The position numbers and the translations under genes were made by a program. Of a stretch of 64,000 nt of DNA, positions 1-64,000 are shown piece by piece. Position 1 is the stretch's first letter, and every line of letters begins with the position of its first letter. This DNA is from Chitinophaga vietnamensis. GTDB lineage: Bacteria; Bacteroidota; Bacteroidia; Chitinophagales; Chitinophagaceae. The DNA is taken from positions 558,001 through 622,000 of the forward strand of contig NZ_CABHMS010000002.1 in NCBI RefSeq assembly GCF_902167635.1. Direction: 5' to 3'. The notes under the pieces are model-generated. The model ran no database searches, was not told the DNA's origin, and saw only the letters and a program-made list of their open reading frames with translations.

Positions 1-1
1 C

Positions 2-547
2 GGACAGGCACAGATCGACTGGCCCGAGATCCGCTTCGCCGAAGTGCTGATGAACTATGGTGAATGTGCCAATGAAATCAATAAACCAGCAGAGGCCTTG
101 CAGGTGCTGAAGAACATCCGCCAGCGCGCCGGCATCAGCGCCAACGCTGATGGTAACTATGGCATCACCGCGGCCGCACAGGCAGATATCCGCGAAGCCT
201 ACATCCGCGAACGACAGGTGGAATTTGCCTTCGAAAATAAACGCTTCGGTGACCTCCGCCGCTGGAAACGCTTTGATATCCTCAATAGTCAGGGCGCCCG
301 GCATGGACTCTATATCACCCTCAAAGACGGTATGATGGTATCGCCAACCGATAATATCATGAGCGCCGCCGTGAGAGCGAAGTTTACCGCTAATTATATC
401 GATAACCTCGATGGCGATCCCGCATTCAAATTCAACCTGGACCTCCACCACTGGTTCTATGCCATACCGCCATCGCAGTTGTCGCAATCTAAAAATGTGC
501 TGCAACAGAATATAGAATGGGGAGGATCTTTCGATCCATTACAGTAA
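2..547 (+). CDS. SusD/RagB-family glycan-binding lipoprotein, C-terminal part
   Basis: Only the last 181 residues are present; the reading frame is open to the left edge. The visible part has the typical SusD C-terminal signatures: a RFAEVLMNYGECAN helix, then a KNIRQRAGI stretch, then a segment reading REAYIRERQVEFAFENKRFGDLRRW. It ends in WGGSFDPLQ. SusD proteins are outer-membrane surface lipoproteins that bind a glycan and pass it to the SusC channel, which should lie just to the left of the window. The next gene starts 16 bp downstream, so this is the front of the mannoside locus. Family assignment is firm; the substrate is inferred from neighbours. Confidence 0.93.
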   Translation, partial: GQAQIDWPEIRFAEVLMNYGECANEINKPAEALQVLKNIRQRAGISANADGNYGITAAAQADIREAYIRERQVEFAFENKRFGDLRRWKRFDILNSQGARHGLYITLKDGMMVSPTDNIMSAAVRAKFTANYIDNLDGDPAFKFNLDLHHWFYAIPPSQLSQSKNVLQQNIEWGGSFDPLQ

Positions 548-562
548 GGATAATTATTTTTT

Positions 563-3064
563 ATGATAAAACGACGGTTTATAACAGTGATGATGATGAT
601 GGCCTGCTGTCTGCGCGTAACCGCGCAGCAGAAGGCTTTTCAGACGGCATATGCCACCATCGCCATCAATGCGAAAGGAGAGATTATCTCGATCAAAGAC
701 AAGAAGACGAAGAAAGAATATTGTTTCTCCGGCAAGCCATCTGCTTTGCTAAGCCTCTATAAAGGCAAGGCCGTACTCCGGCCACAAGCCGCGCAGTTCA
801 ATGATGCGCGCCAGGAAGTGGAACTGCGCTACGACGGTAATATCACCGCAAGGGTCAGCGTGGCGCCCAAAGATCGCTACCTGAAACTACAGCTCATCAA
901 CATACAACATGGGGAAGGTGTTGACAACATCGTGTGGGGACCTTATAATACCACGATCGCTAAAACGATTGGCGAGATCATCGGGGTGGTGAGAGATGAT
1001 CATTTCGCCATCGGTATGATGGCGCTGGATGATAACACCACCAGCGGGCCGCCAACTGATGGCGATATGCCCGTTACCTACTATTACATCCATTCCCCCG
1101 ACCCGGTGAAATACCCGCTGCCACCGCATCTCAGGGAAGGACAAACTTTCAAGATCGGTGGCGATGGTACCAATGATATTGCCTTCTATTCACAGCCGGA
1201 AGAATATTTCCGCATGAACTATGGCAATGCCGCCTGGCTGGAGCCTGCCTTCGGTAGCGCTATCTGTATGCACGCCCGCAACCGCCGGAAAGAACAGATG
1301 ATCCGCTTCCCGGTATTGCCCGATAACCTCGACGGTGGCTACAATTCCGCCCGTTACCAGCTGGTATTGCCGGTGGATGCGGATTTCAAAGGAAGCGCCG
1401 TTGCCCTGTATGCTTGTCCTGATTCATTAGGACTCCAGACAATAGAAAAAATAGTATTGAAAGAAGGGCTGCCGCATCCCACGATGGAAGGCAAATGGAT
1501 CAAGGATCCGGCATCCTTCCGGACGGATATCGCCTGGTGGGGAACGCACGACAGTCTTGCATCCTATGCTGCGCAACTGGGCGTGAAAGCGGTGCAGGAT
1601 GAGGGCTGGGGCGAATACTATCCCAATCCCGCTAATCGCTGGGGGCATAAAAAGATCAGCCTCAATAGCGCTGCGATGACGATTCCAGCCTTCGGCGCCG
1701 CCATGCAAGCCAAAGGTATCCGCTATGGCTTGCATACCCTTTGCGAATTTCTGCAACCGGATAATAACAGCGATGTAGCGCCCGTTCCCAGCGACAGTCT
1801 CGCCATCATGCAACGAACGGTGCTTACGCAGGCGATCAGCGTAGCAGATACGCTGATCCGTGTGGCAGATACCGCGTACTTCAACGAGTTTGGCGGATGG
1901 GAAGGCAATCATACCAATGTATTGAAGATCGGGAAAGAACTGATCGGGTACAATGGCATCACCACTACTTACCCCTATACCTTTCAGCAGGTGAAGCGCG
2001 GCCTTTACGGCAGCGCCAGGAGCGCGCACCAGGCCGGCGATACCATTGTGAAGCTGCAACCCAACTGCTACCGCGGCTTTGCGCCGGATATGCACCTGCA
2101 ACAAAACTATGCCGCTTACTATGGCCGCTGGCTTACCGAAGGCGGTATGGACTATATCGATTTCGATGGCCTGGAAAGCTGCATCTATCAAGGTCACGGA
2201 CAATATTCTTTCAAACAGTTCTTCCGGAAATTATTCGATACCTATCATCAAAACGGCGGCGTCTACCTTCGCGTGATGGGCTCCTGCGTGTATGAAGGCA
2301 ACTGGCACTATATGAGCGTTTGCAATGTGGGCGGCGGCGATCATATGTTTGATCCTGTGCACAACAAATGGGGCATTGAAGGGAAAGATATGCGTTATGT
2401 GTTCGAGAGCAATTATTTCCCCGCTACATTTGGCATCATCAATTTCTCTCCCGCCTGGAGCTTATATGACGGAGAGAATTTACAGGCCAAGGCCATCGGC
2501 TGGAACGCCATGTACATGCTGGGTTTGAGCCAGGAAACAGTAGAGCGCAGCGGGGAGAAAGCCGCTTTCTTCGATGCTTTCCGCACCTGGGAAGATGCCA
2601 GGGCGGCAAACATATTCACGCCTGCACTCAAAGCCAAATTGAAACAGCTCGACCGCAAGTTTCACCTGGAAAAGCACGGTAAGGGCTATACGCTTTATAC
2701 CCTGAAAGAAGACCGGCTGGAACAGTTGCCGCTGGATAGAAATGGCCAACAGTTGCAGCTCCCCGCCAAAGGAAAACTGCTGGAATGGTCTATACGACTG
2801 CATTTGCAGAAAGGCACAGTGGTAAATAAATTGATATTGAAAAATGGCAAGCGCGAGATCGTGATCGATCAGCCACTGACAGATAAACAATTCATTATCT
2901 GCAAACAGCATCAGTTATATATCGCTGATGCCAACCGTAACAGCCTGAGAGTGATCCTGCCGGAAGCCCTGGATGGCCTGACAGCCATCGAAGCTACATA
3001 TAGCGGTAGTGGTGGCAGCATGGAATGGGTACGCACTACGATCGCATCAACAGAGAAAATATAA
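563..3064 (+). CDS. Large secreted protein, putative (beta/alpha)8-barrel glycosidase of unrecognised family
   Basis: The 833-residue protein opens with a signal peptide (MIKRRFITV... ending VTAQQ). I do not recognise a named family. Residues about 40-300 look like an all-beta domain, and 310-680 look like a TIM-barrel core with motifs such as IAWWGTHDS, AVQDEGWGEYYP and MDYIDFDGLESC. The D530/D533/D535/E538 cluster in that last motif is where alpha-galactosidase-like enzymes carry a catalytic acid. Residues 700-833 look like a C-terminal beta domain. It starts 16 bp after susD and 13 bp before the next gene, so it is in the same operon. A role in cleaving a branch of a mannose-containing glycan is inference only. 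Confidence 0.75.
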   Translation: MIKRRFITVMMMMACCLRVTAQQKAFQTAYATIAINAKGEIISIKDKKTKKEYCFSGKPSALLSLYKGKAVLRPQAAQFNDARQEVELRYDGNITARVSVAPKDRYLKLQLINIQHGEGVDNIVWGPYNTTIAKTIGEIIGVVRDDHFAIGMMALDDNTTSGPPTDGDMPVTYYYIHSPDPVKYPLPPHLREGQTFKIGGDGTNDIAFYSQPEEYFRMNYGNAAWLEPAFGSAICMHARNRRKEQMIRFPVLPDNLDGGYNSARYQLVLPVDADFKGSAVALYACPDSLGLQTIEKIVLKEGLPHPTMEGKWIKDPASFRTDIAWWGTHDSLASYAAQLGVKAVQDEGWGEYYPNPANRWGHKKISLNSAAMTIPAFGAAMQAKGIRYGLHTLCEFLQPDNNSDVAPVPSDSLAIMQRTVLTQAISVADTLIRVADTAYFNEFGGWEGNHTNVLKIGKELIGYNGITTTYPYTFQQVKRGLYGSARSAHQAGDTIVKLQPNCYRGFAPDMHLQQNYAAYYGRWLTEGGMDYIDFDGLESCIYQGHGQYSFKQFFRKLFDTYHQNGGVYLRVMGSCVYEGNWHYMSVCNVGGGDHMFDPVHNKWGIEGKDMRYVFESNYFPATFGIINFSPAWSLYDGENLQAKAIGWNAMYMLGLSQETVERSGEKAAFFDAFRTWEDARAANIFTPALKAKLKQLDRKFHLEKHGKGYTLYTLKEDRLEQLPLDRNGQQLQLPAKGKLLEWSIRLHLQKGTVVNKLILKNGKREIVIDQPLTDKQFIICKQHQLYIADANRNSLRVILPEALDGLTAIEATYSGSGGSMEWVRTTIASTEKI

Positions 3065-3076
3065 TAGATAAGGCAG

Positions 3077-5356
3077 ATGAGAAAGTACGGCCTCCTGGCC
3101 TTGTTAGGCATTAGCACGAGCGGCATGGCACAACGAGGTAGCGAAACGCTCCTCGAAGATTTACACGGCGCCTTGCGCGTGAGCGTACGGCATTTTAAGG
3201 GCACGGAACTGATAGCAATGCAGCAGTTGCCGGCTTCCGGTAACGGGCCATGGCGGCTGAAAATAGCCAGTACTCCGGTGAAGGACGGAGCGGACATTGA
3301 AATGGTATGTACGCTAACAGCAGGCGCCGCCTCGCAAACGGCGCTGGCAGTATCACTGGATTTCAGCCGGTGGAGCCCGCGTAACTATGTGCTGGCGCCG
3401 GCCATCGTGTACAATGGTAATCGCTACCGCGTGATCGGTAATGGTTACAACCCGCCATATCCGGCGGATATGTATTACAATCCTGCCGTGCCGCTCACCA
3501 TCTCCAACAACCCGCAGCTGTCGCCCGATAGCGGGCAAGCTTCGTGCATCGCCCTGCAAACGGGCAATGCAGCTACGCCGGCCATTTGTTTCTTCGCGCC
3601 AGCGCAGCAAAAAGGCTTCATCTTGCTGACTACCCAGCAAACACGTTTTGGCAACAGCGGCCTTAATATCATGGAGAACGGCAGAAAGGACAGCTGTACC
3701 ATAGAGATAACGGCGCCGGCTGTACGAAAACTGGCGGCCGGTTTCGGCGATTTTCACCCGAGCGGCGACCGGGCGCCCGACTGGCAGGCGGGCGACAGTG
3801 TAGCGCTGCATTTCCGGATGCTGGTATTCGATGCAGTCAATATTCCTGCCTTGCTGAACAAATTCATGCAGGTGCGTAAAGCATTGAGCGCGCCCAACGA
3901 TCCGCGTAATATCCTGCCTATGAGCCAGGAGCTGCAATCTGCCGCTGCCATCTGCAAAGGCAATTTCGTGAAGGCGCCTGCCGGCAGCTATTACAAGCCG
4001 GAAAACAACAACGATTTTCAGTTAGGGTGGGTGAGCGGCATGATGAATACTTACCCCATGCTCGCGCTGAACGACGCAAAGGAAAGACAACATGTAGCAG
4101 AAGAGCTGGATTTTGTTGTTGCAAAATTACAGGGCAAGAGCGGCTACTTCTATGGCGGTATCACCGCTGATGGCGCGCTGCGCCCGGAAAAGATGAATCC
4201 TGCCTTTCCCGCTTTGCAGGCCATGGTAAGGAAGAATGGCGATGTGTTGTTCTGGCTCATGAAGCACTTGCTGCTGCTGAAGGCGCAGGGTTATGGCAAT
4301 ACTATCAAGCCGGCCTGGGAACAGGCGGCACAGCGGCTTGCAGCAGCCTTTGCCAACAGCTGGGAGGCACATCACGAATTTGGTCAGTATATCGCTCCGG
4401 AAACGGGGGAGATAGCCGTATATAATTCCACCGCGGGCGCCATTGTACCGGCAGGACTGGTCCTGGCTTCCCGCTACTTCCACGTCAGGAAATGGACGAC
4501 GATCGCGCAAGATGCGTCCGCCTTTTATTACCTCCGTGATGTTGAAAAGCAGGGCCTCACAGGAGGCGACTGCGGGGATATTTCGCAGGATGCCAATTCT
4601 GAATCGGCATTCGCTTTCCTCGAATCGCTCATGGCCATGTATTACCACAGCAAGGACCGTCGATGGCTGGAGAGGGCCGAAACGCAGGCTGCCCTTTGTG
4701 CTACATGGACGCTTTCCTATGATCCTGTTTTTCCATCCGGTAGCGAGATACAGCGCCTGGGCTGCCATATGGCCGGCGCCGTATTTGCCAGCATTCAGAA
4801 CAAACACGCCGCACCTGGTATCTGCACCTCTTCCGGCGACGCGCTCTTTAAATTATTCCGCGCCACCGGCAATCCTGCCTATGCCGCACTGTTGCGCGAT
4901 ATCCAGCATGCGCATGCCGAAGCGGTGAATATGCCCGGGCATCTCACCACACGCTACCTCACCGGTTCCTCCATGGAGCGTATCCAGCCCAGCGATGCAG
5001 AAGGGAAGGGCGCTACGGGTAATTTCATCAATACCCGCAACTCCTGGACAGAAACCAATGGCATGCTCATGGCGCTGGAGATTCCCGGTATTTATATCAA
5101 CACCGATAAAAAAGAAGTATTTGTTTTTGATCATGTAAAAGCAAATATGTTGTCGGGAGATGCCCTTGGCATGGTGCTGTCGCTTACCAATCCAAGCGCC
5201 TTTGACGCCTCCGTGTCCGTGATGGCGGAAACATCGCGGCAGGCGGCGCTGCCACTGGATTATACGGCATTCGTGCATTGGCCGCATGTGAATGTGCCGG
5301 CAGGGCAAAGTATAAAGGTGCGCGTTACCCCACAAGGTATTGCTACTATAAGGTGA
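3077..5356 (+). CDS. Secreted 759-residue protein, possible alpha/alpha-barrel glycan-active enzyme
   Basis: A short signal peptide (MRKYGLLALLGISTSGMAQ) leads into a beta-rich region of about 240 residues. A helical region follows (about 260-640) with aromatic and acidic pairs such as QLGWVSGMMNTYP, GGDCGDISQDANSESAF and LSYDPVFPSG, a texture like six-hairpin (alpha/alpha)6 glycosidases. The C-terminus resembles a beta-sandwich. I cannot assign a family, and no catalytic residues are certain. It lies 12 bp after the preceding unknown gene and is followed by a strong terminator, so it closes the first transcript of the locus. It could be a hydrolase, lyase or binding protein. Confidence 0.75.
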   Translation: MRKYGLLALLGISTSGMAQRGSETLLEDLHGALRVSVRHFKGTELIAMQQLPASGNGPWRLKIASTPVKDGADIEMVCTLTAGAASQTALAVSLDFSRWSPRNYVLAPAIVYNGNRYRVIGNGYNPPYPADMYYNPAVPLTISNNPQLSPDSGQASCIALQTGNAATPAICFFAPAQQKGFILLTTQQTRFGNSGLNIMENGRKDSCTIEITAPAVRKLAAGFGDFHPSGDRAPDWQAGDSVALHFRMLVFDAVNIPALLNKFMQVRKALSAPNDPRNILPMSQELQSAAAICKGNFVKAPAGSYYKPENNNDFQLGWVSGMMNTYPMLALNDAKERQHVAEELDFVVAKLQGKSGYFYGGITADGALRPEKMNPAFPALQAMVRKNGDVLFWLMKHLLLLKAQGYGNTIKPAWEQAAQRLAAAFANSWEAHHEFGQYIAPETGEIAVYNSTAGAIVPAGLVLASRYFHVRKWTTIAQDASAFYYLRDVEKQGLTGGDCGDISQDANSESAFAFLESLMAMYYHSKDRRWLERAETQAALCATWTLSYDPVFPSGSEIQRLGCHMAGAVFASIQNKHAAPGICTSSGDALFKLFRATGNPAYAALLRDIQHAHAEAVNMPGHLTTRYLTGSSMERIQPSDAEGKGATGNFINTRNSWTETNGMLMALEIPGIYINTDKKEVFVFDHVKANMLSGDALGMVLSLTNPSAFDASVSVMAETSRQAALPLDYTAFVHWPHVNVPAGQSIKVRVTPQGIATIR

Positions 5357-5385
5357 ACCAATGATTAAGAGATACGAGCTCAAAT

Positions 5386-5421
5386 CCTCCTGCGGTTCGC
5401 CCGCGGGAGGTTTTTTATTTT
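5386..5421 (+). terminator. Rho-independent terminator after the SusD block
   Basis: A 10-bp stem (5386-5395 with 5401-5410, one G-T wobble) closes a TTCGC loop and is followed directly by TTTTTT. It separates the susD/unknown/unknown transcript from the gntR-led transcript. Confidence 0.85.
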
Positions 5422-5449
5422 AAATTTTTCCGGCTCGTAAAAAAGTAAT

Positions 5450-6202
5450 ATGTTCGCACATATGAACAAAATACCATTGTTGGATCACGACAGCCGCACG
5501 CCTTTGCATCAGCAGGCGGAGGAGCAGCTGCGCAAACTGATCCGCGATAACCACTTCCGCGAAGGCGACCAGTTTCCGAAAGAAACAGACCTGGCCAAAC
5601 GTTGGGGCATCTCCCGCAACACCCTGCGCATGGCCATCGCCAACCTGGTGAAAGACGGTTTGCTCGAACGCAGGAAGCGCTCCGGCACCACCGTGAAGAA
5701 AAAGAAGATCACCACAGACCTCAGCAGCTGGTACAGCTTCACGCACGAGATGGAAGATAAAGGCATCCCGTTTAAAACGCTCAAACACAAGGTGAGCACC
5801 GTGAAAGCCAATGCCGATACCGCAAAGCAATTACAGATCGCGCCCGCCACCGCCATCGTATGCCTCGAACGTATACGCAGCACCGGCAGGAAGCCGATGG
5901 TATATTTCGAATCTTTCTTCCATCCACGCACCGGCCTCAGTGAAGCTGATGATTTCAGTCGCCCGCTATACGAAATGCTGGATGCCGAACATCATATCGT
6001 ACCGGTATACTCACAGGAAGAGATCAGGGCCATTGCCGCCAGCGAAAAGATCGCCGCATTGCTACAGATCACCAAAGGCGCGCCTGTACTGGAAAGAAGG
6101 AGGGTAGTGCTCGACGCGGGCAGAAAACCGGTAGAGTTCAACATCTGCTGGTATCGCGCCGATTGCTTTACTTATAGCATAGAGATCAAACGGCCACAAT
6201 AA
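5450..6202 (+). CDS. GntR-family transcriptional regulator with UTRA domain
   Basis: The 250-residue protein has an N-terminal winged helix (about 12-80: PLHQQAEEQLRKLIR, FPKETDLAKRWGISRNTLR) and a C-terminal UTRA ligand-binding domain (about 100-245). This is the HutC subfamily layout, which senses a sugar phosphate or related ligand in the cytoplasm. It starts the second transcript of the mannoside locus, 13 bp before the kinase-isomerase gene, and probably represses it. Two starts are possible: ATG at 5450, used here, or ATG at 5462 (MNKIPLLDHD). The second would place the inverted repeat at 5451-5468 across the start. Neither has a clear ribosome binding site. Confidence 0.92.
   Translation: MFAHMNKIPLLDHDSRTPLHQQAEEQLRKLIRDNHFREGDQFPKETDLAKRWGISRNTLRMAIANLVKDGLLERRKRSGTTVKKKKITTDLSSWYSFTHEMEDKGIPFKTLKHKVSTVKANADTAKQLQIAPATAIVCLERIRSTGRKPMVYFESFFHPRTGLSEADDFSRPLYEMLDAEHHIVPVYSQEEIRAIAASEKIAALLQITKGAPVLERRRVVLDAGRKPVEFNICWYRADCFTYSIEIKRPQ
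5451..5468. promoter_or_regulatory. Inverted repeat, candidate GntR operator
   Basis: TGTTC, 8 bp, then GAACA forms a perfect 5-bp inverted repeat across the start of the gntR gene. Its size and position suit autoregulation by the encoded repressor. Supported only by symmetry and place. Confidence 0.4.
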
Positions 6203-6214
6203 GAACAGTGAACA

Positions 6215-8830
6215 ATGAATAAGTACCGTATCGGGATGGATGTGGGTGGCAGCCATATCAGCGCGGCGCTGACAGGCATCAGCGGGCATAGCGTTACGCG
6301 GCCGGTCAACAGTCATGCGGATGCTGCCACTATTGTGGAAACCATAAAAGATTGTATCCATACGCTGCTGGCGCCCGGCTACCCGGTAAGCAGCGTTGGC
6401 ATTGCCTTCCCCGGCCCTTTTAATTATGGAAAGGGCGTAAGCGCCATCAGCGGCGTAGGCAACAAATTTGAAAAAACTTTCGGACTGCACCTGAAAGCCG
6501 CACTGGAAGCCGCTTTTAATAACCGCTTCTCCATAGGCTTCGCCAACGATGCCCATTGCTTTGCCGCCGCTTGTCATGAAGCAATGCAGCTCGGCAACGC
6601 GCGCTGTATCTTCCTGACGCTGGGAACCGGCTTCGGCTCTGCATTCTACGCCGATGGCCAGCTGCTGCACGCGCATCCCGACATACCCGCACAGGCAGCT
6701 TTTTATTGCGAGCCATTTAAAGAAGGGATCGCTGATGATTACTTCTCCACCCGCTGGTTCCTACAGGCATTTGAGAGGATGGCAGAAGAAAAGGTGGCCT
6801 CCGTGAAAGAGCTGGTAACAGCACATCCACCAGCAGCGGCGCAGCTGTTTGATACCTTTGCGGCCAACCTTTGCGCATTCCTGCAACCATGGATCGAAAG
6901 GTTCCGCTGCGATACCCTGGTGATCGGCGGCAGCATCGCAAAGGCGCAACACCTCTTCGCTCCGCAGCTACGGCGGCATCTGCACACACAAATAATTTTT
7001 ACGGACGATACAGAACAGCTGATCATAAATGGCGCAGGCATGATACCAACAGCACAAACAACGCAACAAACGCATTTCAGGAAAACCAACCAGCCCTTGC
7101 TGCCGGTGCACAAAACACCGGCCGGCGGCTATGATATCTTTCCCTCTTTTCATACGCCACAAGCGATCTATAGCGGATTCGATACGCTCGCCGCGCAGAT
7201 CGCCCATGCAAAATATGTTGTGATAGACGGCTACGGCGGCGTGCTGTGGGAGCCTTTCCGCACACGGCTCGGCGCCGCCTTGCAGCAACAAGGCCGCACC
7301 GCTTATTGGTACGATGTGAGCGCCTGCCTGAAACCCGCTGCCAGCATAGACGAGATGCTGCAAGCATCGCTCAATGGCGATGATCCCGTATTCGGGAAAA
7401 AATTCACCGGCACGCTCCGCGATTTTTTTGACACGTCTAAGCTGGGCATGTTACATGCGGATGAAGCAGCTGATATCAATATCGTCTATGGTACCGGCGC
7501 CGCGCTGAGCGGCTGGGATGGCCTGCTCATCTATCTCGATGTGCCCAAGAATGAAATACAGTACCGCATGCGCGCAGGCAGCATCACCAACCTGGGGGCT
7601 GCCGCTGCGGATGATCCGGTGCAGATGTATAAACGTTTTTACTTCGCCGACTGGCCCGCGCTCAATGAGCACAAAGCCGGCCTCTTGCCCGAAATAGCTT
7701 TCATTGTAGACGAACAACGTGTGCACGATATCACCTGGACCACCGGCGCCGCTTTCCGCGAAGCGCTGGAAGCTATGCTGCATCAGCCTTTCCGGGCGCG
7801 CCCCTGGTTTGAAGCCGGCGTATGGGGCGGCCAGTGGATGAAACAACATCTCGCCGGGCTCGACCCGCAATCTCCCAATTATGCCTGGTCTTTCGAATTG
7901 ATCACACCTGAAAATGGCATCGTGCTCGAACACGATGGTATCTTGCTGGAAACCTCTTTCGATTTCCTCCTGTACCACGATCATCAAAAGCTGCTCGGCA
8001 AAGCCGCTGCCCGCTTCGGTGCTGCCTTCCCGATACGTTTCGATTTCCTCGATACCTTCAACGGCGGCAATCTCTCCATACAATGCCATCCACGTACGGA
8101 ATATATCCGTGAACATTTTGGAGAGTCGTTCACGCAAGACGAAACTTATTACATCCTCGATTGCGCACCGGATGCGGAAGTGTATCTCGGCTTCCAGGAA
8201 AACATCGATCCGCAGCAGTTCCGGCAGGCGCTGGAAGATGCGCAGGAACGCAGCATCCCGCTGGCGGCGGAGCAATATGTGCAGGTGCATCCGGCACAAA
8301 AACATGATCTTTTCCTGATCCCCAACGGCACCGTACATGCTTCAGGAAAAAATAACCTGGTGTTGGAGATCAGCAGCACGCCTTACATTTTCACTTTTAA
8401 AATGTACGACTGGCTGCGGCCCGGCCTTGATGGAAAACCACGTCCCATCAATATTACGCACGCTTTCAATAACCTGTATTTCGACCGCAAGGGAGAGAAA
8501 GTAAAGCAGGAACTGATAGCTAAACCGGAAACGGTAGCTACCTGGGAACAAGGGCGCAAAGTGCATTTGCCTACGCACCCGGTTCATTTTTATACGGTAG
8601 ACCGCTACGAATTTACCGGCAGCATAGCGATACCTACCAATGGTCAATGCCACGTTTGTATGCTGGTAGCAGGCGATGCGGTAAGGGTGCATACGCCGGT
8701 ATCTGATGAAATATTCCACTTTGCAGAAACATTCGTGGCGCCGGCATCGGCGCCCGTGTACAACGTTCACTACGAAGGGCAAGGCAAGGCCTTTCTGGTA
8801 GTGGCTTACGTGAAAGACGAATGTTGCTGA
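6215..8830 (+). CDS. Fusion of ROK-family sugar kinase and class I phosphomannose isomerase
   Basis: The 871-residue cytoplasmic protein has three parts. Residues 1-285 are a ROK kinase: phosphate motif DVGGSH (9-14), catalytic-base site ANDAH (110-114), second phosphate motif LGTGFG (136-141) and adenosine motif VIGGS (236-240). The cysteine-rich zinc motif usual in ROK enzymes is absent. Residues 305-480 resemble a uridine-kinase-like P-loop domain, but the loop reads DGYGGVLW and lacks the lysine. Residues 480-871 are a type I phosphomannose isomerase with all four zinc ligands in place: Q623, H625, E643 and H708. Between a GntR gene and a sugar permease, it most likely turns mannose into mannose-6-phosphate and then fructose-6-phosphate. 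Substrate is inferred from the isomerase half and GH38 nearby. Confidence 0.9.
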   Translation: MNKYRIGMDVGGSHISAALTGISGHSVTRPVNSHADAATIVETIKDCIHTLLAPGYPVSSVGIAFPGPFNYGKGVSAISGVGNKFEKTFGLHLKAALEAAFNNRFSIGFANDAHCFAAACHEAMQLGNARCIFLTLGTGFGSAFYADGQLLHAHPDIPAQAAFYCEPFKEGIADDYFSTRWFLQAFERMAEEKVASVKELVTAHPPAAAQLFDTFAANLCAFLQPWIERFRCDTLVIGGSIAKAQHLFAPQLRRHLHTQIIFTDDTEQLIINGAGMIPTAQTTQQTHFRKTNQPLLPVHKTPAGGYDIFPSFHTPQAIYSGFDTLAAQIAHAKYVVIDGYGGVLWEPFRTRLGAALQQQGRTAYWYDVSACLKPAASIDEMLQASLNGDDPVFGKKFTGTLRDFFDTSKLGMLHADEAADINIVYGTGAALSGWDGLLIYLDVPKNEIQYRMRAGSITNLGAAAADDPVQMYKRFYFADWPALNEHKAGLLPEIAFIVDEQRVHDITWTTGAAFREALEAMLHQPFRARPWFEAGVWGGQWMKQHLAGLDPQSPNYAWSFELITPENGIVLEHDGILLETSFDFLLYHDHQKLLGKAAARFGAAFPIRFDFLDTFNGGNLSIQCHPRTEYIREHFGESFTQDETYYILDCAPDAEVYLGFQENIDPQQFRQALEDAQERSIPLAAEQYVQVHPAQKHDLFLIPNGTVHASGKNNLVLEISSTPYIFTFKMYDWLRPGLDGKPRPINITHAFNNLYFDRKGEKVKQELIAKPETVATWEQGRKVHLPTHPVHFYTVDRYEFTGSIAIPTNGQCHVCMLVAGDAVRVHTPVSDEIFHFAETFVAPASAPVYNVHYEGQGKAFLVVAYVKDECC

Positions 8831-8850
8831 TGATATGAAAAACTGAACTT

Positions 8851-10212
8851 ATGACATCATCTGTCCGCAACGCCCGGTACCTGCGGTTACTAACGTTTAC
8901 GGCTACACTGGGAGGCTTTCTTTTCGGCTTTGATACCGCGGTGATCTCCGGCGTGATCCCTTATGTACGGGTACTGTATAACATGGATGCCTTGCTGGAA
9001 GGCTCTTTCGTGGGATCGGCGCTGGCGGGTTGTATCCTCGGCGTATCCATGAGCGGATGGATGGGCAACCGTTTCGGACGGCGGCCGGTGATGTTGTTGT
9101 CGGCGCTGTTATTTGCTTTGTCGGCCATTGGCTGCACCTTCGCAGGCAATGCCTATAGTCTTATCTTTTTTCGGCTGATCGGCGGCATCGGCATCGGTGC
9201 GGCATCTGTGATATCGCCGATGTACATATCAGAGCTGGCGCCGCCTTCGCTGCGTGGCAGGATGGTCACCTATTATCAGCTGGCCATCACTATCGGTATA
9301 CTCGCGGCTTATTTTTCCAATGCGATGATACAACCGTGGAGAGATAGCGAGGAGTATTTTTTATTCAGAGATGAGATATGGAGATACATGTTTGCCGTAA
9401 GCGCGATACCCGCATTGTTGTTCCTGGTGATGAGCGGCATGATCCCTGAAAGCCCGCGCTGGCTGGCCATGCAGGGTAACTACGCTGCGGCGCAGGCGAT
9501 CACGGCAAAGATCTCCGGGCCGGAAGCAGCCATCGAAGAAATGGCGATGATCCGCAGTTCTTTGTCGGTAGCGCAAGTGAAACTGAAAGATATGTTCAGC
9601 GGCCATTACCGGCAAGCCTTGCTCGTCGGCATACTGCTGGCGGCCTTGTCGCAGTTCAGCGGCATCAACGCCGTGATCTACTACGGCCCTTCGCTGCTGG
9701 AACAGGCCGGCTTCGGGCTGGGACAGGCATTGGGCGGACAGGTCACCATCGGCATTGTGAATATGCTGTTTACCCTGGTGGCTACGTATAGTATTGACCG
9801 TTATGGCCGTAAACCTTTGCTGCTATGGGGGATCGGGGGAGCGGTGCTGTCGCTGCTGGCTACCGCAGCTTTGTTTGCCGGTCACCTTGCCAGCGGCTGG
9901 CTGGTGCTGCTGCCTATCATGACTTTCATCGCCTGCTTTGCCTTTTCGTTTGGTCCTGTTACCTGGGTGATCATCAATGAAATATTCCCGGTAAGGGTGC
10001 GCAGCGGCGCCATCGCGATAGCGACGATGAGCCTGTGGATCGCCAACTGGATCGTAGGCCAGTTCTTCCCGCTGTTGCTGCTGCATGGCGGCCCGGCGCT
10101 TACCTTCCTGCTGTTTGCCGCATGCAGCGCCTTCGCCTTCTGGCTGTCGTGGAAAAAAATACCTGAAACTAAAGGAATGCCACTCGAAGAGATCAGTGGA
10201 GTGGCATCATAA
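8851..10212 (+). CDS. Sugar-porter MFS permease (XylE/GLUT type)
   Basis: The 453-residue protein has about 12 membrane segments and the full set of sugar-porter signatures: GFLFGFDTAVISG at the start, RFGRRPVM after helix 2, PESPRWLAMQGN before the central loop, QFSGINAVIYYGP in helix 7, DRYGRKPLL after helix 8 and PETKGMPLEE at the end. It is a proton-linked or facilitated monosaccharide importer in the inner membrane. It lies 20 bp after the kinase-isomerase fusion and 17 bp before GH38, so mannose is the likely cargo. The family is certain; the cargo is inferred. Confidence 0.94.
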   Translation: MTSSVRNARYLRLLTFTATLGGFLFGFDTAVISGVIPYVRVLYNMDALLEGSFVGSALAGCILGVSMSGWMGNRFGRRPVMLLSALLFALSAIGCTFAGNAYSLIFFRLIGGIGIGAASVISPMYISELAPPSLRGRMVTYYQLAITIGILAAYFSNAMIQPWRDSEEYFLFRDEIWRYMFAVSAIPALLFLVMSGMIPESPRWLAMQGNYAAAQAITAKISGPEAAIEEMAMIRSSLSVAQVKLKDMFSGHYRQALLVGILLAALSQFSGINAVIYYGPSLLEQAGFGLGQALGGQVTIGIVNMLFTLVATYSIDRYGRKPLLLWGIGGAVLSLLATAALFAGHLASGWLVLLPIMTFIACFAFSFGPVTWVIINEIFPVRVRSGAIAIATMSLWIANWIVGQFFPLLLLHGGPALTFLLFAACSAFAFWLSWKKIPETKGMPLEEISGVAS

Positions 10213-10229
10213 AATAAAAACGCTGTGTT

Positions 10230-13200
10230 ATGAAAAAATATTTGCTGCTCGCCATCAGCCTGTGCTATGGTTTGCTGTGCCGTGCACAAATGGAAGTGCC
10301 CTACCTCGGGAAGATCAGCTGGCAGGCGGGCTACGCGCGCGATATCAGCGGCGAAATCATCAACTATACATCGGCCTATCCGCATTATGCCGCCAGCGCA
10401 TTGCTGGTACGCTGTACCGACGGCAATAAAACGATGGCCTGGGAAACCGCGCCGGTGGCGGCATCCGGCAAGGATAAATATATTTATTTCAGCTGGCTGG
10501 CATCGCACTCCAGTGGTAGCAGCAGCGGCCAGCGCGATTTCGATCTTTATGTCAATGACCAGAAATTGTTGACTTTTTCAACCATTCCGAACAATGAAAA
10601 ACCGGTGTGGACCTTTGCCGCGCCAGACAGTTCACGCCTGGTTTTTGTGCAGCTGCGCCAGGATGGCGGCCGCGATGCACATGGCCAGGCATTTTTACGC
10701 CTGCCGGCAGATAAATACCCTGCCGGCAAACCACTGAGATTGAAGGTCACCGGTCATGCCCAGCAGAGCAACGACTGGTACATGACCTTCCGCTTCGATG
10801 GCAAAGAAAAGCTGGATGTGGCGCCTGTACCGTTTTTGCTGCGCAACGGTCAGCAGCCGTTGGCCATCACCGTTTTACGTTTCGGCGGCCCGCAGGAACT
10901 GAAAGTGCAGATAGGGCAGCAGCAGTTATCTTTCACCCTGCAACATGGCTTCAACCGTTTTGAAGTACCAGTGGCCGTATCCGGCAAAACCGACAGCATC
11001 CACGTACAAGCCGGCGCCGGCAAGGATCTCAGGCTGGACCGCTATGTAATAATGCAGCCCGTCACTCCGCGCACCATCTGGCTGCTCCATCATTCCCATA
11101 CAGATATCGGTTATTCGCACCTTCAGCCCGAAGTGGTGAAGATCCATAATAAAGATATTGATGATGCACTGGCGCAGATAGACCGTACGCGGAATCTCTC
11201 GCCGGCAGCGCGTTTCAAGTGGAACATCGAATCCCTGTGGGTGGTAGAGAACTATCTCTCGCAAGCATCTCCCGCGCAAAAAGAAAAATTTATACAGGCA
11301 GTGAAATCAGGCAGCATCTGCCTCTCTGCCATGTATGCCAATATGCTCACGGGTTTGAGCGAACCCGAAGAACTGTTCCACTACACCGACTATGCCGCCA
11401 AGCTGCGTAAAGACTATGGCCTGGATATCAGCAGCGCCATGATCTCCGATGTGCCTGGCTACACCTGGGCTACGGTGGCGGCGCTGGCGCATGGCGGCGT
11501 GAAATATTTTTCCAGCGGCGCCAATGAAACCGATCGTATCGGTCATTTCCTCCGCGATATGGGCGACAAGCCCTGCTGGTGGGTATCGCCTTCCGGCCAG
11601 GAGAAAGTGCTGTTCTGGGCCGCCGGCAAAGGCTATTCCAACTGGCACGGCTGGGAAGGCATCGCCAATGGCCATAATAACCAGGATGCGGCGCAGAAAA
11701 TAGCCGCTTACCTGCGTGAGCTGGACCAGAAAAAATATCCCTACGAAATGGTGCAGTGGCGTTTCAATATCCATGCGGACAATGCCCCGATAGATACCAC
11801 CGTAGCGGATTTCGTGGAAAGCTGGAATCAAAAATACAGCTCTCCCAAACTGGTGCTGGGCACTACCGCCGACATGTTCCGCGAATTTGAACAACGTTAT
11901 GGCAAAACGATCCCCGAGATAAAAGGAGATATTACGCCTTACTGGGAAGATGGCGCAGTATCCACCGCGAAAGAAGAGGGGCAGAACCGGGTGAACAGCC
12001 TGCGCCTGCAACAGCTTACCACGCTCTACGCCATGCTGGCGCCAGGGCTGTATGATGCAGATAAATTCTATCATGCCTGGCGCAATGTGATCATGTTCAA
12101 CGAACATACCTGGGGCGCGTATTGCAGTATCTCGGCGCCGGATATTTCTTTCACCACAGAACAATGGCGCATCAAAAAGCAGTTCATGGAAGATGGCGAC
12201 AAGCTCACCAATGAACTGGAGCACGCCCTGCTACAACCCTTGCAGGACGAGGCTTCCGGCACGGTGGCAGTGATCAACAGCGCTTCCCGTGCGCGCAGCG
12301 GCCCGGTATTTTTTCATTCTGCGGTGAAAGGTAATAGCGTTACCGATAACAAAGGCACGCGCTATCCTTTACAACGCCTGCAAGATGGCCGCTATGTATT
12401 TATTGCCAAAGACGTACCTGCTTTATCAACGGCCGTTTACAAAATAACGTTACCGGCTATACGTAGCACGGCTGCCGTTACCATGCCCAATGATACTACC
12501 ATGGCCAATGCGCAGCTGCAGGTATCCTGGAGCCCGCACAACGGCAGTATCAGCGAGCTGAAAAGGCGCGATGGCGGCAACGTTGCCGGCCGCTTCAATG
12601 GCGGAGGCCTCAACAGCTACTGGTATGTGCCTGGCCGCGATCCGGCTGCCGCGCAAGCGGCCCTTGCGTTCAGCGCCAGCGTGGCAGAGAAAGGCCCGGT
12701 GATGACCACCATCATGCTGAAAGGCGCTGCGCCCGGCGCCAATAGCCTGGAGCAAAGGATCACTTTATTTGCCGATGGCGGCGCTGTTGAGATAGAAAAT
12801 GTCATTGACAAAAAAGGCGTGCGCAGCAAAGAGGCGGTGCATTTTGGCTTTCCCTTCCTGGTGGAACATCCCGGCGTATATGCCGATGCGGGCTACGGCG
12901 TAATGCGCTACCCGGAAGATCAGCTGCCAGGCTCCAATGCGGAGTTTATCAGCAGCCGTCGCTGGCTGGATATCGCCAACGAACAAAATGGCGTGCAGCT
13001 GCTGTTCAAGCAAACGCCCATGCTGGAGCCCGACTCCATGATCGATGAAAGTCGCCTGGGCAATGGCGGCAAGATATGGAAGGAAAGTGGGCGGTCGCCC
13101 GCCACCGCCACCTGGTTCAGCTATGCGATGAACAACTACTGGCATACGAACTATAAAGCAGATCAGCCAGGGCCGGCCGTTTTCAGCTATGCGCTGCGTC

Positions 13201-13490
13201 CGCATGCAGCCTTTGACTATACGGAAACGGAATATTACGCTAACGACTATACGCAGCCGCTGGTAGCCATTCCCTTACGTAATGGCGCGCAGCTGCCGGG
13301 GCCTTTGTTGTCATTGAGCAATAACCGTATCGTTATTACCAGCATTACGCCGGAGAAAAATAGTTATATGGTACGGCTCTACAATCCTGACCAGCAGCCG
13401 CAGGAAACGGAGGTGAAATGGAAAGGAGGAACGGTGAATATTGTCCGCTTGCCATCGATGGGCATCACGGAGATGCATATACGTTACTAA
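10230..13490 (+). CDS. GH38 alpha-mannosidase, secreted
   Basis: The 1086-residue protein has a signal peptide (MKKYLLLAISLCYGLLCRAQ) and an added N-terminal beta domain of about 270 residues. The GH38 catalytic domain begins at HHSHTDIGYSH, where H290 and D292 are zinc ligands. The nucleophile is D407 in SDVPGYTW. A GH38-type C-terminal beta domain follows. The enzyme removes alpha-linked mannose, as from N-glycans or mannans, in the periplasm or at the cell surface. It is translated 17 bp after the permease and 10 bp before GH43. Linkage specificity cannot be read from sequence. Confidence 0.93.
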   Translation: MKKYLLLAISLCYGLLCRAQMEVPYLGKISWQAGYARDISGEIINYTSAYPHYAASALLVRCTDGNKTMAWETAPVAASGKDKYIYFSWLASHSSGSSSGQRDFDLYVNDQKLLTFSTIPNNEKPVWTFAAPDSSRLVFVQLRQDGGRDAHGQAFLRLPADKYPAGKPLRLKVTGHAQQSNDWYMTFRFDGKEKLDVAPVPFLLRNGQQPLAITVLRFGGPQELKVQIGQQQLSFTLQHGFNRFEVPVAVSGKTDSIHVQAGAGKDLRLDRYVIMQPVTPRTIWLLHHSHTDIGYSHLQPEVVKIHNKDIDDALAQIDRTRNLSPAARFKWNIESLWVVENYLSQASPAQKEKFIQAVKSGSICLSAMYANMLTGLSEPEELFHYTDYAAKLRKDYGLDISSAMISDVPGYTWATVAALAHGGVKYFSSGANETDRIGHFLRDMGDKPCWWVSPSGQEKVLFWAAGKGYSNWHGWEGIANGHNNQDAAQKIAAYLRELDQKKYPYEMVQWRFNIHADNAPIDTTVADFVESWNQKYSSPKLVLGTTADMFREFEQRYGKTIPEIKGDITPYWEDGAVSTAKEEGQNRVNSLRLQQLTTLYAMLAPGLYDADKFYHAWRNVIMFNEHTWGAYCSISAPDISFTTEQWRIKKQFMEDGDKLTNELEHALLQPLQDEASGTVAVINSASRARSGPVFFHSAVKGNSVTDNKGTRYPLQRLQDGRYVFIAKDVPALSTAVYKITLPAIRSTAAVTMPNDTTMANAQLQVSWSPHNGSISELKRRDGGNVAGRFNGGGLNSYWYVPGRDPAAAQAALAFSASVAEKGPVMTTIMLKGAAPGANSLEQRITLFADGGAVEIENVIDKKGVRSKEAVHFGFPFLVEHPGVYADAGYGVMRYPEDQLPGSNAEFISSRRWLDIANEQNGVQLLFKQTPMLEPDSMIDESRLGNGGKIWKESGRSPATATWFSYAMNNYWHTNYKADQPGPAVFSYALRPHAAFDYTETEYYANDYTQPLVAIPLRNGAQLPGPLLSLSNNRIVITSITPEKNSYMVRLYNPDQQPQETEVKWKGGTVNIVRLPSMGITEMHIRY

Positions 13491-13500
13491 CAGTGTACCA

Positions 13501-15036
13501 ATGAAGCGCTTTATCTTATTGCTGCCAGCCTTGCTGGCAGCTTTTTCAGCATTTGCACAATGGGCGCCCGACAGGGGCAACGGCACTTTCGTAAACCCGC
13601 TGATGTGGGGCGATTGGCCCGACCCGGATATCATCCGGGTAAATGATCAATTCTATTTTATCTCCACCAGTATGCATTATGTGCCTGGCTGCCCCATCGC
13701 GGTATCGAATGACCTGGTGAACTGGGAGATGGCGGGTTATGCCGTGCCCCGCTATGACGAAGATCCGCGCTATGATATGCAGGGCGGAGACATGTACCTG
13801 GCGGGCTCCTGGGCGAGTACCATCCGTTACCATAAAGACAGTTTCTATGTAGGTTTCTGTACACCGGGAAAAGACGGGCAAAAAGGTAACTTCTCCATCT
13901 GCACCGCTAAAAATGTACAGGGCCCCTGGACCAGGACCATCTTCCCGGAGTTTATGTACGATCCCGGCCTTTTCTTTGATGAAGATGGAAAGGCGTATGT
14001 AGTACATGGGCAGCAAACCCTTTACATCACGGAGTTGCAGCCCGATGCCCGCTCGGTGAAAACGCCACAGCGCAAGATCTATGAGAACCCTGGATACCCT
14101 TACCTGGAAGGTTCCCATCTCTATAAAATAAATGGTAAATATTATATCCTCGGCACTACCGGTGGTACGAAAGGCCGGCAGGTATGCCTGCGCGCGGATA
14201 ATATCTATGGTCCTTATGAATCAAAAGTAGTGATCCGTGATGATCATACTTATCCCGGCAATTACCTGCACCAGGGCGGCATGGTGCAATTGAAGAATGG
14301 CAGCTGGTGGTTCATCATCATGCAGGACCGCGGGCCAATTGGCCGCGTGCCCAACCTGGAACCGGTTTTCTGGGAAGAGGGCTGGCCCATGATCGGCAAA
14401 AACGGCAAAGGTGTGGATACCTGCGCCAAGCCCGATGTAGGCGGCAGTTTCCCGCTGAAGATACCCGCTAGCTCTGATGAATTTGATCAGCCGGAGTTGG
14501 GCCTGCAATGGCAATGGAACCATAACCCGGATAACCGCCGCTGGTCGCTCCGCGAGCATCCCGGCTATTTGCGCCTGCATGCATCTCCGGCCGCCAGGCT
14601 GGCCGGTGCGCGCAATACCCTCACCCAACGCGTGGAAGGCCCTTACTCCGAAGGTACCGTTGAAATGCATGCCGATGGCTTGAAAGATGGCGATGCAGCG
14701 GGTTTCGGCGTATTTCAATTCCCTTATGCCTATGTAGCGATTCAACAAGCCGGCACACAACGCCGGCTCGTGATGGTGAACAATGACAGTACCATTACCG
14801 CGATGCCTTTCAAAGGCAGCAAGATATGGCTACGGGCAAGTATATACGAAAAAGACTTCAGCGCTGCTTTCTCTTATAGTACGGACGGCCGGCATTTCGT
14901 CTCCATCGGCAACCGGCTGCAAATGGGGCTGGGCCTGGATTGGACGGCCAACCGCTTTGCCCTCTTTAATTTCAACAGCAAGGGCAGCGGCGGCTATGCC
15001 GATTTTAACTGGTTCAGGCGGGAGCGCCGGAAATAA
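13501..15036 (+). CDS. GH43 glycosidase with C-terminal beta-sandwich (xylosidase/arabinofuranosidase type)
   Basis: ATG at 13501 gives 511 residues starting with signal peptide MKRFILLLPALLAAFSAFAQ; a longer TTG-started frame would run into the previous gene. The five-bladed propeller carries the GH43 triad: base D41 in WPDPD, pKa-setting D154 in YDPGLFFD, and acid E203 in YLEGSHLY. A concanavalin-like domain (about 325-510), typical of GH43 beta-xylosidases, follows. It cleaves xylose or arabinose side groups. Next to GH38 it could strip a decorated mannose-containing glycan such as a plant N-glycan, but that is inference. Confidence 0.92.
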   Translation: MKRFILLLPALLAAFSAFAQWAPDRGNGTFVNPLMWGDWPDPDIIRVNDQFYFISTSMHYVPGCPIAVSNDLVNWEMAGYAVPRYDEDPRYDMQGGDMYLAGSWASTIRYHKDSFYVGFCTPGKDGQKGNFSICTAKNVQGPWTRTIFPEFMYDPGLFFDEDGKAYVVHGQQTLYITELQPDARSVKTPQRKIYENPGYPYLEGSHLYKINGKYYILGTTGGTKGRQVCLRADNIYGPYESKVVIRDDHTYPGNYLHQGGMVQLKNGSWWFIIMQDRGPIGRVPNLEPVFWEEGWPMIGKNGKGVDTCAKPDVGGSFPLKIPASSDEFDQPELGLQWQWNHNPDNRRWSLREHPGYLRLHASPAARLAGARNTLTQRVEGPYSEGTVEMHADGLKDGDAAGFGVFQFPYAYVAIQQAGTQRRLVMVNNDSTITAMPFKGSKIWLRASIYEKDFSAAFSYSTDGRHFVSIGNRLQMGLGLDWTANRFALFNFNSKGSGGYADFNWFRRERRK

Positions 15037-15066
15037 AAACGTATATTACCAGTAAACCATGGTCAT

Positions 15067-15417
15067 ATGAAGTTCCTTTCACTCCAACCTTTTGTGCCCT
15101 CCGGTCCTGATTACGACAAGTCAAAGCAGCTGTTTCAGGAGCTGGGATTCAGCATCGCCTGGGATGCGGGCGACCTGACCGCATTTGAGAAAGATGCTTG
15201 CAGCTTTATCCTGCAACGTTATGATGATGAAAAATTTGCCAGCAACCTGATGATCAGTGTTGGCGTAGAGGATGCGGAGGCGTTCTGGAAAGATGTGACA
15301 GACCGGAAACTGCCGGAAGCCTTCGGCATCAGGATCAGCGGGCCGAAGCAGCAGCCTTATGGCATCGAAGTAAATATCATCGATATCGCCGGCGTATGCT
15401 GGCATTTTATACAGTGA
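15067..15417 (+). CDS. VOC-family protein (glyoxalase/bleomycin-resistance fold)
   Basis: The 116-residue protein has the paired beta-alpha-beta-beta-beta pattern of the vicinal oxygen chelate fold: an opening FLSLQPFVPSG strand, KSKQLFQELGFSIAW helix-strand, and a closing YGIEVNIIDIAGVCWHFIQ. No clear metal triad is visible, so the function could be binding or detoxification. It starts 30 bp after GH43 and meets the DUF1569 gene tail to tail with 4 bp between. Confidence 0.8.
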   Translation: MKFLSLQPFVPSGPDYDKSKQLFQELGFSIAWDAGDLTAFEKDACSFILQRYDDEKFASNLMISVGVEDAEAFWKDVTDRKLPEAFGIRISGPKQQPYGIEVNIIDIAGVCWHFIQ

Positions 15418-15421
15418 TATC

Positions 15422-15871
15422 TCAGCAATTGAACTGCCGGAGATGATGATCTGCATGTTTGTAGATCATCCGTCCAATCTGTTCTCTCTCCATCTTTCCA
15501 AAAAATGGATGTATAAATCCCTCATTGGAAAAGTGCGCATGCGATTCGATTAAACGCATCCAGGCCCTTTTCTCTCTTTCGATATCCGGTGCGCCGGCGC
15601 CTGTTACGATCAGCTCCGGCGCACTGATGGCATTGCGTGGCAAAGGATCATTTTTTTGGAAGAGACTGCGCATGGCCATCTTGCCGAAGAGGTAACCCAT
15701 GAATATCCGTTTTGTTTTCAATCTGCCAACCACCATCTCCTCCCATAAGCGGCAGTGCATCAGCATCTGCCGTACATTCATCTTGCCCCACAAAGGGAGA
15801 CTGTTTTCATGCAGCTGTTCAATGCGGATCAGGAGCTGTTCGCGCATCGCTGGATCGAAGGCTGTTTTCAT
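15422..15871 (-). CDS. DUF1569 family protein (DinB-like fold)
   Basis: The 149-residue protein has the DUF1569 signature KMNVRQMLMHCRLWEEM near residue 30 and a C-terminal YKHADHHLRQF. Both histidine sites are placed like the metal-binding histidines of DinB/YfiT four-helix proteins. Biochemical function is unknown. It begins 2 bp after the VOC gene upstream on the same strand, so the AraC, VOC and DUF1569 genes look like one operon. Confidence 0.8.
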   Translation of the reverse strand: MKTAFDPAMREQLLIRIEQLHENSLPLWGKMNVRQMLMHCRLWEEMVVGRLKTKRIFMGYLFGKMAMRSLFQKNDPLPRNAISAPELIVTGAGAPDIEREKRAWMRLIESHAHFSNEGFIHPFFGKMEREQIGRMIYKHADHHLRQFNC

Positions 15872-15873
15872 GA

Positions 15874-16281
15874 TTAGCTTAATTGTGCGAGTGAGAACCA
15901 GTTGCCGGAATCATCTTTGAAGATGGCTTCCAGGCCATAAAATTCTTTCTTGGGCGCCTTCGTAAATTCCACGCCTTTGGCGCTCAGTTCTTCATAGGTA
16001 GCGTAAATATCGCGGCAGGTGAAAATACCGATGCCGAAAGTGCCTTTGGATACGAGGTCGCGCAGCAGGGTCACCATCTCTTTACTGAACATGCCTTCCA
16101 TGATGGGCATCAGTACGATCTGGAAATCCTGCATATCCGGCGGGCATACGGTGAGCCAGCGGTGTTCTTTGTTCATGGGCAGATCGGTGATAACCCGGAA
16201 GCCGAGCTTGTTGACATAGAAATCATGTGCGCTGTCCTGGTCGAGTACATACAGGCTGGCGTGCGTCATACTGGTGATCAT
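15874..16281 (-). CDS. VOC-family protein (glyoxalase fold)
   Basis: I chose the start MITSMTHASLYV (135 residues); a non-ATG extension of nine codons upstream has no supporting signal. The motifs ASLYVLDQDSAHDFYVNKLGFRV, which is the family opening helix-strand, and the closing LEAIFKDDSGNWFSLAQ are classic for a VOC/glyoxalase-like dioxygenase-fold protein. It lies between an AraC regulator upstream and DUF1569 downstream, an arrangement that suggests regulated detoxification. Substrate unknown. Confidence 0.85.
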   Translation of the reverse strand: MITSMTHASLYVLDQDSAHDFYVNKLGFRVITDLPMNKEHRWLTVCPPDMQDFQIVLMPIMEGMFSKEMVTLLRDLVSKGTFGIGIFTCRDIYATYEELSAKGVEFTKAPKKEFYGLEAIFKDDSGNWFSLAQLS

Positions 16282-16347
16282 AGTGCGTATGTTTTTTTGT
16301 TTACACAAAGAACCGCCATTGGCGTCATTTCCATTTCTTCAAAATTG

Positions 16348-16773
16348 CTATTCTTTGAGCCAGCCGTTCTTGTAGGCGAAGCAGGCGGGCACGAAAGAGA
16401 GCGGGGATTCAAGCATCTGCGATTTACGCCTGTCCTGCTGCGCGAGGTATTGAGAAGGAGTGAGGCCCTGCATACGTTTGAACAGCCCGCTGAAAGAGCT
16501 GATGCTTTCAAAGCCCACGGTATAGCAGGTGTCGGATACGCTATGGCCGGCCTTCAGCAGTTCCAGGGCTTTTTCCATCCGCACCGTGATCAGGTATTGA
16601 TGGGGTGTTTGACCATAGATGCTTTTGAACTGACGGATGAAATGGAATTTGGAGAAGCAGGCTTCATCGGCGATGTTATCCAGGTCGATAGGTTCCGCAA
16701 AATGCGCATCGATGAAGAGTTTGGCCTGCACCAGCCTGCGATAGAAATATATTTTGGGATACTGTTCCTGCAT
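16348..16773 (-). CDS. AraC-family regulator, DNA-binding domain only
   Basis: The 141-residue protein is almost entirely the double helix-turn-helix of AraC regulators: IDLDNIADEACFSKFHFIRQF is followed by the second unit VSDTCYTVGFESISSFSGLF and the end motif GLTPSQYL. There is no sensory domain, so it may respond through a partner or by its level. It heads the VOC-DUF1569 operon and probably controls it. A TAnnTTTG -7 element lies only 4 bp before the ATG, so the mRNA may be leaderless. Confidence 0.9.
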   Translation of the reverse strand: MQEQYPKIYFYRRLVQAKLFIDAHFAEPIDLDNIADEACFSKFHFIRQFKSIYGQTPHQYLITVRMEKALELLKAGHSVSDTCYTVGFESISSFSGLFKRMQGLTPSQYLAQQDRRKSQMLESPLSFVPACFAYKNGWLKE

Positions 16774-16777
16774 AAGG

Positions 16778-16812
16778 CAAAGATACCCATTGCCCCTCGC
16801 TCCTGCGAGGGG
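16778..16812 (-). promoter_or_regulatory. Possible -7 element (TATCTTTG) with upstream hairpin
   Basis: On the minus strand TATCTTTG (16785-16778) fits the Bacteroidota -7 consensus and ends 4 bp before the araC start codon. No TTTG is seen at -33. That place is taken by a perfect 8-bp hairpin, CCCCTCGC and GCGAGGGG (16793-16812), which may be a binding site or a leftover terminator stem. Confidence 0.35.
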
Positions 16813-16848
16813 TGATTGTGACGAACAAGCGGGGGGAACGGGCTATTT

Positions 16849-17649
16849 TCAGATCAGCAAACTGCCTTCCAGTATGATCACTGCCTGCGCAATGAGCAAT
16901 ACTTTATCGTCTTTTACTTCCAGCTGCATGGCGCCGGTGCGACTGGACGATTGAAAGGCGCGCAAGGAGTTTTGCTGTAATTTCTCTGCCCAGTAGTTGG
17001 CCATGAAAGTTTGTACGGCGCCTGTTACCGGATCTTCGTCAGTGCCTGCCCATGGCCAGAAGTAGCGGTAGTGATAATCATAATTGCCATCCTTTGCCGG
17101 GGCGGTTACCAACACGCCAGCGATGCCGGAATAGGACTGCACCAGCGCCTGGAAATCGGGTTGCAGGGCGGCCAGTTTTGCAGTGTCGCCGATCTCCAGC
17201 ATAATAATATTGTTCTCTGCATTGTACCTGGCATTCGTTACTGCATCTATACCCAGCGCAGACAGCATTTCGGCGGGCGCCGTGGCTGCCGTGGTCTGGT
17301 ACACCGGGAACTCCATGATGATCTCCTCTCCCTTGCGGCGAACGAGCAAGTCGAGGTGCCCGCCGGTGATGAAGTGCAGCGTGGTTTCATGGTGATCCCG
17401 GAAGATCACTTTGGCGGCCGACAACGTTGCGTGGCCGCATAAAGGGATCTCCTGTTTGGGAGAGAAATAACGGATATGATAAACGCCCGGTTGCGCGCCG
17501 GGGTGTACGAAAGCGGTTTCAGAAAAGCCGAACTCGCGGGCGATATCCTGCATCCTGGCGGCATCCTGCGCATCCGCTGAAAGGCATACTCCTGCCGGGT
17601 TTCCTTTGAATGCGGCAGTAGTGAAAGCATCTACAAAAAAGGTCTTCAT
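16849..17649 (-). CDS. PhzF-family isomerase/epimerase-like protein
   Basis: Starting at MKTFFVDAFTTAAFKGNPAG gives 266 residues, the usual PhzF length; a six-residue upstream extension is less likely. The catalytic glutamate is E44 in GFSETAFV. The symmetric second half shows LCGHATLSAA and the late motif WAGTDEDPVTGAVQTF. Family members act on small ring compounds or as epimerases, and the substrate here is unknown. It stands alone, downstream of the SusD terminator and before the AraC operon. Confidence 0.9.
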   Translation of the reverse strand: MKTFFVDAFTTAAFKGNPAGVCLSADAQDAARMQDIAREFGFSETAFVHPGAQPGVYHIRYFSPKQEIPLCGHATLSAAKVIFRDHHETTLHFITGGHLDLLVRRKGEEIIMEFPVYQTTAATAPAEMLSALGIDAVTNARYNAENNIIMLEIGDTAKLAALQPDFQALVQSYSGIAGVLVTAPAKDGNYDYHYRYFWPWAGTDEDPVTGAVQTFMANYWAEKLQQNSLRAFQSSSRTGAMQLEVKDDKVLLIAQAVIILEGSLLI

Positions 17650-17663
17650 CCGCTGAAGGTAAA

Positions 17664-17698
17664 ACAAAAAATCAGGAGCATTGATATGCCCCTGATTA
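17664..17698 (-). terminator. Rho-independent terminator after the fucose-linked susCD
   Basis: Read on the minus strand, a 12-bp stem (17686-17697 with 17670-17681, one wobble) with an ATCA loop runs into TTTTTTG. It ends the susC-susD transcript and insulates phzF. Confidence 0.85.
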
Positions 17699-17733
17699 TT
17701 TTTCTGATCTATGCCTGTAAAACGTAGTATCTT

Positions 17734-19500
17734 TTACCAGCCCGGGTTCTGGTCCATTGTGCTGTTAGGCACCTGTAGCTCCGACAATGGCAGCGGCGAC
17801 AGGTAATCCCTTTTCACATCGAACTTGTAACCATTGGCCATAGCGCCAACTTTCTGGTATAATTCGATATAGCCGTTGGCATCCACGGGGTAACCGGCCA
17901 GCTGACTGGCAGGCACTAATGTTTTCCATTGATTCAGTTTTGCACCTTTCGGTTTGGAGCCGGTGAAGAGTTGTCCGGCAGCGCCCCAGCGCAATACATC
18001 ATCTTTCCTGAAACCTTCGCAGGCCAGCTCTATGCGCCTTTCGCGGCGTACTTCATTGAGCACCGGGCTCAGTGTCGGGAACTTCCAGTTGGGATCGTTG
18101 ACGATAGCGCCGATGTTCAGGGGAGGCATGCCCACCCTGGCTCTCAGCTTGTTGATCGTCATATCTACATCCGCCTGTGTGAGCGCGCCCATCTCTGCTT
18201 TAGCCTCTGCATAGTTGAGCAGCACTTCTGCATAGCGCATCAGGATGAGGGCGGTGGTGCCCACATCGCCGGCATATTGTTGCGCATAATCGGGATTATG
18301 CCCTTTGTACAACTGGTAGCCGGTAGCAGGTTTGTTTTCGTTGGCCGCAGAAAAAGTAGGCAGCTGGAAGATCATATTGGGCGCGCCTCCTGGCTGGTTG
18401 TTGGTAACGAGATGGTTGCCGTCAGGCACACAGATGGTTTGCACAAGGCGCGGGTCTCTGCCTTGCACCACGGTGGCGAGGGAGTCGTCGCCCTTGTACA
18501 GCGGGCTCACCGCGATAGGGTTGCCATCGAGGCAGAGGTAATCATCTACCAGGCTTTTGGTCAGGCCACGGCCCGCGCCGGAATTCGTATATCTGTGCCA
18601 GTTATGGGTAGGGCCGGTGGTAAGATTATACTGCCGCCAGAACATCACTTCCTTGCTGCCGCTGTAGTCGGTTTGATTGAAGAGCGACCAGTAGCCATAG
18701 TCTTTGCCTGTATTATCGAGCGAGAAGATGCCGGTAGCCATCACATTGCCTGCTACTGTGGCGGCTTTCTGCAAGTATTTAGCGCCATTGGAGCCGCTAA
18801 CGCCGAAAGGGGTGCCATTCAGGTATTTTTCCCAGGTGCCTTCGTATAGGGCTACCCGTGAGAGGAAGGCCATCGCAAATTCTTTGTAAACCCTGCTCGG
18901 TTGCGCGGCGCCTTTGCCGGGCAGGCAGCTGATAGCGCTATCGAGATCGGCAATGATGGAATCGGCAATGATATTGCGCGCCAGCCTTTTGCTGTACAGC
19001 TCCGGCGAATTGGGCGTGAGTGGTTTGCTCACCCAGGGCAGCGCGCCGAACTGCTTCATCATCCCGAAATAAAAGTAAGCACGGAAAAACAAGGCTTCTC
19101 CTACATATGGTTTCACGTTGGTCCATGGCTCTCTCACCTTGCTGTAATTGGCCAGCAGGTAATTGACATTGCGCAGCGCGCTCCAGCTCCAGCCGCCGCC
19201 GGAGGAAGGCACCACGGTTTCGTCGTTCAGCCAGGTGTTGTAGCTCATGTTGATCATGTTATCACTGCCCTGGTCGGCATCCAGGCCATAGATGCCGATG
19301 GTGCCGTAACCGGTATAGGAAGGGAAGGCGGAATAAAAACTGTTGCAATATAATTTCAGATCATTGGATGTTTGCCAGTATTGTGCGTCGCTGATCACTG
19401 TTTCCGGGCTTCTGTCCAGGAAGTCTTTCTTGCAGGAAAAGAGGGTGAAGAGGATGACCGCAGCTGCCAGCAAGTGTTTATATAAGCGCATATCTTTCAT
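17734..19500 (-). CDS. SusD/RagB-family outer-membrane lipoprotein
   Basis: Start MKDMRLYKHLL gives 588 residues with a lipoprotein signal ending LFTLFSCKKDF, the cysteine being the lipidation site; the frame runs on upstream into the susC end and that part was not used. SusD features include the opening FLDRSPETVISDAQYW, RAYFYFGMMKQFGALPWV, and RYAEVLLNYAEAKAEMG with RRERRIELACEGFRKDDVLRW near the end. It binds glycan on the cell surface together with the SusC 10 bp upstream. The locus includes a sigma/FecR pair and a GH29 fucosidase, so a fucose-containing glycan is plausible. Confidence 0.94.
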   Translation of the reverse strand: MKDMRLYKHLLAAAVILFTLFSCKKDFLDRSPETVISDAQYWQTSNDLKLYCNSFYSAFPSYTGYGTIGIYGLDADQGSDNMINMSYNTWLNDETVVPSSGGGWSWSALRNVNYLLANYSKVREPWTNVKPYVGEALFFRAYFYFGMMKQFGALPWVSKPLTPNSPELYSKRLARNIIADSIIADLDSAISCLPGKGAAQPSRVYKEFAMAFLSRVALYEGTWEKYLNGTPFGVSGSNGAKYLQKAATVAGNVMATGIFSLDNTGKDYGYWSLFNQTDYSGSKEVMFWRQYNLTTGPTHNWHRYTNSGAGRGLTKSLVDDYLCLDGNPIAVSPLYKGDDSLATVVQGRDPRLVQTICVPDGNHLVTNNQPGGAPNMIFQLPTFSAANENKPATGYQLYKGHNPDYAQQYAGDVGTTALILMRYAEVLLNYAEAKAEMGALTQADVDMTINKLRARVGMPPLNIGAIVNDPNWKFPTLSPVLNEVRRERRIELACEGFRKDDVLRWGAAGQLFTGSKPKGAKLNQWKTLVPASQLAGYPVDANGYIELYQKVGAMANGYKFDVKRDYLSPLPLSELQVPNSTMDQNPGW

Positions 19501-19510
19501 GTTTGATGGA

Positions 19511-22500
19511 TTAGAGGATGACGTTGATACCACAGGAGAAAGTCCGTTGCAGTGGATATATTTTGGCATCACTGATAGACAGTTCGGGATCCATTGTTTT
19601 GATCAGTTTGGTGAAGGTGGCCAGGTTTTCCACGTCGAAGTATAAACGAAGTCTCTGGATGCGCGCGCGCGACAGCAAACTGGCTGGCAGCGTGTATCCC
19701 AGCTGTACGCTCTTGATACGCATGTAGGCTGCATTTTGCAGGTACCGGGTCTGCACTTGTGTATTCTTGCCGTTCTCGCCGCTCATATAAAATTTCGGGA
19801 AATAGCCGTTGGTATTGGCAGGCGTCCATCTGTTCAGCTGCGCGGTAAATGGAGAGCTTTGCCATTCATCTCCTACGATGCCCCAGAAATAGTTGGAGCC
19901 GATCCAGGCATCTCTCTTGGCGATACCTTGCAGGAATATGTTGAGATCAAAACCTTTGTAGTCGAAATTAAGGCTCAGGCTATACTGGTACCTGGGAGTG
20001 TTGTTACCGATGATGCGAAGATCGCCGCTGCTGTCTGCCGTATTCTTGCCATTGCTGATGATGCCATTGCCGTCAAAGTCTTTATAGATCACATCTCCGG
20101 CGCGCCAGCCGCTTTTCCAGAAAGTAGCGGTAGGCGCTTTGGAAGCATCTGCATCGGTGGCGTAGAGGCCGAGGGTAGTGTAGCCCCATATCTCGCCTAA
20201 GGTCTGGCCTTCATACCAGGTATCGAGCGAGCGGGAAGGATTATTGTAGCGTACTACTTTTCCTTTGTAGTCAGACAAGGTTCCGCGGATGCCATATCCC
20301 AGCTGGCCAATGCGGTCATTCCATTGCAGCGTTAACTCAAATCCTTTTGTTTGTATTGCGGCATTGTTCACTTTCGGTACGCTTGTGCCGAGCAGTGCAG
20401 GCAGCACTTGTGCAGGACCGGCGAAATCATCGGCCTTGCGGATGAAATAATCGTAAGAAGCCGTGAGCCTGTGATCGAGGAAAGACATATCCGCACCAAT
20501 GCCGTAAGAAGTAGTGGTTACCCAGGTAAGGCCTGTATTTACCAATGGCGGCTGGCTCACGGATGCCTGCTTGTTGCCGCCAAAGAGCCAGGAGGTATTA
20601 TTCGGCGAAGTGGTCGCTAAACTGGGATAGAAAGGATAGTAAGTGCTGATGCCGGGATCGCCGAGGAACAGCTGATCGGGCGCAGCGCCGTAGTTGGCGC
20701 GCAGCTTGAAAGTATTCACGATCGTTTTGATCGGCTGCCAGAAATTTTCCCGGTCGAGGTTCCAGCCGGCAGACGCGCCTGGAGAGAATTTCCAGCGATG
20801 GCCGGTAAGGAAGCGGGAAGTGCCATCATAACGGCCATTCAATTCCAGCAGGTATTTATTATCATAGTTATAATTGAACCGGCCGAAAAAGCCTTCCACG
20901 GCCAGTCTGCGCACCTGGTCGCCCACAGTAGGACTGGTATTATACGTCAGGTTGAGGGAAGGTATATCGTTGGAATACAACTGGCTGTTGGAAGCATTGT
21001 ATGCCGTGTAGTTGGTCAATTCGCTGGTGAAGCCGCCCAGGAGGCGGAAGTTGTGTTTGTTGAATTGTTTTTCGTAAGAAGAATAAGCATTTACGATATG
21101 ATGCTCATTGCGGTAATTATTCCGGGAGAAAGAATTGGGAGAAGTACCGCCGGAAGGGGCGGTGCTGCCATCCGGCAGATAAACATATACGGTTTTGAGA
21201 TGATTCTGCTGATCGTAGAAATCGCCGTCAAAGGTATAGTTGGCAGTGATATCCCAGCCTTTCAGCGGTGTGATGCGGAACTCGCCGGTGAGCACGGGCT
21301 GGTCTTCGGTGGACTTGTTACGTCCGCCTTGTAAATGCAGCAGCACATTGCTTTCGTCGGAGTAGTGGCCATCCGGATTGATCAATGAAACGGTCGGGAA
21401 TTTACGCGCGATCTGGTGCATATAGTTACCGCCTGTTTGACCGGCATATACATTGGGTGTATTGAACAGGCTGCGTGAAATACTGCTGCGGAAATTAAAG
21501 GTCAGCCAGTTGGTGATATTGGACGAGAGGTTGGCTCTGACGTTGAAGCGTTTGAAATCGTCGTTACCGAAATTGTACATTCCCGCTCTGTTGTTATATC
21601 CTGCGCTGATAAAGTAATTGCTTTTTTCATTGGCGCCGCTGATGCTCACGTTATGCTGCTGGCTGAATGCAAACTTTTTGAAATAGATCTTGAACCAGTC
21701 GTTGTTGGCATTACCACTGTTCCAGTTGTTCCATCCGTTGGGAACATTCGGATTTTTGATGGTCTGTGTTTTGAGAGAGCCATCGAGGTAGGCTTTGATC
21801 CTGCCCATGGTTTCATCGTTGAAGAAGGGCGCCCTGCCTGCGTTGGCGAAGGCTTCGTTATAAAGGTTGGCGAAATCGAGCGAGTTGAGCATCTTCGGCA
21901 GGTTGATCGGTTGCGCCCACGACAGGTTGTTGTCATAGGTGATCCTGGTGCCTTGCCCGGCCTTTCCTTTTTTGGTGGTGATGAGTATCACGCCGTAAGG
22001 CGCGCTGGAGCCGTATATGGCGGTGGATGCGGCGTCTTTGAGCACGGAGATACTTTCTACATCGTTCGGGTTAAGGGCATTGATATCGCCGCCCTGGATA
22101 CCATCGATCACCACGAGCGGGCTGCCGGTGGCATTGAATCCCGTATAGCCTCTCACGTTAATGGTCTGGGTAGCGTTGGGAGCGCCGCCATTGCCATTGG
22201 TGAGGATATTGAGGCCGGCCACCAGGCCTTGCAGGCCCTGGCTGATGCGTGTCATAGGGCGGTTTTCCAGTACTTTGCCGGACACTTGTGATACGGCGCC
22301 GGTGAGGTTCACTTGCTTTTGTGTGCCGTAGCCTACCACTACTACGTTTTCGAGCTGTGATACTTCTGCGATGAATTTCACTTCCACGTAGGAGCGGCCG
22401 TTTACAGGCACTTCCTGGCGTTGAAAGCCGATGTTGGTGACGATGAGCACCGCTTCGGGGCCTATGTTGGATAGCCGGAAATAGCCGTCTCCATTGGAGA

Positions 22501-22981
22501 TAGCGGCGGCTTTGCTGCCTTTCACCTGTATGGTGGTACCGGGAACGGCATTACCTTTTTCATCCACGATGCGGCCGCGCAGGGAGTCTGCCACGTTCGT
22601 GACAGTGGCTGCGGGCGCCGCCACGCGGTTCAGCACAATCGTTTCCCGGATGATCTTCCAGGAAAGGCCCTGCCCTTTGAAACACAGGTCCAGCACCTGT
22701 TGCAGCGGTGCGTCTTTTACTTCTATGCTGATGTTGTGCGTGCCTTCCAGGTCGCCGGAATGGTACCAGAATTTGTAGCCGCTCTGCTGTTCTATCTTCA
22801 TAAACACCTCCTGCAGCGGTTTATTTTTTTCTGCCAGGGATATTTTCTGCGCAAATCCTTTGGCACTGATCTGGCACAGGATGGCCAGCAAGAAGAATAT
22901 AGATAGTCTCATGATCTTCCAGATTTTGGTCAATAGGCTGCTATGCCTGTTGTTGGTGATGTAACAAGCCATTGAATACAT
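19511..22981 (-). CDS. SusC/RagA TonB-dependent transporter with STN signalling domain
   Basis: The 1156-residue protein has a signal region (KIMRLSIFFLLAILCQISAKGFAQ), an STN domain (about 48-105, SLAEKNKPLQEVFMKIEQ), a carboxypeptidase-regulatory-like domain (about 133-210), a plug (VVVGYGTQKQVNLTGAVSQV onward) and a 22-strand-type barrel. It forms the channel for SusD-bound glycan. The STN domain signals through FecR to the sigma factor upstream, so the system should be induced by its own substrate. The first ATG (22981) gives a 24-residue lead before MRLSI, common in this family but uncertain. Confidence 0.95.
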   Translation of the reverse strand: MYSMACYITNNRHSSLLTKIWKIMRLSIFFLLAILCQISAKGFAQKISLAEKNKPLQEVFMKIEQQSGYKFWYHSGDLEGTHNISIEVKDAPLQQVLDLCFKGQGLSWKIIRETIVLNRVAAPAATVTNVADSLRGRIVDEKGNAVPGTTIQVKGSKAAAISNGDGYFRLSNIGPEAVLIVTNIGFQRQEVPVNGRSYVEVKFIAEVSQLENVVVVGYGTQKQVNLTGAVSQVSGKVLENRPMTRISQGLQGLVAGLNILTNGNGGAPNATQTINVRGYTGFNATGSPLVVIDGIQGGDINALNPNDVESISVLKDAASTAIYGSSAPYGVILITTKKGKAGQGTRITYDNNLSWAQPINLPKMLNSLDFANLYNEAFANAGRAPFFNDETMGRIKAYLDGSLKTQTIKNPNVPNGWNNWNSGNANNDWFKIYFKKFAFSQQHNVSISGANEKSNYFISAGYNNRAGMYNFGNDDFKRFNVRANLSSNITNWLTFNFRSSISRSLFNTPNVYAGQTGGNYMHQIARKFPTVSLINPDGHYSDESNVLLHLQGGRNKSTEDQPVLTGEFRITPLKGWDITANYTFDGDFYDQQNHLKTVYVYLPDGSTAPSGGTSPNSFSRNNYRNEHHIVNAYSSYEKQFNKHNFRLLGGFTSELTNYTAYNASNSQLYSNDIPSLNLTYNTSPTVGDQVRRLAVEGFFGRFNYNYDNKYLLELNGRYDGTSRFLTGHRWKFSPGASAGWNLDRENFWQPIKTIVNTFKLRANYGAAPDQLFLGDPGISTYYPFYPSLATTSPNNTSWLFGGNKQASVSQPPLVNTGLTWVTTTSYGIGADMSFLDHRLTASYDYFIRKADDFAGPAQVLPALLGTSVPKVNNAAIQTKGFELTLQWNDRIGQLGYGIRGTLSDYKGKVVRYNNPSRSLDTWYEGQTLGEIWGYTTLGLYATDADASKAPTATFWKSGWRAGDVIYKDFDGNGIISNGKNTADSSGDLRIIGNNTPRYQYSLSLNFDYKGFDLNIFLQGIAKRDAWIGSNYFWGIVGDEWQSSPFTAQLNRWTPANTNGYFPKFYMSGENGKNTQVQTRYLQNAAYMRIKSVQLGYTLPASLLSRARIQRLRLYFDVENLATFTKLIKTMDPELSISDAKIYPLQRTFSCGINVIL

Positions 22982-23314
22982 AATTGAATAGTTAATTGTA
23001 ATAAGGAGTCCTTACTAAATAGAGATACGACTGTTCGGTTTACATGAAATTTAAACGTTCATAAGTGGTCATTGCAACTGTTGGCGGTGGCGCGTGTTAT
23101 CAGGAGCTTATGGATGAAATGTGCATCAGGAGAGGCTTCCAATGCCCGCAGGTTTGGAAACGAAGATTTAATAACATAAATTTAGATTTAGGTAATAAAA
23201 TGTCTTTTACTGTAGACCGTTTTGTTGCTGTGTTGACCGGGATATGTTAGCGCATACCCGGTTTTTTTCATTGTGGTGATCACTGTTTTTGCATGCTTGA
23301 TAATTTTGGTTGTT
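22982..23314. other. Intergenic region between fecR and susC
   Basis: This 333-bp stretch is AT-rich and holds no convincing gene. It must contain the susC promoter, which I could not place. It also contains one plus-strand terminator-like hairpin at 23236-23268, opposite to the flanking genes. A 61-codon plus-strand frame (23065-23250) ends in that hairpin but does not look like a protein. Confidence 0.6.
23236..23268 (+). terminator. Orphan terminator-like hairpin, opposite to flanking genes
   Basis: ACCGGG pairs with CCCGGT, extended by TATG/CATA past one bulged A, and a run of seven T follows on the plus strand. Both flanking genes are on the minus strand, where no T run follows. It would end a plus-strand RNA from the fecR-susC gap. 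Confidence 0.55.
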
Positions 23315-24436
23315 TTAAATGACAATAATTTTTCTTCCCTCGACAGTAAAATGTATGCCGCTCTCTTCCAGTATGGATAATACTTCCTGGAGGCTATAGC
23401 TTCTTTTTATACTTCCTTCGAACCGCAGTTCGGGTATTTTATTTTTATAGGTTACTTCTACATTATACCAGCGTGCGAGTTGCCGCATCATGGCGGCGGT
23501 GCCTTCTCCATTCATGGCGAAGTAGCCTTCTTTCCAGGCTACGGCCTGCTGAATATCCTTGCAGGTGGCCACTTCCAGGGTGTGGTCTGCTTTCAGCCGG
23601 GCCTGCTGTCCGGGCTTGAGTGTAGTGGTATCGGCCTGGTAGCCTACGCGTACGGCGCCTTCCAGCAATGTTACATTGGCGCCGGGTTCTTCCGGGTATG
23701 CCATGAAGTTGAAGCGGGTGCCAAGCACCTGTACGGTTTTGTCGCCCGCACTTACAACAAAGGGCTGGCGGGCATTGGCGGCCACTTCAAAATAGGCTTC
23801 GCCGGTGATCTCCACTTTGCGTTCGCTGCCGCTGAAGCCGGAAGGGAAGCGGATAGAAGAGGCGGCATTGAGCCATACTTTAGAGCCGTCGGGCAGCAGC
23901 AGCTGGTACTGGCCTCCCGGCGGTGTGCTCAGCATATTCATAGCGGCGGCAGGCGGCTGATCGCCAGGATGGTAGGCTACCTGTCCGTTCCCTAATTGAA
24001 TGGTGGCGCCGCCCTGTTGCAGGGTGCCATGCCCGGCGCTGTCGAGCACGATCTGCTGCCCGCTGGCCAGCGTGAGCACGGCCTTGTTGCCGCCCGGTTG
24101 CGGCGCTTGTTCTTTCAAGGCCAGCTCCGTAGGGGCGTTACCGTTATATTGCTTCCACAGTTTTTTACCGAAGAACCAACAGCAGGCGATCACGGCGGCG
24201 GCCGAAGCGGCTTTCGCTACCATCCGCAGCAGGCGGCCTTTTGCGGCGCCGGTATTTTCCCGGATACGCTGCTGCAGCAGCTGCGCCGTCGCCTGCTTGT
24301 CGCCCAGCAATAACTCATCCCAGTCAGCATCTTCACTGACCTGGTCCAGCAGCTGGTTATATCGCTCAATGTCATCTGCCGTAGCTTCGCCGTTGGATAT
24401 ACGTTCGGCAAGACGGGCAATTTCTTCGTGGATCAC
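23315..24436 (-). CDS. FecR-family anti-sigma factor
   Basis: The 373-residue protein has an N-terminal cytoplasmic part (about 1-78), one membrane segment (about 82-105, AAVIACCWFFGKKLW), the FecR domain (PPGGQYQLLLPDGSKVWLNA, GEAYFEVAANARQPFVV) and a C-terminal DUF4974-like domain (LQEVLSILEESGIHFTV). It holds the ECF sigma factor at the membrane and releases it when the SusC STN domain signals. It starts 72 bp after the sigma gene and lies 333 bp before susC. Confidence 0.94.
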   Translation of the reverse strand: MIHEEIARLAERISNGEATADDIERYNQLLDQVSEDADWDELLLGDKQATAQLLQQRIRENTGAAKGRLLRMVAKAASAAAVIACCWFFGKKLWKQYNGNAPTELALKEQAPQPGGNKAVLTLASGQQIVLDSAGHGTLQQGGATIQLGNGQVAYHPGDQPPAAAMNMLSTPPGGQYQLLLPDGSKVWLNAASSIRFPSGFSGSERKVEITGEAYFEVAANARQPFVVSAGDKTVQVLGTRFNFMAYPEEPGANVTLLEGAVRVGYQADTTTLKPGQQARLKADHTLEVATCKDIQQAVAWKEGYFAMNGEGTAAMMRQLARWYNVEVTYKNKIPELRFEGSIKRSYSLQEVLSILEESGIHFTVEGRKIIVI

Positions 24437-24508
24437 TTAAAATGGACGGTTTATAAGATGAAGGCACTTGAAAGAAAGGTATCCCCCAAAGGCGGAGAAA
24501 AAATTTTT

Positions 24509-25084
24509 TCAATAGAAGAAAAAGAGGCAGCAGATCAACAACAGGGAGTGCCCGATGAACAGGCGAATACGTCGTAAGGCGATGGTGATCTGGTTCTCCA
24601 CCGTTTTGGCGGTGATGTTCAGCTGACGGGCGATCTCCGCGTGCGACAGCTGCTCATCACGGCTCAGGTGATAGATGGTGCGGCATTGCTGTGGCAACTG
24701 CGATACCGCCATCGATACGATCTTCTTCAGTTCGCGCAGCGTCATATCGCTGGCATCTACCGAAGTAGCGGTGGTATAACTGAGATTATTGATCAATGCC
24801 TGCTGGTATTTACCGCTGCGGATATGGTTGGCCATCTTGAAGCGGGTAGCGGCTTTGAGGTAATATTTCAGGGAGCTGATCTGCGCTTCCTCCCGGTGCT
24901 GCCATAGCCAGGTGAATACCTCCTGTACCACGTCCATCGCAGTATCCCGGCAACGCAGCGTGAAGTAAGCGTGCTTGTAGAGCGTTTCCCAATAACGTTC
25001 GTAAATAGCGTCAAAAGCGTTGCTATCACCTTGTTTCAGGAGATGCAAAAGTTCACTGTCTTCCATTTTCATGCAACGCGACAT
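24509..25084 (-). CDS. ECF RNA polymerase sigma factor, Bacteroidota FecI-type
   Basis: The 191-residue protein has sigma region 2 (about 10-75: FDAIYERYWETLYKHAYFTL, DVVQEVFTWLWQHRE) and region 4 (about 125-175: LPQQCRTIYHLSRDEQLSHAEIARQL). Like FecI, it would direct transcription of the susCD genes downstream once released by FecR. The C-terminus is an unusual hydrophobic tail (FIGHSLLLICCLFFFY), perhaps a membrane anchor. ATG at 25084 is used; the inner start MEDSELLHLL at 25066 is equally plausible. Confidence 0.94.
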   Translation of the reverse strand: MSRCMKMEDSELLHLLKQGDSNAFDAIYERYWETLYKHAYFTLRCRDTAMDVVQEVFTWLWQHREEAQISSLKYYLKAATRFKMANHIRSGKYQQALINNLSYTTATSVDASDMTLRELKKIVSMAVSQLPQQCRTIYHLSRDEQLSHAEIARQLNITAKTVENQITIALRRIRLFIGHSLLLICCLFFFY

Positions 25085-25222
25085 GGAATGTCATTTATAG
25101 CAATGCCAATGATTGCAATCTAGTTATTCTATTCAGCATGGAGTTGTACTTTTTAAACAAAGAGTGACTGAATCTTAGCAGTTATTGTCAGTGTTTCATA
25201 GTAAGCGGCAGAAGAATTTATT

Positions 25223-26491
25223 TTACTTTTTCATTACCGGCAGGGTAGTGGCATTGCCGCTTAATTCCAGTGCAATAACGGAACAGATGCTGTCGGGCAT
25301 TGTGGCGGGCAACTGAAGCGTGGTACCATTGTCGTTGCTGGAAAACGCTAGGGGCGCGCCTTTCAAGAAAGCGGCCCGTTTTACTTTCAGCTTGCCTAAA
25401 GGCGGCAATACCAGTGGCTGCACGGGCCGACCAAAAACATGTACATACAAGGTGCTGCCTTTACGCGTAGTGGCAAAGATACTATCTGGTACGAAAGGGC
25501 CGCCCTGTGTGCCATAAATGCTTTCGCCATACTGATTCAGCCAGCGGCCCATCTCTCTCAAACGATCGATCTGGCGCTGCTCCATACGGCCGTCCAGCAT
25601 GGGGCCTACGTTGAAGAGCAGGTTGCCGTTGCCCCCGGCGGTTTTCACCAGCGTTTGTATGCATTCTTTCAGCGATTTCATTTTATCATTCGGCTTCCAG
25701 GCCCATTGCTGGCAGATCGTGATGCAGGATTCCCAGGGATCTTGCATATTCAGCGCGCCTACTACCTGTTCGGGCGTGGCATAGTCGCCCACGGCGCCCT
25801 TGCCCAGCTCCGTATGTTTGCCTTTGCCCAGGCGGTTGTTGACCACCACATTTTTATCAATGCGTTTGATGAAATTATATACCTCGGTTCCGTATTCTTC
25901 TTTCCAGGGCGCTTCCCAGTTGCCATCGAACCAGAGCATGTAAGGATGGTAGCGGGTGATCAGCTCTTTCAGTTCATCTTTCATGCGCTGTACAAATACG
26001 CGGGTATTGCCTGTATAATCCGCATCGTGCCAGTCGAGCACTGTGAAATAGATACAGAACCTGATCCCTTGCCGGGCGCAAGCCGCGGCCAGCTCGCCTA
26101 CCACGTCCCGTTTGAAAGGCGAGTGAGATATATTGTAATCGGAATAAGCAGTAGGCCAGAGGCAGAAGCCATCGTGATGTTTAGCCGTGATGGTGAGGTA
26201 CTTCATCCCTGCATCCTTAGCGGCTTTCACCCAGTTATCAGCGTTGAACAATACGGGATTGAACTCCGTATACAGGTGGTCGTATTCGTCGGCAGGCACC
26301 TGCTGGCCGCGGCTCCAGCCAATTTCTGTACCGCGCAGGGTTACCGGCCCCCAGTGGATGAACATACCGAAACGTTGCGCCATGAAATCGTTCATCACGG
26401 CAGGCGGCGTTTTGTAAGGGATCTGCTGGGCAGCTGCTGTAAAGGCGTTAGTGAGACAAAGCAACAAGAGGAAGATATTTTTCTTTTTCAT
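25223..26491 (-). CDS. GH29 alpha-L-fucosidase, secreted
   Basis: The 422-residue protein has a signal peptide (MKKKNIFLLLLCLTNAFTAAAQQ) and GH29 motifs: FGMFIHWGP (41-49), AKHHDGFCLW (103-112) and the nucleophile D189 in LWFDGNW. There is no extra carbohydrate-binding domain. The Glu acid/base of this family varies in position and I do not assign it. It removes alpha-L-fucose in the periplasm or outside. It lies 138 bp upstream of the sigma gene on the same strand, so it may belong to the same locus but have its own promoter. Confidence 0.93.
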   Translation of the reverse strand: MKKKNIFLLLLCLTNAFTAAAQQIPYKTPPAVMNDFMAQRFGMFIHWGPVTLRGTEIGWSRGQQVPADEYDHLYTEFNPVLFNADNWVKAAKDAGMKYLTITAKHHDGFCLWPTAYSDYNISHSPFKRDVVGELAAACARQGIRFCIYFTVLDWHDADYTGNTRVFVQRMKDELKELITRYHPYMLWFDGNWEAPWKEEYGTEVYNFIKRIDKNVVVNNRLGKGKHTELGKGAVGDYATPEQVVGALNMQDPWESCITICQQWAWKPNDKMKSLKECIQTLVKTAGGNGNLLFNVGPMLDGRMEQRQIDRLREMGRWLNQYGESIYGTQGGPFVPDSIFATTRKGSTLYVHVFGRPVQPLVLPPLGKLKVKRAAFLKGAPLAFSSNDNGTTLQLPATMPDSICSVIALELSGNATTLPVMKK

Positions 26492-26674
26492 AGACAGTGA
26501 ATATATAAATTTAATTGGAAGATGGCTATAGCTATAAGCGAACAGTAATGTTCGAAAGCGGACAATTTATCTCCCTGGCTTTATCTCTATCTTCCTGATG
26601 ATGAAGGAATTGCTAAATTGGTATTTTCTTTGGCGCGTGCCGCTTGTTCATTCATCTAAAGGAAAACACATCTC

Positions 26675-29098
26675 ATGTTTAAGAATTATTTCTACGTTGC
26701 ATTACGAAACCTGTGGAAGAACAAAGGATTTTCAGCCATCAATATTTTTGGCCTAGCCATCGGCCTCGCCACCTGCTTGCTGATCATGATCTATGTAACA
26801 GATGAACTAAGTTACGACCGCTATAATGTAAACGCTTCCCGCATCTACCGCATGAATACCGACATCCACTATGGCGGCGAGCTGCACAATTTTGCCACTA
26901 CGCCAGCGCCGCTGGCTGCCACCATGAAGCAAGCTTTCCCGGATGTGGAAGAGGTGACCCGCTTCCGGGTTTATGGTGGATTACAGGTGAGGAAGGGAGC
27001 GGACGACATCAATGAAGAGCATGTAGTATATGCAGATTCCACCCTGTTCCGGGTATTTACCTTGCCACTCATCGCCGGAGATCCGGCTACGGCATTACAG
27101 CTGCCGCGCCATGTGGTACTTACGGAAACGACTGCACGAAAATATTTCAACAGCACGGACGTAGTAGGCCGTACCTTGCTGGTGAACGATTCCGTGAGCT
27201 TTACTGTCAGCGGTGTGATGAAGGATGTGCCGATGCAATCGCATTTCCGCTTCACCTTTTTCGTTTCTATGGCCGGTGTGCCGGAGAGCCGCAACGACCA
27301 ATGGCTCAGTAATAATTTCCAGACATACGTGCTGTTCAAGCCAGGCACCGATCCTGCGAAGGTGCAACAGCGCTTCAGCGGCATGGTCAGCAAATATTGC
27401 GCGCCGCAATTGTCTGCCCTGCTGGGTACTACTTTAGAAGATTTTGAAAAAGGCGGCGACTATTTCCGTTTCAGCATGACGCCGCTCACCGATATACACC
27501 TGTACAGTAACCGAAGCCTGGAGCTGTCTGCCAACAGTTCCATCCAGTACGTCTGGATATTCTCTGCGATCGCGTTGTTCATCCTCCTCATCGCCTGCGT
27601 TAATTTTATGAACCTTTCTACGGCGCGTTCTTCCAACCGTGCGAAGGAAGTAGGTATCCGCAAGGTGATGGGATCACAGCGCGGGCAGCTGATCACGCAG
27701 TTCATTGCAGAATCGGTGATGATCACTTTCATCGCGATGTTGCTGGCCATCGGTATTGCCAGCATAGCGCTGCCGTTCTTCAATCATCTTTCCGGTAAGG
27801 AGCTGAGCGCCGCCATCTTCCTGAAACCTTTGCTGATAGCGGGCCTTCTGGGAGTAGTGATATTAACGGGATTGCTGGCCGGCAGCTATCCGGCATTTTT
27901 CCTGTCGGCCTTCCAGCCGGTATCAGTGCTGAAAGGCGCTGCCAACAAGGGTTTTCGGGCAGGCATATTGCGCAATGTGTTGGTGGTGTTCCAGTTTGGC
28001 ATCTCGGTATTCCTGATCGTGGGCACGCTGGTGATCTATAATCAACTTAATTTTATACGCAACAAAAAAATAGGTTTCGATCGCGACCAGGTGATCGTGT
28101 TGCATCATACTTCTTCTTTGGGCGGTCAGGCCGATGCTTTCCGCCAGGAAGTGCTATCGCTGCCGGGTGTAGCCGGTGGCACGGTTACCGATTATCTGCC
28201 TACCGGCGGCAACACCAATAGTGAACCTATTTTCCTGGAGCCATCGCTCGATCAGAAGAAATCCGTCGTGATGCAGACCTGGTCGGTAGATGATCAATAC
28301 ATTCCTGTGATGAGCATGCAGCTGGCCAAAGGCAGGAACTTCTCCAAAGATTTCCCTACCGATTCATCCGGCGTGATCATCAACGAAGCCGCGGCGCGCC
28401 TGTTGGGGCTGAACGATCCGCTGAACCGTGATCTCTACGAGTTGAATAATATGCATAGCCGCGAATCGACCCGCTTCCATATCGTGGGCGTTGTAAAAGA
28501 TTTTAATTTCAGCTCCCTGCGCGACCAGGTGCAGCCACTGGCGCTATTCCTGCGCCCAAGCGATGGCAATGTAGCTTTCCGTTTCCATACGAAAGATATA
28601 CCCGCCCTGGTAGCCAAAGTAGAAGCAAAATGGCGCGCCATGATGCCCGGCAAACCTTTCAATTATTCTTTTATGGACGACGATTTCAATGCGCAATATA
28701 AATCTGAAGTGCGCGTGGGCCGCATCTCCGTGATCTTCTCGGTGCTGGCAGTGTTGATCGCCTGTCTTGGATTGTTTGGTCTCGCCGCCTATGCCGCCGA
28801 ACAGCGTACCCGCGAAATAGGCATCCGCAAGGTATTAGGCGCCACCACTACCAACATCGTTGACCTGCTGTCCAGAGACTTCCTGAAACTGGTACTGGTA
28901 GCGATATTGCTGGCATCTCCCATCGCCTGGTGGGCGATGCATCGCTGGCTACAGGATTTCGCTTACCGCATCACCATTGGCTGGAGCGTATTTGCCCTGG
29001 CCGCCGTACTGGCCGTACTGATCGCATTACTTACCGTCAGCTTCCAGGCTATAAAGGCCGCAGTGGCCAATCCGGTAAAGAGTTTGAGATCCCAGTGA
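26675..29098 (+). CDS. MacB/FtsX-family ABC transporter permease
   Basis: The 807-residue membrane protein has two repeats of the MacB layout: an N-terminal helix (NIFGLAIGLATCLLIMIYV), a periplasmic MacB_PCD domain, and FtsX helices with ARSSNRAKEVGIRKVMGS, and again EQRTREIGIRKVLGA in the second half. Such 800-residue double permeases are common in Bacteroidota as stand-alone genes. They work with a separate ATPase, which is not in this window. They act in mechanotransmission-type efflux or lipoprotein processes; substrate unknown. Its stop codon is immediately followed by the 198-bp palindrome. Confidence 0.92.
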   Translation: MFKNYFYVALRNLWKNKGFSAINIFGLAIGLATCLLIMIYVTDELSYDRYNVNASRIYRMNTDIHYGGELHNFATTPAPLAATMKQAFPDVEEVTRFRVYGGLQVRKGADDINEEHVVYADSTLFRVFTLPLIAGDPATALQLPRHVVLTETTARKYFNSTDVVGRTLLVNDSVSFTVSGVMKDVPMQSHFRFTFFVSMAGVPESRNDQWLSNNFQTYVLFKPGTDPAKVQQRFSGMVSKYCAPQLSALLGTTLEDFEKGGDYFRFSMTPLTDIHLYSNRSLELSANSSIQYVWIFSAIALFILLIACVNFMNLSTARSSNRAKEVGIRKVMGSQRGQLITQFIAESVMITFIAMLLAIGIASIALPFFNHLSGKELSAAIFLKPLLIAGLLGVVILTGLLAGSYPAFFLSAFQPVSVLKGAANKGFRAGILRNVLVVFQFGISVFLIVGTLVIYNQLNFIRNKKIGFDRDQVIVLHHTSSLGGQADAFRQEVLSLPGVAGGTVTDYLPTGGNTNSEPIFLEPSLDQKKSVVMQTWSVDDQYIPVMSMQLAKGRNFSKDFPTDSSGVIINEAAARLLGLNDPLNRDLYELNNMHSRESTRFHIVGVVKDFNFSSLRDQVQPLALFLRPSDGNVAFRFHTKDIPALVAKVEAKWRAMMPGKPFNYSFMDDDFNAQYKSEVRVGRISVIFSVLAVLIACLGLFGLAAYAAEQRTREIGIRKVLGATTTNIVDLLSRDFLKLVLVAILLASPIAWWAMHRWLQDFAYRITIGWSVFALAAVLAVLIALLTVSFQAIKAAVANPVKSLRSQ

Positions 29099-29296
29099 GG
29101 AGGTTGTCTTTGCTCAGGATTATAATGATTGAAAGGATTACCAGGATTTTTTTACAGGATTGATAAGGATTAAAAAAAGATTCGCGAAGATCAATTCGAA
29201 CTGATCTTCGCGAATCTTTTTTTAATCCTTATCAATCCTGTAAAAAAATCCTGGTAATCCTTTCAATCATTATAATCCTGAGCAAAGACAACCTCC
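29099..29296. repeat. 198-bp near-perfect palindrome between convergent genes
   Basis: Positions i and 58395-i are complementary over the whole element, apart from one pair (29194/29201). The centre is TTCGAA, so there is no real spacer. Arms contain the words GGATTATAATGATT, GAAAGGATTACCAGGATT, ACAGGATTGATAAGGATT and GATTCGCGAAGATCA. It begins one base after the permease stop and ends 6 bp before the TonB receptor stop. It would form a very long RNA hairpin from either strand, and could terminate both genes or be a mobile repeat. Confidence 0.95.
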
Positions 29297-29302
29297 GCGT
29301 GT

Positions 29303-31462
29303 TTAAAACCTTCCCGAGATACCTATATAAAAACTCCTGCCATCAGCTGGAATGATGCCTGGGCCGGGGTATTCGTCGGTTCTTCTGGTGAAATAGGCTT
29401 TGTTGCCAAGATTGTTGACGCCTGCTTTGAGGGCATAGCGTTTGAATTTGTAGGTGGCGCTGATATCGAATACGGTGTAGGCGGGGATGTATCCGGCTAC
29501 GGGGTCTTCGCTGAAGCGGGCATTGGTGGCGTCGCCGTAGGCGTCTCCTACGTTGCTCATCTGGCAGGTGGCGGAGAAGTGGGTGTCGTTGTAGATGAGC
29601 CCTATGCGATGGATGTAGGTGGCGGCAGCTTCAACACGATTGCCTTTGAAGGCGCCGGAAGTGTATTTTGCGTCGGTGTAGCCGAAGGCGTCGAAGATGC
29701 TGAAACCCTTTCTGCTGCCGGGATGCAGGAATTTTAATAAATTAAATTCTGCGTAGCTTTCCAGTCCTTTATGTACGCTGTTAGCGACGTTTGTACGATA
29801 AGTATATTGTTGCTGGTTTTTATCGGTGATCAATACCGTACCGATCCGGTTGTTATAAGCAAGATAGAACAGGCCGATATCGAAATTGAGGTAGTTGGCA
29901 ACGGTGCCTCTGTAACCCAGGTCGGCATTGAATCCTGCGGCATCTTTCATATGAGGGTCTATTTTGGATGTGATGCCGATGGGCGTGAGCTGGGCATAAT
30001 CCACGGGGCGGTATGCCTGGCTGATGTTGGCGTAGACGTTGGTATACTCGCTGGTCTTGTATTCTGCGCCGATGCCGAACAGTGGTATGGTGCGGCTTTT
30101 ACGGTCGTCGGTATATACGCGGGCGCTGTCGGTGATATAACCTTTGGCGGTGCTGCTCAGGTATTCCAGTCGGAAGCCGGGCGTGATAGACAGCGCGCTG
30201 CCGATATGAAAAGTGTTTTCGATAAAGGGCGCAATATTCGTGGTGGTGAAGTCGAGATCATATTCGTAGTCGCCTGTGATGCTTAGGTCGAAATCGCTGC
30301 CGGTGCTGCCTTCGCCGCCGCCTTGCCGTTTGAACCAGGCATAGCTGTAGCGCAGGCCGCCGGCAAGGGCGCCGAAGGAGTAGTGATGCAGCAGGCGGAC
30401 TTCCGTAGTGGTGTTGTGCATATTTTCATTCTGCACTTCTCTGGGGATATAGTGGCCGGTAGCCGGATCGATGGTGTCCAGTGCGCCGGGGCCGCCATCT
30501 TCATTACGCCATACCAGCGCGCGGTTGCTGAACAGGTATACCGATTTGATGTTGAGAGAAGTGGAAGGGGAGAGATGATAATCGATCGTTGCCGCAAGCA
30601 CATTCCACGGGCTTTTGAGCCAGTTGCGGGCGCGGAAAGAGGATTTCGGATCAGCGTTGAACATGCTGTCGTTAAGGCCTCCCGGCATTTTGATCCTGTT
30701 GCGCAGCAGGGAATATTCTACGCCTATTTTCAGTTTTTCAGAAGGAGCATATTGTACTTTTCCATAGCCTGAAAGCTGCCACTGCTGGCTGTTTGGGCGG
30801 TAACCCTGCAAGGTGCGGTATTGCAGGAAGCCGTAGTAGCTCCATTTGTTAATGGTGCCGCCGATGGAGTTGAAAGTATTGAAGAGGCCGAAGCTGCCGG
30901 CAGTTTCGGAAGTATAAAATTCGAAAGGTTTGTTTTTCGGTGGTTCGTTGATTACGTAGTTGACCAGTCCGCCGAACTGTGGTCCGAATTGCAGGGAGGC
31001 GGCGCCTCTCACCATCTCCACACGGCTCACGGCTTCCATGGGAGGGATGTAGTAGGCTTCATTGTAGCCATAGATATCCGAGCTGATATTGTAGCCATTC
31101 TGGCGGGTGTTCATCTCGATGCTCTGTGTAGGATTGAGGCCGCGCGTAGCGATGCCGTTGGCGGTGAAGCCACCGGTTTCGGTTTCCACGATGTTGAGGC
31201 CGGGGATGCGTCCTAATATCTGGCGGGTATTGTTGATGGCTTTGTTGGCATCCAGACTGTCGATCACCACTACTTCATTCTTTTTTCCGGAATAGATGAT
31301 ACCGTCTTTTTCTTCAGGCAGGTGGCCTGTTCCGCGTACGGTGCGGATGCCGCGGATATTTACATCTTTCAGATAACGGACCCTGGTTGAATCGGCATGA
31401 CGCTGTGCGCCTGCAGCCAGTGGCAGCAATACAAAGGGCAGCCACGATAATGATTTGCTCAT
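29303..31462 (-). CDS. FecA-like TonB-dependent receptor
   Basis: Start MSKSLSWLPFVLLPLAAGAQ gives 719 residues with a signal peptide; a frame extension of 15 codons upstream was rejected. There is no STN domain and no carboxypeptidase-like domain. The plug starts near residue 60 (AINNTRQILGRIPGLNIVET, then RVEMVRGAASLQFGPQFGG), and the barrel ends in aromatic GRSFYIGISGRF. The plug motifs match Fe(III)-dicitrate and other siderophore receptors, so iron-chelate uptake is likely. It stands alone with no sigma/FecR pair. It ends against the 198-bp palindrome. Confidence 0.9.
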   Translation of the reverse strand: MSKSLSWLPFVLLPLAAGAQRHADSTRVRYLKDVNIRGIRTVRGTGHLPEEKDGIIYSGKKNEVVVIDSLDANKAINNTRQILGRIPGLNIVETETGGFTANGIATRGLNPTQSIEMNTRQNGYNISSDIYGYNEAYYIPPMEAVSRVEMVRGAASLQFGPQFGGLVNYVINEPPKNKPFEFYTSETAGSFGLFNTFNSIGGTINKWSYYGFLQYRTLQGYRPNSQQWQLSGYGKVQYAPSEKLKIGVEYSLLRNRIKMPGGLNDSMFNADPKSSFRARNWLKSPWNVLAATIDYHLSPSTSLNIKSVYLFSNRALVWRNEDGGPGALDTIDPATGHYIPREVQNENMHNTTTEVRLLHHYSFGALAGGLRYSYAWFKRQGGGEGSTGSDFDLSITGDYEYDLDFTTTNIAPFIENTFHIGSALSITPGFRLEYLSSTAKGYITDSARVYTDDRKSRTIPLFGIGAEYKTSEYTNVYANISQAYRPVDYAQLTPIGITSKIDPHMKDAAGFNADLGYRGTVANYLNFDIGLFYLAYNNRIGTVLITDKNQQQYTYRTNVANSVHKGLESYAEFNLLKFLHPGSRKGFSIFDAFGYTDAKYTSGAFKGNRVEAAATYIHRIGLIYNDTHFSATCQMSNVGDAYGDATNARFSEDPVAGYIPAYTVFDISATYKFKRYALKAGVNNLGNKAYFTRRTDEYPGPGIIPADGRSFYIGISGRF

Positions 31463-31627
31463 AATGTCAATTGTGTTGCAAAATTCGCAAGTCGTTGCAG
31501 GCGCCAATGATCAAAAGCGGAAAAAGAAATACGCGATCGGGAAAAAAGGCCGCCAGTATTAGAATGCGCTTAAATTCAGCTTAAAAAATGATTTTTTCTT
31601 ACCTTAAAGAAAAAATAGCGCCGATCC

Positions 31628-32401
31628 ATGAAGATAGCGACCTACAATGTGAATGGTGTGAATGGCCATTTGCCCGTTTTGTTACAATGGCTGGAGCAAG
31701 CCTCGCCTGATGTGGTATGTCTGCAAGAGCTGAAGGCGCCGCAGGAGAAATTCCCGGAGCAGGCGATCCGCGATGCCGGTTATCATCCCTTATGGCATGG
31801 GCAGAAAAGCTGGAATGGCGTGGCGATCCTCGCCAAGAGCGGCCTGCCGCAGGAGCGGCGGCGCGTGTTGCCCGGCGATGAAGAAGATACGCATAGCCGC
31901 TATATCGAAGCCGATATTGATGGCATGATCGTAGGCTGTCTGTACCTGCCTAATGGCAATCCTGCGCCAGGACCCAAGTTCGACTACAAGCTCGGCTGGC
32001 TCAAACGTTTTACCGCGCATGCAAAAGAGCTGATCACTTCTCCCACGCCTGTAGTGCTCACCGGCGATTACAATATCATCCCTACCAACAACGACGTATA
32101 TAAACCCGAGAAATGGGTAGATGATGCGCTCTTCCGCCCGGAAGTGCGCGAGGCCTTCCAGCAACTGCTTGCCCAGGGCTGGACAGACGCCATCCGTCAA
32201 TTCTATCCCACCGAAAAGATCTATACCTTCTGGGATTATTTCCGCAATGCCTATGGCCGCGATGCCGGTTTGCGTATCGATCATTTCCTGCTCAGCCCCG
32301 GGCTGGACAAGCGTCTTACCGCTGCCGGCGTGGACCGGTTTGTACGTGGATGGGAAAAGTCGAGTGATCATGCGCCGGTGTGGATTGAGTTGAAAGGGTA
32401 G
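31628..32401 (+). CDS. xth: Exodeoxyribonuclease III / AP endonuclease
   Basis: The 257-residue protein matches the ExoIII family end to end. It begins MKIATYNVNGVNGH, has the metal-binding glutamate in VVCLQELKAP (E34), the LTGDYNIIPTNNDVY active-site strand, the YTFWDYFRNAYGRDAGLRIDHFLLS block, and the final SSDHAPVW catalytic histidine motif. It cleaves DNA at abasic sites in base-excision repair and degrades 3' ends. Single-gene transcript; nothing odd is seen. Confidence 0.96.
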   Translation: MKIATYNVNGVNGHLPVLLQWLEQASPDVVCLQELKAPQEKFPEQAIRDAGYHPLWHGQKSWNGVAILAKSGLPQERRRVLPGDEEDTHSRYIEADIDGMIVGCLYLPNGNPAPGPKFDYKLGWLKRFTAHAKELITSPTPVVLTGDYNIIPTNNDVYKPEKWVDDALFRPEVREAFQQLLAQGWTDAIRQFYPTEKIYTFWDYFRNAYGRDAGLRIDHFLLSPGLDKRLTAAGVDRFVRGWEKSSDHAPVWIELKG

Positions 32402-32651
32402 ATATTTTTGTTGAGAGGCTAAGAAGGGTTTGTGAGGGGTAATACTGAAAGCCTGATATCCCATATTTAAATCTTACTCTGATATTTATTTATCTTTTTT
32501 TATACAAAAAAGCATTATTTGAAATAGCCTTCGAGATATTCATTAAGAACAATATAAATTCGTCAGCTTGTTTTGGTCGGACGATATAGATTTTAATTGG
32601 AAGGTTAAATAACCAGATTTGAAATTCTTTTAGCTAAACAAAATTCAATCA

Positions 32652-32987
32652 ATGTATTTTCTAAATAAATATCGGTGGTTTGTAATTGTCACTTTTTTAG
32701 GGGCGATATCTATATGGATTTTTTATCAACGCTATAATAATAGCTACGTAAAACTAAGGCCCCTCGACTTTAATACCACAATCGGTTTCTATGAGATAAA
32801 GCCAAATGATAGTATTCGAAAGTTCCTTCCGCAAGTACTGAACTACTATCAGGAGTCTTATCAAATAGATGACGATGGAAATATAATGGTCAAGCGGCGA
32901 CTCGCTAATGATAGGGAGCTCATTTGGAATTATACGACTAAATCACTAGACACCGCATGGCTCAAAGATAATCTTCCGAAAAAATAG
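32652..32987 (+). CDS. Hypothetical single-pass membrane protein, AT-rich
   Basis: The 111-residue protein has an N-terminal membrane segment (YRWFVIVTFLGAISIWIFY, about 8-26), then a polar extracytoplasmic part with many Asp, Asn and Tyr residues. I recognise no family. The gene and the 250 bp before it are clearly more AT-rich than the surroundings, which suggests recent acquisition or weak selection. It ends inside a hairpin shared with the convergent ankyrin gene. Confidence 0.65.
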   Translation: MYFLNKYRWFVIVTFLGAISIWIFYQRYNNSYVKLRPLDFNTTIGFYEIKPNDSIRKFLPQVLNYYQESYQIDDDGNIMVKRRLANDRELIWNYTTKSLDTAWLKDNLPKK

Positions 32988-33023
32988 ATATCGAATGCAC
33001 GGTCTCACCGTGCATTCAATATC
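32987..33023. terminator. Hairpin shared by two convergent gene ends
   Basis: GAATGCACGGT pairs with ACCGTGCATTC around a 3-base loop, and GATAT/ATATC extends it to about 16 pairs with one mismatch. The last codons of the ankyrin gene and the final base of the other gene's stop lie in it. There is no T run, so a bidirectional terminator or 3'-end stabiliser is only probable. Confidence 0.5.
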
Positions 33024-34345
33024 TTCCCTTTCTCCGCATCAAATTCCGCTTGCGTTAATATCCCTGCATCCAGCAATTCTTTCAGATCCATTAGCGCTTT
33101 CTTTTTATCTGTAACACCATTACCTGGTGTTTCTACTATGGGCGCGGGTTGTGGGCCGGTTTTAGCTGCCGGGGAGTGATAGCTGAGCAGCAAAGCGGCG
33201 ATTTCGTTATAGCCTTTGATGGAGGCGTAGTCGATCGCTTTCTGTTCTTTGGTATTGACAACGGATACATCTGCTTGTTGTTCCAGCAGGTATTTCACGA
33301 TATCTTTTTTGCCGCCGGAGGCGGCATAGTGTAATGCGGTGTTGCCGGATTCATCTTGTATGTTGATGTTGGCGCCGCGTTCCAGCAGTAGCTTTACCAT
33401 GCTGAGGTGGCCGTTTTTGGCGGCTACGTGCAACATGCTTTCACCGCCATAGCTATAGCTGTGGTTGAAGCTGAAGGAGCTGCTAATAGAAAGGCTGTTG
33501 GCGCTTTCTACCCAGTCGAGGTAGCTGTTCATGCTTACGGTGTCTTGAGATAGCGGCTGACTGAAATTCACATCAATGCCTTTGTCGAGGAACATGGCTA
33601 CGATCTCTTTCTGATTGTTGGCGCAGGCGTACCAGATGGGCGACAGGCCTTCTTTGGAGGTCACCAGCACATCGGCGCCGTGTTCTACGAGGAGGTTGGT
33701 GAGCGCGCGGTTGGTATCATAGCAGGCGATGAGCAGGGAAGACTCGCCGGCATGATTGGTATGGTTTACGTCGGCGCCATTGTTGAGCAGGGTGCTGGCC
33801 ATGGCCGGGTTCTTGGCGCGTACGGCCACGATCAGCGGACTGTCACCGGATTTGTTGGTGGTATTCACGTTGGCGCCATTGTCGATCAGCAGTTGAGCGA
33901 TGTCTTTGTTGCGCCATGCAGCAGCGATGAACAGAGGTGTTTCGGCCTGGTTGTTTTCCAGGTCTACGTTAAGGCCTTGTTGCAGCAATGCTTCCATCAC
34001 TTCTTTCTGGCCGGTGCGGGCGGTGAGGTGGAGGAGACTGTTACCTTGCAGGTCGTTGATATCTGTTCTGGCGCCACGTTCCAGGAGGAAGAGGGCGGTT
34101 TGTTTCTGTTTCTGCAGGCAGGCAAAATAGAAGGGCGTTTCACCGTTATGATCTTCATAGTCCAGGTCGGAGCCAGCGTCCAGTAATAGTTTCACGAGAT
34201 CGAGGTAGCCATGGTGCGCAGCATAGTGTAGTGCGGTCCTGCCTTTCTCGTCGGTATATTTTACATCTACTTCGTTATTGGCCAGGAGTATCTCGGCGAT
34301 CTTTCTTTTGCCGCTTTCACAGGCAACAATAAATGACATGGACAT
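33005..34345 (-). CDS. Ankyrin-repeat protein with C-terminal SHOCT-like domain
   Basis: The 446-residue protein has about eleven ankyrin repeats (motifs such as GRTALHYAAHHGYLDLVKLLL and GNTALHYAASGGKKDIVKYLL), a short linker near 395-412, and a C-terminal SHOCT-like helix pair (MDLKELLDAGILTQAEFDAEKGKIL). There is no signal peptide, so it is probably cytoplasmic. Repeats bind partner proteins, and SHOCT often serves as an oligomerisation or targeting module. One repeat near 270-300 is broken by a serine-rich insert (NSLSISSSFSFNHSYSYGG). It starts 4 bp after the second ankyrin gene and is probably co-transcribed with it. Confidence 0.88.
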   Translation of the reverse strand: MSMSFIVACESGKRKIAEILLANNEVDVKYTDEKGRTALHYAAHHGYLDLVKLLLDAGSDLDYEDHNGETPFYFACLQKQKQTALFLLERGARTDINDLQGNSLLHLTARTGQKEVMEALLQQGLNVDLENNQAETPLFIAAAWRNKDIAQLLIDNGANVNTTNKSGDSPLIVAVRAKNPAMASTLLNNGADVNHTNHAGESSLLIACYDTNRALTNLLVEHGADVLVTSKEGLSPIWYACANNQKEIVAMFLDKGIDVNFSQPLSQDTVSMNSYLDWVESANSLSISSSFSFNHSYSYGGESMLHVAAKNGHLSMVKLLLERGANINIQDESGNTALHYAASGGKKDIVKYLLEQQADVSVVNTKEQKAIDYASIKGYNEIAALLLSYHSPAAKTGPQPAPIVETPGNGVTDKKKALMDLKELLDAGILTQAEFDAEKGKILNAR

Positions 34346-34349
34346 GGTA

Positions 34350-35537
34350 CTATGCTTTATGTTTTAATAATAACTCAACGGTCTTTGATTTGAGGTTGTC
34401 TTGCGCGGCGAGGTCCATCGGGCTTTGGTCCTGGTCGTTGGTGACGTTCGCGTCGGCGCCTTTGTCGATCAGCAGTTTCACCTTGCGGTATATTTGTCTG
34501 GCCGCTTCCTGGTCGTAGTTAACGTTGTAGGCGCATACTTTATGCAGGAGGGTATTGCCTTGGTTGTCGCGGCGGTGGATGTCCACTACGCCGGCGTCCA
34601 GCACGGCTTCCAGCATATCGGCGGGTTGTTCGGCCACCCAGTCGAGGGCGGCTTTGTCTACGCTATAGTAGGGCGAGGTTTGATAGATATCAGCGCCATC
34701 GCGGAGCAGGGCCTTGATGAGTTTTATGTTCGATTCCGATGCGCGGTTATGCACGCGCAGCGCGCCGCAGAGCAGCGTTTCGCCGTTTTTGTTGGTGATA
34801 TCAAAATCGGGGGAGACGTGTTGCGCGAGCTTTTCATATACGGCGGTATTGCCCTGGTGTACTACGGCATAGTAGAATACTGTTTCGCCGTCTTTGCCGG
34901 GGAGATTAGGGTCGGCGCCATTTTGCAGGAGCAGGTCTACATATTGCTGTTTGTTCTTGCCCACGGCGAGGTGCAGCGGCGTTTCGCGTACGATGTTGCC
35001 GGCATTGGGGTCCAGACCTTGTCCGATCAGGTATTCCAGGTATTGTACGCCGGTGTCTTCCTTGATGCCATATTCCTGTATGATCTTGTACAGGTAATTC
35101 TCTTCATAATTATTTTTATAATGAAGATCAGCCCCTGCATCCGCCAGCGCTTCAATCTGCGCTACCGGCACAGAACTGTTGAATGCCAGTTCCAGTAAGG
35201 TTTTGTCGTTAACCGCGTCATTGATATTGTCGATCTTTTTGAGGAAGGAAGAGAGAAATTCAAGATCGGCAGGATCATCACGGAGAAAGCGGAAGATGCT
35301 TTCGAAGATGGAGCCGTCGAGTTTTTCGTATTCATAAAGATCGGTTTCGATGCCGCGGCTTTTCACCAATGCATCTACTACATCAAAGGCTTTGGCCTGC
35401 ATGAGCTGGTCGTAGATATACCTTCTGTCGTAGGAGGGGAGGTCTTTCGGAAGTTTTTCGCCTTGGTCTATCCGTTGCTTTGCATCTGCCAGCAGGCCTC
35501 TCTTGAGGGCGTCTGCCAGTGTATTCACATCAGTCAT
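34350..35537 (-). CDS. Ankyrin-repeat protein
   Basis: Start MTDVNTLADALKRG gives 395 residues; the longer frame reaches into the promoter and is rejected. It has an N-terminal helical part (1-110) that does not fit the ankyrin consensus, then about seven repeats (ETPLHLAVGKNKQQYVDLLL, GNTLLHKVCAYN, DQSPMDLAAQDNLKSKTVELLL). No secretion signal is seen. It shares one transcript with the ankyrin-SHOCT gene downstream, driven by the consensus promoter 30 bp upstream. Their partners are unknown. Confidence 0.87.
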   Translation of the reverse strand: MTDVNTLADALKRGLLADAKQRIDQGEKLPKDLPSYDRRYIYDQLMQAKAFDVVDALVKSRGIETDLYEYEKLDGSIFESIFRFLRDDPADLEFLSSFLKKIDNINDAVNDKTLLELAFNSSVPVAQIEALADAGADLHYKNNYEENYLYKIIQEYGIKEDTGVQYLEYLIGQGLDPNAGNIVRETPLHLAVGKNKQQYVDLLLQNGADPNLPGKDGETVFYYAVVHQGNTAVYEKLAQHVSPDFDITNKNGETLLCGALRVHNRASESNIKLIKALLRDGADIYQTSPYYSVDKAALDWVAEQPADMLEAVLDAGVVDIHRRDNQGNTLLHKVCAYNVNYDQEAARQIYRKVKLLIDKGADANVTNDQDQSPMDLAAQDNLKSKTVELLLKHKA

Positions 35538-35566
35538 AAAAAAAGAGGTGTGTTGGGTTACGGGCT

Positions 35567-35598
35567 CAAATCTAGGGCATAAAATCCATACAAGCAAA
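35567..35598 (-). promoter_or_regulatory. Consensus Bacteroidota promoter for the ankyrin operon
   Basis: On the minus strand TTTG (35598-35595), 20 bp, then TAGATTTG (35574-35567) fits the -33/-7 consensus exactly. Transcription would start near 35560, leaving a leader of about 23 bases before the ATG at 35537. Confidence 0.72.
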
Positions 35599-35674
35599 GT
35601 AATGTATCAGGAAGGAGCAGCGCTATGAAGAGTACAAAACTTGTTGTACATTCGTCAACAGCCAACCAATTAAG

Positions 35675-36238
35675 TTGATGTCTGATTACAAGCATTACAG
35701 TGATGATGAGCTGGTGGCGCTGATCCGGCAGGATGATCACAGGGCCTTCACGGAGATCTATTACCGTTATTGGAAGCGGCTGTTCACGCTGGCGTTGCAT
35801 CGTTTGCATGCGCGCGAGCTGGCGGAAGATGTAGTGCAGGATGTATTGTCTGGCCTCTGGCAACGCCGCATGCACACGGTGATCGACTCGCTGGGCGCCT
35901 ATCTCGCCGTGGCTACCCGCTATGCTACTTTCCGGCAGCTGGAAAAAATGCAGGCTACTATCGCCGCGGACGAGTTGCCCGAATCCCTGCATGGTACTAC
36001 CGATGATCAGGCCGAACTACGCTTCCTGCAGCAGTCGATGCAGGAACAATTACAGCGTCTGCCCGAAAAATGCCGACTCGTATTTGACTACAGCCGTAAC
36101 AAAGGATGGTCTAACAAAGAGATATCGCAGCAATTGCAGATATCCGAGAAGGCCGTGGAAAAGCATATCACCAAAGCATTGCAGCGGCTCCGCATGCAAT
36201 TGAAGCACTACCTGCATTTCTTTTCTGTGCTCCCCTGA
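35675..36238 (+). CDS. ECF RNA polymerase sigma factor, Bacteroidota FecI-type
   Basis: The 187-residue protein has region 2 (FTEIYYRYWKRLFTLALHRL, LAEDVVQDVLSGLWQRR) and region 4 (LPEKCRLVFDYSRNKGWSNKEISQQLQISEKAVEKH). It starts the second sigma-FecR-SusC-SusD set, with FecR 84 bp downstream. It should switch on the susCD genes when the FecR anti-sigma factor lets go. The ATG follows an AT-rich leader with an inverted repeat GTACAA/TTGTAC (35637-35654), a possible operator. Confidence 0.94.
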   Translation: MMSDYKHYSDDELVALIRQDDHRAFTEIYYRYWKRLFTLALHRLHARELAEDVVQDVLSGLWQRRMHTVIDSLGAYLAVATRYATFRQLEKMQATIAADELPESLHGTTDDQAELRFLQQSMQEQLQRLPEKCRLVFDYSRNKGWSNKEISQQLQISEKAVEKHITKALQRLRMQLKHYLHFFSVLP

Positions 36239-36321
36239 AAAAATTTTTTTAGAGAGAGGTAGGGGCGAAGGCCCTTGCCGGTACTATATTATTATTACCA
36301 CCTGTAAATCTGCCCGCACGT

Positions 36322-37464
36322 ATGGAAATGAATGAATTGTCTGTTCTGGCACGGAAGTATTTGTCCGGCGCCGCCAGCGAAGCTGAGAAAGCAGCGCTGC
36401 TGCGATGGTATAATGCCTACGACGAATCGGAGTTGATGGTGCATATCACTGCGGCAGAGGAGGAGTCGGAGGCTACGCTGGAAGCCCGTATGCTGCAGCG
36501 TTTGCAGCAGGCTACCGGCACCGCGCCGGTAACGAAAGTTCATTTCCTGCGAAGGCGCAGTACCTGGGCCGCCGCCGCTATACTGCTGGCAATGGTAGCA
36601 GGGGCCTGGTTCCTGTGGCATAGCGCCGGTATACAACAGGAATTTAAAACAGTAGCACAGGCAAAGCCGGGCAACAAAGCCGTACTGGTGCTGGATGATG
36701 GCACACAACTACAGCTCGACAGTACCGGCCAGGGCGTGTTATCGCAGCAGGGCAACGCCACCGTGGTACAGGCAGCCGGCAGCCTGGCTTATCAACCAGG
36801 CAAGCCGGAAAATACGAATGCCCCTCTGCGTTATAATACGCTGAGAACGCCCAGGGGCGGGCAGTTTAAAGTAGTGCTGCCAGATGGTTCCGGCGTTTGG
36901 CTTAACGCAGCATCCTCCATCACTTATCCCACCGCCTTCACCGGCAAGGAAAGGAAAGTGAGCATCACCGGCGAAGCCTACTTCGAAGTGGCCGCCAGCG
37001 CGCAACAGCCGTTCATCGTGCAAGCTATGAACATGGATGTACTGGTGCTCGGCACACATTTCAACGTGAATGCCTATGAAGATGAAAGCAGCATCAACAC
37101 CACCTTGCTGGAAGGCGCCGTCGGCATCCGGGTGGGCGACCAGGCGCAGCACATCCTGCCAGGGCAGCAGATGCGCGTAACCGGCACACACATGGAACTG
37201 GTGAAACATGCAGACATCGCCGCCATCACGGCCTGGAAGAATGGCTACTTCTCCTTCAAAGATGCCGACGTGCCCGCCATTATGCGGCAGCTGGCACGCT
37301 GGTATGATGTGAAAGTGCATTATGAAGGCAAGATCCCCGATGGGGATTTCTCCGGCGAAATCGGCAGATCATTGACACTGGAACAAGTAGCCGCCTTATT
37401 GGAGGCAACGCGAATACATATACGAATTACGAACGGGGGAAGAGATATTACGGTAGTACCTTAA
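36322..37464 (+). CDS. FecR-family anti-sigma factor
   Basis: The 380-residue protein has a short cytoplasmic N-terminus, a membrane segment (about 77-97, WAAAAILLAMVAGAWFLWH), the FecR domain (TPRGGQFKVVLPDGSGVWLNA, GEAYFEVAASAQQPFIV) and a C-terminal DUF4974-like domain (SLTLEQVAALLEATRIHIRI). It links the SusC STN domain at the outer membrane to the sigma factor in the cytoplasm. It is followed by a repeat and a terminator-like hairpin, so susC probably has its own sigma-dependent promoter. Confidence 0.94.
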   Translation: MEMNELSVLARKYLSGAASEAEKAALLRWYNAYDESELMVHITAAEEESEATLEARMLQRLQQATGTAPVTKVHFLRRRSTWAAAAILLAMVAGAWFLWHSAGIQQEFKTVAQAKPGNKAVLVLDDGTQLQLDSTGQGVLSQQGNATVVQAAGSLAYQPGKPENTNAPLRYNTLRTPRGGQFKVVLPDGSGVWLNAASSITYPTAFTGKERKVSITGEAYFEVAASAQQPFIVQAMNMDVLVLGTHFNVNAYEDESSINTTLLEGAVGIRVGDQAQHILPGQQMRVTGTHMELVKHADIAAITAWKNGYFSFKDADVPAIMRQLARWYDVKVHYEGKIPDGDFSGEIGRSLTLEQVAALLEATRIHIRITNGGRDITVVP

Positions 37465-37495
37465 AAAAATACACCAACACATAGCAAAACATGCA

Positions 37496-37547
37496 CTCCG
37501 CTGCGATCAGCCCCGGTAGGGCCGATAGTCCGGTAGGGCCGGCGGAG
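37496..37547. repeat. REP-like GC-rich element with two copies of CCGGTAGGGCCG
   Basis: The 12-bp word CCGGTAGGGCCG occurs at 37513-37524 and 37530-37541, 17 bp apart. Both are enclosed by CTCCGC and GCGGAG, which pair. The GC content contrasts with its AT-rich flanks. It resembles the dispersed GC-rich palindromic repeats of Bacteroidota and is related in wording to the element at 45674. Confidence 0.6.
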
Positions 37548-37560
37548 CTATGTCATCCAT

Positions 37561-37606
37561 AAAAAAAACCTGGTGGTAAGATTGGCGTCTGCACCAGGTT
37601 TTGTTT
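37561..37606. terminator. Probable bidirectional terminator after fecR
   Basis: AAAACCTGGTG pairs with CACCAGGTTTT-type sequence over about 11 bp around a 16-base loop. An A run lies on the left and T-rich sequence on the right. It would end the sigma-fecR transcript before susC. Confidence 0.55.
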
Positions 37607-37628
37607 CGGTTAACCTTTTCAGGAAAAG

Positions 37629-37661
37629 CTCTTGCACGGGCAGTGAACCCGTAGCAAAGAG
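37629..37661 (+). promoter_or_regulatory. Hairpin in the susC leader
   Basis: CTCTTGC-ACGGG and CCCGT-A-GCAAAGAG can pair around a 7-base loop, with small bulges. It lies just before the first possible susC start (37688) and could affect translation or mark a processed leader. No T run follows. Confidence 0.4.
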
Positions 37662-37687
37662 GATCGTCAACCAAACCATACAAATGT

Positions 37688-40600
37688 ATGCAATTAAAAT
37701 CGTATTGCAGCGGGTGGCTGCGTGCAGGGAAATCGTCTGCAGCCGCCAGTGTAACCAACCACCAACTCCCTGCGCAGGCAACCAAAATCTGTCGGATCAT
37801 GAAGCTCACAACGATTCTCCTGACTGTCTTCGCATTACACATCAGTGCCAGAGGTGTATCGCAACATGTCACGCTATCTTGCAGGAACATGCCCTTGCAA
37901 CAAGTGTTCAGCCTGATCAAGGAGCAAACAGGCTATGTCTTTTTCTATCGCACGCAAGACCTCAAAGAGGTCAGTCCCGTGTCGGTACAGCTGAACGATG
38001 TACCGCTGAAAGATGCCCTGAAACAGCTCCTGCGCGAAAAGCCGCTGCTCTATTCCATCCAGGGCAATACGGTGGTCATCTCCCGACAACCAGTAGCTGC
38101 CGCCGCCCAGGAAGTGACGGCCAATGCCGCCGCTGCGCCACCGGCAGATATCAACGGCACCGTCACCGATGAAAAAGGTAACCCGCTGCCCGGCATCTCC
38201 ATCCAGGTGAAAGGCAGCCGCAAAGCCGCCATCACCGATAAGGACGGGCATTTCATCCTCAAAGAAACAGGCGATAATATCGTACTGGTGATCACCAGCG
38301 TAGGCTTCGAAAGTCAGACCATCAGCACCAATGGCCGCGTCAACATACAAGTGATCCTTAAAAACAAAGTGGGCGAACTGGATCAATACGTGGTGGTAGG
38401 CTACGGCAGCACCAAACGTAAAGACCTCACCGGCTCCGTGGCCTCTGTAGATCCCAATGAAGTGAAGAATGTGCCCTTCGCCAGCATCGACCAGGCCCTC
38501 GCCGGCAAGGCCGCAGGCGTACAGGTAACGCAGGCCGACGGATCGCCCGGCGGCGTAGCCAAAATCCGCATCCGCGGCGGCACCTCCCTGCTCGGTGGCA
38601 ACGACCCGCTCTACATCATCGATGGCATACAGGTGACTATCCAGAACAGATACATCCAGAACCAGGCAGAAGTAGTGAACCCGGTAGAACGCTTCGGCAG
38701 CGATGACCCCAACTCCTCCGTGGGCGGCTCTTTCGCCAGAGGCCTCAACAGCCTCGCCGGCCTTAATATCAACGATATCGAATCTATCGATATCCTCAAA
38801 GATGCTTCCGCCACCGCCATCTACGGCTCCAAGGCCGCTAACGGCGTCATCATCATCACCACCAAAAAAGGAAAACTCAATCAGAAACCTGTACTGGAAG
38901 CCAACTATTACACGAGCTTCAGTCGGGCGATAGCAGAAAAACTTCTCAACGCCGATCAATACCGCGCGGTAATGAAAGAAGCCGCCAAAAACCTGAACGA
39001 TGCGCGCGCCGCTGCCGGCCAAGGTCCCAATCCCACTGCTACCAGCATCCTCAACGATCCGCATTTCCTCGGCGATGCCAATACCAACTGGCTACACGAA
39101 GTCTTGCGCACCGGCGTAACGCAAAATGCAGATATCTCCGTACGCGGCGGTGGCAGCGGCTCCCGCTACTATACCTCTGTCGCCTATATGAAAGAACAAG
39201 GCGCGGTCAAAGGCACAGATTTCAGCCGCATCTCCGGTAAGATCAGCCTGGACAATGACATCACCAGCCGCTTACGGGTGATCAACAACCTCGATTACGG
39301 CTTCACCAAAAACAATATCACCAACGGCGTGTATGCGCAGGCCATGTATGCGCCGCCCACACTGCCCGCCCGTAATCCCGATGGCAGCGTAAGGCAGTTC
39401 CTTGCCTCCGATCTCGGTGGTTATAATTATGAAGGTTACCAGAACCCGCTCGCATTGCTCAATGGCATCAATGAAGGGAAAACCGCTTCTCTGCTAGGTT
39501 CCCTCGCCCTGGAATACGACATCCTGCATGCTCTGAAATTCAGGAGCGTAGTATCTGTAAACTATAACAACTACCACCAGCTCAACTATGTGCCCAGCAC
39601 CGCCGTGATCGCATCGCCCAACGGCGTAGGCAGCTCCAACGGCGGAACGGGCTCCCAGAGCCAGTCTGAAGAGGTGAACACTTTTTATGAAAATACCCTC
39701 ACCTGGGATAAGCAATTCAATGAACACCACCGCATCAACGTAGTAGGTGGTACTTCCTGGCAGAAGTTCCGTTTCAGTTCGTTCTCCGCGAGCGGACAAG
39801 GATTCCCGGATGATAAATATCTCAACAACCTGTCATCTGCCGCCATCACCCTGCCTTCTACCGGTTTATCAGGACAAAACTCCCTGCTCAGCTTCTACCT
39901 GCGCGCCAACTACGCCCTGAACGAAAAATATCTCTTCACCTTCACCGGCCGTTCGGATGCTTCTTCCAAATTCCCGGCGCATAACAGGGTAGGGTATTTC
40001 CCTTCGGGCGGTATCGCCTGGCGTATCTCGGAAGAAAATTTTATGAAGAAAGCGAAATGGGTGAATGAGCTGAAACTGCGCGCCAGCGCAGGCTATACCG
40101 GTACGCAAAATATTGGCGATAATCTCTTCTACACGCTCTATACACCTGGCTCTTATGCCAGTAATAACGCGCTCGTACCTACGCAATTGGGCAATGATAA
40201 GATCAAATGGGAATCCACCCTGCAAAAAGACCTGGGACTGGATTTCGCCTTGCTCAATTCCCGCATCCGCGGCGTGATCGGCTATTACGAGAAACTGACC
40301 ACCGGCCTCTTGCTCACCACCAGCCTGCCGCCCAGCTCTTCCTATGGCAGCGTGATCTCCAATCTCGCTACCATCCGCAACCGTGGCCTGGAAATAGATG
40401 TGCGCGGCGATATCATACGTACCAAAAATTTCCAGTGGACCAGCGCCATCAATATCTCCGGCAACCGCTCGCTGGTAAAGGATATTACGAACGACTTCAC
40501 CAATCCTTCCGATAATCCGTCCGATGCGCAATATAATCTCGGTAACAGCATCGTACGCAAAAACGAGCCACTGGGGCTGATCTACGGCAAAACGTTCACC

Positions 40601-41248
40601 GGCATTATCCGCACGCAGAAAGAACTGGAAGCTTACAAGAAAGATTTTACTTACGCGCAATACTTCGCACGCTACCTCGGTATCGGCGACCCGATGTACA
40701 AGCTCGACAGCACCGGTTATTTTGGCCAGGATGTGATCGGCCATGCTGAAGCTAAGTTTTACGGCGGTTTTACGAATACTTTCAACTGGAAGAATTTCAG
40801 TCTTACCACCTTGCTCACCTTCTCCTACGGCGGCCAGATGCTATACCTCGCAGATGTGCAGAACCAGTACGTTTCCGGCCGTACCAACAAAGGCGTGCGC
40901 ATCCTCGACCACTGGACGCCCGATAATCCCGGCAGCGACCGGCCACGCCTCATGCTCGGACAGAACAGCTATTACTACACCGCCAGCAACGATGTATTCG
41001 ATGCTTCTTACGTGAAACTGAAATCGATAACGCTTACCTATACGCTGCCAACGGCAACGGCTACACGCTTACGTATACGCGATGCCGCCGTATATGTATC
41101 GGCCACCAACCTGTTCACCATCACGCATTACCCGGGCCCTGATCCGGAAGTGACGAACAACCCGTATAGCCTGATCAACAGCAGCAGCGACGTAGCCACC
41201 TACCCAACTATCAGGCAGTATAGCATGGGCGTCCGTTTCGGTTTTTAA
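37688..41248 (+). CDS. SusC/RagA TonB-dependent transporter with STN signalling domain
   Basis: The frame has 1186 residues from ATG 37688; ATG 37799 (MKLTTILLTVFALHISARGVSQ) gives a clean signal peptide and may be the true start. Domains are STN (about 45-100 of the long form, NMPLQQVFSLIKEQTGYVFF), a carboxypeptidase-like domain (about 155-235), plug (VVVGYGSTKRKDLTGSVASV) and a barrel ending in YSMGVRFGF. It imports an oligomer bound by the SusD 20 bp downstream and signals to FecR. No glycosidase is linked, so the substrate may not be a glycan. Confidence 0.95.
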   Translation: MQLKSYCSGWLRAGKSSAAASVTNHQLPAQATKICRIMKLTTILLTVFALHISARGVSQHVTLSCRNMPLQQVFSLIKEQTGYVFFYRTQDLKEVSPVSVQLNDVPLKDALKQLLREKPLLYSIQGNTVVISRQPVAAAAQEVTANAAAAPPADINGTVTDEKGNPLPGISIQVKGSRKAAITDKDGHFILKETGDNIVLVITSVGFESQTISTNGRVNIQVILKNKVGELDQYVVVGYGSTKRKDLTGSVASVDPNEVKNVPFASIDQALAGKAAGVQVTQADGSPGGVAKIRIRGGTSLLGGNDPLYIIDGIQVTIQNRYIQNQAEVVNPVERFGSDDPNSSVGGSFARGLNSLAGLNINDIESIDILKDASATAIYGSKAANGVIIITTKKGKLNQKPVLEANYYTSFSRAIAEKLLNADQYRAVMKEAAKNLNDARAAAGQGPNPTATSILNDPHFLGDANTNWLHEVLRTGVTQNADISVRGGGSGSRYYTSVAYMKEQGAVKGTDFSRISGKISLDNDITSRLRVINNLDYGFTKNNITNGVYAQAMYAPPTLPARNPDGSVRQFLASDLGGYNYEGYQNPLALLNGINEGKTASLLGSLALEYDILHALKFRSVVSVNYNNYHQLNYVPSTAVIASPNGVGSSNGGTGSQSQSEEVNTFYENTLTWDKQFNEHHRINVVGGTSWQKFRFSSFSASGQGFPDDKYLNNLSSAAITLPSTGLSGQNSLLSFYLRANYALNEKYLFTFTGRSDASSKFPAHNRVGYFPSGGIAWRISEENFMKKAKWVNELKLRASAGYTGTQNIGDNLFYTLYTPGSYASNNALVPTQLGNDKIKWESTLQKDLGLDFALLNSRIRGVIGYYEKLTTGLLLTTSLPPSSSYGSVISNLATIRNRGLEIDVRGDIIRTKNFQWTSAINISGNRSLVKDITNDFTNPSDNPSDAQYNLGNSIVRKNEPLGLIYGKTFTGIIRTQKELEAYKKDFTYAQYFARYLGIGDPMYKLDSTGYFGQDVIGHAEAKFYGGFTNTFNWKNFSLTTLLTFSYGGQMLYLADVQNQYVSGRTNKGVRILDHWTPDNPGSDRPRLMLGQNSYYYTASNDVFDASYVKLKSITLTYTLPTATATRLRIRDAAVYVSATNLFTITHYPGPDPEVTNNPYSLINSSSDVATYPTIRQYSMGVRFGF

Positions 41249-41268
41249 CATCTAAAAAGAAATTTATC

Positions 41269-42672
41269 ATGAAGAAGATATTCCTATATAGCCTTTTACT
41301 GACGGCCATCTCCTGCAAGAAAGACCTGGGCAAACTGCCGGAAAATGCCAAAGTAGATGGCAATACCATCATCGATCAGCGCACCTCGCAGATCGCGCTC
41401 AATGGCGCGTACTACCGTTTTGCCAACGTGAACGCCAACAGCAATACCACCATCTGGCGCGATCATGAAGTGCTGCCCGGCATGTGCGATGGTTACCTGG
41501 GCTATGGTTATGGGCAGGATAACGCAGAGGACAATGACTACGCCAACTCCCAATATGTTGGCGGCCCGTGGTCGGAATGTTATAACCTCGTCAATGCCGC
41601 CAATGGCGTGATCAAAGGCGTAGAAGCCTTGCCGGATCAGGACTTTACCGATAACCGCAAAAAGGAGATATTGGCAGAAGCACGTTTTCTGCGCGCTTAC
41701 GGTCATTTTAAACTGCTCAGTTATTATGGCGAATGGTACGATACCAGCAGTGCTTACGGCGCCCTGCTCCGCACCGATTTTGTGACCTTGTCCAACATCA
41801 TGAAGAAACGCAGCACGGTGAAAGAAAGCTATGATCTCATTATGCAGGATATCGACTATGCCGTAGCCAATGCCGCCGCCACACAGCCGGGTTATTATGC
41901 CAGCAAATGGGCCGCTATGGCGCTGAAACTGCGTATCCTCATGAGCCACGGCGACTATGCCCAGGCCGTTACCCTCGCCGGCAGCATCATACAGGATGGC
42001 CCCTACCAGCTGGAAGCAAATGTGAAAGATATCTTTTACCTCAAAGGTATCAACAGCAAAGAAGTGATATTGGGCATCCAGCCGCAACAAAATCAGGAGT
42101 CCTACTATTATAATCTCAGCTCGCAGTATTATCCCGGCGCCTCATCGCTGTATGTGGCCAAGCAAAAGCTGAAAGACCTGCTGCAAGGAGATCCGCGCCA
42201 AAGCTGGCTGATAGGCAGCGCCAACAACAGTACGCCCGGTACTTACTATTTTCTTAAATATATTCCCGAAGGCGCCAAGGCTACCAAGATATCCGAAACT
42301 GCCTATGCATTCCGGCTCACAGAGGTATACCTCCTCAAAGCCGAAGCCACCGTGCGTAGCGGCGGCAGCTTGACCGATGCTAAAAGCCTTGTGAAAGAAG
42401 TGATGAAACATGCCGGTGTAACCGATTTCTCCGCCATCGACAATGCCGGCACGGCTGATCAGCTGCTCTTGCAAATCTATTACGAGATTTCGAAAAGTTT
42501 GGTGGGAGAAGACGGACAGGAGTGGATGGCCTTGCTCCGCCTGCCTTTCCCGACTGTACAACAGCTGAAGCCGGAGATCAACGACAAGATCAGGTACATC
42601 TTTCCGGTACCGCATGACGAGTTTATCCAGAACCCTGCCTTCGGGCCGCAGAACAGAGGCTACCAACAATAA
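41269..42672 (+). CDS. SusD/RagB-family outer-membrane lipoprotein
   Basis: The 467-residue protein has a lipoprotein signal (MKKIFLYSLLLTAISCKKD, lipidated C16). SusD motifs are present: ARFLRAYGHFKLLSYYGEW, FRLTEVYLLKAEATVRSGG and the C-terminal IFPVPHDEFIQNPAFGPQNRGY. It is shorter than the other SusD in the window. It pairs with the SusC just upstream and is followed after 26 bp by two thioredoxin-like genes. Confidence 0.94.
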   Translation: MKKIFLYSLLLTAISCKKDLGKLPENAKVDGNTIIDQRTSQIALNGAYYRFANVNANSNTTIWRDHEVLPGMCDGYLGYGYGQDNAEDNDYANSQYVGGPWSECYNLVNAANGVIKGVEALPDQDFTDNRKKEILAEARFLRAYGHFKLLSYYGEWYDTSSAYGALLRTDFVTLSNIMKKRSTVKESYDLIMQDIDYAVANAAATQPGYYASKWAAMALKLRILMSHGDYAQAVTLAGSIIQDGPYQLEANVKDIFYLKGINSKEVILGIQPQQNQESYYYNLSSQYYPGASSLYVAKQKLKDLLQGDPRQSWLIGSANNSTPGTYYFLKYIPEGAKATKISETAYAFRLTEVYLLKAEATVRSGGSLTDAKSLVKEVMKHAGVTDFSAIDNAGTADQLLLQIYYEISKSLVGEDGQEWMALLRLPFPTVQQLKPEINDKIRYIFPVPHDEFIQNPAFGPQNRGYQQ

Positions 42673-42698
42673 TCTTCATCTCTCAAACAATAATATTT

Positions 42699-43796
42699 AT
42701 GAAAAGATCATTCGTATGTCTCGGCCTCCTCGCCGCCGCTGCCTGTAAAACAGGCGGCAGCGGGCAGGCCAGCATCACCGCGGATATCGCGGGATTGAAA
42801 GATTCCATTGTGCACATCATGGTGCCAGTAGCCGATTCCGCCAGAACAGATTCTGCACGCGTTACCAATGGCCACTTCACCTGGACCGGCCAGATCGGAG
42901 AACCGCAGAAAATTTATATCGGTACCTCTTCCCGCTACATTGAATTATATATGGGCGATGACGCGGTAAAGATCAAAGGCAATATCGACTCCATCGAACA
43001 ATTGCAGATCACCGGTTCCGCGATACAGGATGAACACAAAGCCTATACGAATGCCATCAAAGATGTGACGAACCAGGAAGATTCGATCTATGCGCACTAT
43101 GATGAATTAAGAAAGACCGACAGCGCCAAATCCGCCATGGAAGGCAAACTGGAGGCCTTGCGCGAACAGCGTCATGAACGTGCCGCGGCTTACATCCGCT
43201 CGCATCCCGAAAGTCCGCTGAGCGTGAACATGCTATCTGATATGGCCGTGATGGGCGAGTACGCACCACTGGATAGCCTGTATAAATCCCTGTCGCCTGC
43301 GATACAACAAAGCGCCACCGGTAAAAGGGTGGGCAGCCGCCTCGAAGTGCTGAAACGCAGCGCTATCGGGCAGCCGGTGATCAACTTCACACAAAATGAT
43401 GTGAATGGCAAGCCGGTGAAATTCTCCGACTTCAAAGGCAAATATGTGCTGCTCGATTTCTGGGCCAGCTGGTGCGGCCCTTGCCGCGCCGAAAATCCGA
43501 ACGTGTTGAAAGCCTATAATACTTTCAAGGATAAGAACTTCATCGTGGTAGGCGTATCGCTGGACGACAATGCCGACAAATGGAAAGCAGCCATCGCGCA
43601 GGATGGCATGCCCTGGATACAGCTGTCGGACCTCAAAGGCTGGCGCAATGAAGTGGCCCATGAATACGGCATTCAGGCCATCCCATTCTCTTTCCTCATC
43701 GATCCTGATGGTATCATCATCGCTAAAGAATTACGCGGCGCCAAATTGCAGGAAAAACTCGCATCTATCTTAAACAATCAAAAACCAGCTATATGA
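42699..43796 (+). CDS. Thioredoxin-fold lipoprotein with DUF4369-like N-terminal domain
   Basis: The 365-residue protein has a lipoprotein signal (MKRSFVCLGLLAAAACKTGG), a DUF4369-like beta domain (about 24-115), a charged helical middle, and an AhpC/TSA-thioredoxin domain from about 235. The redox motif WCGPCR has C259 and C262 after KGKYVLLDFWAS. It is a periplasmic thiol-disulfide oxidoreductase of the ResA/TlpA kind. Its last four bases overlap the next gene (ATGA), so translation is coupled. Association with susCD is common in Bacteroidota but its job there is unknown. Confidence 0.92.
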   Translation: MKRSFVCLGLLAAAACKTGGSGQASITADIAGLKDSIVHIMVPVADSARTDSARVTNGHFTWTGQIGEPQKIYIGTSSRYIELYMGDDAVKIKGNIDSIEQLQITGSAIQDEHKAYTNAIKDVTNQEDSIYAHYDELRKTDSAKSAMEGKLEALREQRHERAAAYIRSHPESPLSVNMLSDMAVMGEYAPLDSLYKSLSPAIQQSATGKRVGSRLEVLKRSAIGQPVINFTQNDVNGKPVKFSDFKGKYVLLDFWASWCGPCRAENPNVLKAYNTFKDKNFIVVGVSLDDNADKWKAAIAQDGMPWIQLSDLKGWRNEVAHEYGIQAIPFSFLIDPDGIIIAKELRGAKLQEKLASILNNQKPAI

Positions 43797-44995
43797 AAAT
43801 CCATGCGTTTAATGTAGCGGCCCTGCTGTTGTCATCATCCCTGATGGCGCAGCAGCCGTTTACCATCAACGGAAACATCAAAGGCCTGAACAGCAAATTT
43901 ATTTACATGAGCTATCCGACAGGCAGCATGAACTACCGCACCGATAGCGCCGCAGTGAATAATGGAAAATTTATCTTCAAAGGAACGCTCTCACAGCCCA
44001 CACAGGCAAGGCTATACGTAGATAAGCAAAAAGCGATGTACGGAGAAGGGGAGATGCTCACCGTATTCATTGAACCTGCGGTGATGACGCTGAAAGGAGA
44101 GAACGCGCATTTTGATCAGCTACAGCTCACCGGTTCTGCCTCACAGCTGGAACAAAATGAACTGGACAAAGCCCGTCAACCGGTAGAGGTAAAGCTCAAA
44201 CCCTTATCTGCGGCCTATTCCAAAGCCGGTAAGGCATATCGCGATGCCATCAAGGCAAAGAAAAGTGAAGCGGAATTGAATAAATTAAAAGAGGCGGCTG
44301 ATCAAATCAAAGAGCAAATGGAACCATACTATGAGCAAATGGAGAAGATCGACAAAGCCTTCATCGATCAGCATCCTGCCTCTTATGTAGCTGCGAACCT
44401 CTTGCGCTGGCGCGTGAGCAGCATGCCCTTACAGGAAGGCGAAAGCTACTACGCCAAAATGCCGCCGGCGCTGCAACAGAGCCTTGATGGCATGGATATA
44501 CGAAAAGAGCTCGATGGCCTGAAGATGGGCTCTCCCGGCAGCGAAGCGCATGGCTTCACCAAAACGGATATCAATGGTAATACTATTCACCTGTCCGACT
44601 TCCAAGGCAAATATGTGCTGCTCGATTTCTGGGCCAGCTGGTGCGGCCCCTGTCGCAAAGGCAATCCACATCTGAAATCATTATACGCCAAATACAAAGA
44701 CAAAGGCCTGGAGATCATCGGCGTTTCTGACGACGACAGCAAGCCGGAAGCCTGGAAAAAGGCCGTGGAACAGGATGGTATCGGTATCTGGAAACACGTG
44801 CTGCGCGGCCTCGACTGGAATAAGCGCCAGGCCGGCGTTCCTAACCCGGAAGATATCAGCGACTACTACGGCATTCATTCCCTGCCCACCAAAATACTGA
44901 TCGACCCGAAAGGCGTGATCATCGGCCGTTACGGCGGCGGCGGGGAAGATGATGAAGCAATGGATAAAAAGTTCTCTTCTCTTTTTGGTTCATGA
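43793..44995 (+). CDS. Thioredoxin-fold protein with DUF4369-like N-terminal domain, second copy
   Basis: The 400-residue protein is a diverged copy of the gene before it. It has a signal peptide (MKIHAFNVAALLLSSSLMAQQ), a DUF4369-like domain (about 22-115), a lysine-rich helical middle, and a thioredoxin domain with WCGPCR (C284, C287). A longer loop before the cis-proline site reads GIHSLPTKILIDPKG. Unlike its partner it has no lipobox cysteine, so one may be anchored and the other soluble. It ends the operon before a strong terminator. Confidence 0.91.
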   Translation: MKIHAFNVAALLLSSSLMAQQPFTINGNIKGLNSKFIYMSYPTGSMNYRTDSAAVNNGKFIFKGTLSQPTQARLYVDKQKAMYGEGEMLTVFIEPAVMTLKGENAHFDQLQLTGSASQLEQNELDKARQPVEVKLKPLSAAYSKAGKAYRDAIKAKKSEAELNKLKEAADQIKEQMEPYYEQMEKIDKAFIDQHPASYVAANLLRWRVSSMPLQEGESYYAKMPPALQQSLDGMDIRKELDGLKMGSPGSEAHGFTKTDINGNTIHLSDFQGKYVLLDFWASWCGPCRKGNPHLKSLYAKYKDKGLEIIGVSDDDSKPEAWKKAVEQDGIGIWKHVLRGLDWNKRQAGVPNPEDISDYYGIHSLPTKILIDPKGVIIGRYGGGGEDDEAMDKKFSSLFGS

Positions 44996-45010
44996 GTGAT
45001 GATGATGCAC

Positions 45011-45039
45011 AACTCCGGGCGTCTTGCCCGGAGTTTTTT
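45011..45039 (+). terminator. Rho-independent terminator of the second susCD operon
   Basis: AACTCCGGGC pairs with GCCCGGAGTT (10 bp, loop GTCTT) and the T run follows directly. Confidence 0.88.
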
Positions 45040-45071
45040 ATGTAAATTGACGGGACTAATAACGGAAGATC

Positions 45072-45587
45072 ATGAAAAGAACACCATGGTTCGAAAGAAA
45101 ATTCCCGTTGATCGATGATAACGGCACTTTGCCATCCATCATTGAACGTTTGAGCGGCACGCCTGCGAGGGCAGAAGAGATCGCAAGCCAGCTCGATCCC
45201 GATATATTGAATATCAAACCAGATGGCAGATGGTCCATCAAAGAAGAAATAGGCCACCTCGGCGATCTGGAATCACTATGGTTCGGCCGCCTGGAAGACC
45301 TGGAAAACGGCCTCACTGAATTACGTGCAGCCGATCTCACCAACCAACGCACACACGAAGCTCATCACAACGATACCGATGTAGCCATCCTCCTGCAACG
45401 TTTCCGGGAACAGCGGCAGCGTTTCGTGAACCGCCTCCTGGCCCTCACCGATACACAACTGCAACATAGCGCGCTGCATCCCCGCTTACGCACCCCCATG
45501 CGCATCGTTGACCTGGCATATTTCGTAGCGGAGCACGATGATCATCATTTGGCGGCGGTGCGAATTTTGTCTTACTCAGGATTATAA
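45072..45587 (+). CDS. DinB-family protein
   Basis: The 171-residue protein has the DinB/YfiT four-helix pattern with three spaced histidine sites: WSIKEEIGHLGDLE, THEAHHNDTD and VAEHDDHHLAAVR. These could bind a metal, as in bacillithiol-dependent transferases. The exact reaction is unknown. Its last codons and stop (SYSGL-stop) are encoded by the AGGATT-type repeat at 45569, so its C-terminus may have been changed by the repeat. Confidence 0.85.
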   Translation: MKRTPWFERKFPLIDDNGTLPSIIERLSGTPARAEEIASQLDPDILNIKPDGRWSIKEEIGHLGDLESLWFGRLEDLENGLTELRAADLTNQRTHEAHHNDTDVAILLQRFREQRQRFVNRLLALTDTQLQHSALHPRLRTPMRIVDLAYFVAEHDDHHLAAVRILSYSGL

Positions 45588-45644
45588 GGATTGAAAGGAT
45601 TACCAGGATTTTTTTACAGGATTAATAAGGATTTATGAAGATCA
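45569..45644. repeat. Half copy of the AGGATT palindrome family
   Basis: About 70 bp match the left arm of the 29099 palindrome: CTCAGGATTATAAGGATT, GAAAGGATTACCAGGATT, ACAGGATTAATAAGGATT and GAAGATCA. No right arm follows, so it cannot fold as the full copies do. It supplies the stop codon of the DinB gene (45585-45587). Confidence 0.85.
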
Positions 45645-45673
45645 TTTTTTGTGGGCAAGAATAAAACGGAGAT

Positions 45674-45744
45674 CGGCCCTGTAGGGGCCGGAGCTCGGTA
45701 GCCCCGGGTGGAACCCGGGGAACAAAAAATGGGGAACAAAAAAT
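45674..45744. repeat. REP-like double hairpin plus 14-bp tandem duplication
   Basis: Hairpin one is CGGCCC-TGTAG-GGGCCG (45674-45690). Hairpin two is CCCCGGGT-GGA-ACCCGGGG (45702-45720). Right after it GGGGAACAAAAAAT occurs twice in tandem (45717-45730, 45731-45744). The wording is like dispersed GC-rich repeats I know from other Bacteroidota. Adjacent to the half palindrome. Confidence 0.75.
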
Positions 45745-45805
45745 GATAAAGTTATTTTGACACAGTTTATTTACACCTCCAAATATAGATTTGGGCAACA
45801 GCACT

Positions 45806-46291
45806 TTAATATACAGTCCTTCCTATAGATGCCGTAACGCCGTCCATTACATAAACTGGGTTTTTCATTTTTACACCAATAACTCCCTTTGCAAGCATTT
45901 CCCCCAAATCTTTAGCACTAATGCTTATCTGACAATATTGATCAGGAAAAATTGCAATTGGTAACAATATATTATAGTCTGCGTTTGGCTGTAAATCAAA
46001 ATACTTGGTGGTGAGCTCCCTAATATTCAAACTAGCAAACACTCTTTTAACTTCATGTCGCAAGGACTGAGGAAAACCTGGAGAGAAAATAAAGCTGGTA
46101 TCAAGAGCTCCCTTTTTTATAGAGATGCCTACCGCTCCAATGAAGGAAGTACACCTCATATCATCCGGCGCCCTAAGTTCTTTTAATATTTTTCGCGTTA
46201 TTTCTGCCTTACCATTGTTTTCTTGCGCAAATAAAGGGAAACATACCGAAAAGGCAAGGAAAAGCAGCGATGTACCAATTAATCTTTTCAT
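45806..46291 (-). CDS. Secreted hypothetical protein
   Basis: The 161-residue protein has a signal peptide (MKRLIGTSLLFLAFSVCFPLFAQ). I recognise no family with certainty. The middle (FIGAVGISIKKGALDTSFIFSPGFPQSLRHEVKRVFASL) faintly resembles the small periplasmic TonB C-terminal-like fold, which is a guess. It starts 2 bp after the putative zincin gene on the same strand, and shares its AT-rich composition, so both were probably acquired together. Confidence 0.65.
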   Translation of the reverse strand: MKRLIGTSLLFLAFSVCFPLFAQENNGKAEITRKILKELRAPDDMRCTSFIGAVGISIKKGALDTSFIFSPGFPQSLRHEVKRVFASLNIRELTTKYFDLQPNADYNILLPIAIFPDQYCQISISAKDLGEMLAKGVIGVKMKNPVYVMDGVTASIGRTVY

Positions 46292-46293
46292 AG

Positions 46294-47616
46294 TTAATTA
46301 CATTTTGTTCCTAAATCTGAAGTTTTATAGCTCTTATTCTTATTAAGTATGTCAATTGCTTTAAGAGGTGCGTTCCTTACTAACTCCGACCATGAGTAAG
46401 ATTCATGCACTCCCCCCCAGGCGAGAGCAGTAGCATCTTCGTCAGATAGTGACGGGAAAATCTCCCTTAGTGCCGCCGACATTTTGTCAATATAAAAAAG
46501 CCCCATTTCATTATGATCAACTATTGGATTATAATTTTTTGCTGAAAAATAGGCGTGTAATACCTCATGCAGAATAGTAGCCACTATATACTCCTGAGAG
46601 GAGTGGAACTGTGTAACTAATTTTGAATTTAATGTGATGTCCATATTATAAGATATACTCGTGCCAGAAGAATTCGTAAAGGGCTTAGTATCTCCATCGA
46701 TTGAGTCAGCCAGACTTGCTTCATAAAAACGAATGTTGAAATTGTCGGGCTGGTCAAAAATTCTACAGAGTATCGTAGAAACAGTATTCTTTAGGACACC
46801 GTTATTCACAGCGTGAACGCTATTAATCAAGCATGGAGACTGTAGATTATTGATAATATCGTACAATATAATGTTTCCAGTTCCGGTGCCGGCTCCCCCA
46901 GCACCACCACCGCCTCCACTGTAATCCGGTTCACTGCCTCCACCAGTTCCACCGCCTTCACCCGGAAATTCTTGGTCTATACTACAAACAGTTTCTGAAC
47001 GTAGGTATGTTCTACCTATCATCTCGCCATCGCGGTAAACTTCTTGATAATAATCAGTGGTAACACAAATGCCTCTTTCAGTTTTCAGTTTGTTAGATTT
47101 GTAACCAATAGACACGTCTAATTTTCCAGCTTTGCCATCCTTATATCTATATCCTCGATTAACATTCCCCTCCCAATCTGTTACTAGTATATTGCCGGAA
47201 AATGCCTTTCCCGTTCTTTTTTCATCAAGGAATTTATAAACCACTTCGGCACGCATTTCTCCTTTCTTATCTTTGAAAATTGATAAAAAAGGGCGAACAT
47301 TTATCGGCTGCATCGTTTTCCCTCCATCTTTTGAAACAGTAATTGTTTGTTTAAATTTCAACGGAACTGTCACAACTTCAAAAGATTGCAATTTTTCCAC
47401 ACTTGCATTCTGCCAATCCGTCTCAAGTTCAAAGGAAAATCTGTTCGCTTCAACACCTGTTTGTTGCTTTTGCAGTACCTCGGACGTGAAGTATTGTTTT
47501 GCAGCTTCAATTTGGCTTTTGGGTTGGGAGCTTTGGTCGCCCTCTTTTTTACAGGCGTAGAATGTAAGTAAGGCAACACACAATGATGCGGTTAACAAAA
47601 CAAACTTTTTCTTCAT
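46294..47616 (-). CDS. Putative zinc-metalloprotease lipoprotein
   Basis: The 440-residue protein has a lipoprotein signal (LCVALLTFYACKKEG), an N-terminal beta domain (about 35-215), a glycine-rich linker (219-248), and a C-terminal domain with a zincin-type motif HEVLH (H350, E351, H354) in ATILHEVLHAYFSAK. The third zinc ligand is not certain; the histidine at about 368 in IVDHNEMG is a candidate. It may cleave proteins at the cell surface, or the motif may be structural. AT-rich compared with the window. Co-transcribed with the small secreted gene after it. Confidence 0.7.
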   Translation of the reverse strand: MKKKFVLLTASLCVALLTFYACKKEGDQSSQPKSQIEAAKQYFTSEVLQKQQTGVEANRFSFELETDWQNASVEKLQSFEVVTVPLKFKQTITVSKDGGKTMQPINVRPFLSIFKDKKGEMRAEVVYKFLDEKRTGKAFSGNILVTDWEGNVNRGYRYKDGKAGKLDVSIGYKSNKLKTERGICVTTDYYQEVYRDGEMIGRTYLRSETVCSIDQEFPGEGGGTGGGSEPDYSGGGGGAGGAGTGTGNIILYDIINNLQSPCLINSVHAVNNGVLKNTVSTILCRIFDQPDNFNIRFYEASLADSIDGDTKPFTNSSGTSISYNMDITLNSKLVTQFHSSQEYIVATILHEVLHAYFSAKNYNPIVDHNEMGLFYIDKMSAALREIFPSLSDEDATALAWGGVHESYSWSELVRNAPLKAIDILNKNKSYKTSDLGTKCN

Positions 47617-47977
47617 GGGAATAGTGGTTTTAGTGGGTTAATCATAACAAACATTCACAAAACGTCAAAACGCAACCTTCAAATAGAAAATGCAATGAAA
47701 ATAATGTAAAATTTGAATTTCGACAAAAATATACCTCCAAACAATAATTAAAAAGGCGGAGTCGATACCCCGCCCTTGTTCAACGTTTTCCTTTTTATTT
47801 CAAAAAATATTTCAGAAACAATGCTTGCTTTGAGTTCTTTCGAGGTAGTTTCTTTGCTGACCTGCGGATTACCTTCTGGATTTTTTTAATTCGATTCAAA
47901 TACAGCCCGAGCAAAATAAATATAAGGAATAATTTTTCCCTTATAGGAAATTTCTTCCGCTATCGCAGGCGACGCGC
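47617..47977. other. Intergenic region without a convincing gene
   Basis: This 361-bp AT-rich stretch holds a minus-strand terminator (47746-47774). On the minus strand, a lysine/arginine-rich open stretch of about 50 codons (about 47960-47807) has no ATG start. It may be a remnant of a gene end. The promoter of the zincin gene must lie near 47630-47720, but no exact match to the consensus was found. Confidence 0.55.
47746..47774 (-). terminator. Rho-independent terminator after the DUF389 gene
   Basis: On the minus strand GGCGGGG, loop TATCGA, then CTCCGCC (one wobble) and TTTTT follow. Confidence 0.78.
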
Positions 47978-49315
47978 TTAGGGCTTGCCCTGTTGCAGGA
48001 TCAGTTGCACGGAATCCTTGTGCAGCCGTGCTTTGAGCCAGCGCTGCATTTTCTGCGCCTCTTCCTTGCCGGGCTTTTTGCTAACGTTTACCACTACTAC
48101 GGTAACCGTGTCAGCGCGCGTACTGTCGGGCCGATGGAATATCATATCAGATGCGCCGTAATGCAACAATGGCGGAAACAATATTTTTAATTCGTCTGAA
48201 AGGTCCGGCCATAGCGGCTTTTCAGGCCCGGCGCTTTTTGACGTGCCGCTATCTTGCCGGAAAATATCTTCCAATATGCTCGCTTTGATCTGCGACAGAT
48301 CAATCTCTTGTTTGGCATTCAATCCCTGGCGCACCACCAGTTTGGTATGCGGCAGGTGATAGGCGGGCAGGCGTTGGCTGATGGCTTTGATCACAGAGTC
48401 TTCCAGTTCCGCGCCGATGAGCAGCAGGTCTATCTCTTTACCTTGTGGCCGGAAAATAAAATTCTTGCTCACCACCTGCGTATTACGGAAATTAAATGCC
48501 TCTTTCACAAAACGCTGCGCATTGTTTTCAAAGATGCTTTTGTCTACAATGCGCCAGGCGAGGAACACGCTGGGCGTGATGGTGACCAGCGTGATGATGA
48601 GCACATAGCGCGATATCCTCTTTTCATACTGCTTGTCTTCAAATCGCTTTTTGCCAAAGCGAAGAAAACGGACGATGAGGAAAGTGCTGATGCAGATGAA
48701 TACACTGTTGATAAAATAGAGATAGATGGCGCCGAGAAAGAAGAGCGGTTGCCCGTTGGCCAGCCCGAAACCGGCGGTACAAAGGGGCGGCATCAAAGCG
48801 GTGGCGATAGCTACACCGGGTATCACATTGCTCTTTTCTTTCCGCGTGCCGGCAATGATACCCGCAAGGCCGCCAATGAAAGCGATGAACACATCCCATA
48901 CAGATGGTGTGGTGCGGGAAAGTAATTCTGATTGTGCATCATGTAATGGCGTAAGCCAGAAGTAACCCGCAGAGGTAGCGATGCTGATCAGGGTGGCGAT
49001 GAGCAGGTTGCGGCCGCCTTTCTTCAGCAACTCATAATCGTTGATGGCCACTCCCACGCCGATGCCCATGATAGGCCCCATCAGCGGGGATATGAGCATG
49101 GCGCCGATGATCACGGCAGTAGAATTGACATTGAGACCTATAGAGGCAATGAGTATCGCGAAGATGAGCGTCCACAGGTTAGCGCCCTTGAACTCCGAAT
49201 TTTTTTTGACAGCGGTGATCACTTCTTCTTCATCGGCCTTGTCCATGTGGAGGTTGAAGCGCCGTTGGATAGTGATCCTGACTTTCCTGAAAAAACGTGT
49301 TCCCTTTTGCTCCAT
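47978..49315 (-). CDS. DUF389 / TIGR00341-type membrane protein
   Basis: Start MEQKGTRFFRKVRI gives 445 residues; an extension of nine codons was rejected for lack of signal. It has about six membrane helices between residues 45 and 265 with the DUF389 hallmarks LNVNSTAVIIGAMLISPLMGP and ATALMPPLCTAGFGLA. A C-terminal soluble domain of about 180 residues follows. Function of the family is unknown. It is an inner-membrane protein of general distribution and forms a single-gene transcript here. Confidence 0.92.
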   Translation of the reverse strand: MEQKGTRFFRKVRITIQRRFNLHMDKADEEEVITAVKKNSEFKGANLWTLIFAILIASIGLNVNSTAVIIGAMLISPLMGPIMGIGVGVAINDYELLKKGGRNLLIATLISIATSAGYFWLTPLHDAQSELLSRTTPSVWDVFIAFIGGLAGIIAGTRKEKSNVIPGVAIATALMPPLCTAGFGLANGQPLFFLGAIYLYFINSVFICISTFLIVRFLRFGKKRFEDKQYEKRISRYVLIITLVTITPSVFLAWRIVDKSIFENNAQRFVKEAFNFRNTQVVSKNFIFRPQGKEIDLLLIGAELEDSVIKAISQRLPAYHLPHTKLVVRQGLNAKQEIDLSQIKASILEDIFRQDSGTSKSAGPEKPLWPDLSDELKILFPPLLHYGASDMIFHRPDSTRADTVTVVVVNVSKKPGKEEAQKMQRWLKARLHKDSVQLILQQGKP

Positions 49316-49345
49316 AGCAGCAAAATACTGATTATAGCGCAAATA

Positions 49346-49381
49346 GAATAAAAGAGGCCATCTTCAACAGATGGCCTCTTT
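49346..49381 (-). terminator. Rho-independent terminator after GH18
   Basis: A 12-bp perfect stem (49352-49363 with 49369-49380, loop of five) is followed on the minus strand by TTTTATT. It ends the GH18 gene just before the DUF389 gene. Confidence 0.83.
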
Positions 49382-49388
49382 GCCCGTA

Positions 49389-50393
49389 TCAATGTGCGGG
49401 CGGATTCATGAGCGCAATAGCTGCGCGTGTATAGTAGAATGGTCGGCCATCATTTTTGTTGGCATAATCGGTATCGATGCCGTAAGAGAATACACCGGCT
49501 TTTTTGCCTTGTGAAGGTTGCCACAATGCGTATTGATTGATCGGCGGATTGGCGCCGGCCCATCCCGATCCGTCTTCAAAGTCCACTCCAACGAGGAACT
49601 TGCCGGGCGTCAGGTAGGGCGACCATGCCGTGTAGCTGGTTTGCAAAGAAGAGGTGGGGCGCCAGTATGCCTGCAGGAATACATAATTCACTTTCGGGCC
49701 TGATTGCTGGAAGAAAGAAGATACAGAAGTGGAACCCTGCAAAGGTCTGTTGGTATCCAGTATCAGCCATTTACCACTGCTGGATTTAGGCCCGAAATAG
49801 GCGGAGAGCGCAGTTACCATACCATTGAATTTCGTGAGGGTGGCGCCGGTAGGATCTGTTTCTACATCCATATCATAACCATCAAAGCCGTAATAGTTCA
49901 CGAGGCTGTCGCGCACATAGATCGCCCACTGGTTGTAAGAGGCGGTATTGTCGCCGGTGCCGGGGTGGTAGCTTTTCCAGTAGTCGAAATTGCCGGTGCC
50001 TTGTGTGTACACTACTTTGGTGCCTTTGGCATGAAGGCCGGGCACATAGCTGTTCTTCAGCATGGTCCAGTAAGGATGGCCCGCGGGCGTGTAGTCGGGG
50101 AACACGCACACGATATCCATGCTGTCGGGCAGGTTGTTCATAGATGGCAGGTTGGCCCCGAAGGTGCTGTCGCCCCAGGTGCGGTAATAGCCGGCCATCA
50201 GGCTATGCGCGCTGTTCTTGTACGCCAGCAGGCTGTCGAGATACGTGAGGGCCGCCCCGCTGGCCTTTGTTACTGTGGTGGATGGCTTGTTTGCTGGCGC
50301 TTGTGTTTGCAGATCTTTGCGGCAGCTGGCGCCCATTACAACCGGGAATAACAATAGGGCCAGTGCTTTCCATTGTTCATGCATTTTTTTCAT
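49389..50393 (-). CDS. GH18 endo-beta-N-acetylglucosaminidase-like lipoprotein
   Basis: The 334-residue protein has a lipoprotein signal (LLLFPVVMGASCRKDL, lipidated C24) and a single GH18 barrel. The active-site motif DGYDMDVE holds D171, D174, D176 and the acid E178. The short barrel without chitin-binding domains, and the opening LAGYYRTWGD-like strand, resemble the endo-N-acetylglucosaminidases that cut the chitobiose core of N-glycans more than chitinases. It stands alone, with no susCD next to it. Specificity is inferred. Confidence 0.85.
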   Translation of the reverse strand: MKKMHEQWKALALLLFPVVMGASCRKDLQTQAPANKPSTTVTKASGAALTYLDSLLAYKNSAHSLMAGYYRTWGDSTFGANLPSMNNLPDSMDIVCVFPDYTPAGHPYWTMLKNSYVPGLHAKGTKVVYTQGTGNFDYWKSYHPGTGDNTASYNQWAIYVRDSLVNYYGFDGYDMDVETDPTGATLTKFNGMVTALSAYFGPKSSSGKWLILDTNRPLQGSTSVSSFFQQSGPKVNYVFLQAYWRPTSSLQTSYTAWSPYLTPGKFLVGVDFEDGSGWAGANPPINQYALWQPSQGKKAGVFSYGIDTDYANKNDGRPFYYTRAAIALMNPPAH

Positions 50394-50525
50394 AAAACGT
50401 ATTATTGGGTGAACGGATTAACGGATAGAAGATGGGCATTGTTCACAGGAAAAACGGGCTCGTCTTCTCTAAGATAAGAAAAAATTAACGTATACCTGTC
50501 ATCGTTAGATATTATAGAAATCCTA

Positions 50526-50533
50526 TACCTTTG
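50526..50533 (+). promoter_or_regulatory. Probable -7 element (TACCTTTG) of the OmpA gene
   Basis: TACCTTTG matches TAnnTTTG and ends 18 bp before the ATG at 50552. The expected -33 TTTG is not seen. The leader would be very short. Confidence 0.42.
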
Positions 50534-50551
50534 GCAGATCAAAAAAATAGA

Positions 50552-51586
50552 ATGATGAAAGTGGCAAATCAAAAATTATACTGGGCGCTGATGCTGTGTG
50601 CAGCAGCCATTACGTTTGAAGCCTGTGGTAACAAGAAGAAAGCAGGTCAGGAAGAAACGGCGCAAACCACAAAAGATTCCGTTAGCACCCCTGCACAACA
50701 GGCGCCTGCCGCGGCTCCTGCAGCTTTTGATATTAATTCCGTACCGGTGACCGACAAAAACGTAGGGGCGTTCCCGTTCTTTACGGCGCCTACCAAATAT
50801 GCTTACCGCAACGCTACCACCAAAGATTTTGACCGCGAATACTTCACGGTGAAAGGTAAGCTGCTGCCAATGGAAGGTAAAACTTACAAAGCCGAGATCG
50901 TTGACAAAGACAACAAAGGATCTTCTGCCTTCAGCGCACTGGAAGTAGAAAAGAGCTATGAACAGGCCATCCTGGCGCTGGGCGGCGTAAAAGTGAACGA
51001 CGAAAAAGCGCCCCGCGCAGAAAGGGAACGCGTAGGCGACGACGAAATCTATAAAAAAGGCTATGGTTATGTAGTTGGCATGTCTGATGAAGTGATCAAC
51101 ACTTATGTGATCCGCACCAAAGATGCTGAGATATGGATCTCCATGCAATGCAACTCCGCTTATGGTCAGATCTGCATCCTGCAAAAAGGCAAGCTCACCG
51201 CCACCGTGGATATCATCAAAGCCGATGAATTGAAAAAAGAAATTGACGCCAACGGCAAGGCTGTCCTGCACATCAATTTCGCTACTGATAAAAGTGATAT
51301 CACTCCGGAAGGCCAACAAGCGGTAGACGAGATCGTGAAGCTGATGCAGAACGATGCCGCACTGAAATTATCCGTGAATGGTTACACCGATAATACCGGC
51401 GATAAAGCCAAAAACCAGCAGCTGTCCAGCGACAGGGCCAAAGCGGTAGCTGCAGCTATCCAGAAAGGCGGCATCGCCGCAAACAGGCTCCAGTCCAAAG
51501 GTTTCGGCGCCGACAAACCCATCGCCGACAATACCACCGAAGAAGGCAAGGCACAGAACCGGCGGGTAGAGCTGGTGAAAATTTAG
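50552..51586 (+). CDS. OmpA-family lipoprotein
   Basis: Start MMKVANQKLYW gives 344 residues with a lipoprotein signal ending ITFEACGNKKK. After an Ala/Pro/Gln-rich linker comes a domain of about 170 residues of no certain family. The C-terminal OmpA domain follows (about 240-344: INFATDKSDITPEGQQAVDE, SVNGYTDNTGD, LSSDRAKAV, NRRVELVKI), which binds peptidoglycan. It links the outer membrane to the wall. Its stop codon (51584-51586) lies inside the left arm of a palindrome. Confidence 0.92.
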   Translation: MMKVANQKLYWALMLCAAAITFEACGNKKKAGQEETAQTTKDSVSTPAQQAPAAAPAAFDINSVPVTDKNVGAFPFFTAPTKYAYRNATTKDFDREYFTVKGKLLPMEGKTYKAEIVDKDNKGSSAFSALEVEKSYEQAILALGGVKVNDEKAPRAERERVGDDEIYKKGYGYVVGMSDEVINTYVIRTKDAEIWISMQCNSAYGQICILQKGKLTATVDIIKADELKKEIDANGKAVLHINFATDKSDITPEGQQAVDEIVKLMQNDAALKLSVNGYTDNTGDKAKNQQLSSDRAKAVAAAIQKGGIAANRLQSKGFGADKPIADNTTEEGKAQNRRVELVKI

Positions 51587-51696
51587 GAATTTTTTGATTT
51601 AGGAATTTCTTGATTTACGAATTTAGGGATTTAGTTTCCAGGAGAATTTTCCTGGAAACTAAATCCCTAAATTCGTAAATCAAAAAATTCCTAAAT
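51581..51696. repeat. 116-bp palindrome spanning a stop and a start codon
   Basis: The right arm (51651-51696, 46 bp) is the exact complement of the left arm once one 16-bp unit (51602-51617) is removed. The left arm is built of 16-bp units ATTTAGGAATTTTTTG, ATTTAGGAATTTCTTG and ATTTACGAATTTAGGG, and the loop is 8 bases. The OmpA stop codon and the A and T of the GNAT start codon both lie in it. Confidence 0.94.
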
Positions 51697-52372
51697 GATT
51701 TTAGATAATCCTGCCTGGAACGCACTCACAACCGTGCATGCCTGTTTTGCTGAAGGGGCGGCACATGCCAAAAGATATAATGCTGCCATTGTTTCCTTTA
51801 TTGCCTGCGAAGATCCGTATAGTCAGCAAATGCATACCCTCGATGCATGGATCGCGCCGGGAGAATCATTTTATATTATTGGCCATTTGCCGTCTTTACC
51901 TGCGGGTTGGCAGGTAGCGAGCGAGCTGCCCTGCGCGCAGATGCTGTTGCCATCCGGCGCCTTGCCGGAAATTGCGATAAGGGAAAAGATCGAATTGTTA
52001 GGAGAGGAGGATGCACAGGAGATGTATGATCTCATCAATCGTATACAGCCCGGTTATTACAATATGAACACGCGCCTGATGGGCACTTATTACGGCATCC
52101 GCCAGGAAGGCCGGCTGGTAGCTATGGCGGGGGAACGTATGCGGATGACAGGCTACTCCGAGCTGAGCGCCATCTGCACGGACCCGGCATTTACCGGCCG
52201 TGGATATGCACAACAGCTGATTACACAATTATGCCGGCAGCACGCGGCCGCCGGCATCACTTCTTTTTTGCATGTGGCGGCTACTAATGAGCGCGCCGTG
52301 CGACTTTACGAACACATGGGATTTCAAACAAGCACCTTGATCAGCTTTTATCGCGTGGTCAAAGGTGTTTGA
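51695..52372 (+). CDS. GNAT-family N-acetyltransferase
   Basis: The 225-residue protein has a GNAT domain in its C-terminal half: LSAICTDPAFTGRGYAQQLI with the acetyl-CoA loop, and TNERAVRLYEHMGF. The N-terminal half resembles the extra domain of FR47-like members. It would acetylate an unknown amine. The start ATG begins in the last bases of the palindrome, so the start site would be hidden if the hairpin forms. The end overlaps the convergent hydrolase gene by 25 bp. Confidence 0.9.
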   Translation: MILDNPAWNALTTVHACFAEGAAHAKRYNAAIVSFIACEDPYSQQMHTLDAWIAPGESFYIIGHLPSLPAGWQVASELPCAQMLLPSGALPEIAIREKIELLGEEDAQEMYDLINRIQPGYYNMNTRLMGTYYGIRQEGRLVAMAGERMRMTGYSELSAICTDPAFTGRGYAQQLITQLCRQHAAAGITSFLHVAATNERAVRLYEHMGFQTSTLISFYRVVKGV

Positions 52373-53190
52373 AGAAAATCTTCGAACAGGGCCACAGTGG
52401 CCTGATATACCTTCGGGTCGGTTTGGAAGAGAACCTCGCCGATACATTCGCCATGCCTGCCTGGCAGTATCATCAGGCGACCTTTGGGCAGCAGGCGATA
52501 CATGGCGACGGCATGCTCGGCAAGGACGGCGTCCTGGTCGCCTACGGCTACTAACGTTGGCGCCTGTATGTTTTTAATCACGGCATCATCCCATCCTTTG
52601 AAGGCCACCATGCGGTTGCGGTCTTTTTCAAACATAGCGCGCAGGCCGGCGGTATCGCCGGGGTTGTCGTGGAGGAAAGCCTCCTGGTAAGGTTTAGGCA
52701 TCATGTCGATAGTGGCCGTAGGCAAGCTTTTCCAGAGCTCCTCCGGCATACCGGAACAGTTGTAAGGAGCGGAGAGAAGGATCAATCTGTTCACCAGCTC
52801 CGGATGCCGGGTCGCAATTTCGATGCAGGTCATGCCGCCATTGCTGAAACCTAAGATATCAGACTTGCGGATGTGCAGTTGCTGTAATAGTGCAGCTACA
52901 TCGTCGGCATCCTGTATAAACGAGGTGGGGCCTGGCCTGCGGCCGGTGTGGCCATGCGCTTCCAGTTCTACCGCAATTACTTTGTGATGCTGCGCAAACA
53001 GCGGTATCACTTTGGAAAAATTCGTCTGGATGGTGGAGCCGCCGCCATGCAGCAATACCAGCGGTTCTCCGCTGCCATGTATTTCGTAATACATCCTGAT
53101 ACCATTCACCGTGGCATAATGCCCCGCATCTTGTGCCGCTACTTTGTGAGTTGTCATAGCCAATAGTATTAAAAAGAACAGGTTTTTCAT
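52348..53190 (-). CDS. Alpha/beta hydrolase, secreted
   Basis: The 280-residue protein has a signal peptide (MKNLFFLILLAMTTHKVAAQ). The fold signatures are the oxyanion loop LVLLHGGG (45-51), the nucleophile S116 in GFSNGG, an acid in VAVGDQDAV, and the catalytic histidine in PGRHGECIGE. It is probably an esterase or similar in the periplasm; substrate unknown. Single gene, overlapping the GNAT end. Confidence 0.9.
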   Translation of the reverse strand: MKNLFFLILLAMTTHKVAAQDAGHYATVNGIRMYYEIHGSGEPLVLLHGGGSTIQTNFSKVIPLFAQHHKVIAVELEAHGHTGRRPGPTSFIQDADDVAALLQQLHIRKSDILGFSNGGMTCIEIATRHPELVNRLILLSAPYNCSGMPEELWKSLPTATIDMMPKPYQEAFLHDNPGDTAGLRAMFEKDRNRMVAFKGWDDAVIKNIQAPTLVAVGDQDAVLAEHAVAMYRLLPKGRLMILPGRHGECIGEVLFQTDPKVYQATVALFEDFLQTPLTTR

Positions 53191-53279
53191 TTCCCTTTTT
53201 TGTTTTGATAAAATTACAAAGAAGGGGAGTTGGTCATATAGGCATATTACGACAATCTGCGGGTGAAATTATGCCAGCA

Positions 53280-54419
53280 TTATTTTATCATACGCTTCTT
53301 CAGGTAATCATAAATTTCTTTCTCTTCATTGTTGTTGCTGCCTGGTTTGTACAGTTGTACATAACGTTTGTAATATTTCAAAGCGGTGGCGTCGTTCTTG
53401 TAAGCGGTTTCATAAATGCGGCCAATGCTGTATTGGTTTAGCGGCCGGTGGCCAATGTACCAGGCAGTGTCCAGGTAAGCGATAGCCGGCTTGAACAGTT
53501 GTAATTGTTCATAGTTGTGGGCGGCGCTGCTGTAGTAGTTTTCCAGGTTGGGCGATTTAGCCATGGCTATACATTGCTGTAACAGCGTATTACTTTCCTC
53601 ATATTGCTTCAACGACGTATAGGCGAGCGCGGTATAGTAGGTGATGCTCTCCGATGCCGTGTTCGCAGCCTTGAGATATTCGTAGAAGAGTATGCATTGT
53701 TCATATTTTTTTGCCGTATAACCAGCCACCACTACATACAGAAAGATGCCCGGACTGGACACGTTGAGCGACATCAAGCGCCCTCCGATGGCGATGGTGC
53801 GCGCGTATTGTTTATTATAGTAAGATGTTTTGGCCGCTGCGCCCAACACGGCCACCTGTGAGGAATCGCTGGCCATAAAAGCATTGACAATGGAATCGGC
53901 CAGCGGGTAATTTTTTCGTTCTATCCATTCCTCTGCCAGGCGCGCCGTTACTTTCGGATCTTTGGCATTCAGGCGGTAAGCCTGTTGCAGCCATACAAAG
54001 GCAGAATCAGGCAGCTGCGCAGCAAAGGCGGCAAAACTGAGTTGCTTCCAGGCGGCTGCACTGGCGGGTTTCAGCTTCACGATACGTTGATCATAAGCCA
54101 CCGCCTGCCGATACGATTCCTGTTGCATACTGATAGCCGCCAGGTATTGCAAGGCCGCCAGATGATTGCTATCCTGCTGCAATACCTTGTTGTACTGTTC
54201 CGCTGCTGCGGCCATATTGCCAGACTGATAATAGGTATAGGCCAATAAGGACAATACCTGCGGGTTACTGCTCTGCGCAAATGGAGCCAGGTAGTTCAGG
54301 GCTTCTTCATATTGCTGCTCTTGCAGGTAATCCATTACCCTGTTCCTGTCTGGCCCTTGCTGGGCATAGCTTTTAGCGGAGAATACGACCAGGCAGACGA
54401 TCCATACAAAGTTTCTCAT
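53280..54419 (-). CDS. Secreted tetratricopeptide-repeat protein
   Basis: The 379-residue protein has a signal peptide (MRNFVWIVCLVVFSAKSYAQQ) and about seven TPR-like helix pairs, for example YEEALNYLAPFAQ, LAYTYYQSGNMAAAAEQYNKVLQQ, and KPASAAAWKQLSFAAFA. It has a periplasmic scaffold role with unknown partners. Two 20-bp palindromes lie directly upstream, between it and the terpene synthase gene. Confidence 0.88.
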   Translation of the reverse strand: MRNFVWIVCLVVFSAKSYAQQGPDRNRVMDYLQEQQYEEALNYLAPFAQSSNPQVLSLLAYTYYQSGNMAAAAEQYNKVLQQDSNHLAALQYLAAISMQQESYRQAVAYDQRIVKLKPASAAAWKQLSFAAFAAQLPDSAFVWLQQAYRLNAKDPKVTARLAEEWIERKNYPLADSIVNAFMASDSSQVAVLGAAAKTSYYNKQYARTIAIGGRLMSLNVSSPGIFLYVVVAGYTAKKYEQCILFYEYLKAANTASESITYYTALAYTSLKQYEESNTLLQQCIAMAKSPNLENYYSSAAHNYEQLQLFKPAIAYLDTAWYIGHRPLNQYSIGRIYETAYKNDATALKYYKRYVQLYKPGSNNNEEKEIYDYLKKRMIK

Positions 54420-54436
54420 CGGAATTTATTTTCCAT

Positions 54437-54476
54437 AAAACTAAATGATTAGTTTTAAAACTAAAAATTTAGTTTT
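54437..54476. promoter_or_regulatory. Tandem 20-bp palindromes, operator or hairpins
   Basis: AAAACTAAATGATTAGTTTT (54437-54456) is followed without gap by AAAACTAAAAATTTAGTTTT (54457-54476). Each is palindromic, and the 20-bp period puts both on about the same face of the helix. They overlap the terpene synthase stop codon and precede the TPR gene. A regulator operator or AT-rich terminator are both possible. Confidence 0.5.
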
Positions 54477-55398
54477 ACTTATACCGCTCATTATCTTCAT
54501 ACCAGGCCAGGTGCCCGGCGATGATCAGCTCCAGGTTTTGTACGTAACAATCCACAGCGGCATGGTACTCGCCGAAATCGGGCCAGTCGGCACGCAGCGC
54601 CAGGTAATCGCTTGTCAGCTGGTTGTGTAATTCTACGGCTCTTTCGAAAGCCTCGTCCTGGCTGCAACCCAGCTCATTTTGTATCACGCTCACCAGGTTC
54701 AGGGCTTCACTGTTGCGCAGCTCTTTGACAACGGAAAGGATATCATTGGCTGCGGTGGTGAGCTTGCTCGTAAAATAACGCGCCTGCTGGATAGCAGGAT
54801 GGAGGTAGATTTCATCGGGTAAGATAAGACCGGTTTCTATTTCGGCGAGATCTACGAAAGGATAGGCGGCGCCTACTTTTTCTCTCAATAAACTAAATTC
54901 CCTGATCGTGGGATAAGTGAGCGGATATTTGTAACTGTAGCTGGTTTCATGGATCTGCCCTTCAAAAAAATAGGCCCAGTCGGCCGTAAAGCGCTCCATC
55001 CATGATTTGTTGACATACGGTTGCAGTTCTTTCAATGCGGTCGCAAATTCAGTGAAATAGGCTGTTTCGCCGGGATCGGGCTGATCGCCCTGCAACAGCT
55101 CCATCAGCCGGCGATGAGCGGTCCTTAGCAGGGGCAAAGGCTTTGAGCAATAAACATCATCGAACACAAATACCCATACCATCAGGCGGCCGCAAGGGAT
55201 GAGCAGTTCCGGCGTTGCATGCGGATAGAAAAGGGCCGTGAGCTGATCGAAAGCAGATTGTTTCATGGCGTGGCCGAGCGATGGCGGCAATTGGTATTGA
55301 TCAATCCACGCGCTTGTTTGGCGCTGCAACAGGGGCAGGTGTGGATTAGTTTGGTGACCAAACGGATACATGATCCGTTCGTGGAGCAGGGTTTTCAT
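54475..55398 (-). CDS. Class I terpene synthase (cyclase) with non-standard Asp-rich motif
   Basis: The 307-residue protein has the length and signatures of bacterial class I terpene cyclases. The NSE triad is NDILSVVKE (N218, S222, E226). A pyrophosphate-sensor arginine R172 lies exactly 46 residues before it. The C-terminal RY pair is R305-Y306. The aspartate-rich motif is FDDVYCS (D80, D81), lacking the third acid of DDxxD/E. It is thus a mono-, sesqui- or diterpene synthase making a cyclic terpene from a prenyl diphosphate in the cytoplasm. No prenyltransferase or P450 is adjacent. The product cannot be read from sequence. Confidence 0.9.
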   Translation of the reverse strand: MKTLLHERIMYPFGHQTNPHLPLLQRQTSAWIDQYQLPPSLGHAMKQSAFDQLTALFYPHATPELLIPCGRLMVWVFVFDDVYCSKPLPLLRTAHRRLMELLQGDQPDPGETAYFTEFATALKELQPYVNKSWMERFTADWAYFFEGQIHETSYSYKYPLTYPTIREFSLLREKVGAAYPFVDLAEIETGLILPDEIYLHPAIQQARYFTSKLTTAANDILSVVKELRNSEALNLVSVIQNELGCSQDEAFERAVELHNQLTSDYLALRADWPDFGEYHAAVDCYVQNLELIIAGHLAWYEDNERYK

Positions 55399-55501
55399 TT
55401 AACAGCTATTTTGAGTTAACCATGTTATAAATATAAAGAGCTTTTCCGAATCTGCGTCGCATGATGAACAAATCGGGCATGCAAGTTGCGGACAGGGCAG
55501 C

Positions 55502-56233
55502 ATGAAAAGATTGCTTGTATCGCTTGTATTAGGGTGCTGTGGCCTGTCTGCATCGGCGCAATTCAATGACTCCACCCACTATTATCTCAAATATGCCTCT
55601 ACCGGCGCCATCAACCGTACCAATAACGGCAACGCCTATCTGCTCAATAATGCCTTTAATTTCAAGGTGAGCAAAAAAATGATCGATCTCAATGCCATGG
55701 GCAGCTATGTGTACGGCAAGCAGAACCATGATCTCACCAACAACGACGTATCGGCAGCACTGGTGTTTAACCTGTACCGGGGCGATAAACGTTTTTATTA
55801 CTGGGGACTGGCCAACTACGATAAAAGTTATTCACTCAAGATCAATAACCGCTTCCAGGGCGGCGGCGGCGTGGCTTATGATGTAGTGCGCAATAAAACT
55901 TTTACACTTAACCTCAGCGATGGGCTGTTATTTGAAACCAGCGACCTGTACCTGCAAGATACCATTCCCGATGTATACCACACCTTCCGGAATTCCTTCC
56001 GCCTTCAATACAAGCTCGTGATACAGGACATCATCGTGCTGGACGGCAGCAATTTTTTCCAGAATTCTTTGTCTAACGGAAACGACTATATCATAAAAAG
56101 CAATACCAACCTGTCGGTGAAGCTCCGTTCCTGGCTGAGTATCACAGCAGCGGTGCAGTACAACAAGTTAAACCGCACCGATCGCGAGAATTTCCTTTTT
56201 AACTATGGGGTGACGATAGAGAAGTACTTTTGA
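55502..56233 (+). CDS. DUF481-family outer-membrane barrel protein
   Basis: The 243-residue protein has a signal peptide (MKRLLVSLVLGCCGLSASAQ). It is all-beta with alternating aromatic strands and ends in YGVTIEKYF, a terminal aromatic as usual for outer-membrane barrels. The pattern matches DUF481/YdiY-like proteins. Function is unknown. It is divergent from the terpene synthase gene with 103 bp between. Its end overlaps the convergent membrane-protein gene by 35 bp. Confidence 0.82.
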   Translation: MKRLLVSLVLGCCGLSASAQFNDSTHYYLKYASTGAINRTNNGNAYLLNNAFNFKVSKKMIDLNAMGSYVYGKQNHDLTNNDVSAALVFNLYRGDKRFYYWGLANYDKSYSLKINNRFQGGGGVAYDVVRNKTFTLNLSDGLLFETSDLYLQDTIPDVYHTFRNSFRLQYKLVIQDIIVLDGSNFFQNSLSNGNDYIIKSNTNLSVKLRSWLSITAAVQYNKLNRTDRENFLFNYGVTIEKYF

Positions 56234-56690
56234 GTTTCCTTTGCCCGGCTGCAAAAAAGGCGATCGCAAAGTAAAGCAGCGACCAGGTCACATTGCATTC
56301 CAAAAAGAGCATGCCTGCCAGCGCCAGCGAGAGGACGGCAGTGGCGATCACGCTTTGCCGGAACGGCCGCCAGATATATAACAACGGAATAACCGCCAGT
56401 GCGATGTTCACTGCGGCATAGTGGCGCAAACAGCTTCCCATGCCCATTTGCAGGTCTTCTATCCGCGCATTGAAAGTGTAGGTGGCATTCATGATCAGGG
56501 TAATGATCAGCAACAAAGTACCTGCATAAGCCAGCATACGGTTGGACGTTTCCACGTAGGTATCCCTGATATTCCGCCAATTGCGGCTAAACAGGCTGAT
56601 ACACAGGAATAACAGCGATGCCAGCGCATAGCTGCACAACAACAGGCGTTGCAGGTGTGATAATATTGTCATGATCATATCAGGACCCAT
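56199..56690 (-). CDS. Hypothetical membrane protein, about four segments
   Basis: The 163-residue protein has four likely membrane helices (LLLCSYALASLLFLCISLF, MLAYAGTLLLIITLIM, YAAVNIALAVIPLLYIW, VIATAVLSLALAGMLF...). I recognise no family. The two-helix hairpins with a short polar gap recall DoxX- or DUF-type quinone-linked proteins, but nothing decides it. Overlaps the DUF481 gene end by 35 bp and starts 20 bp before the esterase gene end. Confidence 0.65.
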   Translation of the reverse strand: MGPDMIMTILSHLQRLLLCSYALASLLFLCISLFSRNWRNIRDTYVETSNRMLAYAGTLLLIITLIMNATYTFNARIEDLQMGMGSCLRHYAAVNIALAVIPLLYIWRPFRQSVIATAVLSLALAGMLFLECNVTWSLLYFAIAFFAAGQRKLKSTSLSSPHS

Positions 56691-56709
56691 AATCCTCTAA
56701 TATATTAAA

Positions 56710-57987
56710 TTATCTGTCAACCGGAAATACTTTTTTAATAAAGAAAAGCCCGTCGAACACCTCCGGCCATTTGGCGCTCAGCGGGAAGAAGTCGGCAAAG
56801 GTGGCTATCTGCGGCGTCTCCACAGCTCCTTTACCATAGCGGTAATCCAGCCAGGCATTGGTGAAACCGGCAGCGGCGAGCTGTCCTTCTACGCTGGCGG
56901 GGGCGGCAGCGGGCACGTCTACGATCTTGCTGTTGGTATAATCCATGTAGCGGCCTTCGGCGCCACTGAAGCCGATACTGAAAGCGGCCTTGCCGAAATG
57001 CTGATGCACCGTAGTACCCATCGGTACATAGCTGGCAAAGAATGGCGGCACCGAGCCATTGGCGGACATTTGCAGTGTATTGGTCTTTTTGGAGATATGC
57101 ACGTTATGCGCCCACACGATGATCTTCTTGCCCGGATAGGCTTTTTCCGCCAGCCAGATCAGGTTCAGCGCCATGTGCTCATCCCGCACCGATACTTCGT
57201 TGCCGCTCACCAGCTGCCAGTAACGTTTCGTTTGCGATTCGATGCTGGCGGTGATGCGGTACCAGAAACCGGCCGATTCGCTGAAATGCGCCGTGGCGGC
57301 AGTGTCCAGCTTTACGAGCGTAGCCTTGAGCTGGTCCAGCTGCTGAAAGAACTTTGTTTGCTCCGCCAAGGAAGGACGGTAATCGCGGGAGGCGAAAGTG
57401 GCTACAGATATACGTTTGAAAGCAGCCCAGCTGCTATCTTCCGGCAAGGCATGCCTGGCGCGCAGGTACTTTTCAAAATCGGGGAACAGTTCCTGTTGTG
57501 CTTTGAGGCCGCTATGCTGGCTCTCGAAACCCGCTACCACCAAGGAATCCGGGCGATGCGCCCTTTGCTGGATATAGTCGAACAAGGGATACATCTGACG
57601 ACTGGTGGCCCACATGAAAAAGAGGCTGCCGATCACTTCCTGTTTAAACTGGCCGCCATTGCGCGTATTTTCCCAGATGCGGGCACAGTCGTACAAGCCG
57701 CTTTCAAAAGCCAGCACGTCAAAGCCCATCTGCTCGTGCAGGAACCTGATCAACCTGATCTTGGCCAGGCAGGTGGAACCCTCGCCATGCGTTTGCTCTC
57801 CCAGCATCACAATGCGCGCATCGCCTATCGATTGCTTCAAAGCCTGGAGATCACTGAAATCCGTATCCGCCGGATCGATGCTGCGCACGGCCACGGCTTG
57901 TTTGGCAACCACCGGCTGCGCGGCAACGCGGAAGGAAAGGCACAGGATGATCAACAGGATTCGTATAGGTGTCAACGTTATTTTCAT
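56710..57987 (-). CDS. Erythromycin-esterase-like protein, secreted
   Basis: Start MKITLTPIRILLIILCLSFRVAAQ gives 425 residues with a signal peptide; the frame runs on for 67 codons into the divergent gene's leader and was cut. The family motif GEQTHGEGS carries the expected Glu and His. Later blocks are FFMWATSRQMYPLFDYIQ and KKIIVWAHNVHISK. Family members hydrolyse macrolide lactones, but most Bacteroidota copies are of unknown role, so resistance should not be assumed. Divergent from the SGNH gene. Confidence 0.88.
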   Translation of the reverse strand: MKITLTPIRILLIILCLSFRVAAQPVVAKQAVAVRSIDPADTDFSDLQALKQSIGDARIVMLGEQTHGEGSTCLAKIRLIRFLHEQMGFDVLAFESGLYDCARIWENTRNGGQFKQEVIGSLFFMWATSRQMYPLFDYIQQRAHRPDSLVVAGFESQHSGLKAQQELFPDFEKYLRARHALPEDSSWAAFKRISVATFASRDYRPSLAEQTKFFQQLDQLKATLVKLDTAATAHFSESAGFWYRITASIESQTKRYWQLVSGNEVSVRDEHMALNLIWLAEKAYPGKKIIVWAHNVHISKKTNTLQMSANGSVPPFFASYVPMGTTVHQHFGKAAFSIGFSGAEGRYMDYTNSKIVDVPAAAPASVEGQLAAAGFTNAWLDYRYGKGAVETPQIATFADFFPLSAKWPEVFDGLFFIKKVFPVDR

Positions 57988-58090
57988 TTTTATGGAAGAT
58001 TTACAGAGATGTCGGGACAATACCACCGCGGTACCATCTTCACAAGCTACAATTTTTGTAAATTGTCTGCTGCATTTAAAATTCTCGTTT

Positions 58091-58750
58091 ATGATCAGGA
58101 AAACCTGCATCGCCTTGTTGCTGGCGCTGGGCATCACCGGCGGCGTACGGGCGCAACACCAATACGATAAAGACGTACAAACGATCAAGGATTATGAGGC
58201 GATGTATGTGCCGCCGAAAAACCCGATCCTCTTCACCGGCAGTTCTTCCATCCGCAAGTGGGAAGACCTGGAGCGTACTTTCGCCGGCTATGTGGCCATG
58301 AACAGGGGCATCGGCGGGGCGGTGACTACAGACATCACTTATTTTGCCAAACAACTGATCTTTGCCTATCATCCACGCCAGATCGTATTATACGTAGGAG
58401 AAAATGATCTGGTGCAAGAGGGGATGACGGCAGATTCTATCTTCCATAATTTCAAAAGGCTCTATGCCGCTATCCGTCAGCAATTGCCGGAGGCGCCGCT
58501 GGAATATATTTCCATCAAGCCCAGTCCCTCGCGCGTGCAGTACATCAAAACCGCCGAAGCGGCCAACCGCCTGATCAGCGCATTCCTGGCCAAAGAGCGG
58601 CATGCGCATTTCATCAATATCTTCCCCCTGATGTTAACGAAAGATGGAAAGCCGCGCCCCGAGCTGTTTGTAGAAGACATGCTGCATATGAACGCCAGGG
58701 GCTACGCCATCTGGCGCAAAGCGGTGGAACCTTACCTGCTGAAACAATAA
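58091..58750 (+). CDS. SGNH/GDSL-family hydrolase
   Basis: Start MIRKTCIALLLALGITGGVRAQ gives 219 residues with a signal peptide; a much longer open frame upstream overlaps the divergent gene and is not coding. SGNH blocks: LFTGSSSIRKW (block I, S52), NRGIGG (block II), YVGENDL (block III, Asn) and DMLHMNARGY (block V, Asp and His). It likely removes acyl groups from sugars or lipids outside the cytoplasm. It is 3 bp before the flavin oxidoreductase gene. Confidence 0.9.
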   Translation: MIRKTCIALLLALGITGGVRAQHQYDKDVQTIKDYEAMYVPPKNPILFTGSSSIRKWEDLERTFAGYVAMNRGIGGAVTTDITYFAKQLIFAYHPRQIVLYVGENDLVQEGMTADSIFHNFKRLYAAIRQQLPEAPLEYISIKPSPSRVQYIKTAEAANRLISAFLAKERHAHFINIFPLMLTKDGKPRPELFVEDMLHMNARGYAIWRKAVEPYLLKQ

Positions 58751-58753
58751 GCT

Positions 58754-59797
58754 ATGCGCACCTATGATGTGATCGTGATTGGCGGCGGACAGAGCGCCCT
58801 CGCCACCGCCTATTACCTGCGGCGCAGCGGGCTGCGGTATGTGCTGCTCGACAAAGCGCCCGCCCCCGGCGGGTCCTGGCAGTATTACTGGGACTCTTTG
58901 TCGTTATTCTCGCCGGCGCAATACAGCTCATTGCCCGGCGTGCTGATGCCCGGCGGTATGACCTACCCTTCGAAAGAGGCCGTGCTGGCCTATCTGCGCG
59001 ATTATGAAGCGCGTTATCAATTCCCGGTGATACGGCCGGTAGCCGTATCGGCGGTGCAATATGCGGAAGGGCAATTTCATTTACAAACATCCGGCGGCGA
59101 TTATCATGCAAGCGCAGTAGTGAGCGCCACCGGCTCTTTTTCGCATCCCTATACGCCAGTGATCGCAGATCGTGCATTGTATAGGGGAGAAGTGATACAT
59201 GCCTCCGAATACCGCCATGCTGCCGCCTTTGCGGGCAAGCGGGTAGCGGTGGTGGGAGAGGGTAATACCGGTGCGCAGCTGCTGGCTGAATTGTCGGAGG
59301 TAGCGCAAACCATCTGGATTACTTTGCAAGCGCCCTCTTTCTTGCCGGATGATATCGATGGCCGTTATTTGTTCGATGTGGCCACACAGCAATATGCTGC
59401 GAAGCAGCAGGGGCGCGATTTTACAGCGCCCTCCCTCGGGCGCATCGTGATGGTGCCTGCTGTAAAGGCAGCCCGCAGCCGCGGCGTATATGCCGCCCGG
59501 CCAGCCTTTGATGCCTTCTGGGAAAACGGGATCGCCTGGAAGGATGGCGCCCGTGAAATAGTAGATGCCGTGATCTTTTGCACCGGCTATCGCCCTGCAT
59601 TGGAGCACCTGGCGCCGCTAGGCCTCCGCGATGCGAAAGGGCGCATTGCCACCAATGGCACGCGGGCCGTAGGACAGCCAGGGCTCTGGCTTGTAGGCTA
59701 TGGCGAGTGGACCGGCTTCGCATCGGCCACGCTGATCGGCGTAGGCCGCTCTGCCCGGAAAACAGTAGAGGAGATTACAGCATTTTTTTCATCATGA
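58754..59797 (+). CDS. FAD/NADPH flavin-dependent monooxygenase-like oxidoreductase
   Basis: The 347-residue protein has the FAD Rossmann motif IGGGQSALATAYYL near residue 10 and a second nucleotide motif VVGEGNTGAQL near 172. A FATGY-like IFCTGYRP lies near 275. This is the CzcO/ArsO-like group of flavin monooxygenases. It acts on an unknown soft nucleophile or small substrate. It starts 3 bp after the SGNH gene, so both are co-transcribed. It overlaps the convergent GNAT gene by 23 bp. Confidence 0.9.
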   Translation: MRTYDVIVIGGGQSALATAYYLRRSGLRYVLLDKAPAPGGSWQYYWDSLSLFSPAQYSSLPGVLMPGGMTYPSKEAVLAYLRDYEARYQFPVIRPVAVSAVQYAEGQFHLQTSGGDYHASAVVSATGSFSHPYTPVIADRALYRGEVIHASEYRHAAAFAGKRVAVVGEGNTGAQLLAELSEVAQTIWITLQAPSFLPDDIDGRYLFDVATQQYAAKQQGRDFTAPSLGRIVMVPAVKAARSRGVYAARPAFDAFWENGIAWKDGAREIVDAVIFCTGYRPALEHLAPLGLRDAKGRIATNGTRAVGQPGLWLVGYGEWTGFASATLIGVGRSARKTVEEITAFFSS

Positions 59798-60293
59798 TAT
59801 CCGTCTGCCTTTCATCGCCCAATTGGAAGGCATGACTGTCGAAAGCAATGAAGCCATTGCGTTCGTAGAATTTGATGGCCTTGTGGTTCTGGTCCCATAC
59901 GCCCAGCCATACATAGGTTTTTTGCGCGCTTTGTGCGGCGGCGATCGCCGCTTCGTACAGCAACTGTCCTACACGCTGGCCCTGCCACTGCTGGTGCACA
60001 TAGATGCGTTCTATTTCCAGCGCTTCCGGCGCCTTCAACTCCGTTTGTGCGTTACCGGTATTAATTTTCAGATAGCCGATCACGTTATCATCTGCAACCG
60101 CAAAAAGGAAAGTACTTTCCGGGTTGTCGAGTTCTGCCTGTACCTGTTCGTCGCTGAAACTTTTAGAGAGATATGCTTGCAGGTTTTCCGGTGTGTTCAA
60201 TGGGCCGAAAGCATCTATGAAAGTCTGGCGGGCAAAAGTCTGTAAGTCGCGCCACTGGGAGCTTTCCACCTTTCTGATCTGAATTGTTTGCAT
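59775..60293 (-). CDS. GNAT-family N-acetyltransferase
   Basis: The 172-residue protein has a complete GNAT domain: LEIERIYVHQQWQGQRVGQLL is the acetyl-CoA-binding motif A, followed by VWLGVWDQNHKAIKFYERNGF in motif B. It resembles the RimI/PaiA-like group; substrate unknown. The gene is divergent from the leader peptide and EamA exporter with 66 bp to the leader ORF. Confidence 0.92.
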   Translation of the reverse strand: MQTIQIRKVESSQWRDLQTFARQTFIDAFGPLNTPENLQAYLSKSFSDEQVQAELDNPESTFLFAVADDNVIGYLKINTGNAQTELKAPEALEIERIYVHQQWQGQRVGQLLYEAAIAAAQSAQKTYVWLGVWDQNHKAIKFYERNGFIAFDSHAFQLGDERQTDIMMKKML

Positions 60294-60359
60294 GGTGATA
60301 GGTTACAGCGATAAATTTACAGAAATTCTTCCTATCTTGGGATGCTTAAAGATCAAACA

Positions 60360-60413
60360 ATGCGTCATCATCTTTTCTCCACACCTCCGCCGGTTGCACT
60401 GCAGGCAAAATAA
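60360..60413 (+). CDS. Candidate 17-residue leader peptide of the EamA gene
   Basis: ATG at 60360 opens MRHHLFSTPPPVALQAK and then TAA. It lies 114 bp before the EamA start, too short for usual gene calls. The Pro-Pro-Pro run is a known ribosome-slowing motif. The hairpin at 60464-60517 between it and eamA fits an attenuation design. No strong ribosome binding site precedes it, as usual for this phylum. Function is inferred. Confidence 0.5.
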   Translation: MRHHLFSTPPPVALQAK

Positions 60414-60463
60414 CCTGTCAGCTCAGCTGCGTGAATAACATGTTTGACCGCGTCTGACGGCCT

Positions 60464-60517
60464 GGTTGTTTTTGCATGCATGTTTTCGAACCATGTATCT
60501 TCTTCTTAAAAACAACC
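60464..60517 (+). promoter_or_regulatory. Leader hairpin just before the EamA start
   Basis: GGTTGTTTTT (60464-60473) is perfectly complementary to AAAAACAACC (60508-60517), with an inner CATG/CATG pairing. The stem ends 10 bp before the EamA ATG, so it could block ribosome access. Confidence 0.5.
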
Positions 60518-60527
60518 GGAAAAATAA

Positions 60528-61394
60528 ATGAACAGATATATCTGGATGGTCTTTGCCGGCGCATGCAGCTTCGGCATACTGTCAACTTTTGTGAAACTGG
60601 CCTATCGCCAGGGATATACGGCTGCGGAAATATCCGTATCGCAGGCGTTTACAGGCATGCTGGCCCTTGGATTACTGGCCTTGTTATTCGATCGTCAGCC
60701 GCAGCCTTTTTACCGGCGCAAGGTGCAATGGCCGCTGCTTTTCACGGGTATGAGCATCGGGCTCACCACCTTTGTGTACTATGTATCAGTGAAATATATC
60801 CCTGCTTCGGTGGCGATCGTGATCCTGATGCAGTTCACCTGGATAGGCATATTGCTCGACTGGCTCCTCTTTAAAAAGAAACCGGGTATGGGGCAGGTAT
60901 TGATCACGGGGATGATACTGGCCGGTACGGCCCTCTCGGGCGGATTTACGGGCAAAGCCGCATCAGGACTGTCTTTGGTGGGTATCGGATACGCGTTGTT
61001 ATCTGCTTTGTTGTACGCCATCTATATTGTGGCTAACAGCCGCACGGGGCATTCGGTGCATCCTTTGCGTAAAAGCGCGGTGATGATGTGCGGCGCTACG
61101 CTGGGTATCTTTCTCGTGAATAGCCCGGTATTATTAACCAGCACACATTTCAATATGGAGCTCTTGAAATGGGCTTTGTTCCTGGCTTTGTTCGGTACGG
61201 TAATACCACCGGTGCTATTTGCACAGGGTATCCCGAAAACCGGCGCTGGCACGGCCGCCATCGTGATGACGGCGGAACTGCCGGTAGCAGTGATTTGTTC
61301 TCACCTGGTATTACAGGAACAGGTAACGGTATGGCAATGGGTGGGAGTGGCAGTGATGTTGCTATCGATCGCGTTGTTGTATCGTAGCAAATAA
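60528..61394 (+). CDS. EamA/DMT-family exporter
   Basis: The 288-residue protein has ten likely membrane helices in two EamA repeats; the first includes SVAIVILMQFTWIGILLDW and the second PKTGAGTAAIVMTAELPVAVI. It moves amino acids, nucleosides or other metabolites across the inner membrane, mostly outward. The gene has an unusual 230-bp leader with a short ORF and hairpin, which suggests its expression is tuned by translation. It ends in a bidirectional terminator. Confidence 0.92.
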   Translation: MNRYIWMVFAGACSFGILSTFVKLAYRQGYTAAEISVSQAFTGMLALGLLALLFDRQPQPFYRRKVQWPLLFTGMSIGLTTFVYYVSVKYIPASVAIVILMQFTWIGILLDWLLFKKKPGMGQVLITGMILAGTALSGGFTGKAASGLSLVGIGYALLSALLYAIYIVANSRTGHSVHPLRKSAVMMCGATLGIFLVNSPVLLTSTHFNMELLKWALFLALFGTVIPPVLFAQGIPKTGAGTAAIVMTAELPVAVICSHLVLQEQVTVWQWVGVAVMLLSIALLYRSK

Positions 61395-61396
61395 AA

Positions 61397-61428
61397 AAAG
61401 GGCGCCGGATTACGGCGCCCTTTCAAAT
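61397..61428. terminator. Bidirectional terminator
   Basis: AAAGGGCGCCG pairs with CGGCGCCCTTT around GATTA, with an A run on one side and T-rich sequence on the other. It serves eamA and the convergent VOC gene. Confidence 0.85.
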
Positions 61429-61430
61429 TT

Positions 61431-61853
61431 TTACTGTTTGTTGTAGTCAAAATTGACCATCCAGTTAACGCCGAATTTGTCCGTGAGCATCCCGAAATAG
61501 GCGCCCCATGGTGCATCGCTGATGGGCATGGTTACTTTGCCGCCGTCAGCAAGTCCGTTGAAGATCTGGTCCGCCTGATCTTTTGTATCAGGAGAAACAG
61601 CCACTGAGTAGTTGTTGCCAACATTCAGCGGACCGAAAGTTGAGGGGCTGTCGCTACCCATGAGAATGGTGTTGTTACCAATAGGAAGCGCAACGTGCAT
61701 TACCAGGTTTTCTTCGCCCGGGCCGTAGTGTTCGGCCGGCATCTCACTGAAGCGTGACAGTGTGAGGAAATCGCCGCCGAATACGGATTTGTAAAGGCCG
61801 AAAGCCTCTTCGCAGGAACCTCCGAAAGTAAGATAAGGATTAACTGCCGCCAT
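61431..61853 (-). CDS. PhnB-like VOC-family protein
   Basis: The 140-residue protein shows the PhnB/3-demethylubiquinone-methyltransferase-like form of the VOC fold: VNPYLTFGGSCEEAFGLYKSVFGG at the start, then GNNTILMGSD, and the end PWGAYFGMLTDKFGVNWMVNF. It is of unknown substrate. It is divergent from an AraC regulator with 140 bp of shared promoter region, which suggests regulation by it. Confidence 0.92.
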   Translation of the reverse strand: MAAVNPYLTFGGSCEEAFGLYKSVFGGDFLTLSRFSEMPAEHYGPGEENLVMHVALPIGNNTILMGSDSPSTFGPLNVGNNYSVAVSPDTKDQADQIFNGLADGGKVTMPISDAPWGAYFGMLTDKFGVNWMVNFDYNKQ

Positions 61854-61863
61854 GTTGATGTGG

Positions 61864-61894
61864 TTTGAGATGTGAATGATTGAAATTAGCTTTG
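61864..61894 (+). promoter_or_regulatory. Consensus Bacteroidota promoter of the AraC gene
   Basis: TTTG (61864-61867), 19 bp, then TAGCTTTG (61887-61894) fit the -33/-7 consensus exactly. The leader to 61994 would be about 95 bases. Confidence 0.65.
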
Positions 61895-61914
61895 TAAAAA
61901 TAGCACCTTCACTG

Positions 61915-61922
61915 CAAAAATA
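61915..61922 (-). promoter_or_regulatory. Possible -7 element of the VOC gene
   Basis: TATTTTTG on the minus strand fits TAnnTTTG; no TTTG is at -33. It would start RNA near 61908, only a few bases from the start of the divergent AraC transcript. Confidence 0.4.
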
Positions 61923-61993
61923 CGCTGGCTGAAAGCGCCATTATCAGGGGGGATTAGGGTATTTAAGATTAATTTTACGTTAAAGCCATTATT

Positions 61994-62854
61994 GTGGACG
62001 CCGATATCCATACACGCTACCGCTCCGATCTCTATAACATCCTTGACTTCCGTTGCCGCTGCACGGATTGCAGAACATCGCGCCCGGAAACTTCGGCAGC
62101 TTTCTGCATCAGTTTCGTACGCAAAGGGAATTTTCTTTTCAACGTATTCCGGCGTTCGCTTGATTCTTACACAGGTTGCGTACTCATTACCAAACCGGAA
62201 TATGAGCGCACCGTAACGCACACGCATGCCGTTCCGGATGAATGCACCATTTTTGAACTGAAGCCCGAAGGGTATGCCATGATCCTCGATCACTATGGCC
62301 GCACCAGTTTTTTCCGTAACCCGGACATCCATTCCACGCTGCATTTCAGCGATCCCGCACTGGAATATTTACATGCCTGTATCTTGTCGCTCGTGCAGGC
62401 AGGCAACCGCGACCGCCTCCATATTGATCAGTTGGTGATGGATATGATCCACACGGTATTGGGCAATATTACCGACTACCAGGTGAACGAAAAAGTGACG
62501 GCCCGCCTGAAGAGAAATCATCTTGGCACCATCGAAAAAGCGAAGGCTTATCTCACTGAAAATTTTGTGCAGGATATTTCTTTGCAGGAGATGGCTACGC
62601 ATTGCCATGTAAGCCCTTTTCATTTCAGCCGTTTGTTCAAAGCATTTACCAGGGTATCACCGCATCAATTTCTATTGGCTGTGCGCTTGAAAAATGCCGC
62701 TGTCTTTTTACATAATACGCATATGCCTGTAGCAGATATTGGTTATGCTTCCGGCTTCAATAGCGTAGAACACTTTGTGGCGGCCTTCCGGCAGCATTAT
62801 CATTGTACGCCTACGTATTTCCGTCAGCAAAATAAAATGAGCAGGATTTCTTAG
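61994..62854 (+). CDS. AraC-family regulator with N-terminal Cys-rich domain
   Basis: GTG at 61994 gives 286 residues. The N-terminal part holds a CRCTDC motif (C21, C23, C26) and a cupin-like beta region to about 100. The C-terminal HTH domain (about 180-282) reads DISLQEMATHCHVSPFHFSRLF and MPVADIGYASGFNSVEHFVAAF, ending PTYFRQQ. The cysteines may sense a metal or redox state. The gene is divergent from the PhnB-like VOC gene, its likely target. A later start could be right, since no ATG lies near. Confidence 0.9.
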   Translation: MDADIHTRYRSDLYNILDFRCRCTDCRTSRPETSAAFCISFVRKGNFLFNVFRRSLDSYTGCVLITKPEYERTVTHTHAVPDECTIFELKPEGYAMILDHYGRTSFFRNPDIHSTLHFSDPALEYLHACILSLVQAGNRDRLHIDQLVMDMIHTVLGNITDYQVNEKVTARLKRNHLGTIEKAKAYLTENFVQDISLQEMATHCHVSPFHFSRLFKAFTRVSPHQFLLAVRLKNAAVFLHNTHMPVADIGYASGFNSVEHFVAAFRQHYHCTPTYFRQQNKMSRIS

Positions 62855-62875
62855 TTACCTGCCGTTTACGCCAGC

Positions 62876-62883
62876 TAGTTTTG
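62876..62883 (+). promoter_or_regulatory. Possible -7 element of the DinB gene
   Basis: TAGTTTTG matches TAnnTTTG, 22 bp before the ATG at 62906. No clear -33 TTTG is seen. Confidence 0.4.
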
Positions 62884-62905
62884 TGATACAAATAAATCAT
62901 TAACG

Positions 62906-63310
62906 ATGAAATCACAATTATTAAAAGCGCTGGAAAACTCCCGTCAGTACACGCTTGCAGTTGCCGCTGCCATGCCTGAAAAGCAATACCATTACAAACC
63001 GGTACCGGATGCCTTCAGCTTCAAAGAGCTGATGACCCACATCGGTTATGGTATCCACTGGTGGGAAGAAAACACCATCCGCAGCCAGGAATCCGCCTGG
63101 GAGCCACCTGCCGCCAAGAAGAAAACCGAGGCAATCCAATACCTCGACGAAGCCTACCAACACCTCCAACAATCCATCCAGCAACACGAAGCCACTCCCG
63201 CCCTGGTAGACGCTTTCCACAACACCCTCAGCCACATCACCCACCACCGTGGCCAGGCCGTCACTTATCTGCGCAGCAATGGTATCACTCCTCCGGAGTA
63301 CGCGTATTGA
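62906..63310 (+). CDS. DinB-family protein
   Basis: The 134-residue protein has the DinB-type histidine pattern: FSFKELMTHIGYGIHWW in the first half and LSHITHHRGQAVTYLRSNG in the second, with PPEYAY at the end. The histidines are placed for metal binding. It is shorter than the DinB gene at 45072 but the same fold family. It ends 6 bp before a palindromic repeat and meets the serine-hydrolase gene tail to tail. Confidence 0.9.
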   Translation: MKSQLLKALENSRQYTLAVAAAMPEKQYHYKPVPDAFSFKELMTHIGYGIHWWEENTIRSQESAWEPPAAKKKTEAIQYLDEAYQHLQQSIQQHEATPALVDAFHNTLSHITHHRGQAVTYLRSNGITPPEYAY

Positions 63311-63315
63311 TGTTG

Positions 63316-63494
63316 CTCATGATTATATGATTAAAAGGATTACCAGGATTTTCGAATTTTTTGATTTACGGATTTTTTGATTTAATTGAAGCGGAGATAA
63401 TAACATTATTCGTCTTCGCTTCAATTAAATCAAAAAATCCGTAAATCAAAAAATTCGAAAATCCTGGTAATCCTTTTAATCATATAATCATGAG
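63316..63494. repeat. 179-bp palindrome, mosaic of the other two families
   Basis: Arms 63316-63397 and 63413-63494 (82 bp each) pair with one mismatch (63394/63416) around a 15-base loop. The outer part shares AAGGATTACCAGGATT with the 29099 element. The inner part shares GAATTTTTTGATTTA with the 51581 element. It lies 5 bp from one stop codon and 3 bp from the other. Confidence 0.94.
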
Positions 63495-63497
63495 TAC

Positions 63498-64000
63498 CTA
63501 CAATGCGCTATACACCGCCGCCTTGAACTCGTCGCCAATGGAGAACCAGGGCGATAAATATTCCTGTGTCATCAGGAGGCCGATGAGGCCTTCATGGGGA
63601 TCGGCCCAGCCGTGGGTGTTGAAGGCGCCGCCCCAGCCAAAGGAGCCGATGGTGAGCGGGGAGCCATAATCATTGGCGGGCGTTTCGAGCGCGAAGCCAA
63701 GACCGAATGCGAAATCGTCGGGCTGCGGCGGGAGCGGAGAAACGTGCATGCGTGGCGTGAGTTGGTTGGTGAGCATCAGTGCAATCGTTTTTTTACTGAG
63801 CAAACGTTTGCCTTTGAATACGCCTTCGTTCAGGAACAGGGTGTAAAAATTGGAGAGGTCTGCCGCGGTGGAAACGATGCCTGCACCGCCGGAAAGATAG
63901 GTGCCATGCAGGTTTGGGAATAACGGGTCTACTCCTTCATAGATCGGGTGGGTGACCTGCTGAAGACCTTCAGGTGTGCTTTCGTACAAGGTGGCCAGGC
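63498..64000 (-). CDS. Serine beta-lactamase-like hydrolase, C-terminal part
   Basis: The last 167 residues are present; the frame is open to the right edge. GGAGIVSTAADLSNFYTLFL is the usual C-terminal-half segment of class C beta-lactamase-fold esterases, and GWGGAFNTHGWADP is the family's late active-site loop. The catalytic SxxK lies outside the window. Such enzymes are mostly esterases or peptidases in Bacteroidota, so resistance is not implied. It ends at a long palindrome. Confidence 0.9.
   Translation of the reverse strand, partial: LATLYESTPEGLQQVTHPIYEGVDPLFPNLHGTYLSGGAGIVSTAADLSNFYTLFLNEGVFKGKRLLSKKTIALMLTNQLTPRMHVSPLPPQPDDFAFGLGFALETPANDYGSPLTIGSFGWGGAFNTHGWADPHEGLIGLLMTQEYLSPWFSIGDEFKAAVYSAL

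What the first reader, a model, noticed from the sequence alone, without database searches (positions are those of the whole stretch)
29099..29296. 198-bp palindrome with one mismatched pair and no spacer
All but one of 99 base pairs match by direct reading, and the centre is TTCGAA. Perfect palindromes of this length are normally unstable in bacteria because they extrude as cruciforms and are cut by SbcCD-type nucleases. It fills the gap between two convergent genes exactly, starting one base after one stop codon and ending 6 bp before the other. It could be a two-way terminator, a structured RNA 3' end, or a replicating repeat.
Basis: seen in the sequence. Interest (0 to 1): 0.78.

Follow-up and report, generated by a model that had tools for sequence, protein, structure and literature searches.

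The report
Long mirror-image repeats at gene ends
A near-perfect 198-letter DNA palindrome between two genes proves to be one of many long palindromes that sit just behind genes in this Chitinophaga genome, with arms that change together, in a species where the nuclease part SbcD, which helps destroy such structures elsewhere, was not found.

Summary
The 198-bp palindrome is real: 99-bp arms, one mismatched pair, no spacer. It is one of many. In 1.96 Mb (31%) of its own genome, a Chitinophaga, I find 153 inverted repeats with arms of 24 bp or more; 102 fall into five repeat families with arms built of 7-, 8- or 9-bp units. They lie between genes, mostly within 10 nt of a stop codon, favour convergent pairs and avoid divergent ones. 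In relatives the matching slot holds the same family, another family, a plain hairpin or nothing. Variants, including length variants, are shared by both arms of a copy far beyond chance, and mismatches show no RNA-wobble bias: this points to arm-to-arm DNA copying. SbcD, part of the palindrome nuclease, was found neither here nor in the 10 other species rich in family B. Best reading: dispersed palindromic repeats that occupy terminator slots, symmetrised by DNA copying and tolerated without SbcCD. Terminator function is inferred: only 26 of 102 pass a terminator criterion. How copies spread is not shown.

The parts
29099..29296 (.). the palindrome itself: a family A element (my label), 99-bp arms, one mismatched pair, no spacer
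   Evidence: family membership
29099..29197 (+). left arm, with AGGATT units about 9 nt apart
29198..29296 (-). right arm, mirror of the left
29176..29219 (.). terminator-like core at the centre: A-tract, stem, T-tract
   Evidence: own criterion, both strands; tool scan, minus strand only
26675..29098 (+). upstream gene, ABC-transporter permease-like (best NCBIfam hits below their cut-offs); its stop codon abuts the palindrome
29303..31507 (-). convergent gene, TonB-dependent receptor-like (best NCBIfam hits below their cut-offs); its stop codon is 6 bp from the palindrome
45572..45633 (+). half an element: a family A arm (95% identical over 62 nt) without its mirror
51597..51696 (.). family B palindrome, 47-bp arms, one mismatch, 6-nt spacer
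63316..63494 (.). hybrid palindrome: family A outside, family B inside, joined alike in both arms; 82-bp arms, one mismatch, 15-nt spacer

Best explanation
The palindrome is one copy of a dispersed, non-coding palindromic repeat that occupies transcription-terminator slots in a Chitinophaga genome. SHOWN: copies are numerous; they lie between genes close to stop codons and favour convergent pairs; the matching slot in relatives holds the same family, another family, a plain hairpin or nothing; both arms of a copy share the same variants, including length variants; SbcD was not found. INFERRED: (1) transcripts from either side fold into a very long hairpin that ends or protects the transcript, so an element can stand in for the native terminator at little cost; (2) the arms are made or kept alike by DNA self-templating, a 3' end folding back at the hairpin and copying its own arm (template switching), which would also explain hybrid palindromes with the same junction in both arms; (3) lack of SbcCD lets such long palindromes persist. 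How a copy reaches a new slot is not shown.
For: Copy number: 64 forward and 59 reverse 15-mer hits, reversed control 0 and 0; 102 family A-E elements in 1.96 Mb. Position: 42 convergent, 57 tandem, 3 divergent against 220, 1012, 220 gene pairs (p 2e-13); 124 of 198 stop-to-palindrome distances within 10 nt. Ordinary hairpins use the same slot, in 35 of 42 and 20 of 26 element-free convergent gaps. Orthologous slots: 15 same family, 9 plain hairpin, 5 no hairpin, 4 another family, of 33 rows. Shared alleles on both arms: 25 of 27, 36 of 39, 39 of 40, 28 of 40, 31 of 39 against 7.6, 4.7, 25.9, 4.2, 6.1 expected. No wobble bias: 49 G-U and 41 A-C on the sense strand, p 0.46. SbcD: 0 of 11 family-B-rich genomes, 24 of 68 others (confirmed with a second query).
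Against: Only 14 of 102 elements meet my terminator criterion on both strands and 12 on one; 76 do not. The SbcD tie is weak (p 0.029), not corrected for kinship, not significant for motif C (2 of 15 against 22 of 64, p 0.13), and 44 genomes lack both SbcD and abundant B. The wobble test is small. Arm sharing does not tell copying at birth from later arm-to-arm conversion. Family B arms carry more mismatches (133 in 2277 pairs) than family A (30 in 2068). Orthologue rows are biased to family B and not independent. No RNA data.
Confidence: 0.55

Rival explanations
1. They are REP- or MITE-like elements moved in trans by a Y1 (IS200-type, single-strand) transposase that recognises hairpins; their place behind genes is where insertions do least harm.
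For: One Y1_Tnp gene in the genome. A good Y1 match (E below 1e-20) is found in 8 of 11 family-B-rich genomes and 6 of 68 others (p 1.5e-5, not corrected for kinship). Of 9 genomes with Y1 and no SbcD, 8 are B-rich; of 5 with both, 0. REP-like hairpins R sit at the exact centre of 13 family A elements, as if inserted at hairpin tips.
Against: The own Y1 gene is flanked by arrays of a different GC-rich repeat and its 3.3-kb locus holds no family A, B or C motif. Three of 11 B-rich genomes have no Y1 match. No clear target-site duplications: 7 of 103 against 5.5 expected, though the mean length is slightly raised (p 0.02); IS200-type insertion would make none. It does not explain why variants are the same on both arms.
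Confidence: 0.25
2. Selection on RNA pairing alone keeps the arms alike: strong 3' hairpins evolve by compensatory changes.
For: Position at gene 3' ends; very stable predicted fold, about -163 kcal/mol for this copy.
Against: No excess of G-U over A-C mismatches on the sense strand (49 and 41, p 0.46) and mismatches evenly spread along the arm; length variants shared by both arms.
Confidence: 0.12
3. Assembly artefact.
For: Contig ends of C3, C4, C5 and C13 lie in or within 75 nt of family A sequence.
Against: Many copies with different spacers and flanks; same families in two single-contig congeners, 4 and 7 family A-E elements in 200 kb each; intact convergent genes on both sides.
Confidence: 0.03

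Closest known systems
YPAL / RU-2, Yersinia palindromic sequences (PMC2229807, passages seen)
   Same: Dispersed intergenic repeat of about 168 bp; [quoted passage not shown] filled and empty sites known between close species.
   Different: YPAL is described there with target-site duplications of 3-26 bp, internal inverted repeats and not A+T-rich; here arms run to the ends, no clear duplications, several A+T-rich families.
REP / BIME / REPIN (PMC3733652, abstract and passages seen)
   Same: Palindromic, many copies, mostly downstream of and between tandem or convergent genes.
   Different: REPs are 20-40 bp; that paper takes frequent G-T pairs in stems as a sign of RNA function, whereas here G-U is not in excess. 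A classical REP-like repeat (my F) is present separately, beside the Y1 gene.
GTAG-15 dimers inserted in long palindromes of Anabaena variabilis (PMC3733652, one passage seen)
   Same: REP-like pair nested in a longer palindrome, as R in family A.
   Different: Other phylum and sequences; only a consensus is given in the passage.
Neisseria DNA uptake sequences in inverted pairs (PMC3388099, passages seen)
   Same: Dispersed repeat whose inverted pairs sit downstream of genes, some serving as terminators.
   Different: A fixed short word for DNA uptake; here 35-100-bp arms of several unrelated families.
Quasi-palindrome correction by template switching (recalled, no call)
   Same: Turns imperfect into perfect inverted repeats by copying one arm.
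   Different: Known as a mutation process at single sites; here many dispersed copies would be affected.

Membership tests
REP / REPIN with RAYT | short (20-40 bp) palindromic unit | tested here: not met
   median arm 74.5 nt in family A, 45 in B, 43 in C
REP / REPIN with RAYT | repeat flanks the associated Y1 transposase gene | tested here: not met
   own Y1 locus L018 has another repeat and no A, B or C motif
REP / REPIN with RAYT | transposase is of the REP-associated type | tested here: not met
   IS200 model 75.5 bits (cut-off 55), REP_Tyr_transpos 31 bits (cut-off 80)
REP / REPIN with RAYT | mostly between tandem or convergent genes | tested here: met
   57 tandem, 42 convergent, 3 divergent of 102
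MITE with terminal inverted repeats | target-site duplication | tested here: not met
   7 of 103 with 4 nt or more, 5.5 expected; mean length slightly raised, p 0.02
YPAL / RU-2 | sequence relationship to YPAL | not tested
   no YPAL sequence was fetched
YPAL / RU-2 | occupies sites of dyad symmetry | tested here: met
   plain hairpins in 9 of 33 orthologous slots
intrinsic transcription terminator | GC stem followed by a T-tract | tested here: inconclusive
   this copy yes on both strands by own criterion; 26 of 102 on at least one strand, shuffles 0 of 135; tool scan one strand, 0.5 expected
intrinsic transcription terminator | ends transcripts in the cell | not testable with these tools
   no RNA data
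known RNA family | Rfam match at gathering score | tested here: not met
   0 matches in the window

The most novel reading that the evidence does not exclude
A repeat that multiplies without a transposase of its own: during replication a 3' end stalled at a terminator hairpin copies one arm of an element elsewhere, folds back, copies that arm again, and so overwrites the native terminator with a fresh, perfect palindrome. Loss of SbcCD opens the way, and the genome's terminators are progressively replaced by self-symmetrising palindromes.
Probability: 0.22. Interest if true: 0.85.

Novelty: new variant of a known kind. Interest (0 to 1): 0.6.

Why it matters
Long perfect palindromes are held to be unstable in bacterial chromosomes because SbcCD cuts them (established knowledge, recalled). 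Here they are numerous, lie where genes end, and their two arms share even length changes, in a species in which SbcD was not found. If this holds, Chitinophaga is a natural test bed for how palindromes arise and are symmetrised, for whether loss of SbcCD is what permits them, and for repeats that spread by taking over terminators.

Tried and rejected
Rfam on the window: no match. Similar DNA in the plasmid and phage collections: none. Viral contigs: none for two exact family motifs. RAYT-type origin: the only Y1 gene is flanked by another repeat; kept as a rival because of the correlation. Target-site duplication: not clear. RNA pairing as keeper of the arms: no wobble bias. Idea that the 7-9-nt periods supply stop codons in all frames: rejected, elements reach stops in all three frames later (median 70.5 nt) than shuffled ones (57). 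Empty site of this very copy: in 7 congeners (L080-L086) the permease gene is found at about 62-64% protein identity, but within the 1.5-kb flanks held there is no TonB receptor and no palindrome, so there is no clean empty site for this copy.

Literature: four searches naming Chitinophaga or Bacteroidetes with palindromes, inverted repeats or REP listed no paper that I recognised as describing these elements (searches listed none; one search listed three by title and abstract start). Not in print is claimed no wider than that.

Limits: genes come from a simple ORF caller of my own; 'between genes' there means that the midpoint lies outside called genes; family labels A-F and R are mine. Orthologue comparisons lean to family B because 65 loci were fetched with a B motif, and some rows are reciprocal; of 39 rows the 6 that start from an unclassified repeat were left out of the tally. 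In one search, 55 of 86 arms had a recognisable outer end, and no chance control was run for their distance to stop triplets. In one search, 78 of 86 arms were kept and 72 had a partner; with flanks included the own arm was nearest in 45 of 72. One search left out family F. SbcC was not searched.

Full report
OBSERVATION. The 198-bp palindrome at 29099-29296 is exact but for one pair (29194 A, 29201 C), has no spacer, and its centre is TTCGAA at 29195-29200. It begins on the base after the stop codon of a permease-like gene (26675-29098, +) and ends 6 bp before the stop codon of a convergent TonB-receptor-like gene (29303-31507, -) (the best NCBIfam hits of both are below their cut-offs). The next zero-spacer palindrome in the window with at most one mismatch has 37-bp arms. 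One mononucleotide shuffle of 1.098 Mb of the same genome yields 0 inverted repeats with arms of 24 bp or more, against 101 in the real sequence with the same settings.

IT IS A FAMILY. The window lies in a 6.31-Mb genome of 15 contigs. A blastn-type search with the palindrome gave 80 matches on the two strands, with 40 of 133 candidates scored; the best other copy is 94% identical. The 15-mer AGGATTACCAGGATT occurs 64 times forward and 59 reverse here, 0 and 0 for the reversed control, but in only 5 of 78 other genomes of the genus, four of them once and one four times, and in 7 of 198 genomes of an order-wide sample, this one included. An exact 40-letter pattern was not found in the named species collection (the own genome may be left out there).

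I scanned contig C1 (1.098 Mb) and 0.86 Mb of contig C2: 102 and 51 inverted repeats with arms of at least 24 bp. My labels: A (AGGATT units, 28 elements; this one), B (GATTT units, 47), C (AATTACG units, 12), D (TATTTGG units, 6), E (GCAAAG units, 4), 5 mixed, F (GC-rich, REP-like, 18), 33 unclassified. Self-comparison of arms peaks at a shift of 9 nt in A, 8 in B, D and E, and 7 in C. A-E with the mixed ones are 102; 34 have perfect arms and 58 at most one mismatch. The longest family A arms are 101, 99, 98, 97, 96, 96, 95 and 94 bp, so the reported copy is among the best but not unique.

PLACE. The midpoint of none of the 153 lies inside a gene as I called them; 57 are convergent, 84 tandem, 12 divergent. 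For A-E it is 42, 57 and 3, against 220, 1012 and 220 gene pairs (chi-square p 2e-13). The distance from stop codon to palindrome has a median of 2 nt (C1) and 4.5 nt (C2), and 124 of 198 distances are within 10 nt either way. Of 55 family A arms with a recognisable outer end (of 86), 41 start 0-4 nt after a stop triplet in some frame (no chance control). Ordinary hairpins in element-free convergent gaps of 20-160 bp use the same place: found in 35 of 42 and 20 of 26 such gaps, 0 in shuffles, starting a median 8 and 9 nt from the stop.

RELATIVES. In two congeners assembled as one contig each, 200 kb of G271 hold 9 inverted repeats (4 of family B, 5 unclassified) and 200 kb of G228 hold 10 (5 C, 1 B, 1 E, 3 unclassified); 6 of 11 and 10 of 14 distances to stops are within 10 nt. 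Of 20 congeners sampled with 20 kb each, 15 had none and 5 had 8 in all. Motif B reaches 10 hits or more in 11 of 79 genomes (reversed control up to 23, in G258) and motif C 20 or more in 15 of 79; in G216 many C hits come from one tandem array. Of 39 matching-site rows, 33 start from an A-E element: the other genome has the same family in 15, a plain hairpin in 9, no hairpin in 5, another A-E family in 4. Some plain states read as ordinary two-way terminators, such as AAAAAAGCCCTCACGCTAAGCGTGAGGGCTTTTC. These rows lean to family B and some are reciprocal. One pair (L230, C. fulva; L253, C. eiseniae) sets an element against a 3-nt gap. Target-site duplications do not stand out: 7 of 103 with 4 nt or more, 5.5 expected, though the mean length is slightly raised (p 0.02).

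HOW THE ARMS STAY ALIKE. In 40 family A elements with both arms found, five variable sites carry the same allele on both arms in 25 of 27, 36 of 39, 39 of 40, 28 of 40 and 31 of 39 cases, against 7.6, 4.7, 25.9, 4.2 and 6.1 expected from allele frequencies. Several alleles differ in length. Within the element an arm's own partner is its nearest relative in 54 of 72 cases (identity 0.94 against 0.82 to other arms); with outer flanks included, 45 of 72. If RNA pairing were the keeper, G-U mismatches should outnumber A-C on the transcribed strand; for tandem genes they are 49 and 41 (p 0.46), and mismatches are spread evenly along the arm (154 repeats of C1, C2, G271 and G228, family F left out). 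The test is small. Hybrid elements with A outside and B inside, joined alike in both arms (63316-63494 in the window; 3 of 102 in all), also ask for a step that copies one arm into the other. I infer fold-back or template-switch copying of DNA; that this turns imperfect into perfect palindromes is recalled from work on E. coli and phage, not from a call. Copying at birth and later conversion cannot be told apart here.

NESTING. A REP-like hairpin, R (AGCCCTTGAAGCGCT, 4-nt loop, mirror), occurs 15 times in C1 and 15 in C2. In 13 family A elements it sits at the centre (offset 0 to 1.5 nt, once 4), 1 more is central in an unclassified element, 4 form two inverted pairs, and 12 lie outside listed elements; it comes in either orientation. 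A comparable nesting is mentioned for Anabaena variabilis (PMC3733652, passage).

WHY THEY SURVIVE. SbcD (TIGR00619) gives no match in this genome nor in the other 10 B-rich genomes; over the cut-off it is in 24 of 79, all among the other 68 (Fisher p 0.029). A search with a Chitinophaga SbcD protein agrees: 25 of 79 match, none of the 11. This is not corrected for kinship, is not significant for motif C (2 of 15 against 22 of 64, p 0.13), and lack of SbcD is not enough, since 44 genomes lack SbcD without abundant B. SbcC was not searched. A lead found late: a good Y1 transposase match is in 8 of 11 B-rich genomes and 6 of 68 others (p 1.5e-5); of 9 genomes with Y1 and no SbcD, 8 are B-rich; of 5 with both, none. 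The own Y1 gene, however, is surrounded by another repeat and fits the IS200 model, not the REP-associated one.

FUNCTION. This copy has an A-tract - stem - T-tract core that meets my criterion on both strands and a predicted RNA fold of about -163 kcal/mol; the tool's scan lists the core on the minus strand only, 0.5 sites being expected by chance. By my criterion 14 of 102 A-E elements qualify on both strands, 12 on one and 76 on neither; 0 of 135 shuffled sequences do. So 'two-way terminator' is fair for this copy and plausible by position for the rest, not shown.

VERDICT. Observation confirmed, interpretation partly right. It is a new variant of the known kind 'dispersed intergenic palindromic repeat', nearest in habit to YPAL (PMC2229807, passages) and REP (PMC3733652, abstract and passages), set apart by arm length and near-perfection, several unrelated short-period families in one genome, use of terminator slots, symmetric length variants, and the missing SbcD.

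Noticed in passing
L018 (G000:C4:220711-224055): The genome's only Y1 transposase gene (IS200 type by model) is flanked on both sides by tandem arrays of a GC-rich REP-like repeat (CGCCCC...GGTAGC), the F family of this report.
   Followed up: partly
C1 and C2 of the own genome, e.g. C1:477225 and C1:870246: R: a REP-like hairpin AGCCCTTGAAGCGCT nested at the exact centre of 13 family A palindromes, also alone and in inverted pairs.
   Followed up: partly
window 45572-45633: A family A arm without its mirror, followed by a GC-rich REP-like stretch: half an element, perhaps a deletion product or precursor.
   Followed up: no
G216:C3:541427-541543: A long perfect tandem array of the 7-nt unit AATTACG on one strand in a congener, so motif C also exists as plain tandem repeat.
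   Followed up: no
C1:462002, C1:912229 and C1:477154 of the own genome: Outermost parts of some family A elements are small GC-rich hairpins (such as GCTCGCTTCGCTCGCG) in place of the usual GCGAAGGTTGTC end, sometimes on one side only.
   Followed up: no
window 31628-32401: Exodeoxyribonuclease III gene (over the NCBIfam cut-off) close to the palindrome; taken as ordinary.
   Followed up: no
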